Below are positions 1 to 34,114 of a DNA stretch of 34,114 nt, piece after piece. Below the pieces are notes generated by a model. The model was not told the DNA's origin, ran no database searches, and saw nothing but the letters and a program-made list of their open reading frames with translations. Location: contig JAAZJU010000059.1 in NCBI GenBank assembly GCA_012800195.1, positions 1-34,114 on the forward strand, given 5' to 3'. The translations under genes were made by a program, and so were the position numbers. The stretch comes from Clostridia bacterium (GTDB lineage Bacteria; Bacillota; Peptococcia; Peptococcales; BICA1-8). Numbering within the stretch: the stretch's first letter is position 1; each line of letters opens with the position of its first letter.

Positions 1-232
1 ATTCTGCATGACAGTGGGTTAGAAAACCAGACTTTTCTAGCAAGCAATCTCTCTTGTTAGAAATATCTGACAGATAAGTTCACCTGTTAGATTATCTGAC
101 CAACAATATTGCTAGTTAGATTTTCTGAGTACCTATCGCACGGCGGCACATCCTGCAATATTACTTTCATCGTGACACTGACTAATTAGCTAGACCACAA
201 AACAGTAATGCTTCCACTGTTCCGCTCTTTAA
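1..232. other. Intergenic region downstream of purN, no gene seen
   Basis: No convincing ORF is present on either strand. The stretch holds the palindromic repeats at 18-129 and a weak hairpin on the minus strand (AACAGT/ACTGTT at 201-221, followed by only two to three U). That hairpin is the only candidate terminator I see for the purine operon. purH and purD, often next after purN in Bacillus, do not follow within the window. Confidence 0.6.
18..129. repeat. Four-copy degenerate palindromic repeat (GTTAGA-n3-TCTGAC)
   Basis: Four related 14-15 bp units begin at 18, 56, 86 and 115: GTTAGAAAACCAGA, GTTAGAAATATCTGA, GTTAGATTATCTGAC and GTTAGATTTTCTGAG. Each is an imperfect palindrome (GTTAGA against TCTGAC). 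Starts are 38, 30 and 29 bp apart, and the intervening sequence is not conserved. They lie just beyond the end of the purine operon. The last three copies sit about three helical turns apart, which would suit repeated protein binding. Function unknown. Confidence 0.6.
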
Positions 233-874
233 CTAATTAACTCGCCCACTCGCCCACTTCGAAACTTGTCCACTTATTCTAACTTTCCTTCCCTCTACTT
301 TTACTTTGCCCTCAGCAATTAATTTTATGGCTAGGGGATATAGCTTGTGTTCTTCTTTTAATATTCTCTGGGATAGGGTTTCCACTGTATCATCGACTTC
401 TACGGGCACCACTGCTTGCAAGATAATAGGACCGCTATCTACCCCTTCATCAACAAAATGAACAGTACATCCAGAATATTTAACTCCATAGTCTAAGGCC
501 TGCTGGTGGGCATTTAATCCTGGAAAAGCTGGAAGTAAGGAAGGATGAATATTGACAATCTTCACCCCAGCTTTATTAATAAAAGAGGGGGTTAAAATCC
601 TCATAAAACCAGCTAAGCAAATTAAATTACAATTATGTTTTCTTATAACCTCCAAAATTGCCTGTTCAAATTCTTCCTTATGGGAAAATTCTCGTGGGTT
701 AATGAAGATATTGGGAATCTGCTCTTTCTTGGCCCGAATTAAGGCCTGGGCCTCTTCCTTATCACTAATCACAACCTCTATTTGATAAGAGTCTTCGCCA
801 TTTTTAAGAGCATCTATTAAGGCTTGAAGATTAGACCCTCTCCCTGAGGCCAATACTCCTATTCTACACACCAT
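233..874 (-). CDS. purN: Phosphoribosylglycinamide formyltransferase (PurN)
   Basis: This enzyme transfers a formyl group from 10-formyltetrahydrofolate to GAR, giving FGAR, in de novo purine synthesis in the cytoplasm. The N-terminal [14 protein letters not shown] phosphate-binding loop, the [12 protein letters not shown] motif and [11 protein letters not shown] are all present. Catalytic Asn108, His110 and Asp146 are in place. The protein has 213 residues, slightly long for the family. The family-like sequence ends near VEGRKVRI (residue 200), and a 13-residue tail ([13 protein letters not shown]) follows that is encoded by a GTGGGCGA tandem repeat. The start overlaps the end of purM by 11 bp behind a GGGAG site, so the two are translationally coupled. 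It is the last visible gene of the operon. Confidence 0.97.
244..262 (-). repeat. GTGGGCGA tandem repeat in the purN 3' end
   Basis: On the minus strand the end of purN reads AAGTGGGCGAGTGGGCGAGTTAA, two adjacent copies of the octamer GTGGGCGA. This repeat encodes the atypical WASGRVN tail. The purN-like sequence stops upstream of it, so the repeat appears to have replaced or extended the original 3' end. Confidence 0.6.
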
Positions 875-1928
875 GTTCTAGACTCCCTTTCTGGAAGACC
901 ACCTTCTTTTCGCCTTCGGTAATTAATCCTATTTTATAAATCTTTTCATTATTCCCCTGGCAATAATCTATAATGGCCTGGGCCTCTTCTTTATTAACAA
1001 TTAAGACCATACCAATTCCCATATTGAAGGTTTTAAACATTTCCTTTGTCTCTATTTGCCCTAGGCTTTGAATTAACTGAAAAATGGGTAAGCTCGGCCA
1101 ACTGTCTTCATGAATAAGACATTGGCAATTTATTGGTAAAATCCTGGGGATATTCTCGATAAGTCCTCCACCAGTAATATGAGCCATACCTTTAATTTGA
1201 TATTTTTCTAAAATTTTTCGAATTAAGGAAACATAAATTCTAGTAGGCTCCAGTAAAACTTCCCCTAAAGGCGCTCCTAATTCAGGAATCTTGGCCTCTA
1301 AATCAAGTTTTTCTTGTTCTAGAAGAACTTTTCTAGCTAGAGAAAAGCCATTACTATGTAAACCACTAGAGGGAATACCCAGAACAATGTCTCCTGCTTT
1401 AATGGTAGAGCCATCAATTATCTTAGATCTGTCTACTACTCCTACTGCAAATCCAGCAATATCATACTCTCCCTCTTGATAAAAACCAGGCATCTCTGCA
1501 GTTTCACCACCGATTAAAGAGCATCCTCCTTGACGGCATCCTTCGGCTACTCCCTTTACAATTTCTGCTACCAGTTGGGGATCTAACTTGCCTACTGCTA
1601 GATAATCCAAGAAAAACAAGGGCTCCGCTCCACTTACCAAAATATCATTAACACACATGGCCACTGCATCAATACCGATGGTATCATGTTTTCCCATTTG
1701 AAATGCTAACTTGAGCTTAGTTCCCACCCCATCAGTCCCAGAAACTAATATGGGTTCCTGATATTTTTGGGTATTTAAGGCAAATAATCCGCCAAATCCC
1801 CCCAAATCTGTAATAACTTCAGGACGAAAGGTACTTTTAACAAAGGGCTTCATTAATTCTACTGCCTCATTGCCCTTTTCTATATCCACTCCAGCTTGGC
1901 TATAAGTTAATCCTTTTTTGGGCCACAT
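864..1928 (-). CDS. purM: Phosphoribosylformylglycinamidine cyclo-ligase (AIR synthetase, PurM)
   Basis: PurM closes FGAM to 5-aminoimidazole ribotide using ATP. The 354 residues match the usual length. Recognisable motifs are [13 protein letters not shown] near residue 64, [11 protein letters not shown] near 140, [16 protein letters not shown] near 185 and [16 protein letters not shown] near 251. These are the ATP- and substrate-binding elements of the PurM/PurL fold. The ATG lies about 9 nt after AAGGGGG inside the end of purF (22 bp overlap), and its stop overlaps the purN start. The gene is in the same operon as purL, which supplies its substrate. Confidence 0.97.
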
Positions 1929-3361
1929 GGCTTGTTCCCCCTTCCCTTAGGGTTTTCATAAATGTGTTTCCCCAACTCTTGAGGGGTGGGAATTTGAATG
2001 GGATAATCCCCATCTAGGCAAGCTGAACAAAAGCCCTCCTTTTTACCCACCGCTTCATAAAGCCCCTCTTGGCTTAGATAGTGCAAACTATCGGCGCCAA
2101 TGAATTTGCGAATTTCTTCCACTTCCATCTGGGCTGCAATTAGCTCCGTCCGCTCCGAAGTATCTATTCCATAATAGCAAGGATATAATACCGGAGGAGA
2201 GCTAACTAAAAAATGTACTTCTTTAGCTCCAAATTTCCTTAAAAGGTCAACTAGTTTTTTACTGGTAGTTCCCCTGACAATAGAATCATCTATCATTGCC
2301 ACCCTTTGTCCTTCCACTATTGGCCGGATAGGGTTCAGTTTTATTCTAACCCCCATTTCCCTTAAACCTTGATTGGGTTGAATAAAAGTTCTGCCTACAT
2401 ATCTATTTTTAAATAAGCCTTCTCTAAAGGGTAATCCTGCTCCTTCAGCATAACCCAAAGCAGATACCGTACCAGAATCCGGTACTGCAATCACTACATC
2501 CACATCTACAGGGCTTTCCTTAGCTAATTGAAAACCCATTTTTCTTCTAGCTACACCAACATTAATTCCATCTATAACACTATCGGAGCGAGCAAAATAA
2601 ATATATTCAAAAATACAGTTAGCCGTTTTACCTTTAGGTAGAATTCGCTTTGACTCTATGCCCTTTTCATTGATAAGCACTATTTCACCAGGCTCAACAT
2701 CTCTAATAAATTCTGCTCCCACTATGTCTAAAGCACAGGTTTCAGAAGCTAAAACATAACCCTTATCTCCCAATTTACCGATACATAGAGGTCTATTGCC
2801 ATGGGGATCCCTCACTCCGATTAATTTATCCTCAGTCATCAATACCAGAGCGTAAGCACCTTTAATATCAATCATGCATTTCATTAAGGATTCCTCAATG
2901 GGGTTTTGACCATAACGAGCAATTAAATTAACAATTAATTCCGTATCTATAGAGGATTGGAACACCGAGCCATTATTAGCAAGGCTTTCTCTAAGGGCAT
3001 GGGCATTGGTTAAATTACCATTATGAGCTAAAGCCACATTACCCTGCAGATACCGGCAAACCATGGGTTGAGCATCGATTATGTGAGTGGAACCCGTACT
3101 AGAATAACGCACATGGCCAATTCCGATATGGCCCTCTAATTTATCTATGTCCTCTTCCTTAAAAACTTCAGCCACCAGTCCCATACCCTTTTGAACATTA
3201 ATGCCACAACCTTTACTTATGGCAATACCCGCACTTTCCTGACCTCGATGTTGCAAGGCAAAAAGACCAAAATATAATAATTGAGAGATATTCAAAGAAG
3301 GGGCATAAATTCCAATAACCCCACATTCCTCTCTGGGTTTATCTAGTTGTTCATCGTACAT
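1907..3361 (-). CDS. purF: Amidophosphoribosyltransferase (PurF)
   Basis: PurF makes phosphoribosylamine from PRPP and glutamine, the committed step of purine synthesis. A 12-residue propeptide ([12 protein letters not shown]) precedes Cys13, which becomes the N-terminal nucleophile of the Ntn-type glutaminase after cleavage (ECGVIGIY). The C-terminal phosphoribosyltransferase domain carries [13 protein letters not shown] (about residues 354-366). Four cysteines at 249, 395, 445 and 448 ([11 protein letters not shown]) correspond in arrangement to the [4Fe-4S] ligands of the B. subtilis-type enzyme, so an oxygen-labile cluster is expected. It overlaps purL by 19 bp and purM by 22 bp. Unlike PurQ next door, this enzyme keeps its catalytic cysteine. 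Confidence 0.97.
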
Positions 3362-5547
3362 GGAATAGCCCCCTTATATCTATCTATTATGTCAAAGATG
3401 GGTAAACTCACTGTAAATTCAGAGCCATTTATAGTTAATTGATTCCCCCCAACTTTACCTATGAGACTAAAGGGCACATGATATTCGAAAGCTAATTCCT
3501 TGATTCTATCTAAATTTTCTTTGGTAGCACTAATTATGATTCTAGATTGTCCTTCCCCAAATAGAAGAGCACTAGGTCTAATTTTGTCTTCTAAATTTAT
3601 ATCCACCCCAATATTGCCCTTGATACAGCATTCAGCCAGAGCTACACTTAATCCACCTTCACTAATATCCTGAGCAGATTTAGCATAATTCTTAGCAATT
3701 AGCTCCAAAGTTAATTGCTGTAAGGCCTTTTCTTTAGCAAGGTCTAAATGAGGTGGCCGTCCTGCCTCTAGCCCATGAAACATAGCCAAATATTCACTTC
3801 CACCTAGTTCATCGGTATTCTCCCCTAAGAGGATTACAAGATCCCCTTCATTCTTAAAGGAATTTGTGCATACTTTGGAGATGTCCTCCACTAATCCAAC
3901 CATACCTACTACAGGAGTGGGTAAGACTGCTTCTCCTCTGGTCTCATTAAACATACTTACGTTGCCGCCAGTAACAGGAGTATTTAATTCTCTACAAGCA
4001 TCACCCATCCCCCGTACAGCTTCTTTAAAATGCCAGAAAATCTCTGGTTTTTCAGGATTACCAAAGTTTAAGCAATTTGTAATTGCTAAAGGCTTAGCTC
4101 CTGAACATACTAGATTCCTGGCAGCCTCACTAACAGCAATCATTGCTCCTTGATAAGGATCAAGATAAACATAGCGGGAATTACAATCGACAGTTAGAGC
4201 CACACCTTTATTGGTTCCCTTGATACGAATTACAGCAGCACTAGAGCCTGGAGGAATAACAGTATTAATTCCCCCTAGGTAATCATACTGCTCATAAACC
4301 CATTCCTTACTGGCAATAGTAGGTCTTCCTAAAAGGTCTAACAGCACCTGATTGTAATCCTTAGGCTCGGCCAAATCTATTAAATCACAATTTTGAATTT
4401 TATCCATCACTAGGTTCCTTTGAGCTTCCGGATCATATACTGGGCACATATCAGTTAAACCTTTAGCAGGAATCTCAGCCACAATCTGATCTCCTTCTTT
4501 AACTCTCCAAATACCATCATCGGTAACCCTACCTATAACTACCGCCTCTAAGCCCCATTTATTAAAAATTTTCTTAACTTCTTCTTCCATACCCTTTTGG
4601 GGAACAACTAACATTCTCTCTTGAGATTCAGAAAGTAATATCTCATAAGGAGTCATACCTTCTTCCCGTCTGGGAACCAAGGCTACATCCATCTCTATTC
4701 CGCTATTACCCCGGGAGGCCATCTCACAGGAAGAGCTAGTTAAGCCAGCTGCACCCATATCTTGCATTCCTACAACATTTCCAGTTTTAATTAATTCTAG
4801 ACAAGCTTCCATCAGTAATTTTTCCATAAAAGGATCCCCAGCTTGTACCGTAGGCCTCTTTTCTTCGGTAGCTCCTAAATCCTCGGAAGAAAAAGAGGCT
4901 CCATGAATACCATCTCTGCCAGTCTTAGCTCCAACAATCATTACTGGATTGCCCACACCACTAGCTACCCCTTTGGCTAAATCTTCATGTTTTAATAAGC
5001 CCACACACATAGCATTAACTAATGGGTTGTTTTCGTAGGAAGGATGAAAATAAACTTCCCCCCCCACAGTGGGAACCCCAATAGAGTTTCCATAGCCGGC
5101 AATACCAGAGACTACTTCTTCAAAAAGCCATCTGGATTTTGGACTATTTAAGGCCCCAAATCTTAAAGAGTTTAAGAGAGCAATAGGTCTAGCTCCCATG
5201 GTGAAAATATCTCTAATTATTCCCCCTACTCCTGTGGCAGCTCCTTGATAAGGCTCGACGGCTGAAGGAGAATTATGACTTTCCACTTTAAAGGCTATGG
5301 CTAAACCATCCCCTATATCCACTACTCCAGCATTTTCCCCTGGACCTTGTAACACTTGGGGACCTTCTGTAGGAAAAGTTTTTAAGACATTTTTTGAACT
5401 TTTATAGCTACAATGTTCAGACCACATAGCGGAAAAAACATTTAGCTCCACAAAATTTGGCTCTCTTCCCAAAATATCTTTAATCAGATTATATTCATAA
5501 TCTGTTAAACCCAACTCCACCCAAGGCTTTTCACTATTATTTGCCAT
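3343..5547 (-). CDS. purL: Phosphoribosylformylglycinamidine synthase large subunit (small-type PurL)
   Basis: PurL is the ATP-dependent synthetase subunit of the PurS-PurQ-PurL complex, which converts FGAR to FGAM with ammonia normally channelled from PurQ. The track ORF begins at 5562 (MEVLIMANN). The GGAGGTGCTAATC immediately before the second ATG shows that translation starts at 5547 (MANNSEK), giving 734 residues, the usual length for the three-subunit form. Motifs include [14 protein letters not shown] near the N-terminus, the [14 protein letters not shown] region and [15 protein letters not shown]. The start overlaps the purQ stop by 11 bp, implying coupled synthesis of the two subunits. 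No glutaminase domain is fused to this protein, so it depends on PurQ or on free ammonia. Confidence 0.96.
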
Positions 5548-6250
5548 GATTAGCACCTCCATCTAACCATTTAACTATAGAAGTAAAAAAATATTTACCC
5601 AAGTCATTGCCTAAGATTTTCTCTGCACATCTCTCTGGATGGGGCATCATTCCTAAAACATTACCTTCTTTGTTGATAATGCTGGCTATATTATCGATAG
5701 AACCATTTGGATTATAGTTCTCTTTAATTTCACCTGTAGACGAACTATACCTTAAAACAATTTGGTTATTGGCCCTTAACTCTTCTAAAGTCTCTTCGTC
5801 ACAGAAATATGAGCCTTCGCCGTGGGCGATAGGGATATTTATTACTTGGCCTTGTTCATAGTTATTAGTAAATGGAGTCTCATTATTTTCAACTCGTACA
5901 TAAACTTCCTTACAAATAAACTTAAGATCCTTATTACGAAGAAAGGCCCCAGGCAAAAGACCAGCCTCAGTTAAGATTTGAAAACCATTACCTATACCTA
6001 GTACTAAGCCTCCATTTTGGGCGAATTTTTTAACCTGTTCCATAATGGGAGCAAAGTGAGCAATGGAACCTGCCCTTAAATAATCACCGTGAGAAAAACC
6101 ACCAGGTAAAATGATACAGTCATATTCTTTTTCAAACTTTATACTTTGGTGCCAAATATAATCTACTTCACTACCCATCACTTCTTTTAAGACATGATAA
6201 CAATCAGCCTCACCACTTGTACCAGGAAAAACTACTACACCGAATCTCAT
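5537..6250 (-). CDS. purQ: FGAM synthase glutaminase subunit PurQ, catalytic Cys replaced by Gly
   Basis: PurQ belongs to the triad class I amidotransferases and normally hydrolyses glutamine to feed ammonia to PurL. The 237 residues align end to end with B. subtilis PurQ as I recall it: [30 protein letters not shown] and GMMPHPER (His204, Glu206). The nucleophile elbow reads [11 protein letters not shown], where the family has G-[IV]-C-N-G-F-Q-I-L. Residue 87 is therefore Gly (codon GGT, bases 5990-5992) instead of Cys (TGT). The N-terminal GSNCD motif is also changed, to GTSGE. The reading frame is intact and the rest is conserved. This suggests a glutaminase-dead subunit that still assembles with PurS/PurL, or a base-calling error. 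GGAGGTTTAATT precedes the ATG, 2 bp after purS. Confidence 0.93.
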
Positions 6251-6252
6251 AA

Positions 6253-6501
6253 TTAAACCTCCATTAAGTCAAAACGATAGTTTTCGATAACGGGGTTCGC
6301 CAAAAGTTTCTTACACATTTCTTCCGTTTGAGCTAGAGCACTGGCTTTGTCCTCTGCCTCTAGAGTTACCTCCAAATATTTGCCAATCCTGACATCTTTC
6401 ACATTATCAAAACCGAGAGAATTTAACCCAACTTGCACTGCATTACCCTGAGGATCTAAGATACTAGGCTTTAAAGTAACATAAACTAATGCTTTATACA
6501 T
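6253..6501 (-). CDS. purS: FGAM synthase subunit PurS
   Basis: PurS is the small structural subunit that bridges PurQ and PurL. The track ORF uses a TTG at 6519. The GGAGGGGGCCTGTAAA site places the start at the ATG at 6501 ([15 protein letters not shown]), giving 82 residues, the normal size. The pattern of [11 protein letters not shown] near the N-terminus, [12 protein letters not shown] in the middle and [14 protein letters not shown] at the C-terminus is characteristic. It is the first gene of this pur operon. purE, purK, purB and purC, which usually precede it in Bacillus, are not here. Expression is expected from the promoter and PurBox upstream. Confidence 0.94.
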
Positions 6502-6553
6502 TTTACAGGCCCCCTCCAATTTTTTTAATTTTATCCTGCTTTAGTTATGTAAT

Positions 6554-6570
6554 TTTGCCAATGTGGCAAA
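6554..6570. other. Perfect 7-bp inverted repeat in the purS leader
   Basis: TTTGCCA-ATG-TGGCAAA is a perfect 7-bp dyad with a 3-nt centre, located about 53-70 nt upstream of the purS ATG. No U-run follows on the minus strand, so it is not an intrinsic terminator. It could be an RNA hairpin in the leader or a protein operator. Confidence 0.4.
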
Positions 6571-6710
6571 GTACTTAGGAATACGATGCTAATCTATATT
6601 TCAAAAAGGATAATTATTAATTTAGTATATTTTTACCCTATTTAAAATCAAATAAACCTAGTAATGACTGGACCAGTATTATCGAAATACAAAAACCTTT
6701 TAATATGTAA

Positions 6711-6740
6711 ATTTTAGCTCCTTTTATAGGTCAATGTCAA
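6711..6740 (-). promoter_or_regulatory. Sigma-A-type promoter of the purSQLFMN operon
   Basis: On the minus strand TTGACA (6735-6740) is followed by 18 nt and TAAAAT (6711-6716). Transcription would start near 6704, giving a leader of about 200 nt before purS. I found no purine, THF or ZTP riboswitch core in that leader. It contains two short dyads (ACTGGACCAGT at 6667-6677 and the inverted repeat at 6554-6570). Confidence 0.7.
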
Positions 6741-6743
6741 CAT

Positions 6744-6788
6744 TAAATACGAACATTTATGATATATCTATATAAAACATTCGTTATT
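6744..6788. promoter_or_regulatory. PurBox pair, probable PurR operator
   Basis: Two inverted copies flank a spacer: AAATACGAACATTTA (CGAAC at 6750-6754) and AACATTCGTTATT (the reverse complement contains ACGAATGTT, with TTCG at 6780-6783). This matches the B. subtilis PurBox arrangement, two inverted CGAA-centred boxes separated by about 16-17 bp. The pair lies directly upstream of the -35 box of the purS promoter, the position used by PurR, whose repression is relieved by PRPP. The PurR gene itself is not in this window. Confidence 0.7.
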
Positions 6789-6793
6789 GGTAT

Positions 6794-6842
6794 AAAAAAA
6801 GAAAACCACCAGCAAAGTTAATCTTTTTTGCTGATGGTTTTC
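6794..6842 (-). terminator. Intrinsic terminator of the xpt-nup operon
   Basis: On the minus strand GAAAACCATCAGCAAA pairs with TTTGCTGGTGGTTTTC (16 bp, one mismatch), followed by seven T. It starts two bases after the nupQ stop and separates the transporter operon from the purS promoter. Confidence 0.92.
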
Positions 6843-6844
6843 TT

Positions 6845-7777
6845 TTATCGTTCCTCTCTAAAATAAGGCTTTCCTAAACCTTTAGGAGGAGAATGTTCTT
6901 GAGATTTTTTGAAAGAAACAAAGACCAAAACGATAATTGTAACTAAATAAGGTAACATATCTATTAAATACTGGGAAACCTGAATACTAGTGCCCTGAAT
7001 TCTAAAACCAATAATATCTAAGCCACCGAACAAATAAGCGCCAAATAAAGCGCGATAAGGGTTCCACACTGCAAAGATAACCAATGCTACAGCAATCCAA
7101 CCCCGTCCTGCTGTGATATTCTCTTGCCAAGCAGGTACATACACTAGGGATAAATAAGCTCCTCCCAATCCACAGAGAGCGCCCCCCAATAAGATATGGA
7201 CATACTTATAAAGGGTTACATTGATACTAGCAGCATCGGCAGCTCCAGGGTTCTCTCCTACAGCCCTTAAATTTAAACCTTTTTGAGTTTTATATAAATA
7301 GATCCCTAAAAGAATAGCAGTAAGATAGCCAAAATACACAAAAACATCATGGTTAAAAAAGATAGGGCCTATAACTGGTATTTTACTTAGTCCAGGAATA
7401 GCAATAGGATTAAAAAAGTTGCTAATACTCTTAGGAGTAACCTGGCCCACTAAGGATTGTCCTAAAAAACTTGAGAAACCTGTACCAAAGGTAGTTAGAG
7501 CTAAGCCAGAAACCTCCTGATTAGCTCGTAGACTAATCGTTAAGAGAGCATATATTCCTGCTCCCATGGCCCCAGCTAACATAGCCGCCAAGAGAGCTAA
7601 GAAAGGATTGCCAGAATGAAAGCCCACCAAAAAACCCATAACAGCCCCCATCAGCATCATACCCTCCACACCTAAGTTGAGGTTACCAGTTTTCTGGGTT
7701 AGAATTTCACCTAAGGTTGCAAAAAGTAGAGGAGTTCCTGCTATAATCGCAGCAGAGAAAAAGGATATAGTTAACAT
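6845..7777 (-). CDS. nupQ: Nucleoside ABC transporter permease (NupQ/YufQ-like)
   Basis: This is the second membrane permease of a BMP-type purine nucleoside importer. The 310 residues are strongly hydrophobic, with about eight to nine predicted membrane segments. It has the BPD_transp_2 signature region GEILTQKTGNLNLGVEGMMLMGA near the N-terminus and LRAVGENPGAADAASINV (about residues 170-190), the cytoplasmic loop that contacts the ATPase. The ATG follows the nupP stop by 1 nt with GGAGGGGAG as the ribosome site. It is the last gene of the riboswitch-controlled operon and is followed at once by a strong terminator. The substrate (guanosine, inosine or related nucleosides) is inferred from family and context. 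Confidence 0.92.
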   Translation of the reverse strand: MLTISFFSAAIIAGTPLLFATLGEILTQKTGNLNLGVEGMMLMGAVMGFLVGFHSGNPFLALLAAMLAGAMGAGIYALLTISLRANQEVSGLALTTFGTGFSSFLGQSLVGQVTPKSISNFFNPIAIPGLSKIPVIGPIFFNHDVFVYFGYLTAILLGIYLYKTQKGLNLRAVGENPGAADAASINVTLYKYVHILLGGALCGLGGAYLSLVYVPAWQENITAGRGWIAVALVIFAVWNPYRALFGAYLFGGLDIIGFRIQGTSIQVSQYLIDMLPYLVTIIVLVFVSFKKSQEHSPPKGLGKPYFREER

Positions 7778-7778
7778 T

Positions 7779-8855
7779 TTACTCCCCTCCTTGAGCTATT
7801 TTAGCTGAAGTTTTTCGTGTAATTCTATATTTTATAAAGAAATGACTACCTAAGAAAAAGAATAAAATCATTGCTTGGATTATTGAAGCAGCAGCTGAGG
7901 GTATACCAAAGGCCGTTTGTATAAAGGAACCACTACGGATTAAAGCAGCAAAGAGTATTGAACTTACTAGAATAAATATTGGATTTAAAGCAGCCAGCCA
8001 AGTAGTGATTATAGCTGTAAAACCCATACCGCCAGAAACCGATACGGCTAAAGTTTTACTTACAGCAGAAGCCTGAATCATACCGGCTAAACCAGCAATA
8101 CTCCCACTTAAAAAGATTGACACTAAAATTGTCTTTTTAATATTAATCCCTGCATAGCGAGCCGTATTTTCACTTTCCCCTAAGACAGCTATTTCATAAC
8201 CTTTCTTAGAATGTTTCATAAAAATATAGACTAGAACTACTAGTATTAAAGCAATTATCCAACCAATATGGACACCAAAAACCTTAGGGAGAATAGCATT
8301 AGGAGAAAAATTGGGAACTTTAGGGAAACCTAAAGCATCGGGATCCCTCCAGGGTCCATATTGCAAAAAGGTAATCCATTTTAAGGCAATGTAATTCAGC
8401 ATCAAAGTCACAATAGTCTCATTAGTTCCCCACTGAGCCTTGAAGAATGCTGGGATTAAGGCCCATAGCCCTCCTCCAAGTATTCCTGCAATCATCATAA
8501 GTGTTAAAAGGATTGGCTTTGGTATATCAGGATAATTGAGAGCAATAAAACTTGCAAAAAAAGCTCCCATTAAGATTTGCCCTTCTCCACCAATATTCCA
8601 AAATTGCATTTTAAAGGCAATAGCTAACCCTAAAGATGTGATTAATAAAGGGATTGCAGTAATTATTGTTTCCCTTATTCTATAAGGTGAGCCAAAGGCA
8701 CCATCAAGCATAGATAAATAAACATCAATGGGATTTAGCTTCAATAAGAAGATAAATGCTCCAGAGGTGATTAAGGCCAATAGGATTGCCAATGCCCTAA
8801 TACCTATACTTTTTTCTTTGGATATATCACTACGTTTTTCTATTCTATATAGCAT
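7779..8855 (-). CDS. nupP: Nucleoside ABC transporter permease (NupP/YufP-like)
   Basis: This is the first permease of the BMP-type importer, 358 residues from the ATG at 8855. That ATG is preferred over the track's GTG at 8861 because TGAGG lies 6 nt before it. The BPD_transp_2 fold is shown by WNIGGEGQILMGAFFASF (about residue 90) and the ATPase-contact loop YEIAVLGESENTARYAGINIKK (about 220-240). Roughly nine to ten hydrophobic segments are visible. The start overlaps the end of the ATPase gene by 11 bp, and nupQ begins 1 nt after the stop, so the transporter subunits are translationally coupled. Confidence 0.92.
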   Translation of the reverse strand: MLYRIEKRSDISKEKSIGIRALAILLALITSGAFIFLLKLNPIDVYLSMLDGAFGSPYRIRETIITAIPLLITSLGLAIAFKMQFWNIGGEGQILMGAFFASFIALNYPDIPKPILLTLMMIAGILGGGLWALIPAFFKAQWGTNETIVTLMLNYIALKWITFLQYGPWRDPDALGFPKVPNFSPNAILPKVFGVHIGWIIALILVVLVYIFMKHSKKGYEIAVLGESENTARYAGINIKKTILVSIFLSGSIAGLAGMIQASAVSKTLAVSVSGGMGFTAIITTWLAALNPIFILVSSILFAALIRSGSFIQTAFGIPSAAASIIQAMILFFFLGSHFFIKYRITRKTSAKIAQGGE

Positions 8856-10383
8856 AAGCACCCTCAGTTTTATCAGATTTTTCTCCTACCATTAGGAGTC
8901 CTATTTCCTCGCGAGTTGCCTTCTCAGCATCCAAAATTCCACTTACTCTACCATCCCAAATAACCATAATTCGATCACATAGTTCAATGAGTACATCCAA
9001 ATCTTCAGCAATAAAAAGGATTGCTACTCCTTTTTTCTTTTCTTCATTTAATAAATCATAAATTTTATGACATGTATTTATATCTAGTCCCCGAACTGGG
9101 TAAGCAGTAATCAATAGTTCTGGATTAGAATCTAATTCTCTTCCTAATAATACTTTCTGAATATTTCCCCCTGAAAGATCCCTAATGGGATGATAGATTC
9201 CAGGAGTCTGAATATCAAATCTTTTTACAATTTCTTTTGCTTTGGCGATTGCAGGTTTTCTATTAATTAAGAAGCCCTTTTGAGCTTGATATTGTTTAAG
9301 AATTAAATTGTCAACAATATTCATAGAAGCAACCAGGCCCATGCCTAAACGGTCTTCAGGAACGAAGCTCATAGTTACCCCTTTAGCAATAATCTCAGCG
9401 GGTTTTTTCCCAACTAGGTTTTCCCCTTTAAAGATTATCTCCCCTTCATGAACAGGGTAGAGCCCAGCAATACTTTCACATAATTCCTTTTGGCCACTAC
9501 CAGCTATGCCAGCTACCCCTAATATTTCTCCTGACCGTATGTTAAAGTTTAGCCCCTTTAAGACCTGAACCTTTTCTTCATTTAGGACACTAAGATTTTT
9601 CACTTCTAGGGCAATCTCTTCTTTTGGGGTTTCAATCCTTTTAATTGATAAATCCACGGATTTTCCAACCATTAAATCCGTTAGTTCTTTGGGGTTGGTT
9701 TTATCTTTATCCAGGGTAGCAATGGTTTGTCCTTTCCGTAAAACCGTAATCCTATCAGCTATTTCCATAACTTCACTCATCTTGTGACTAATAAAAATAA
9801 CAGCACAATCCTGTTCAGTCATTCTCTTAATTATTTTAAATAGCTTAGTAGTTTCCTGGGGAGTAAGAACAGCTGTGGGCTCATCCAATATTAAGATATT
9901 AGCTCCCCGATACAATACCTTGAAGATTTCCAGGGTTTGTTTTTCTCCAACTGACATATCATAGACTTTTTTATCAGGATCAATATCCAGTTGGTATTTT
10001 TGGGATAATTCCCTAATACCTTGGCCCATTTTTTTATTATTAGTGAAAAAACCGCCTTGCTTTTGACCTAAGATTATATTTTCCTTAGCTGTAAAAACAT
10101 CTACTAACTTAAAGTGTTGGTGAATCATCCCAATCCCTGCATCAATTGCATCTTTAGGGGAGGAGAATTTTACATTGTTACCCCCGATAAAAATAGAACC
10201 GCTGTCAGGGGTATATATCCCTGACAGCATATTCATTAGAGTACTTTTTCCAGCACCATTCTCACCTAAAAGGGCATGAACTTCACCTTTGTTTACTTGG
10301 AGATTAACATTATTGTTGGCTATAACTTTACCAAAGGTTTTAGTTAAGCCTTCCATTTTTAGATAAGGATTTTCAGTACTCAT
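8845..10383 (-). CDS. nupO: Nucleoside ABC transporter ATP-binding protein (NupO/YufO-like)
   Basis: This is a double ATPase of 512 residues that powers the NupPQ channel. The first nucleotide-binding domain has Walker A GENGAGKST (40-48), ABC signature MSVGEKQ (143-149) and Walker B LILDEP (164-169). The second is degenerate in the usual way for this family: GIAGSGQKELCE in place of a full P-loop, signature LSGGNIQKVLLGREL, and ITAYPVRGLD at Walker B. Family members such as RbsA and YufO show the same asymmetry. A site reading AAGGGTG precedes the ATG, 13 nt downstream of the nupN stop. Confidence 0.94.
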   Translation of the reverse strand: MSTENPYLKMEGLTKTFGKVIANNNVNLQVNKGEVHALLGENGAGKSTLMNMLSGIYTPDSGSIFIGGNNVKFSSPKDAIDAGIGMIHQHFKLVDVFTAKENIILGQKQGGFFTNNKKMGQGIRELSQKYQLDIDPDKKVYDMSVGEKQTLEIFKVLYRGANILILDEPTAVLTPQETTKLFKIIKRMTEQDCAVIFISHKMSEVMEIADRITVLRKGQTIATLDKDKTNPKELTDLMVGKSVDLSIKRIETPKEEIALEVKNLSVLNEEKVQVLKGLNFNIRSGEILGVAGIAGSGQKELCESIAGLYPVHEGEIIFKGENLVGKKPAEIIAKGVTMSFVPEDRLGMGLVASMNIVDNLILKQYQAQKGFLINRKPAIAKAKEIVKRFDIQTPGIYHPIRDLSGGNIQKVLLGRELDSNPELLITAYPVRGLDINTCHKIYDLLNEEKKKGVAILFIAEDLDVLIELCDRIMVIWDGRVSGILDAEKATREEIGLLMVGEKSDKTEGAYAI

Positions 10384-10396
10384 TAAAGTTCACCCT

Positions 10397-11485
10397 TTAT
10401 TTATTAATTTTACCTTCAACACCTTGAACAAACCAATCAAAACTTAGTAACTCATCATCGGTCATTAACTCACCTTCAGCTACCCTAACATTACCCTCTT
10501 GGTCTTTAATAGGACCAGCAAAAACCTTTAACTCACCAGATTTGATTTTAGCTTGAGCTTCATCTATAACCGCTTGAGCACCCTCAGGAGCATTCTCAGT
10601 TAATGGAGCCAAAGCAACTATACCATCTTCCATAGATCCCCAGTAGCTTTCAGGAGCCCAGGTACCATCAATAACTTTTTGGATTTGTTCCACATAATAT
10701 GGTCCAAAGTTCCAAACGGGAGCAGTCATATAAGCATCTGGAGCTGCTTCACTCATATCTGAATGGTAACCAATAGACCATACTCCTCTTTCTTGAGCAG
10801 CTTGTTGAGGACCAGCAGTATCTTGATGTTGAGCAATTACATCCGCACCTTCATCCAATAAAGCTCTAGCGGCTTCATATTCTCTAGCTGGATCATACCA
10901 GGTGTTTGTCCATCTAACCTTAACAACAGCATCAGGGTTAACAGCTTGTACACCTAAAGCAAAAGCATTGATACCTCTTACTACCTCTGGAATATCGAAG
11001 GCAGCAACATAACCAATAACATTAGACTCAGTTTTTAGACCAGCAACCATACCGGAAAGGTATCTTGGTTCATAAATTCTACCAAAGTAATTACCCATGT
11101 TTTCAGTCATCTTATAACCAGAGCAGTGCATGAATTTTACTTCTGGATATTCAAGAGACATTTTCTCCATATAATCCATATACCCAAAACTAGTAGCAAA
11201 AATAATATTAGCACCTTGATCAATCATATCTTTCATAACATTTTCTACATCTGGACCTTCTTCTACAGACTCTTTATATAATGTTTCTATACCTAATTGT
11301 TCTACAACATATTGTCTAGCCATTTCATGAGCATAGGACCAGCCACCATCCCCTGTAGGTCCAACATAGATGAAGCCTGCTTTTACATCCTGAGCACCTT
11401 CTTGACCACTGTCACCGGAACAACCGGTTAAGAAAACCGCCATAGCTAAAAATAAGACCATTAAAACTTTTGATACCCTCTTCAT
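10397..11485 (-). CDS. nupN: BMP-family nucleoside-binding lipoprotein (NupN/PnrA-like)
   Basis: This is the extracellular substrate-binding lipoprotein of the importer, 362 residues. The signal peptide MKRVSKVLMVLFLAMAVFLTGC ends in an LTGC lipobox, so Cys22 would be lipidated and anchored outside the membrane. The mature part begins with an acidic, Gly-rich linker and then GFIYVGPTGDGGWSYAHE, typical of the PnrA/BMP purine nucleoside receptors, followed by FATSFGYMD and the second lobe. An AAGGGGGAG site precedes the ATG. Its position between the guanine-switched xpt and the ATPase supports a purine nucleoside substrate. B. subtilis NupN, the best-known relative, serves guanosine uptake. 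Confidence 0.93.
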   Translation of the reverse strand: MKRVSKVLMVLFLAMAVFLTGCSGDSGQEGAQDVKAGFIYVGPTGDGGWSYAHEMARQYVVEQLGIETLYKESVEEGPDVENVMKDMIDQGANIIFATSFGYMDYMEKMSLEYPEVKFMHCSGYKMTENMGNYFGRIYEPRYLSGMVAGLKTESNVIGYVAAFDIPEVVRGINAFALGVQAVNPDAVVKVRWTNTWYDPAREYEAARALLDEGADVIAQHQDTAGPQQAAQERGVWSIGYHSDMSEAAPDAYMTAPVWNFGPYYVEQIQKVIDGTWAPESYWGSMEDGIVALAPLTENAPEGAQAVIDEAQAKIKSGELKVFAGPIKDQEGNVRVAEGELMTDDELLSFDWFVQGVEGKINK

Positions 11486-11520
11486 TAATTTTGCTCCCCC
11501 TTGTTTTTTTATATTTATTT

Positions 11521-11546
11521 AAAAGCTACCTTAGAGGTAGACTTTT
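11521..11546 (-). other. Hairpin between xpt and nupN
   Basis: On the minus strand AAAAG-T-CTACC pairs with GGTAG-CTTTT around TCTAA, a 10-bp stem with a single bulged base. The following sequence is AAATAAATAT, not a U-run. It is more likely an mRNA-processing or stability element, or a leaky attenuator, than a full terminator. Confidence 0.45.
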
Positions 11547-11558
11547 AGATACCCTGTT

Positions 11559-12131
11559 TTACGCAAAAACGATTTGTCCATTGTCTATAGACTTTATAAT
11601 TGCTAAGGACTCAACTTTTACGTCATTTTCTTCAATCTTCGTTCTTCCCTTTTGAAAGCCTTTTTCAATGGCAATTCCGACTCCCACAACCTGGGCCTGG
11701 GCTTGTCGGACAATATTAATCAAACCTACTGCTGCATTTCCCATTGCTAAAAAGTCATCAATAATTAAGACCTTATCTTGAGAATCTATATATTCCTTAG
11801 ATACCCTAATGGTGTAGTTCTTATCCTTGGTAAAGGAATATACTTGGCTTTCATAAACATCATTGGATAAGTTTTTAGCCTCTAACTTTTTAGCAAATAC
11901 CACTGGTACATTTTTAAAGTATTGGGCAGTTATACAAGCTAAACCAATCCCACTAGCTTCAATGGTTAAGATTTTAGTGACCTCTTTATTTGCAAACCTG
12001 GCTTTGAATTCCTTACCCATTTCGTTTAATAAATTAACATCTATTTGATGGTTGAGAAAGCTATCTACCTTTACTATTTCACTACCAATAATTTTAGCAC
12101 TCTCATTAATTCTTTTTTTAAGCATTTCCAT
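11559..12131 (-). CDS. xpt: Xanthine phosphoribosyltransferase
   Basis: Xpt converts xanthine (and, in relatives, some guanine) plus PRPP to the nucleotide. The 190 residues match the family length. The PRPP-binding motif VLIIDDFLAMGNA lies at residues 121-133, and the EASGIGLACITAQYF segment near 58-72 is typical of this type I PRTase group. The ATG follows AGGAGG at 9 nt. It is the first gene after a guanine riboswitch and terminator, the same arrangement as B. subtilis xpt. Here it leads a nucleoside transporter instead of the pbuX permease. A hairpin separates it from nupN. Confidence 0.95.
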   Translation of the reverse strand: MEMLKKRINESAKIIGSEIVKVDSFLNHQIDVNLLNEMGKEFKARFANKEVTKILTIEASGIGLACITAQYFKNVPVVFAKKLEAKNLSNDVYESQVYSFTKDKNYTIRVSKEYIDSQDKVLIIDDFLAMGNAAVGLINIVRQAQAQVVGVGIAIEKGFQKGRTKIEENDVKVESLAIIKSIDNGQIVFA

Positions 12132-12151
12132 TTTAAGGGCCTCCTAAAGTG

Positions 12152-12187
12152 AAAAAAGAAAACTCCCTAATTCAAATTAGGGAGTTT
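12152..12187 (-). terminator. Riboswitch-controlled terminator before xpt
   Basis: AAACTCCCTAAT-TTGA-ATTAGGGAGTTT is a perfect 12-bp stem on the minus strand, followed by TCTTTTTT. Its 5' arm can instead pair upstream. GGG-UU-GUUUAU (from the 3' strand of the aptamer P1, 12236-12246) pairs with AUAAAC-U-CCC (12180-12189), and this helix continues into CAGAAGA/UCUUCUG (12228-12234 with 12192-12198). The two states are mutually exclusive, so ligand binding would free the terminator. Confidence 0.92.
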
Positions 12188-12240
12188 ATTTCAGAAGATA
12201 AAAGTAAAAAAGCTAACCTTAAAAAATTCTTCTGCATAAA

Positions 12241-12313
12241 CAACCCGTAGTCAGGCAATTTACGGTTGCCCGGTAGAAACATTCAGCCCATATCGCTAAA
12301 CATATACAAGTCG
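12241..12313 (-). promoter_or_regulatory. Guanine-class purine riboswitch
   Basis: The minus strand carries the conserved purine aptamer elements in order: P1 CGACTTG pairing with CGGGTTG (with wobbles), TATA in J1/2, P2 TTTAGC/GCTGAA around GATATG, J2/3 TGTTTCTACC, P3 GGCAA/TTGCC around CCGTAAA, and J3/1 TGACTACG. The C in GACTA corresponds to C74, which selects guanine/hypoxanthine-type ligands over adenine. A long antiterminator and a terminator follow, which indicates an OFF switch when guanine is plentiful. Confidence 0.95.
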
Positions 12314-12367
12314 TTCAATCACGAATATTTGTTTTTTTTTATAGCTTAATGTTCAGCTATTAACCTA

Positions 12368-12396
12368 ATAATAAGATAATCCGACAAAAATATCAA
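12368..12396 (-). promoter_or_regulatory. Promoter of the xpt-nup operon
   Basis: TTGATA (12391-12396) is separated by 17 nt from TATTAT (12368-12373) on the minus strand. Transcription starting near 12361 would place the guanine aptamer about 50 nt into the transcript. No convincing terminator is seen between aspA and this promoter, so some read-through from aspA is possible. Confidence 0.65.
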
Positions 12397-12445
12397 GTAT
12401 ATTTTATATGATTTTTATTGTTTCTTCACTAATTGTTTTTCTTTA

Positions 12446-13849
12446 TTAGTCCTTAGACATTACCCCAGGTTCAGTCATAGCTTTAGGGGAAAAGATAGTT
12501 TTTATTTCCTCCTTGCTCAATAAACCTTTTTGTTCCACAATTTCTGTAACCGATTGGTTACCTGCAAGGACTTCTTGAGCCAGTAGAGAGGATTTTTCAT
12601 AACCGATGTATGGATTAAGAACAGTAATTATTCCAACACTTTTCTCAACCATTTCTAAACAATGTTCCTTATTTGCTGTTATTCCATCAATACATCTTTC
12701 TCTAAAGATTTTAACCACATTAGTTAATACAGTTAGGGACTGGATTAGATTAAAGACAATCACTGGCTCCATAACGTTTAGCTCCAATTGACCAGCTTGA
12801 ACAGCTAGGGCGATAGTTTGATCATTTCCTATTACCTGAAAAGCCACTTGATTGACTACCTCAGGAATTACAGGGTTTACCTTTCCTGGCATAATTGAAG
12901 AACCAGGTTGCATTGGAGGAAGGTTAATTTCATTAAAACCATTTCTAGGGCCGGAAGCCATTAATCTTAAATCATTGGCTACCTTTGATAAATTTAAGGC
13001 TAAAATTTTTAAGCTACTGGAAAAGGCTGCTAAATTATCGGTATTTTGAGTAGCATCTACCAAGTTTTCCGCCTTTTTTAAGGGTAATCCTGAAATTTCC
13101 CTTAAAATAACTGCAACTCTATCAATATATTCCTTCTTTGCATTGAGACCAGTACCTACAGCAGTTGCCCCTAAGTTAATCTCCGTTAAATCCCTTGCTA
13201 AAAGTTCTATTCTCTTCATATCCCTGGCTATAGCTTTTCCATAGGCCGCAAATTCCTGCCCTAGACGGATGGGCACAGCATCTTGTAAATGAGTTCTTCC
13301 TACCTTTACAACATCATCAAATTCCTTAGCTTTTTTATTAAAGCTTTCTTCCAAAGCAGCCAATTCTTTATAAAGTCCCTCTACTAGAGTAAGGATGGCA
13401 ATTCTTATAGCTGTGGGAAAGACATCATTGGTGGATTGGGCCATATTGACATGGGTGTTGGGGGACACAAGAAGATAGTTGCCTTTTTTACCGCCCAGTA
13501 TTTCAATGGCTCTATTGGCTATTACTTCATTGGCATTCATGTTTAATGAGGTACCTGCTCCCCCTTGAATAACATCAACAATGAATTGGTCATCAAATTT
13601 GCCTTCAATTACTTCTTCGGAGGCTTCTATAATGGCACTACCTATTTTTTTATCCAATAGTCCTAGTTCGAGATTAGTCTGGGCAGAAGCTTTTTTTACC
13701 ATAGCTAGAGCTTTAATTAGAGTAGTGTGGGGTGTATATCCAGTGATGGGAAAGTTTTCTTTGGCTCTGATTGTTTGAATACCATAGTAAGCATCAATGG
13801 GAACCTCCTTTTCCCCTAATAAATCCTTTTCCATTCTAACGATTAACAT
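12446..13849 (-). CDS. aspA: Aspartate ammonia-lyase
   Basis: AspA interconverts aspartate with fumarate and ammonia. The protein has 467 residues, the family length. It belongs to the aspartase/fumarase superfamily, with the signature GSSIMPGKVNP at 316-326, whose Ser is in the catalytic loop. The substrate segment GGAGTSLNMNANEV (97-110) and the N-terminal RMEKDLLGEKEVPIDAYYGIQTIRA favour aspartase over class II fumarase. The start at 13849 is supported by GGAGG 7 nt upstream. It appears monocistronic. The released ammonia could matter locally, given the altered glutaminases PurQ and CbiA in this window, but that link is inference. Confidence 0.93.
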   Translation of the reverse strand: MLIVRMEKDLLGEKEVPIDAYYGIQTIRAKENFPITGYTPHTTLIKALAMVKKASAQTNLELGLLDKKIGSAIIEASEEVIEGKFDDQFIVDVIQGGAGTSLNMNANEVIANRAIEILGGKKGNYLLVSPNTHVNMAQSTNDVFPTAIRIAILTLVEGLYKELAALEESFNKKAKEFDDVVKVGRTHLQDAVPIRLGQEFAAYGKAIARDMKRIELLARDLTEINLGATAVGTGLNAKKEYIDRVAVILREISGLPLKKAENLVDATQNTDNLAAFSSSLKILALNLSKVANDLRLMASGPRNGFNEINLPPMQPGSSIMPGKVNPVIPEVVNQVAFQVIGNDQTIALAVQAGQLELNVMEPVIVFNLIQSLTVLTNVVKIFRERCIDGITANKEHCLEMVEKSVGIITVLNPYIGYEKSSLLAQEVLAGNQSVTEIVEQKGLLSKEEIKTIFSPKAMTEPGVMSKD

Positions 13850-13923
13850 ACCATCGCCTCCTATAATAATAGAAAATTACTCTTATTTTTCCTTAATTAA
13901 AATAACAATATCCTCTTATTGTA

Positions 13924-13945
13924 TGTATATTGTATTTTGTATACA
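13924..13945. promoter_or_regulatory. Inverted repeat in the aspA leader, possible operator
   Basis: TGTATA-N10-TATACA forms a perfect 6-bp dyad about 80-100 nt upstream of the aspA start and about 60-80 nt downstream of the proposed transcription start. The size and symmetry would suit a dimeric repressor acting as a roadblock. No regulator is identifiable. Confidence 0.35.
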
Positions 13946-14010
13946 CGAACAATTAAAAAAATACTCTTCTAAAGTTACCTGATTTTTTTCTTATATCTAT
14001 CTTTAGCTTC

Positions 14011-14038
14011 ATTATATTATACTTCTAAATTAAATCAA
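14011..14038 (-). promoter_or_regulatory. Candidate aspA promoter
   Basis: On the minus strand TTGATT (14033-14038) is followed by 16 nt and TATAAT (14011-14016). Transcription would start near 14004 and give a leader of about 155 nt. Between this promoter and the terminator at 14138-14170 I see only a short AACCC/GGGTT dyad and no gene. Confidence 0.5.
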
Positions 14039-14137
14039 TTTTCCTTTAGAATATATTATGCAGAAACCCGAATAGGGTTCATTTACCAATTAACTCTTGA
14101 TGGATATCCTTAAATATTCCGCAGAAACTTTACTCTT

Positions 14138-14170
14138 AAAAAGCCTTAATGTATAACATTAAGGCTTTTT
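14138..14170 (-). terminator. Terminator of the metallophosphoesterase-YbjQ-glyoxalase group
   Basis: AAAAAGCCTTAATG pairs perfectly with CATTAAGGCTTTTT around a 5-nt loop. The stem ends in TTTTT on either strand, and it lies 5 bp past the glyoxalase stop. Confidence 0.88.
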
Positions 14171-14174
14171 AATA

Positions 14175-14546
14175 CTATTTACCTTTTGGTAATATCTCTA
14201 ACCAATAACCATCGGGATCACTAATAAAATAGATCCCCATTTCCTTATTTTCAAAACAAATACAGCCCATATCCCGATGATGCTTATAAGCCTCTTCAAA
14301 ATCTTCCGTTTCAAAGGCCAAATGAAACTCGTTTTCCCCTAAATCATAGGGTTCAGTTCTGTCCCTTAACCAGGTTAACTCTAACAAATGGGGAGTAACA
14401 CTATCCCCTAAAAAAACCAAAGTAAAACTACCATCGGAAGCAGTAATCCTTTTACTTTCCTTTAAGCCTAAGGCCTGTTGATAAAAAGCTATACTTTTTT
14501 CCAAATCTAAGACATTAAGATTATTATGGGCAAAGGTAAATTTCAT
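14175..14546 (-). CDS. gloA: Lactoylglutathione lyase-like (glyoxalase I, VOC family)
   Basis: This is a cytoplasmic VOC-fold metalloenzyme expected to isomerise the hemithioacetal of methylglyoxal and a thiol. The 123 residues comprise two beta-alpha-beta-beta-beta modules. The four metal ligands are in register with E. coli GloA: His7 (FAHNN), Glu56 (LLELTW), His75 (EFHLAF) and Glu117 (YWLEIL). The short length resembles Ni/Co-type bacterial enzymes. The thiol may not be glutathione in this kind of organism. A GGGGGA site precedes the ATG, and the stop of the ybjQ-like gene lies 14 bp upstream, so they are probably co-transcribed. Another VOC enzyme activity cannot be excluded. Confidence 0.8.
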   Translation of the reverse strand: MKFTFAHNNLNVLDLEKSIAFYQQALGLKESKRITASDGSFTLVFLGDSVTPHLLELTWLRDRTEPYDLGENEFHLAFETEDFEEAYKHHRDMGCICFENKEMGIYFISDPDGYWLEILPKGK

Positions 14547-14560
14547 CAGTTTTCCCCCAA

Positions 14561-14881
14561 TTAAATAACTTTTACAGCTGTCCCTGAAGCCGTTACCATG
14601 AGCATATTGCCTCCTGCACCTAATACCTCATAATCAATATCTACTCCTATAACAGCATTAGCATTTAAGTCTTCTGCTCTTCTGGCCATTTCTTTGAGAG
14701 CATCTTCCCGGGCTTTAATAAGTTCTCCTTCATAGGAACCAGATCTTCCACCGAAAATATTGGTTAATCCAGCGGCAAAGTCCTTAACAAAATTTATTCC
14801 CGTAATTACCTCACCAAAAACTACACCCTTATACTCCGTAACCTTTTTACCTTCAATACTGTGGGTAGTGGTAATTATCAT
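14561..14881 (-). CDS. YbjQ/UPF0145 family protein
   Basis: This is a small soluble protein of the YbjQ (UPF0145, sometimes called heavy-metal-binding) family, thought to form pentameric rings. Its biochemical role is unknown. The family pattern is complete: [28 protein letters not shown] at the N-terminus, the [11 protein letters not shown]-like stretch ([19 protein letters not shown]), [25 protein letters not shown], and the terminal [10 protein letters not shown] strand. The track ORF starts at a TTG at 14896. GGAGG lies 8 nt before the ATG at 14881, so I take that start (106 residues). It sits between the metallophosphoesterase and glyoxalase genes without an obvious terminator on either side. 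Confidence 0.88.
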
Positions 14882-14946
14882 TCTCCATTCCTCCAAAAAT
14901 AGCTTATTTTTAATCTAATTATAATATATTGTTCTTTAATCTTAAA

Positions 14947-16038
14947 CTATACATATTTAATCATTACTATTTCTGAATCGGAAAACAAACGCATGGGCGG
15001 TCCCCAAGTTCCAGTACCAGAGGTGGTATAAATATGGGAATCACCACAAGTATGAAGTCCATAAGCATACCGGTAATTTAGATTAACTAGGATATTCATG
15101 GGTGGTAATTGTCCCCGATGGGTATGACCTGATAACTGGAGGTCTATGCCCATAGCCGCTGTCTGTTTAAAACCAACAGGCTGGTGAACTAAAAGAATAT
15201 TATACAGTTCCAAGTTACAGCTGTTTAAAATTTCCTGCAAGTGGGATTGAAAGGTTTTTGTACTTTTAGTTACTTCATCTGATAACCCAATTAAATTAAT
15301 TTTTCCATCAATAGTTATTGCTTCATTATGAAGAACTCGAATATTAGCAGCTTCACAAAATTGATGGAAATTTGTAATTCCTGAATAATATTCATGATTT
15401 CCAGCCACAGCAAAAACACCATGTTTCCCATTTAATTTCTTCATAATAGGGACAAATCTTTTTAACTTAGCAAAAGAATCATCTACCAAGTCTCCTGTTA
15501 TCACAATTAAGTCCGCCTGTAAATTATTAACTTTATTTACAACCCGATCTAGCCATCTTTCAGAAGTTAACAATCCCAAGTGGACATCAGAAAGATGAAC
15601 GATTATTAATGGTTCTTTTACAGCCTTTCGCTGCTTAATATTGACTGTTTTAACCTTAGGCCCCGTTAAGACCTTGGTTACAGAAATGAAAATTAAAAGA
15701 ATGATGGTTAAAAATGAAATTATAAACAAATCTCTCTCCATGGGATAAACTCGATTTATTATATCTACGGAAACAAATACCGTGAAGGAAATAGCTAGAA
15801 ATCCCATCCAAGATGCTCCTAAATAGGAAACGATAGGAACACTGGACCTTCCTCTTAAGAACCAACTAAGAATATAAACACCACTCAAAAATATAAAAAT
15901 AAAACTAATTATAAATAATGGTATCCCAGTCAAATTAAAACCTTGAACAATGGTATGGTAAATATAATAATTTGTCACTAGATAAACTAATAAAAAACCC
16001 ATAATAAAAAATTTAAAGGCTGGGTGTTGTTTGGTCAT
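14947..16038 (-). CDS. Membrane-anchored metallophosphoesterase (YkuE/YaeI-like)
   Basis: The N-terminal 125 residues hold about four membrane segments, followed by a calcineurin-like phosphoesterase domain. Metal-binding motifs appear in order: LSDVHLG (Asp151, His153), ITGDLVDD (Asp183), GNHEYYSG (Asn214, His215), LLVHQP and LSGHTHRGQLPP. Relatives hydrolyse phosphoesters of lipids or nucleotides, and the substrate here is unknown. The track ORF extends to a TTG at 16224 with no ribosome site. The ATG at 16038 is preceded by GGAGGTGCAATAGGGAGAAA and gives 363 residues, a usual length. The 62 extra codons are open but do not look conserved. It probably heads a group with the YbjQ and glyoxalase genes. 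Confidence 0.85.
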   Translation of the reverse strand: MTKQHPAFKFFIMGFLLVYLVTNYYIYHTIVQGFNLTGIPLFIISFIFIFLSGVYILSWFLRGRSSVPIVSYLGASWMGFLAISFTVFVSVDIINRVYPMERDLFIISFLTIILLIFISVTKVLTGPKVKTVNIKQRKAVKEPLIIVHLSDVHLGLLTSERWLDRVVNKVNNLQADLIVITGDLVDDSFAKLKRFVPIMKKLNGKHGVFAVAGNHEYYSGITNFHQFCEAANIRVLHNEAITIDGKINLIGLSDEVTKSTKTFQSHLQEILNSCNLELYNILLVHQPVGFKQTAAMGIDLQLSGHTHRGQLPPMNILVNLNYRYAYGLHTCGDSHIYTTSGTGTWGPPMRLFSDSEIVMIKYV

Positions 16039-16255
16039 TTTCTCCCTATTGCACCTCCACAACCAAAGCATAATTATATTTTCTGCTAACTCCCTTTCCC
16101 TAAGGCCCGTTAAGCTCTTGTATATTTTAACCATCCTAGATAGTAAAAAAGCTCCCCAGGAAACAATAATTGTATTATAAAAAGTCTGATTTTTTATAGT
16201 GCTTAGATTATTCAATCGTGACAAAAATATAAACTTTCATAACACTGATAAACTA

Positions 16256-16291
16256 ACGCAAAAAGCTTAGGTTTATTTTAACCTAAGCTTT
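16256..16291 (-). terminator. Terminator of the cbi operon
   Basis: AAAGCTTAGGTT pairs perfectly with AACCTAAGCTTT (12 bp) around a 6-nt loop, followed by TTTTT on the minus strand. The cbiA stop codon TAG lies inside the 5' arm, so translation runs into the hairpin. The 217 bp beyond it, up to the metallophosphoesterase start, contain no recognised gene. Confidence 0.88.
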
Positions 16292-17698
16292 CCTAATATC
16301 AAGGGTTTTCTTTTTTCCATTTAGGCAACTATGTAAAAACCCTTGGGCCATCTGTCTTTCTCCCGCCCAATGTTGATGTAAATAAGAGGCATAAATTTTT
16401 TTTTCTAAATAACCTTCGATTTTATCCTTACCCCGCCCCTTAGTTAAGCTAACTCCAAGTGGGAAATCCTCAATAGCTTCTAGGGTGGAGTAGTGGAATT
16501 CATGGCCCTTGATACTGGTGCCCCGCGGGCCTAGAATACTTGGTTTTAAGGTTTTTCCCTGATAATAGCCTAGAGCTTGGCGTTTCTTATGCATTATAGA
16601 TCGAGCAGGGATAAGCCCTACTTGAGGGAAAACATTGCCCTCAAAATCCCTTATTGATTCAGTAAGATACATCATGCCCCCACCTTCACAATAAATGGGT
16701 TTACCCTGTCGGCTAAAATTATAAATCTCTTGGTGGATACTCTTATTATCGCTAAGGATTTGAGCATACAGTTCAGGAAAGCCACCCCCAATAATTAACC
16801 CATCTAAATCCTCTGGAAGCTTTTGATCATAGAGAGGACTAAAAGGGATTAGGACTGCCCCTAGATGCTCTAGGTATTCCAAAGAATCTTGATAATAAAA
16901 AGAAAAGGCTTCATCCCAGGCATAACCAATTCTTAGACCCGGAAAGGAATTTTTCGTCTCTTCAACAAAAATATGTGGGGAAAATCCTTCTAAATCTAAT
17001 TTCCCTGCTTCTGAAGATATATTCAGTAATAGCTCAAAATCTATACTTTCCTTTAAGGTTTCAGTTAAAAGCCTAAAAGCCTCTTGATCCACACCCTTTT
17101 CCTTCGCAGGAACTAACCCCAGATGCCGAGAAGTTAGGCTGGGCAAGGAACCTTTTCTAATTGCCCCCACCACTGGTATTCCTAAATCAGCCATTGCGTC
17201 TCTTAAGAGATCCTCGTGATTATCACTACCTATTTGGTTAAGAATTACCCCTTTTAAATTTAACTGGGGATCAAATTGGGCAAAACCTTTAACAACTGCC
17301 GCAGCACTTCTGGCCATAGACCGACAATCTACCACTAGGATAACAGGGGCTTGCAATGTTTTGGCCACTTCAGCGGTACTACCCATTTCTCCCCGACCAT
17401 CCTTACCATCAAAAAGGCCCATAACCCCTTCAATAATGGCAATATCAGTGGCGCCACTTTGGCGCAAGTAAATTTCCTTAATGCCCTGTTTGCCTAGAAG
17501 ATAGGTATCTAAATTACGGGAGGGTCTCCCCGTGGCATAAGTATGATAGCTAGGGTCAATATAATCCGGTCCCACCTTAAATCCCTGTACAGAATAACCC
17601 AACTGGGTTAAAACTTGCATAATCCCAGTGGATATAATGCTTTTTCCTACACCGCTATTGGTTCCTGCTATAACCAAGCGAGGATATTGTTTAATCAT
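16283..17698 (-). CDS. cbiA: Cobyrinate a,c-diamide synthase CbiA, catalytic Cys replaced by Gly
   Basis: CbiA amidates the a and c side chains of cob(II)yrinate using ATP and normally glutamine. The N-terminal P-loop is GTNSGVGKS, followed by KVGPDYIDPSYH and EGVMGLFDG. The C-terminal GATase_3 domain has GGGFPELYA, GHEFHYS and SYLHQHW (catalytic His region). The nucleophile elbow should read Y-A-E-C-G-G-L-M-Y-L. Here it reads YCEGGGMMYL, so the catalytic position is Gly (GGT at 16682-16684; residue 339 from the chosen start) and the only nearby Cys is two residues earlier. Glutamine use may be lost. The ATG at 17698 overlaps the cbiC stop as TAATG, with AAGGTGG upstream; the track's GTG at 17707 is less likely. 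Length is 471 residues. Confidence 0.93.
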   Translation of the reverse strand: MIKQYPRLVIAGTNSGVGKSIISTGIMQVLTQLGYSVQGFKVGPDYIDPSYHTYATGRPSRNLDTYLLGKQGIKEIYLRQSGATDIAIIEGVMGLFDGKDGRGEMGSTAEVAKTLQAPVILVVDCRSMARSAAAVVKGFAQFDPQLNLKGVILNQIGSDNHEDLLRDAMADLGIPVVGAIRKGSLPSLTSRHLGLVPAKEKGVDQEAFRLLTETLKESIDFELLLNISSEAGKLDLEGFSPHIFVEETKNSFPGLRIGYAWDEAFSFYYQDSLEYLEHLGAVLIPFSPLYDQKLPEDLDGLIIGGGFPELYAQILSDNKSIHQEIYNFSRQGKPIYCEGGGMMYLTESIRDFEGNVFPQVGLIPARSIMHKKRQALGYYQGKTLKPSILGPRGTSIKGHEFHYSTLEAIEDFPLGVSLTKGRGKDKIEGYLEKKIYASYLHQHWAGERQMAQGFLHSCLNGKKKTLDIRKA

Positions 17699-18333
17699 TA
17701 ATCCCACCTTGCTCCCCGAGCCAAATACAATAAGGCATTAAGGGTTGCTACAGTAATGGTACTGCCACCCTTTGTTCCTGGAATGGTGATATAGGGGAGA
17801 TCAGAGTTAACCAAAGCCTCTTTAGATTCCGCCGCACCTACAAACCCAACAGGAATACCCACTACTAAGGCAGGTCTAATATTTTCTTCTTCGGCTAATC
17901 TTAAAACTTCAAAGAGTGCTGTAGGGGCATTGCCTATGGCTACAATACTGCCATCTATTTTTTTGCCCCAAGAACGAAAGGCTGTTAAAGCTCTAGTTAA
18001 ACCTGTTCTTTTAGCCTCTTCACTAATAGCTGGGGAGCTGATATCACAATAAACTTCTCCTCCAAATTCGCCCAATACCCTAGAATTTATTCCAGCTTGA
18101 ATCATTTTAACATCAGTAAATATAGATGCGCCCCCTTTAAGGGCCTCAATGCCTCTTTCAATAGCCTCAGGATGAATTTTGACTAAAGAAGCATAATTAG
18201 GGTCTCCAGTGGTATGAACTATTCTTTTAATAATAGCCAACTCCTCGGTAGTAAAATCCACTGGCCCTAAAAGTTCATCAATAATATCCATACTTTTATC
18301 TTCTATGGCTCTGGGGTTTTTTATGAAATCCAT
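17698..18333 (-). CDS. cbiC: Cobalt-precorrin-8 methylmutase (CbiC)
   Basis: CbiC moves the methyl group from C-11 to C-12 to form cobyrinate, the substrate of CbiA. The 211 residues are the normal length. Motifs are the N-terminal NPRAIEDKSMDII, then IVHTTGDPNYASLV, whose His is the expected acid/base, TDVKMIQAGI, and IGNAPTALFEVL near residue 137. The C-terminal segment PALVVGIPVGFVGAAESKE and TKGGSTITVATLNALLYLARG are also typical. Start and stop both overlap neighbours as TAATG, indicating translational coupling with cbiX and cbiA. Confidence 0.95.
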   Translation of the reverse strand: MDFIKNPRAIEDKSMDIIDELLGPVDFTTEELAIIKRIVHTTGDPNYASLVKIHPEAIERGIEALKGGASIFTDVKMIQAGINSRVLGEFGGEVYCDISSPAISEEAKRTGLTRALTAFRSWGKKIDGSIVAIGNAPTALFEVLRLAEEENIRPALVVGIPVGFVGAAESKEALVNSDLPYITIPGTKGGSTITVATLNALLYLARGARWD

Positions 18334-18710
18334 TATTTCGCCTCCTCAATCCGATCAATTAAAATATCTACTATTCTTTCATCGGCTCCTAATACTTTCG
18401 CTAAGGTAATTTTTGCTTGAGGATATTTTTCTTCCAAAGCACTAATTATTTCAGGGATATCCTCCCTGATATGTAAACCGTCAGTTAAAAACCAAGGTGC
18501 TACTATTATCTCTGTTAAACCTTCCTTAACCAGTTCGGTAACTGCATCCTCCAGGCTAGGACCACCAGACTTGGAATTCATATAGGCTGGCTTTACATTT
18601 TTATTACCTGTTTTTACTTTATACATTTCTACAATTTTTACTACCAGCTGATTAGCCTCCCAAGCAATTGCTCTACTTCCGTGGGCTAAGATAACAACAC
18701 CTTTATTCAT
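18333..18710 (-). CDS. cbiX: Short sirohydrochlorin cobaltochelatase (CbiX-S type)
   Basis: CbiX inserts cobalt into sirohydrochlorin at the start of the anaerobic B12 route. This version has only 125 residues, a single chelatase domain. It has VILAHGSR near the N-terminus (His10) and APWFLTDGLHIREDIP (about residues 75-90), whose His is the second expected metal-binding or catalytic residue. Single-domain CbiX proteins work as homodimers in archaea, and the longer bacterial enzymes are two-domain fusions. Iron chelation for siroheme is an alternative activity, but the operon argues for cobalt. It overlaps cbiJ by 8 bp and cbiC by 1 bp. Confidence 0.88.
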   Translation of the reverse strand: MNKGVVILAHGSRAIAWEANQLVVKIVEMYKVKTGNKNVKPAYMNSKSGGPSLEDAVTELVKEGLTEIIVAPWFLTDGLHIREDIPEIISALEEKYPQAKITLAKVLGADERIVDILIDRIEEAK

Positions 18711-19476
18711 TATTTTCCACCTCTTTGATAAAATTCAAAACATCTTCCTGCTCTATTAATAGCTTAGGGTAGGTTAAACGGGGTCTTTCTATGACAATTA
18801 AGGGTATCCCCAGCTCCAGACAGGCCTCCCATTTACTTAAAAATCCACCAACCTGGCCGCTTTCCTTGGTTACCACTACCTGGGTCTGAAAATGTTTAAA
18901 CATCCACAGGTTGGCTTCTCTGGAAAAAGGCCCTTGCATAGCTACCAATTGATTAGGTTTAAGCCCTAGTTCCTGGCATTGTTTAATAACATCTGCCTCT
19001 GGTAAAACACGAGCCACTATCTTCTTCTTCTGCATTCCCGGAGCGGCACAAAAAAGCGCTAATCTTCTACTGCCAATAGTTAAAAAAATATTGGCCCCTA
19101 AGGGCTTAAGGGCAGTAACTGCCTCCTCATAGCTTTTGACTCTAATTAAAAGCGGGTGATCCGGCAGATCATAGCCTGGTCTTTCATAGCGGCCATAGGG
19201 TAGATTTAACTCGTTACAGGACTCAATAACCATTTCCGAAATTTGAGTAGCATAAGGATGAGTAGCATCAACCACTGCCTTAATTTGCCTTTGGTCAATT
19301 AATTGTTCAAAATCTAATCTAGTTAAGGCTTTACTTCTGACCTCAGTAACCCCTTTTTCATGGGCCAAGAATCCTCCATAGGAACTAACAGTGGTAAGCA
19401 AGACCTTCCAGCCCTTATCCTGAATAGCTTTGGCCAGTTTGTGCCCCTCTGTTGTTCCTCCTAAAACTAAAATCAT
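18703..19476 (-). CDS. cbiJ: Cobalt-precorrin-6A reductase (CbiJ/CobK)
   Basis: This NAD(P)H-dependent reductase reduces the macrocycle of cobalt-precorrin-6A in the cytoplasm. The 257 residues start with MILVLGGTTEGHKLAKAI, the nucleotide-binding strand and helix typical of CobK. VVDATHPYATQISE (about residue 68) and the TIGSRRLALF and VARVLP segments are family features, as is AMQGPFSREANLWMFKHF near residue 170. A conserved-looking VTKESGQVGGFLSKWEA follows. It overlaps cbiH by 4 bp and cbiX by 8 bp. Confidence 0.92.
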   Translation of the reverse strand: MILVLGGTTEGHKLAKAIQDKGWKVLLTTVSSYGGFLAHEKGVTEVRSKALTRLDFEQLIDQRQIKAVVDATHPYATQISEMVIESCNELNLPYGRYERPGYDLPDHPLLIRVKSYEEAVTALKPLGANIFLTIGSRRLALFCAAPGMQKKKIVARVLPEADVIKQCQELGLKPNQLVAMQGPFSREANLWMFKHFQTQVVVTKESGQVGGFLSKWEACLELGIPLIVIERPRLTYPKLLIEQEDVLNFIKEVENNE

Positions 19477-20297
19477 AGATTATACCCTCTAGGTGTAATT
19501 AAATAATTATTAGCAATATAGCTTTGGGAATTGCCAATGATGACCACCGTAAACATATCAATATGCTCTTTTGTAAAATCCCCTAAGGTGCTTAAAACAA
19601 AGCTTTCTCCTTCCCGCCGGGCATTACGAACAATAGCTACGGGAGTTTCAGCCTTCCGATGTTGTAAGATAATTTCTTGGGCTTTATTGATTAAATCAGG
19701 TCTACCCATACTCTTGGGATTATAAAGAGCAATTACAAAATCCCCTTCACTGGCTAAAGCTAAACGCTTTTCAATCAACTCCCAAGGGGTTAAAAGGTTA
19801 CTTAAACTAATGAAGACACTATCATGCATAAGGGGAGCCCCTACTACTGAAGCAGCGGCGTTAGCTGCTGATACACCAGGTACTACCTCTACCTCCACTT
19901 GATCTTTCCATTCTCTTTGTTCAAGTATTCCTAAAATCACCCCAGCCATACCATAGATTCCTGGGTCACCGCTACTAATTACAGCTACATTGTGGCCAGC
20001 GGCAGCTAATTCTATTGCTCTGATGCCTCTTTCAACTTCTTTGCGCATCCCAGATTCCTCAACTTGCTGTTCTTTTAATAAAGGCTTTACTAAATTCATG
20101 TAGGTTTTATAGCCAATGATAATCTCAGCTTCTTCAATAGCCTCTTTGGCTCTAATGGTTAAATAACCTGGATCCCCTGGCCCTAGCCCCACAATGGTAA
20201 TTTTTCCTCGGCTATGGCTATGGTCATGCCCTCTCGTGCTTTTTTCTTCACTATTAAAGTTCCCTGCTTGCTCCCTAAAAGGGCTGCTGGTTCGCAT
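19473..20297 (-). CDS. cbiH: Cobalt-precorrin-3 C17-methyltransferase (CbiH), start uncertain
   Basis: This SAM-dependent methyltransferase performs ring contraction and C-17 methylation. ITIVGLGPGDPGYLT is the first strand and SAM-binding loop. VISSGDPGIYGMAG and VVPGVSAANAAASVVGAPLMHD are strongly CbiH-like. The N-terminus is odd. The only standard start codons are the ATG at 20297, which makes a 115-bp overlap with cbiG and a 31-residue leader ending in a His-rich GHDHSHSRG, or a GTG at 20192 that would remove the first beta strand. A GAGG lies just before two ATT codons, which could be rare starts. Without the leader the protein has the usual size of about 240 residues. Confidence 0.88.
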   Translation of the reverse strand: MRTSSPFREQAGNFNSEEKSTRGHDHSHSRGKITIVGLGPGDPGYLTIRAKEAIEEAEIIIGYKTYMNLVKPLLKEQQVEESGMRKEVERGIRAIELAAAGHNVAVISSGDPGIYGMAGVILGILEQREWKDQVEVEVVPGVSAANAAASVVGAPLMHDSVFISLSNLLTPWELIEKRLALASEGDFVIALYNPKSMGRPDLINKAQEIILQHRKAETPVAIVRNARREGESFVLSTLGDFTKEHIDMFTVVIIGNSQSYIANNYLITPRGYNL

Positions 20298-21241
20298 ACT
20301 CCACCAACTCCTATTGTTTTTTGGACAAACTTAGAATAATTCAAATCTGGATGTTCAAGAAAGACTGAAGCCAATTGCTTTGGAGTAAAAAACTCTATGG
20401 GTAATCTCAAGCTCCTTACTAAACCAATTAGCCCTTTTTCCTCTTTCTTGATATCAATAGAAACAAACTTCTTTATATTAGCTAAACTTAAACCCGCCTC
20501 CAAGAAGACTTCTTCTAAAAATTCCTGGAGCTTTTCCTGGGGTGTATCCCGCCGACAACCAATCCCCACCACCAAATTACGGATAATAAGTTCTAGATCA
20601 ACCTTATCTTCTAAACCCCCTGCCCTACTTATCCCAACACAAGTTTGGGGACGGTTCTTGTTCTTGCCTTTTTCTAGTTCCTTTAAAGGTAGAAATTGTA
20701 TCCTTTCTTTCTCACCTAGGGGATAATCGGCAAAATACTGGGGATTTAATTCACTATAAATAGTAATATTTTCGTCCTTTACCAAAGCCCCATTGATTTT
20801 AACTAAACCCTGAATATTTTTAATACCTAAACCATGGTACTGTGCCCAATCTTCAAGAGATTTTTTCCCCAGGACATCAGTGGCGGTAGTTATCACTGGC
20901 TGGGCCTTTAAAATTTTTGCTATCTCCTTAGTTAATCTATTAGCTCCTCCCAAATGACCTGCCAAAAGACTAATAACAAATGTTCCTCGGGGATCGATAA
21001 CTAAAATAGCTGGATCAAGGGCCTTATTTTTTAAAAGAGGCGCAATAATCCTCACTACAATACCAGTAGCCATAATAAATACTAAACCATCATAATCTTC
21101 ATAAACACTGGCTACTAGTTCTCCCAAGGAACCATAGCCTTCTTTACCCTGAAAAATCTTGCTTCGATACCTAGAGCAATTTGCAATTTTCTCCGCTACC
21201 TCTAAGCTTTCTGCATTAAGGGTAAATATAGCTACTTTCAC
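20183..21241 (-). CDS. cbiG: Cobalt-precorrin-5A hydrolase (CbiG)
   Basis: CbiG opens the delta-lactone of cobalt-precorrin-5A and releases acetaldehyde. The 352 residues cover an N-terminal domain (VFIMATGIVVRIIAPLL and VIDPRGTFVISLLAGHLGGANRLT, about residues 55-105), a middle region, and a C-terminal CobE-like domain beginning VVGIGCRRDTPQEKLQEFL (about residue 225) with VGGVCEPAALLGS near 320. All three parts are expected for full-length CbiG. Its ATG overlaps the cbiF stop by 4 bp (ATGA type), and its 3' end overlaps the annotated cbiH ORF extensively. Confidence 0.94.
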   Translation of the reverse strand: MKVAIFTLNAESLEVAEKIANCSRYRSKIFQGKEGYGSLGELVASVYEDYDGLVFIMATGIVVRIIAPLLKNKALDPAILVIDPRGTFVISLLAGHLGGANRLTKEIAKILKAQPVITTATDVLGKKSLEDWAQYHGLGIKNIQGLVKINGALVKDENITIYSELNPQYFADYPLGEKERIQFLPLKELEKGKNKNRPQTCVGISRAGGLEDKVDLELIIRNLVVGIGCRRDTPQEKLQEFLEEVFLEAGLSLANIKKFVSIDIKKEEKGLIGLVRSLRLPIEFFTPKQLASVFLEHPDLNYSKFVQKTIGVGGVCEPAALLGSKQGTLIVKKKAREGMTIAIAEEKLPLWG

Positions 21242-21996
21242 TTTGTAGCCTCCCGATATTCATGGGTAAAGCTGGGGTCATAGAGCTTAGAAAGACTATA
21301 CTCTTCTGTAGCCACCGCATCACCCACCAAAATCATGGCAGTTTTAAATATCTTTTCTTCCTCAACCTTTGCTGCAATATCTCTAAGATTACCCCGAACT
21401 ATCTTTTCATTAGGCCAAGATGCCCTTTGAACTACAACTATAGGGGTAGTATCGGGATATCCCCCTTGGATAAGCTCCCGCACCACATCTTCTATTTGTT
21501 GAACACTTAAAAAGATAGCCATAGTTGCCCTGTGACTGGCAAGGCTTTCTAAACTTTCCTTTTCAGGGACTAAGGTTCTACCAGAAAGACGAGTTAAAAT
21601 TACTGTTTGACTGACATCAGGTAAGGTTAATTCCCGCTTAATACTTGCTGCTGCAGCAAAAAAGGAACTTACCCCAGGAACAACCTTAGTAGGTATTTCT
21701 AATTTATGTAACTGGTCCATTTGTTCTTGGATTGCTCCATAAAGACTGGGATCCCCAGTATGAAGTCTAACCACCATTTTTCCCTGGTTCACAGCCTCCA
21801 CCATTACCTTTAAAACTTCATCCAAGGTCATAGAAGCACTATCGTAAATTTCCGCATCCCTTTTGGCCAACTTTAAATGTTCAGGATTAACTAATGAACC
21901 AGCATAAATAATTACATCGGCTTCTTTTAAGAGACTAGCCCCTTTAACAGTTATTAAGTCAACATCCCCAGGACCTGCACCAACAAAGTAAACCAT
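21238..21996 (-). CDS. cbiF: Cobalt-precorrin-4 C11-methyltransferase (CbiF)
   Basis: CbiF methylates C-11 of cobalt-precorrin-4 with SAM. The 252 residues show VYFVGAGPGDVDLITVKGA at the N-terminus, DVIIYAGSLVNPEHL, RLHTGDPSLYGAIQEQ (about residues 78-93), VVPGVSSFFAAAASIKRELTLPDVSQTVILTR and YPDTTPIVVVQRASWPNEKIVRG. These distinguish CbiF/CobM from the other corrin methyltransferases in the operon. Its start overlaps the cbiL stop as TAATG. It is co-expressed with CbiG, which uses its product. Confidence 0.95.
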   Translation of the reverse strand: MVYFVGAGPGDVDLITVKGASLLKEADVIIYAGSLVNPEHLKLAKRDAEIYDSASMTLDEVLKVMVEAVNQGKMVVRLHTGDPSLYGAIQEQMDQLHKLEIPTKVVPGVSSFFAAAASIKRELTLPDVSQTVILTRLSGRTLVPEKESLESLASHRATMAIFLSVQQIEDVVRELIQGGYPDTTPIVVVQRASWPNEKIVRGNLRDIAAKVEEEKIFKTAMILVGDAVATEEYSLSKLYDPSFTHEYREATK

Positions 21997-22709
21997 TATA
22001 ATTCCTCCCCTTGGTTCTTGCTAATTATCAAAGACATATAGTCAATCTTCTGACCCTTTAAATTGCCAATGTTTTTAAGTATTTTCTCTTCCTTTTGACC
22101 ACAGCGGGACACTAAAAAGGCATTATCCATTCTCTCGCTATTTTCCAAGGCATCCACAACAAAGTCAAAATCCCGTGAGATTTTCATCAAGACCACATTG
22201 CTTTCTCCGATTAAGCTATCTAGCAAAATCTGACGATCACCTACAGGTAAAATAATTAAAGATTCATCCTTTTCAACCAAAGGTACACCAGCTCTAGCTG
22301 CTGCTAAAGAAAAGGAAGTTATTCCTGGAATAGTTTCTATTTCAATATAAGGAGCCATCCTTTTAATCACCTTGCTCACATAACTATATGTACTGTAAAT
22401 TGAAGGGTCTCCTAGAGTTAAAAAGGCTACATTTTTGCCCTTTTCCAGCTGTTCAAGAATCTTTAAGCCAGCATCTTGCCAGGCCCTTTCCAATTCATCC
22501 TGATTTTCTGTCATGGGTAAAACCAATTCCAAAATCTCGATATCCTCAGATAAATAATCCTGAGCAATTTTTAAAGCTAAGCTAGGTTTACCAGGCATAG
22601 CCTGGGGAACACAAACTACAGCAACTTCTTTTAATACATTTACTGCTTTTACAGTAATTAATTCTGGATCTCCTGGTCCAACTCCAATACCAAATAATTT
22701 ACCTTTCAT
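21996..22709 (-). CDS. cbiL: Cobalt-precorrin-2 C20-methyltransferase (CbiL)
   Basis: CbiL adds the C-20 methyl group to cobalt-factor II, the first methylation after cobalt insertion. The 237 residues carry GIGVGPGDPELITVKAV, the family-typical VVCVPQAMPGKPSLALKIA, LTLGDPSIYSTYSYV (about residue 103) and IPGITSFSLAAARAGVPLVEKDESL. The order of motifs and the PQ...SLAL stretch fit CbiL/CobI. It begins 6 bp after the cbiT stop and ends in a TAATG overlap with cbiF. Confidence 0.94.
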   Translation of the reverse strand: MKGKLFGIGVGPGDPELITVKAVNVLKEVAVVCVPQAMPGKPSLALKIAQDYLSEDIEILELVLPMTENQDELERAWQDAGLKILEQLEKGKNVAFLTLGDPSIYSTYSYVSKVIKRMAPYIEIETIPGITSFSLAAARAGVPLVEKDESLIILPVGDRQILLDSLIGESNVVLMKISRDFDFVVDALENSERMDNAFLVSRCGQKEEKILKNIGNLKGQKIDYMSLIISKNQGEEL

Positions 22710-22715
22710 CAGCGT

Positions 22716-23324
22716 CTACTCCTTGTTACTTTTTCTAGTTAAAGTTATAATCTGTACTGGGTTCAGGCCCTTCCACATGTGAATGTCCTTTACCCGTTCT
22801 AATCTACTGACACCCACCGAAACCACTTCATAAACTAGTTTCTTTTCCTGGGTAATATTCAATGTCTGCTCTAATGTCTCATAAGTAATTGCATTTAACA
22901 CTATTCTCCCTTGAGGATTAAGTTTTTCAAGGCAATCCATCAGAATATCTCTCAAATGCCCTCCACTACCACCAATAAAAATCACATCAGCTGATGGTAA
23001 TTCCCTTAGACCCTCTGGGGCTTCCTTAGCTAAAATCTCTAAGTTATTCACCTGAAACTTTTCTTTATTCTTCTTAATAAGCTCAATGGCCTCAGGATTA
23101 CGCTCCAAAGCCCAAACTTGCCCATCCTTAGCTAGGAGGCTAGCTTCTATGGATAAAGAGCCCGTACCAGCCCCAATATCGTAAATTATAGCCTCAGGAA
23201 AAATTTTGCCCTTGGCTAAAGTAACCACTCTAACTTCTTCCTTGGTCATGGGCACTTTGCCCCGCAAAAACTCTGTATCAGGGATGCCAGGTACTTGCCT
23301 AAGCCAATAATCTCTATTCTTCAT
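22716..23324 (-). CDS. cbiT: Cobalt-precorrin-6B C15-methyltransferase, decarboxylating (CbiT)
   Basis: CbiT methylates C-15 and decarboxylates the acetate chain at C-12. In some species it is fused to CbiE as CobL; here the two are separate but overlapping. The class I methyltransferase SAM loop is YDIGAGTGSLSIEASLL (about residue 48), followed by ALERNPEAIELIKKN and ADVIFIGGSGGHLRDIL. GIPDTEFLRGKVPMTKEEVRV is the characteristic CbiT N-terminus. The track uses a TTG at 23333. I prefer the ATG at 23324 (MKNRDYWL, 202 residues), although the ribosome site is weak. It overlaps the cbiE stop by 11 bp. Confidence 0.92.
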   Translation of the reverse strand: MKNRDYWLRQVPGIPDTEFLRGKVPMTKEEVRVVTLAKGKIFPEAIIYDIGAGTGSLSIEASLLAKDGQVWALERNPEAIELIKKNKEKFQVNNLEILAKEAPEGLRELPSADVIFIGGSGGHLRDILMDCLEKLNPQGRIVLNAITYETLEQTLNITQEKKLVYEVVSVGVSRLERVKDIHMWKGLNPVQIITLTRKSNKE

Positions 23325-23940
23325 CAGGTTCAATCACCACCACACAATTATCCAAGGATACCGTTGGTACCTCTTCATCAGTATTAAAGGTTATAATAAA
23401 TTCTTCGGGATAGGTTAGATTACCACAAATATGGATTTTCCATCGACCCCACTTTTTTAAAAGTAGTTTTATTTCCTCTAGAGAACAGTTCTTATCCACT
23501 AGTACACCTAAAACTTTTCTTTTCTCCATATAGGGAATTAAATTATCTAAGGGGCGACCATGAATACTAAGTAAATACCCCTCCTGCCAAATAAGCTTGA
23601 GCCTACTAAAAGCTATTTGCAAGGAGCTTATCCCCGGAATTACCTCCAGATCCTCTGAAGGAATATGCTTTTTAAGAAAGGCTAACATACTATAAAAACC
23701 TGGGTCACCACTAACCAAAACCCCGACCACTTCAGTCTTTCTTTTTTCCTCAATAAACTCTAAAACATCCATTAAATTTTTATCTATAATCTTGGTTTCT
23801 TTACCTTTAGTATTAAAAAGCTCTAAAGCCCGGGCTGACCCGATTAAGACCTTGCAAAGTTCCCCTTCCTGCAAGGCTTTCGGCAACAGATATTCGGCAC
23901 TTCCTGGACCTATACCAATCACCTTTACTTTATTGCCCAA
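23314..23940 (-). CDS. cbiE: Cobalt-precorrin-7 C5-methyltransferase (CbiE)
   Basis: CbiE methylates C-5 of the corrin ring using SAM and pairs functionally with CbiT. The 208 residues show KVIGIGPGSAEYLLPKAL, LIGSARALELF, VGVLVSGDPGFYSMLAFLKK (about residues 73-92), VIPGISSLQIAFSRLKLIWQ and LLSIHGRP, all typical of CbiE. The start is a TTG with GGGGGTGAG five to six bases upstream, inside the end of cbiD (16 bp overlap). A non-ATG start may lower its translation relative to neighbours. Confidence 0.92.
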   Translation of the reverse strand: MGNKVKVIGIGPGSAEYLLPKALQEGELCKVLIGSARALELFNTKGKETKIIDKNLMDVLEFIEEKRKTEVVGVLVSGDPGFYSMLAFLKKHIPSEDLEVIPGISSLQIAFSRLKLIWQEGYLLSIHGRPLDNLIPYMEKRKVLGVLVDKNCSLEEIKLLLKKWGRWKIHICGNLTYPEEFIITFNTDEEVPTVSLDNCVVVIEPDEE

Positions 23941-25139
23941 TCCAGCTCACCCCCAATTTTCCTAGCTACTGGGCCTAATCCTAACGGATTCCCCTCAATA
24001 TCAGTAATAACTATACCCACTTCCTCCACTTGACCTCGAAGATAACTTTTGCACCGTTCTTCCCCTTTTCTGGCTAATATTTCAAAAACTTCTTCATAGC
24101 CCTGTTTCCTGATTAAATTTACAGCCCCTTCCGTGGTAACCTGGGTTAGAATCTCTTTAAGAAAATTAGGTTTTGCTCCCAAGGTTCCTAACCAAGCGGC
24201 AATGGTTTCCAGTCTACCATCAGCGATGCGACTATGAGTATGGAAAATTCCCGAAGCTAGCTTAACCGTTTTTCCTAAATGTCCAATAATTAAAATCTTC
24301 TTAAAGCCTTCTTGAGCTCCCTTTTCCAGCATAAAACCTACGAAGTTACTCATTTGAGCCATCAATTCCTCGGGCAGATTGTATTTTTCTTGAGCAGCCT
24401 TTTCTCCTATTCTGCCAGGAACTAAAATTAAAGTATCGTAACCTAAGGCTTTAACCTGTCGGACTCTGACAACTAAGGAGTTTTTAAAGGCTTCCTCAGA
24501 CATAGGCTCCACTATGCCAGTAGTGCCTAAAATAGAAATGCCCCCTAAAATTCCTAACTGAGGATTCATGGTATGTAAAGCTTTTTCTTCACCACCGGGA
24601 ACACTGATGGTAATAAGGGCTCCCTGCCCTGGGTTAAGTAATTGTCCCACATTGTCCTTAATCATCCGTCGAGGCACGGGATTGATAGCAGCCTGGTTAG
24701 GGGGGATTTGCAGTCCAGACTTAGTAACCTGTCCTACCCCTGGTCCCCCTTGGATTACAATTTCGTTATCAGTAGTTAATTGAACCTGAGCTACAATAGG
24801 TAAACCATGGGTTATATCAGGATCATCCCCACCGTCCTTAATAACTGTACAGTAGGCAATATCTCCTTCTTTAGCTAAATCCTTAACAGGCACTCTTATC
24901 TTTTGGCCGCTGGGAAGGTCAACAACTACCTCACTCACAGCCTGGTTGGTTAATAACAATTGGGTTGCTGCCTTAGCTCCTGCGGTGGCACAGGTTCCAG
25001 TTGTTATGCCCCTGCGCCAATACCGCCCCTCTTGCCAAACCTTCTCCAAGCTATCACTTCTAAGAATTTTTTCATCTTTGTTTAATATTTTTTGAGAAGT
25101 CTCTTGTAAACCTTTTTCTTTAAGAATATGTTCGGTCAT
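23925..25139 (-). CDS. cbiD: Cobalt-precorrin-5B C1-methyltransferase (CbiD)
   Basis: CbiD methylates C-1 and is specific to the anaerobic pathway, so it marks this operon as the oxygen-independent route. The 404 residues have the family signature RRGITTGTCATAGAKAA (about residues 42-60). ISVPGGEEKALHTMNPQLGILGGISILGTTGIVEPMSEEAF (about 185-225) and the GHLGKTVKLASGIFHTHSRIADGR segment (about 283-306) are also typical. An acidic/Lys-rich extension of about 35 residues precedes the conserved start. GGAGGCTTATT precedes the ATG. It is the first gene after the cobalamin riboswitch and terminator. Confidence 0.96.
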   Translation of the reverse strand: MTEHILKEKGLQETSQKILNKDEKILRSDSLEKVWQEGRYWRRGITTGTCATAGAKAATQLLLTNQAVSEVVVDLPSGQKIRVPVKDLAKEGDIAYCTVIKDGGDDPDITHGLPIVAQVQLTTDNEIVIQGGPGVGQVTKSGLQIPPNQAAINPVPRRMIKDNVGQLLNPGQGALITISVPGGEEKALHTMNPQLGILGGISILGTTGIVEPMSEEAFKNSLVVRVRQVKALGYDTLILVPGRIGEKAAQEKYNLPEELMAQMSNFVGFMLEKGAQEGFKKILIIGHLGKTVKLASGIFHTHSRIADGRLETIAAWLGTLGAKPNFLKEILTQVTTEGAVNLIRKQGYEEVFEILARKGEERCKSYLRGQVEEVGIVITDIEGNPLGLGPVARKIGGELDWAIK

Positions 25140-25205
25140 AATAAGCCTCCTATATTCCAGTCTTTATTAAAATAATTTCTGCTAAAACTAGAATATGCTT
25201 TTCTA

Positions 25206-25242
25206 AAAAAACAAAACCTCTGCACGATAAGTACAGAGGTTT
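25206..25242 (-). terminator. Terminator between cobalamin riboswitch and cbiD
   Basis: AAACCTCTG pairs with CAGAGGTTT around an 11-nt loop, followed by TGTTTTTTT on the minus strand. Its CCTCTG arm could alternatively pair with CAGGGG at 25292-25297, a possible antiterminator with one wobble. Together with the aptamer this forms a transcriptional OFF switch. Confidence 0.85.
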
Positions 25243-25328
25243 ACCTCAAAAAAGACAGAAAACAATAGAGCTTTCCCATAATCTTTCCCTTCCCCTGCCC
25301 ATTACCCGTGGGTCATAACGGTGAACTT

Positions 25329-25493
25329 AGAATAAGTAGGTCTCCTGACTTAGAATCAACATCCATCTACGCCTTCCCAGAGCTCTTAACCCCAGTGGCA
25401 TTGTGTAGTAGGACTCCCCATCACAGTGGCGGAACCGCGCTGGATTTACACCAGACTTCCCGTATGTGCTTTAAAAGGCACATAACTTATTCC
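25329..25493 (-). promoter_or_regulatory. Cobalamin riboswitch
   Basis: The minus strand carries the conserved core GGGAAGTCTGGTG, then CGGTTCCGCCACTGTGATGGGGAG, the B12-box region ATGCCACTGGG...TGGGAAGGCG, and AGTCAGGAGACC. P1 is formed by GGAATAAG (25486-25493) with CTTATTCT (25329-25336). A peripheral hairpin, TATGTGC/GCACATA, lies near the 5' end. It precedes cbiD by about 190 nt with a terminator between, so adenosylcobalamin or a related form would shut the operon off. Confidence 0.96.
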
Positions 25494-25514
25494 GTTTCTT
25501 ATTAAATTGACATA

Positions 25515-25543
25515 ATCTTACCACTACAATTATAATAATGCAA
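25515..25543 (-). promoter_or_regulatory. Candidate promoter of the cbi operon
   Basis: TTGCAT (25538-25543), a 17-nt spacer and TAAGAT (25515-25520) on the minus strand would start transcription near 25508, just before P1 of the riboswitch. The match is moderate; a TATAAT also occurs inside the spacer. Confidence 0.45.
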
Positions 25544-25589
25544 CTATTGAAAACTTTCCACATGTTATTTCTGGATTAGTTGATTTAGC

Positions 25590-26927
25590 CTACCCTTTGG
25601 CCTCCTTTTGTTCAGCATCAGACAGGCAAACAACCGCACTTTCCAATCTGCGGTCTTTAATCTTTTTAACCTTTATGATTAACCCATATTCCTCAAGCTC
25701 TGGTGTACTACCATCGCTTGGGATAGTTCCTAAAATTCCAAAAACTAGGCCCCCAAAAGTTTCATATTCTTCAAAAGGTAACAATACGCCAAGCTGCTCT
25801 GCTACCTCATCAAGGGGCGCTATACCCTGTATACGCCAGGTTTTTGAATCTATAGGCTCAATCAATGGGGATTTTGCAGGCATGGAAATGTCATCTTCTA
25901 GATCTCCTACCAGTTCTTCCAACAAATCATTCATGGTGATAATCCCACTCATACCACCATATTCATCTACAACGACAGCAAAATGATTTCTAGACTTTTT
26001 CATATTGCGAAACAATACATCTGCCCGAACAGTTTCTGGGACAAAACAGGCAGGTTGTACAGCATTTTCCATCACCTGATCACGAGTTTTATTTTTTAGT
26101 CTAAAATAATCCTTTGCGTTTAAAACTCCGATTATATCATCTGGGCTATCTGAACAAATGGGATAGATAGAATATCTACTTTCATTGATAGTCTGTTCCC
26201 ATTGTTCATCGGTTTCATCCAGCCACAAAACAGTAACCTCAGTACGATGAGTCATTATCTCTCCAGCGGAAGTATCATCGAATTCAAATATGTTTTGTAT
26301 CATATCCTGTTCATCAGGCAATATGGTACCTTTTTGTTTGCCCACATCTAATATCATGCGGATTTCTTCCTCTACATTTTCTTCCTCAACACTATGAGGA
26401 TCAATACCAAAAAGCCGTAAAATACCATTGGTTGATATGGTGAAAAGCCAAACCACAGGGGTAAATATTTTACTAACCACATAGATAAGGCCAGACATTC
26501 CCAGAGCAATTTGTTCTGCTTTTTTCATGGCCAACCGTTTAGGAATCAATTCGCCAAGCAGTACAGTGAAATAGGTTAATAGAATTGTAATAGTAGCCAC
26601 AGATAAAATGCTGACCATGGCTGCAGGAATATTAATACCAATATTAACAAACCACTCTACCAAACGATCAGAAAAATTCTCTGTTGCAACAGCACTACTT
26701 AAAAGATTGACTAAAGTAATGCCAATTTGAATTGTAGCTAGAAAGCCTGCAGGTTGTTCAAGTAGCTCAGTGAGACGTAAGGCACGCTTATCTCCAGCAG
26801 TAGCCAGCTTTGCCAACTTATTATCATTCATAGAGATAACAGCAATTTCCGCACAAGCAAAAACTGCATTAAGACCTATAAATATAAGCTGAAGCAAAAA
26901 TAACCATATCAAAGGACTCGTATCCAA
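25590..26927 (-). CDS. HlyC/CorC-family membrane protein (DUF21, CBS pair, CorC_HlyC)
   Basis: This integral membrane protein of 445 residues belongs to the CorC/CNNM-like group, linked in several bacteria to Mg2+ or Co2+ efflux. The DUF21 transmembrane domain spans about residues 1-190 (LNAVFACAEIAVISMN, LVNLLSSAVATE, ELIPKRLAMKKAE). Then come a CBS pair (about 200-330, with MTHRTEVTVLWLDE and FAVVVDEYGGMSGIITMNDLLEELVGDLEDD) and a C-terminal CorC_HlyC domain (about 345-430). The start is a TTG with GGGAGG 8-9 nt upstream. The gene follows a 260-nt leader with its own promoter, a terminator and alternative pairings, so it is probably regulated by transcription attenuation. The older name hemolysin is not supported by function. 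Confidence 0.9.
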   Translation of the reverse strand: MDTSPLIWLFLLQLIFIGLNAVFACAEIAVISMNDNKLAKLATAGDKRALRLTELLEQPAGFLATIQIGITLVNLLSSAVATENFSDRLVEWFVNIGINIPAAMVSILSVATITILLTYFTVLLGELIPKRLAMKKAEQIALGMSGLIYVVSKIFTPVVWLFTISTNGILRLFGIDPHSVEEENVEEEIRMILDVGKQKGTILPDEQDMIQNIFEFDDTSAGEIMTHRTEVTVLWLDETDEQWEQTINESRYSIYPICSDSPDDIIGVLNAKDYFRLKNKTRDQVMENAVQPACFVPETVRADVLFRNMKKSRNHFAVVVDEYGGMSGIITMNDLLEELVGDLEDDISMPAKSPLIEPIDSKTWRIQGIAPLDEVAEQLGVLLPFEEYETFGGLVFGILGTIPSDGSTPELEEYGLIIKVKKIKDRRLESAVVCLSDAEQKEAKG

Positions 26928-27188
26928 GATTTTATCCTCCCAAATATATCTTTAAATTCTAGTTTTTTTGCAACTTTTGCGATAGGTTATATGGTGTTTA
27001 TTATAATAAAAAAACACACAACAAAAAGGACAACATTAAATTGCCCTCTGCTCTGTGTTTGAAATATTTTAACGCTTGTCCTGATCTCCTAAAAATAGTT
27101 AATTCCGTGTATTGTCTGTATCGTCGGTTAGGAGGCTCCGAAGCAGAAGCGTAAGATTCCTTCACTGCTTGTACACCTATCCTTTCAA
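26928..27188 (-). promoter_or_regulatory. Structured leader of the HlyC/CorC gene, unassigned riboswitch-like element
   Basis: The transcript from the promoter at 27195-27223 would carry about 260 nt before the TTG start. Pairings seen are GGATAGG/CCTAACC (27176-27182 with 27126-27132, one mismatch), enclosing AAGCAG..AAG/CTTCTGCTT. The competing CTCCTAA/TTAGGAG is perfect (27128-27134 with 27086-27092), and AGGACAA/TTGTCCT is perfect (27076-27082 with 27027-27033). The last of these invades the terminator at 27008-27060. This is the architecture of a switch. I looked for M-box, yybP-ykoY and NiCo-type cores and found no convincing match. The remaining stretch holds no ORF. Confidence 0.6.
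27008..27060 (-). terminator. Leader terminator upstream of the HlyC/CorC gene
   Basis: On the minus strand AAACACAGAGCAGAGGGCAA folds onto TTGTCCTTTTTGTTGTGTGTTT as a long imperfect stem (outer AAACACA/TGTGTTT, inner GGCAA/TTGTC), followed by seven T. It lies about 80 nt before the start codon, so it would attenuate transcription into the gene unless disrupted. Confidence 0.75.
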
Positions 27189-27194
27189 TGATTT

Positions 27195-27223
27195 AATATA
27201 ATATACTCCATCACACTTGTCAA
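27195..27223 (-). promoter_or_regulatory. Promoter of the HlyC/CorC transcription unit
   Basis: TTGACA (27218-27223), a 17-nt spacer and TATATT (27195-27200) on the minus strand form a near-consensus sigma-A promoter, starting transcription near 27188. It begins 25 bp after the stop of the DUF4125 gene. Confidence 0.75.
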
Positions 27224-27247
27224 TTCCTTTTAAAAATAGGAAATTTA

Positions 27248-27871
27248 TCATTTATTTATAACTCTTTCCCTTAATTTTTCTTCAAGTTCATCTACAGATT
27301 TATAGCCATATTTGCAAGCCGTGTTATTCAGAATCATAACAGGCAGGTTTTTTCCTTCTTTTTTGATCCCTTTAATCATATTAAGAAGAAGAGCAAGTGT
27401 GTTTGTTGAATATGTTTTTAATTCACCAACCATATATGTTTCAATGGAAACTACATTAGGTCCATCTTCGCTACTATATAGTGGTCTTCCTTGACTAGCC
27501 GCTAAAGGATATCTTGCATGCATATCCTCCGTCCACTCCATTTTAATTCTAGAAATTTCTTCGATCAGGTTTTCTTTTTCCTCACTAATTTCCGGAAGCA
27601 CATCTTTTATCGCCGAAAACTCTCCAGGTGAAGTAAACTCCATCATATACGCATACTTTTCTGTTAAAAGGTTTCTGCCAGATGCTTCAGCTTCCAAGAG
27701 ATCATTTAAATAGCTTTGGAGAACCTCTTGATTCCATGCCTCAAATTGACTGGCACGCATAGCAATAAAAGTCTGCTTGTTATTTTGACAATCAGCTCTA
27801 CCACCCTTATTGTTTACTTTATCGAACATACCCCACTCAAGCTTTATTATGTTTGCAATTAATTCTCTCAC
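27248..27871 (-). CDS. DUF4125 family protein
   Basis: The function is unknown. The sequence fits the DUF4125 family from start to end. It begins VRELIANIIKLEWGMFDKVNNKGGRADCQNN, then QTFIAMRASQFEAW, LLTEKYAYMMEFT, a central acidic helix, SQGRPLYSSEDGPNVVSIETYMVGELKTYS, and ILNNTACKYGYKSVDELEEKL. It looks soluble and mostly alpha-helical, with no signal peptide or membrane segment. The track ORF starts at 28015, but GGAGGGAGTAAA directly precedes a GTG at 27871, giving 208 residues, the family size. The upstream in-frame stretch is non-coding and partly covered by the polY-operon terminator. No clear promoter or terminator of its own is seen. Confidence 0.82.
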   Translation of the reverse strand: MRELIANIIKLEWGMFDKVNNKGGRADCQNNKQTFIAMRASQFEAWNQEVLQSYLNDLLEAEASGRNLLTEKYAYMMEFTSPGEFSAIKDVLPEISEEKENLIEEISRIKMEWTEDMHARYPLAASQGRPLYSSEDGPNVVSIETYMVGELKTYSTNTLALLLNMIKGIKKEGKNLPVMILNNTACKYGYKSVDELEEKLRERVINK

Positions 27872-27992
27872 TTTACTCCCTCCTTCAGCTTTCCTCCATG
27901 TATTACCATTATATAAACAATATGTAAAAGAATGAATATAATTTCCGAAAGCTTCTAGGATACCGATGCTGTCAACAAAAATTTCTGGTACA

Positions 27993-28032
27993 AATAAAAA
28001 ACTACAGCTAACCAAAGGATTAACCGTAGTTT
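27993..28032 (-). terminator. Terminator downstream of the polY-yolD pair
   Basis: AAACTAC (28026-28032) pairs with GTAGTTT (27999-28005) on the minus strand, with partial extension of the stem inward (GGTTAA opposite TTAGC), followed by TTTTTTATTT. Confidence 0.7.
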
Positions 28033-28097
28033 AAATTTTTGAAATAAACTTTATATATTTTATATTTCCATAGTCAAATATTTTCTAGACCGCTATC

Positions 28098-28430
28098 TCA
28101 GTCTGAGAATGTAATCTCAACAATATCCTCAAAGGGTATTTCCATATTCACTATCCGTAGTACACGGTTGACCTTATCAAACAAGGTAACAGTACCAGTA
28201 GTCTGGATATACTCACCATCTTGAAAATAGGTGATAGTTATAACCATGCCCTTTTGGAGTAATTGTATCTTCTGGTTAAGCTCCATCGCCATTTCTTCTG
28301 ATAATATTATTCTAGGAACAATAACTTTTTCCTTTTTTTCTAGAGCCTCCCTAAGTCCCTGAACGGCAGCGAAAGGCATAAACTGCTTTGCTCGCTCAGG
28401 GATAGGCATCTTTTTCCTTGTTCTATTCAC
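28098..28430 (-). CDS. YolD-like protein, partner of the Y-family polymerase
   Basis: This is a YolD-like family protein of 111 residues. The defining motif is PERAKQFMPFAAVQGLREALEKKE near the N-terminus, followed by a small beta-rich C-terminal domain (ITITYFQDGEYIQTTGTVTLFDKVNRVLRI). YolD proteins are commonly encoded next to UvrX/UmuC-type polymerases on phages and plasmids and have been proposed to act like UmuD. The molecular role is not firmly established. The track start at 28538 lies inside polY in another frame. The GTG at 28430, 11 nt after GGAGG and overlapping the polY stop by 8 bp, is the likely start. Confidence 0.85.
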   Translation of the reverse strand: MNRTRKKMPIPERAKQFMPFAAVQGLREALEKKEKVIVPRIILSEEMAMELNQKIQLLQKGMVITITYFQDGEYIQTTGTVTLFDKVNRVLRIVNMEIPFEDIVEITFSD

Positions 28431-29700
28431 CGCTTTTATGACCTCCAATCTGTCTGTTGCGTTCGATGGTAGTAGCAGCTTCTTCAAGGTCCATAGCCTT
28501 GATAATTGTATTTTTTCCGTATTTCTTTTTAACATCAAGTACGGCTTTTTGTATTTTGTAATTGCGCTCTAGATCTTCACCCACATTGTCAAACAGACTA
28601 AGCTGCTGGCTTTGGGCCTCTGTTGGAACGACTTTATTGCAGGTGATGTTCACCCGACGAATTGGTTTATTGCGGTCAACAACCCGTTCGTACAGACTGA
28701 CAACAGCTGGAATTATTATACTATTGGCATTAGTCTGCGTTCCAAAGGATATAGTACCTTTAGCTGGTTTCGCTTTCAGAACATTAGAATATCCCACATA
28801 GATGGTAACCGACCCTGTGACAAGATCTTTATCCACCAAATCAAGGCACATTAAATCCATCATCTCGCGGATTATCAGCCGGCCTTCTTCAAAGGAATAA
28901 TCCCGCATGAGAACTTGACCGCTGGTTAGACTGTTGTTCTTAGGTTTATAAGCTTTGATATCTGCTATGGTTGTCGGTTCCCGCCCCCAAGCGTGATCAA
29001 TAAGTAGCTCTGCATCGATGCCAAATTCTTTATACAACATCTCTTCATTGGCCTGAGCTACCTGTCCCATGGTATGGATGCCAAGCTTTTCAAGTCGCGT
29101 GGCAATACCAGTACCCACACGCCAGAAATCCGTGATGGGGCGATGTTCCCAAAGTGTCCGTCGATAGCTTTCCTCATCCAGGTAGCCGATAAAGTCTGGG
29201 CTGTGTTTCGCGGTAATATCCAGCGCAATTTTTGCAAGGTACAGATTTGTACCAATACCACAAGTGGCAGGAACACCAACATTGTTCATAATCTCCGCCA
29301 TAAGCTTTATAGCCATTTCCTTAGCCGTCAATCCATAAATGGGAAGATAAGAGGTAATATCTAGAAATGCCTCATCAATGGAATATACATGGATGTCATC
29401 TTTAGAGATATATTTGAGATAAATCCCGTATATCTCGGCAGCATAGTCAATGTATTTCTGCATTCTAGGAGGAGCCATAATGTATTCGATATTCTTCGGT
29501 ATTTCAAACACACGACAACGATTACGAATGCCCAGGGACTTCATGGCAGGAGTAATTGCGAGACAAATAGTTTTATCTGAGCGTTCTGGATCTGCAACCA
29601 CCAGGTTAGTAGTCATGGGGTCCAACCCACGCTCTACACATTCTACGGAAGCATAAAAGGATTTTAGGTCAATACAGAGATAGATGTGTTGCTTTGCCAT
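28423..29700 (-). CDS. Y-family DNA polymerase (UvrX/UmuC-like, YqjW type)
   Basis: This is a translesion DNA polymerase of 425 residues from the ATG at 29700, supported by GGAGGGG five to six bases upstream; the track ORF start at 29757 is rejected. Catalytic residues are Asp11 (LCIDLKSFYASVE) and Asp109-Glu110 (YSIDEAFLDIT). The little-finger domain is followed by QQLSLFDN, a canonical sliding-clamp-binding motif. The long N-terminal pattern VADPERSDKTICLAITPAMKSLGI is typical of the Firmicutes UvrX/YqjW branch often carried by mobile elements. It is fused by overlap to a YolD-like gene. I see no Gram-positive LexA/DinR box in the 77 bp before it, so it may be read from guaA. Confidence 0.9.
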   Translation of the reverse strand: MAKQHIYLCIDLKSFYASVECVERGLDPMTTNLVVADPERSDKTICLAITPAMKSLGIRNRCRVFEIPKNIEYIMAPPRMQKYIDYAAEIYGIYLKYISKDDIHVYSIDEAFLDITSYLPIYGLTAKEMAIKLMAEIMNNVGVPATCGIGTNLYLAKIALDITAKHSPDFIGYLDEESYRRTLWEHRPITDFWRVGTGIATRLEKLGIHTMGQVAQANEEMLYKEFGIDAELLIDHAWGREPTTIADIKAYKPKNNSLTSGQVLMRDYSFEEGRLIIREMMDLMCLDLVDKDLVTGSVTIYVGYSNVLKAKPAKGTISFGTQTNANSIIIPAVVSLYERVVDRNKPIRRVNITCNKVVPTEAQSQQLSLFDNVGEDLERNYKIQKAVLDVKKKYGKNTIIKAMDLEEAATTIERNRQIGGHKSGE

Positions 29701-29777
29701 TTTTTCCCCTCCTGACCCTTGAGTTTCCAAAAAACTCCTTCCCCTTGAAACAGACATGGGGTACTACTTAAAATGGG

Positions 29778-31319
29778 TTACTCCCACTCTATTGTCCCAG
29801 GGGGCTTGCTAGTTATGTCAAAAACTACTCGATTAACATGTTCAACTTCGTTAACGATTCTATTAGAAATTTTCTCTAATAAATCATAGGGTAGCTTTGC
29901 CCAATCAGCACTCAAGGCATCATCGCTTTCTACAGCCCGAAAAACTATTGGATAAGCATAGGTCCTACCATCACCCATTACTCCTACTGATTTAATGGTA
30001 GGTAATATAGCAAAAGTCTGCCAGATTTTTTCATAAAGGCCAGCCTTTCTAATTTCCTCTAAAATTATCCTATCAGCTTCTCTTAAAATATCCAATCTTT
30101 CTGGAGTTATTTCACCAATGATTCTAATGGCTAAACCAGGTCCCGGGAAAGGTTGACGATTAACAATCTCAGAAGGTAAGCCTAATTCTCTGGCTACCTG
30201 TCTTACTTCATCTTTAAATAGATTTCTCAGAGGTTCGACTAATTGGAATTTCATATCTTCGGGAAGGCCACCCACATTATGATGACTTTTAATGGTTTCC
30301 GCTGTTTCTGTACCACTTTCAATAACATCAGAATAAAGGGTGCCTTGAACTAAAAATTCAATATTACCAAGCTTAGCTGCTTCTTCTTCAAATACCCTGA
30401 TAAACTCTTCCCCAATTATTTTTCTTTTTTCCTCGGGATCAGTAATACCAGCTACTTTATTTAAAAATCTTTCCTTGGCATCCACAAAGTCTAAGGGGAT
30501 ACCAAATTTCTCTCCAAAGATTTCCTTAACCTGCTCAGGTTCGTTCTTTCTCATAAATCCATGATCAACAAAGATACAGGTTAGTTTATCTCCTATAGCT
30601 TTATGTACTAAGATTGCTGCTACTGAGGAGTCTATACCACCACTTAACCCGCAGATAACTTTTTTATTACCTACTTTTTGGCGAATACTTTCAATCTCTT
30701 CACAAATAAAGCAACCCATAGTCCAGTCTGCCTGACACTTACATATTTCGAATAAAAAGTTTTCTAATATTTTCGTACCATTGACAGTATGTTTTACCTC
30801 GGGATGAAATTGGACTCCATAAAGGGCTTTCTCCTCATTGGCAAAGGCCGCAAAGGGTGTATGGGCTGTTTGTCCGATACTGATAAAGCCTTCAGGAACC
30901 ATAGAAATATAATCCCCGTGACTCATCCAACACTCTTGCTCATTATCCATATTTAAAAAAAGTTTGCTCTGGTTATCGGCCTTCATAATGGCTTTACCAT
31001 ATTCCCGAGTGGTGGCCTTTTCTACAGTGCCACCCAGTAGGTGGGTTATTAATTGCATACCGTAACATATACCTAATATGGGAATACCTAATTTCAATAT
31101 CTCGGGATCACATTTGGGAGAGTTTTCTCCATAAACACTAGCGGGGCCGCCAGAAAAAATAATACCCTTAGGATTATATCCCTTAATTGTTTCTAGGGAT
31201 ACATTGTAAGGTAACATTTCCGAATAGACATTTAAATCCCTCAATCGTTTTGTTATCAGTTGATTGGTCTGGCCTCCAAAATCTAGTACTAACACGGTAT
31301 CATGTTTTCCCCAATCCAT
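29778..31319 (-). CDS. guaA: GMP synthase (glutamine-hydrolysing)
   Basis: GuaA aminates XMP to GMP. The N-terminal class I glutaminase domain is intact: LGICYGMQL with Cys85, and FHPEV with His172 and Glu174. The ATP pyrophosphatase domain has SGGIDSS at 226-232, and the C-terminal dimerisation domain ends [13 protein letters not shown], as in the family. Length 513 is normal. GGAGG lies 7 nt before the ATG. It follows hpt with a hairpin between them and no separate promoter recognised, so it is probably co-transcribed with hpt. It is the internal control showing that this genome keeps a Cys-dependent triad glutaminase here, unlike PurQ and CbiA. Confidence 0.98.
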
Positions 31320-31360
31320 TATTAGGCCTCCTCAAGTTGGTTCATAATATTAATAAAGAA

Positions 31361-31380
31361 GATACCCCCTGTGGGGTATC
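31361..31380 (-). terminator. Hairpin between hpt and guaA, weak terminator or attenuator
   Basis: GATACCCC-ACAG-GGGGTATC is a perfect 8-bp GC-rich stem 10 bp past the hpt stop, followed by TTCTTTATT on the minus strand. The interrupted U-tract suggests partial termination before guaA. Confidence 0.6.
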
Positions 31381-31389
31381 GAACTTGTC

Positions 31390-31926
31390 TTATTTATATG
31401 CTTCTGAATCTAGGACAGCAACATAAGGAAGATTGCGGTATTTCTCCGCAAAATCTAAGCCATAACCTACTACAAATTCATCGGGAATAGAATAGCCACA
31501 ATAATCTGGTGTTATATCAGCCTTTCTTCTTTCTGGTTTATCTAAAAAGGTACAGATTTTAATACTGGCTGGACCTCTGCTTTTCAAGTTTTCAACTAGG
31601 TACTTCAAAGTTAGACCAGTATCAACAATATCTTCCACGATTATTATATGTTTGTTTTCAATGCTTTCATTGAGGTCTTTTAATATTCTTACTACCCCAG
31701 AGGAAGAAGTGGAAGATCCATAGCTAGAAACAGCCATAAAGTCAATATCAACGGGTATTTTAACTTCCCTGATTAAGTCAGCCATGAATACTACAGCACC
31801 TTTTAAAACGCAAATCATCAAAAGGTCCTTTCCTTGGTAATCCTTGCTTATTTGGGCGCCAAGTTCCTCAATTTTTTCCTTAATTTTTTCCTCAGAAATC
31901 AGTACTTTCTTTGTATATTTATCCAT
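31390..31926 (-). CDS. hpt: Hypoxanthine(-guanine) phosphoribosyltransferase
   Basis: Hpt salvages hypoxanthine and often guanine to IMP and GMP with PRPP. The 178 residues match the family. The PRPP motif IIIVEDIVDTGLTL is at 94-107. The N-terminal LKGAVVFMADLIREV loop, SSYGSSTSSSG flexible loop and KPERRK...YCGYSIPDEFVVGYGLDFAEKYRNLPYVAVL are typical. Its strong promoter and lack of any riboswitch suggest constitutive expression, in contrast to the guanine-switched xpt. An AGGAGG lies about 12 nt before the ATG. Confidence 0.97.
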   Translation of the reverse strand: MDKYTKKVLISEEKIKEKIEELGAQISKDYQGKDLLMICVLKGAVVFMADLIREVKIPVDIDFMAVSSYGSSTSSSGVVRILKDLNESIENKHIIIVEDIVDTGLTLKYLVENLKSRGPASIKICTFLDKPERRKADITPDYCGYSIPDEFVVGYGLDFAEKYRNLPYVAVLDSEAYK

Positions 31927-31985
31927 CTTTAAAGCCCGCCTCCTCTATAAGTGCATCTATTTATATACCCTTTAAACACGCCAAA

Positions 31986-32014
31986 ATTATATCAACGAGC
32001 CTACTTTATGTCAA
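31986..32014 (-). promoter_or_regulatory. Consensus promoter of hpt
   Basis: TTGACA (32009-32014), a 17-nt spacer and TATAAT (31986-31991) on the minus strand match the sigma-A consensus at every position. The start site would be near 31979. Confidence 0.88.
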
Positions 32015-32018
32015 TGTA

Positions 32019-32027
32019 TGCTATAAT
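32019..32027 (+). promoter_or_regulatory. Extended -10 promoter of the plus-strand permease
   Basis: TGCTATAAT (extended -10, TATAAT at 32022-32027) has no good -35 hexamer at the proper distance. It lies next to and back-to-back with the hpt promoter, so polymerase binding at the two may interfere. The downstream permease start is about 30 nt away. Confidence 0.55.
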
Positions 32028-32058
32028 CGTGGTATATAGAAAAGAGGTTGTGCTTTAA

Positions 32059-33444
32059 ATGTTTAAAACAGACTTGTTTAAAAACTCTAGACAGCTTGTT
32101 CTAATAATCTTTGGATTGATCTATATTCTCTCGGCCTTTATCTATAATATTTTTTTTCTCCCCTTAACAGCATTCTTCATAGTGATTATTCTTATTCAAT
32201 CTTTTCCAGTAGCAAATAAATCTAATCGTAATATCTCCCTAGTTCTTTTAATTATAGGCAGTGCTATGCTTCTTTACTTTAATGCGGACCTTGAACATTG
32301 GGTTAGTGCCCTAGGCTCAAATACCGGTCTAGTGGCTCTATTTATTTCCTTACCTTTCTTAAGTTTTCCCCTAAAATATGAAAATTACCAAAGTTCCCTT
32401 GAAAAATTTTCTCTAAAATATATTAAAAATACCGTTACTTTAGCTAACTTTTCAGCCCTATTGACATTTTTCTTAGCCTCCCTTTTAAATCTAGGGGCAA
32501 TGCAAGTAGTTTATAATTTGCTTTACCAGAAAAAAGCAAGTTTAGATTATGAACGCATTCTTTTCCGTTCTATGTTAAGAGGTAACCTGGCGGCTCTTTT
32601 TTGGTCTCCTAACTATGTTGCAGTAGCTGTAATTATTCATTCCTTAGATATACCCTGGATTAGCATCGTACCCCTTGGATTATCAATATCAATACTTATC
32701 CTCCTTAGTAATTGGTTATTAACTACAATAACAACCATGAAAAAAGAAAATGACTTGGTCAGCGAATTGGAAAAGGCAGTTTTACTAGACCTTACCTCCC
32801 AAGATAAGAAAAATCTTTGGAAGCTAGTAGGTATCTTTAGCCTTTTGATTTCTTTTGTACTTCTTTTAAATATTTTTACTGATTTAAATATTTTAGTGAT
32901 TGTACCTATTGTGGCAATTATTTACCCTCTTGGTCTGGCCATAGTACAAGGGAAGATGGCTATCTATCAAAATGAATTGAAAAATTATTATCAGGTTGGC
33001 CTATTAGATAAAAAAGATGAAATCATTATCTTTGCAGCTGCAGGTTTTTTCGGTAAAGCACTAGAGATAACTGGGATAGGAAAATTAATCCCCACTCTTC
33101 TCCATCTGAATACAATTACTATTCCCTTTTTGGCAATTTTATTAATCATTTGCATCATAGTTCTCTTAGCAGTACTAGGGGTTCACCCTGTGATAACCTG
33201 CGCTACCTTTGCTACTACGGTTAGTGCTCAAACCTTAGGTTTAACAGTGGAGGGTTACGCCATGGTCCTTTTGGCCTCCTTTGGCCTAGCTGTTATGACT
33301 TCACCCTTTTCCGGCACTGCCTTAGTGATGTCTGGTATCTGTAAATATAGTCCTTGGCAAATGGGTCCCCTTTTAAATTCCCGCTATGCCCTAGGTATGG
33401 GAATTATCCTGGCCCTATTCATCCCCTTTATCGGGGGAATCTAA
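32059..33444 (+). CDS. Polytopic membrane protein, ion-transporter-superfamily-like permease
   Basis: I do not recognise the exact family. The 461 residues contain about eleven to twelve hydrophobic segments with short loops. A larger cytoplasmic-looking loop lies in the centre (MKKENDLVSELEKAVLLDLTSQDKKN, near residue 227), giving two halves of roughly equal size. The second half has LGVHPVITCATFATTVSAQ and SPFSGTALVMSG, polar motifs inside membrane segments like the substrate-binding hairpins of anion permeases in the ion transporter superfamily. The first half has WSPNYVAVAV, also polar within the membrane. The ribosome site AGAGG is weak and distant (12 nt). It ends at a bidirectional terminator facing another anion permease. 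The substrate is unknown. Confidence 0.75.
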   Translation: MFKTDLFKNSRQLVLIIFGLIYILSAFIYNIFFLPLTAFFIVIILIQSFPVANKSNRNISLVLLIIGSAMLLYFNADLEHWVSALGSNTGLVALFISLPFLSFPLKYENYQSSLEKFSLKYIKNTVTLANFSALLTFFLASLLNLGAMQVVYNLLYQKKASLDYERILFRSMLRGNLAALFWSPNYVAVAVIIHSLDIPWISIVPLGLSISILILLSNWLLTTITTMKKENDLVSELEKAVLLDLTSQDKKNLWKLVGIFSLLISFVLLLNIFTDLNILVIVPIVAIIYPLGLAIVQGKMAIYQNELKNYYQVGLLDKKDEIIIFAAAGFFGKALEITGIGKLIPTLLHLNTITIPFLAILLIICIIVLLAVLGVHPVITCATFATTVSAQTLGLTVEGYAMVLLASFGLAVMTSPFSGTALVMSGICKYSPWQMGPLLNSRYALGMGIILALFIPFIGGI

Positions 33445-33458
33445 GTTCTAGAATATAA

Positions 33459-33494
33459 AAGGTGTAGATAATATTTTGCTATTATCTACACCTT
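33459..33494. terminator. Bidirectional terminator between convergent permease genes
   Basis: AAGGTGTAGATAATA pairs perfectly with TATTATCTACACCTT (15 bp) around a 6-nt loop. It stands between two convergent genes. On the minus strand AAGG is followed by TTTTATATTC and on the plus strand by ATTTGC, so it works better for the minus-strand gene. Confidence 0.85.
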
Positions 33495-33502
33495 ATTTGC
33501 TC

Positions 33503-34114
33503 TTACCAAAGTCCAAGAACTTTCCACCAAGCTCCACCAATGAACACCCAAATTACGATATGAACTAAAGAAACAAAGAACCCTATTCTCCACCATTCCC
33601 CTTGAGTAACATAGCCAGAACCAAAAAATACTGGCGCAGGTCCTGTACCATAATGGGTAGTGGAAGAGAACAAACTACTGAAGAAAGCCAATACTAAAGC
33701 AGCAAGCATTGCAGGAGCACCGGCAGCAATCATTACAGCTAGGAAAGCAGCATACATGGCACTAACATGGGCTGTATTACTGGCGAAGAAATAGTGACTG
33801 TAATAATAGACAAGAGCTAAGATAACAAAGGCAGTAAGCCAGGACATACCTCCAACAACACTAGCCATAGTTTCACTAAACCAAGGAATCATTCCTAAGG
33901 AATTAAGAAAACTAGCCATCATAACAAGAGCAGCAAACCAACATAAGGTGTCCCAAGCTCCTGTTTCTTTCTTAACATCTTCCCAGGAAAGTACACTGGT
34001 CAACAACAACACTGATAATCCGATTAAGGCAGTGGTAGTGGCATTAATTCCAAGATTTGATCCTAAAATCCATAATGAGAGAATTAGCACAAAGACCAAT
34101 AACATTAGTTTTTC
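33503..34114 (-). CDS. DASS (SLC13-like) anion symporter, 3' part only
   Basis: This gene runs off the right edge of the window, so only about the C-terminal 203 residues are seen. The frame is open through the last base (EKL before the track's Met), so the Met at 34105 is internal. The visible part resembles the second half of divalent anion:sodium symporters (CitT/VcINDY group). It has FFASNTAHVSAMYAAFLAVMIAAGAP with the SNT motif of the second substrate-binding hairpin, GAWDTLCWFAALVMMASFLNSLG, and HYGTGPAPVFFGSGYVTQGEWWRIGF. Likely substrates are C4-dicarboxylates, 2-oxoglutarate or citrate. Its stop lies 9 bp from the shared terminator. Confidence 0.85.
   Translation of the reverse strand, partial: EKLMLLVFVLILSLWILGSNLGINATTTALIGLSVLLLTSVLSWEDVKKETGAWDTLCWFAALVMMASFLNSLGMIPWFSETMASVVGGMSWLTAFVILALVYYYSHYFFASNTAHVSAMYAAFLAVMIAAGAPAMLAALVLAFFSSLFSSTTHYGTGPAPVFFGSGYVTQGEWWRIGFFVSLVHIVIWVFIGGAWWKVLGLW

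Follow-up and report, generated by a model that had tools for sequence, protein, structure and literature searches.

Upstream of a gene for a CNNM-family cation exporter, in a stretch of 34,114 nucleotides of DNA from a Clostridia bacterium (the window), the conserved element of the leader is, as judged by sequence comparison, a translated acidic leader peptide whose open reading frame (ORF) runs into a terminator. The comparison lends good support to an attenuator architecture, with an upstream promoter, an intrinsic terminator before the gene and no later promoter, together with a conserved coding ORF that has a ribosome-binding site and would allow a ribosome to touch the terminator region. 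We consider it probable that the leader is a ribosome-mediated attenuator, in which Mg2+ (or a polyamine) would be sensed by ribosome drop-off like that in MgtL and the exporter would be on when the cation is high. Within this proposal we infer the dependence of termination on translation, Mg2+ or a polyamine as the signal, and the on-when-high sign of the response.

The leader and its exporter gene

A first-pass annotation of the window had suggested a possible undescribed riboswitch or attenuator at this locus, consisting of a near-consensus promoter and a leader of about 260 nt with a strong terminator, upstream of a gene for a HlyC/CorC-type protein. These elements were all recovered on the minus strand (Table 1). 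The promoter agrees with the consensus at 11 of 12 positions, and transcription is expected to start near 27188. The leader is ~260 nt long and stops at the TTG with which the CNNM gene begins, and its terminator is of the intrinsic type, with seven T and −21.4 kcal/mol. No credible promoter was found in the window between the terminator and the GGGAGG of the CNNM gene. CNNM, CBS and CorC_HlyC domains were found in the 445-aa product, to which CorC/'hemolysin' CNNM proteins are the closest among solved structures. Its best NCBIfam model, below the model cut-off, is the polyamine exporter PaeA, and a polyamine is therefore a possible substrate.

Table 1 Predicted features of the leader and the CNNM gene in the window
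Feature	Positions	Strand	Details
Sigma-70 type promoter	27195..27223	−	TTGACA 27223-27218, 17-nt spacer, TATATT 27200-27195
Ribosome-binding site of leader ORF, AAAGGATAGGTG	27174..27185	−	From sequence; same place in homologues
Leader ORF	27001..27165	−	GTG start 27165, TAA 27003-27001, 54 aa, terminator inside
Codons 2-13 of leader ORF	27127..27162	−	Counterpart of the Asp/Glu/Ser/Pro-rich segment of homologues
Intrinsic terminator hairpin within leader ORF	27013..27059	−	From sequence, folding and covariation
T7 tract of terminator	27008..27014	−	Leader stop TAA 27003-27001 just past the tract
Shine-Dalgarno sequence GGGAGG of CNNM gene	26936..26941	−	From sequence
CNNM/CorC-HlyC family cation (Mg2+ or polyamine) exporter gene	25590..26927	−	445 aa, TTG start

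The leader ORF begins ~30 nt past the −10 box, and the first third of its 54 codons is the region that the first-pass annotation, overlooking the ORF, had called aptamer-like. The encoded peptide (MKESYASASEPPNRRYRQYTELTIFRRSGQALKYFKHRAEGNLMLSFLLCVFLL) was matched by a profile of homologous peptides at E = 2e-20, as a single copy in the window's genome. The same profile found one copy per genome in five genomes searched, each at a CNNM locus. Differences among the N-terminal codons are synonymous in 24% of cases in frame vs 10% and 7% off frame, and third codon positions are the most variable in this region; the coding signal is modest against permuted columns, 25 of 1000 permutations reaching the same excess.

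Residues 2-13 of the window's peptide (KESYASASEPPN) contain only two acidic residues, plus EPP. Peptides of its close group include MSDSSDSDSEPPSPQ...HIAEGNYMLSFLLCVFLLL and MDDSSGPEAEPPNRR...HIAEGNLVLSLFLCVFLLR, and the window's peptide is the least acidic among them (MKESYASASEPPN), most acidic residues of its relatives being lost. Because it has fewer acidic residues than its closest relatives, the Mg2+ response of the window's leader may be weak or lost. In the window (27001-27014) and its group (L005, L006, L008-L012, L014), the leader stop codon lies past the T-tract; terminated transcripts would therefore be non-stop messages and might recruit tmRNA.

RNA structure of the leader

The M-box (Rfam RF00380 'Magnesium'), a Mg2+-related leader of Firmicutes, was absent from the leader and from the window's genome. 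Rfam covariance models gave no match to the window's leader at gathering score and nothing credible up to E = 10, and the upstream regions of 17 homologous loci likewise matched no Rfam family, so no known class was found. The word 'undescribed' in the first-pass annotation also appears right, since the open-access literature that we searched holds no description of such leaders. The folded 5' domain that it saw is not beyond chance: for the whole leader, the folding z is −1.42 and 23 of 200 shuffles fold equally well. Furthermore, the transcript reaches the leader ORF after only ~25 nt, which leaves no room for an aptamer outside the coding sequence.

Three mutually exclusive pairings had been proposed as the switch. 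They can be drawn in the window, GGATAGG/CCTAACC with an A.A mismatch, CTCCTAA/TTAGGAG and AGGACAA/TTGTCCT perfectly, but they do not behave as functional elements. In 19 homologous leaders, 43, 56 and 44% of cells are paired for the three, no different from shuffles, and neither pairing nor covariation rises above shuffled or slid controls; on these homologues we reject the pairings as a switch. AGGACAA itself is not conserved among the homologous leaders. The terminator, by contrast, keeps 87% of its pairs in the 19 aligned leaders and has changes on both sides at 8 of its 19 pairs. Its covariation exceeds all 500 shuffles, and RNAalifold predicts the terminator hairpin as the sole structure of the alignment. 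An antiterminator hidden elsewhere in the leaders was ruled out by an RNA duplex test of the mid-leader against either arm in 68 leaders (mean z of 0.06 ± 0.12 and −0.03). The attenuator half of the 'riboswitch or attenuator' proposal stands, whereas the riboswitch half finds neither an Rfam match, nor a conserved fold other than the terminator, nor covarying helices.

A family of leaders upstream of CNNM genes

We compared the window's leader with the sequence upstream of 76 CNNM genes in other genomes, the best matches having 82-83% protein identity, and found homologous leaders there. Leaders at CNNM genes of other Clostridia have a plan in common, in which a near-consensus promoter is followed by a short ORF that has an acidic, Ser/Pro-containing start and reaches a terminator hairpin, without a second promoter or an antiterminator. 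The leader peptides begin with, for example, MSDSSDSDSEPP, MDDSPLPEP, MDSDECD, MDDSPDPERT or MDDGESCVDN, and elsewhere with MDNADSSDAD, MDDDIGDEGSS, MDDNPEDIRS or MEEGDSANGNQPP. The leader sequences share little across lineages, and what they have in common is this N-terminal character.

Uniform criteria were used to scan for such leaders, namely a terminator and an ORF preceded by a Shine-Dalgarno (SD) sequence and running into the hairpin, with acidity defined as at least three D/E in residues 2-13 (at least two in the 120-gene sample described below). Other terminators and promoters within the same CNNM loci served as controls. An ORF that has three or more D/E and runs into the hairpin was found at 38 of 52 CNNM-leader terminators vs 12 of 368 other terminators, although the leaders are related by descent and these and the following counts are not independent events. 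One of the 12 positive controls is itself a CNNM leader lying further upstream. When leaders were selected by promoter and SD-preceded ORF only, 67 of 83 (in 197 CNNM loci) carried at least three acidic residues; the same signature occurred at 4 of 267 other promoters.

Because loci chosen by their similarity to the query could be biased, we also sampled 120 CNNM genes, with genomes spread evenly over the class that contains Ruminiclostridium. A terminator was present at 39 of them, with an ORF running into it at 29 of these and at least two D/E in 25. About 3 of the 25 are doubtful by eye, and a promoter-based scan adds ~6. The signature was thus detected in roughly a quarter of the sampled genes, and about three quarters are without it.

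Residues 2-13, pooled over 62 leaders, consist of 20% D, 17% S, 12% P and 9% E, compared with 1.8, 6.0, 2.5 and 2.6% for D, S, P and E after residue 16; acidity was a selection criterion for these leaders, whereas Ser and Pro were not. A Pro beside an acidic residue, or PP, lies near the start in 43 of 74 peptides. The start codon is GTG or TTG in 33 of 74 leader ORFs, and weak initiation may therefore belong to the design.

The arrangement around the ORF is consistent. A promoter with at least 10 of 12 consensus positions lies just upstream of the ORF in 56 of the 62 leaders, and the start codon is typically 25-39 nt past the −10 box, so that ~25 nt of the RNA are untranslated. Only one leader (1/62) has such a promoter after the terminator and before the CNNM gene, which rules out a second promoter there as a general feature. 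Since promoters precede the ORF and not the gene, the CNNM gene would depend on read-through. In 68 leaders with a hairpin, the stop codon falls in the 5' arm (19), the loop (4), the 3' arm (9) or beyond the hairpin (30), or else up to 15 nt before it (5), and it is clearly short of the hairpin in one. The stop codon therefore lies in, beyond or at most 15 nt from the 5' arm in 67 of 68 leaders, the terminator not being selected for. Given the size of the ribosome footprint, a ribosome finishing the leader would be positioned at the hairpin base or beyond it.

Few more members came from a peptide profile in which the terminator-coded end predominated, and searching via the CNNM genes worked better. 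Two Lachnospiraceae leaders, L055 and L057 (MDEGDGENYPQTNQFINIKGHSLCLRE, MEAGAGDSNPKGKQFTYLKGHSLCLRE), have a common end and no clear overlap with a terminator; they are possibly a variant without the usual hairpin.

Proposed mechanism

In the attenuator that we propose, transcription would start ~25 nt upstream of the leader ORF, whose acidic, Ser/Pro-rich start is of the type that causes intrinsic ribosome destabilization (IRD) in MgtL. When Mg2+ (or a polyamine) is ample, the ribosome would survive the acidic stretch and get to the 5' arm of the hairpin, which then could not fold, and RNA polymerase would read into the exporter gene. Under cation scarcity, the ribosome would be lost within the first dozen codons, the terminator would fold, and no exporter would be made.

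Acidic or Pro residues within the first ~30 amino acids cause ribosome drop-off, as at EPDP of MgtL at low Mg2+ (PMC11282234). Such residues are found at these positions in the family of 62 leaders, the window's member being a weak case. Salmonella corC and mgpA are induced by high Mg2+ (PMC12421838), an IRD sequence has been reported in E. coli CorC (PMC12421838), and S. aureus requires the CNNM protein MpfA for growth at high Mg2+ (PMC6711546). A polyamine is a possible co-signal, because polyamines are able to substitute for Mg2+ (PMC12421838). The model requires a ribosome on the hairpin when RNA polymerase arrives there. In B. subtilis, RNA polymerase for the most part runs ahead of the ribosome (PMC7858274), and the model must therefore assume pausing or closer coupling.

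How Gram-positive bacteria control their Mg2+ exporters is for the most part unexplained, and to our knowledge ribosome-destabilizing Mg2+ sensors come from enterobacteria only. We lean slightly towards the broader proposal that a widespread class of Clostridial leader peptides gauges free Mg2+ or polyamine by IRD and turns on a cation exporter at high levels, with the ribosome acting as the antiterminator over a terminator that is part of the coding sequence, with no RNA structure in competition, and the logic of MgtL inverted. If so, this would be a second, apparently independent cation gauge based on ribosome drop-off, of opposite sign and with a simpler mechanism, and the sequence signature would predict which Clostridia use such leaders. 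It would also imply that ribosomes in these bacteria stay near enough to RNA polymerase to block a terminator.

Comparison with known leader peptides

MgtL, the leader of mgtA in E. coli and Salmonella, resembles the CNNM leaders in the acidic/Pro start of its ORF, in preceding a cation transport gene (for Mg2+ in mgtA, putatively for Mg2+ or a polyamine in the CNNM case) and in drop-off as the proposed sensor (PMC11282234). At low Mg2+ the ribosome falls off MgtL at EPDP and mgtA is transcribed (PMC11282234). However, MgtL controls an importer that is on at low Mg2+, and it uses a Rho-dependent terminator and an alternative RNA structure. The CNNM leaders precede an exporter, have an intrinsic terminator in or at the end of the ORF, and are expected to be on at high cation. 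With this terminator and no alternative structures found, they fall outside the MgtL family proper.

The closest architectural precedent is BmrB of bmrCD in B. subtilis, a Gram-positive leader ORF with an intrinsic terminator in its coding region (PMC4191407). BmrB differs in being induced by antibiotics, in its predicted antiterminators and in having no reported acidic N-terminus, and impaired translation switches bmrCD on (PMC4191407). The CNNM leaders share the terminator within the ORF but not the competing antiterminator. CorC (YbeX) and YoaL, the leader of mgpA/yoaE, are alike in that CorC-family genes go up at high Mg2+, with an IRD sequence or a leader peptide as the proposed cause (PMC12421838). 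However, the IRD sequence lies within corC itself, YoaL overlaps mgpA and acts on translation, and the description of either system includes no terminator within a leader ORF. The mgtQ ORF of Salmonella mgtCBRU is likewise a short Asp/Glu ORF that destabilizes ribosomes and controls a Mg2+ transporter, but it has 8 codons and works at the translational level by freeing the ribosome-binding site of an importer gene (PMC8092293).

Alternative explanations

The same anatomy might serve another signal, such as EF-P- or ABC-F-dependent stalling at acidic/PP motifs, ribosome-targeting drugs, pH or general translation capacity. Acidic and Pro-containing motifs are also EttA-dependent (PMC11282234), Firmicutes have leader-peptide attenuators for antibiotics (PMC4191407, PMC6310831), and the Pro-acidic or PP motifs near the start of many leader peptides would suit such stalling. 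We regard this as unlikely, since the gene under control encodes a cation exporter throughout and the shared property is acidity, not PP alone. We give still less weight to the opposite sign, in which poor translation at low Mg2+ would favour read-through. BmrB, with its terminator inside the leader ORF, is on under impaired translation (PMC4191407), low Mg2+ leads to mgtA expression through MgtL (PMC11282234), and in the window and L005 an AGGACAA could pair with TTGTCCT. However, this sign could not be achieved without an antiterminator or a Rho site; the 68 leaders have no antiterminator tendency, the AGGACAA is not conserved, and the exporter would come on under cation scarcity.

If the ORF were a small gene that makes a product of its own, has its own terminator and plays no part in controlling CNNM expression, this would explain the conserved coding signal and the hydrophobic, membrane-like C-terminus in the window's group. 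We consider this reading very improbable, because a promoter for the CNNM gene past the terminator is so rare (1/62) and because the stop lies past the hairpin in 30 of 68 leaders, so that many terminated transcripts would have no stop codon. The hydrophobic end is the terminator sequence in translation and is missing in other lineages, which rejects a stand-alone membrane peptide. We give almost no credence to the riboswitch with a leader aptamer of the first-pass annotation. A terminator-controlled leader upstream of a metal-transport gene and drawable exclusive pairings are in its favour, but Rfam gave no match, the terminator is the only conserved structure, the proposed helices equal their controls, and the region is coding.

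Distribution of the leader

The window-type leader was found in Ruminiclostridium, a Syntrophomonas-labelled MAG, Thermoclostridium and Massiliimalia. Among 45 relatives from the window's GTDB class we found none that was convincing and one weak match, and a DNA search among relatives of the window's genome gave short matches only, probably due to chance. With no convincing case among these 45 relatives and the leader present in other Clostridia, acquisition of the window's cassette is a possibility. Horizontal transfer or a binning error is suggested by the CNNM protein, which has 82-83% identity to relatives from Clostridia that do not belong to the class of this genome. A second CNNM gene in the window's genome has a coding upstream region without such a leader. 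In a phylum-wide sample, a related type (MDEDIGDEG, MEDSFGEEG) occurred at 2 of the 29 best-matching CNNM loci. Leaders of the family are present in Ruminiclostridium sufflavum (L005) and Thermoclostridium caenicola (L015), and strains in culture that carry one include R. sufflavum DSM 19573 and Sporobacter termitidis DSM 10068.

The CNNM proteins themselves, in the window (26927-26880, minus strand) and at other loci, often begin with MDDNPLLW or MDTSPLIW, like the N-terminus of the leader. This start could be a second ribosome-destabilizing one, like that reported for CorC of E. coli, or the leader could have arisen from it by duplication.

Other features of the window

Directly downstream of the CNNM gene, a cobalamin cluster led by cbiD is preceded by a Cobalamin riboswitch (25318-25505, minus strand, 98.6 bits). 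A Purine riboswitch aptamer (12228-12329, minus strand, 81.7 bits) lies before a 190-aa ORF (11559-12131). A 461-aa ORF (32059-33444, plus strand) matched no Pfam or NCBIfam model. A YolD-like ORF and the end of a Y-family DNA polymerase ORF overlap on the minus strand (28098-28538 and 28423-29757), and the true YolD start is probably further in.
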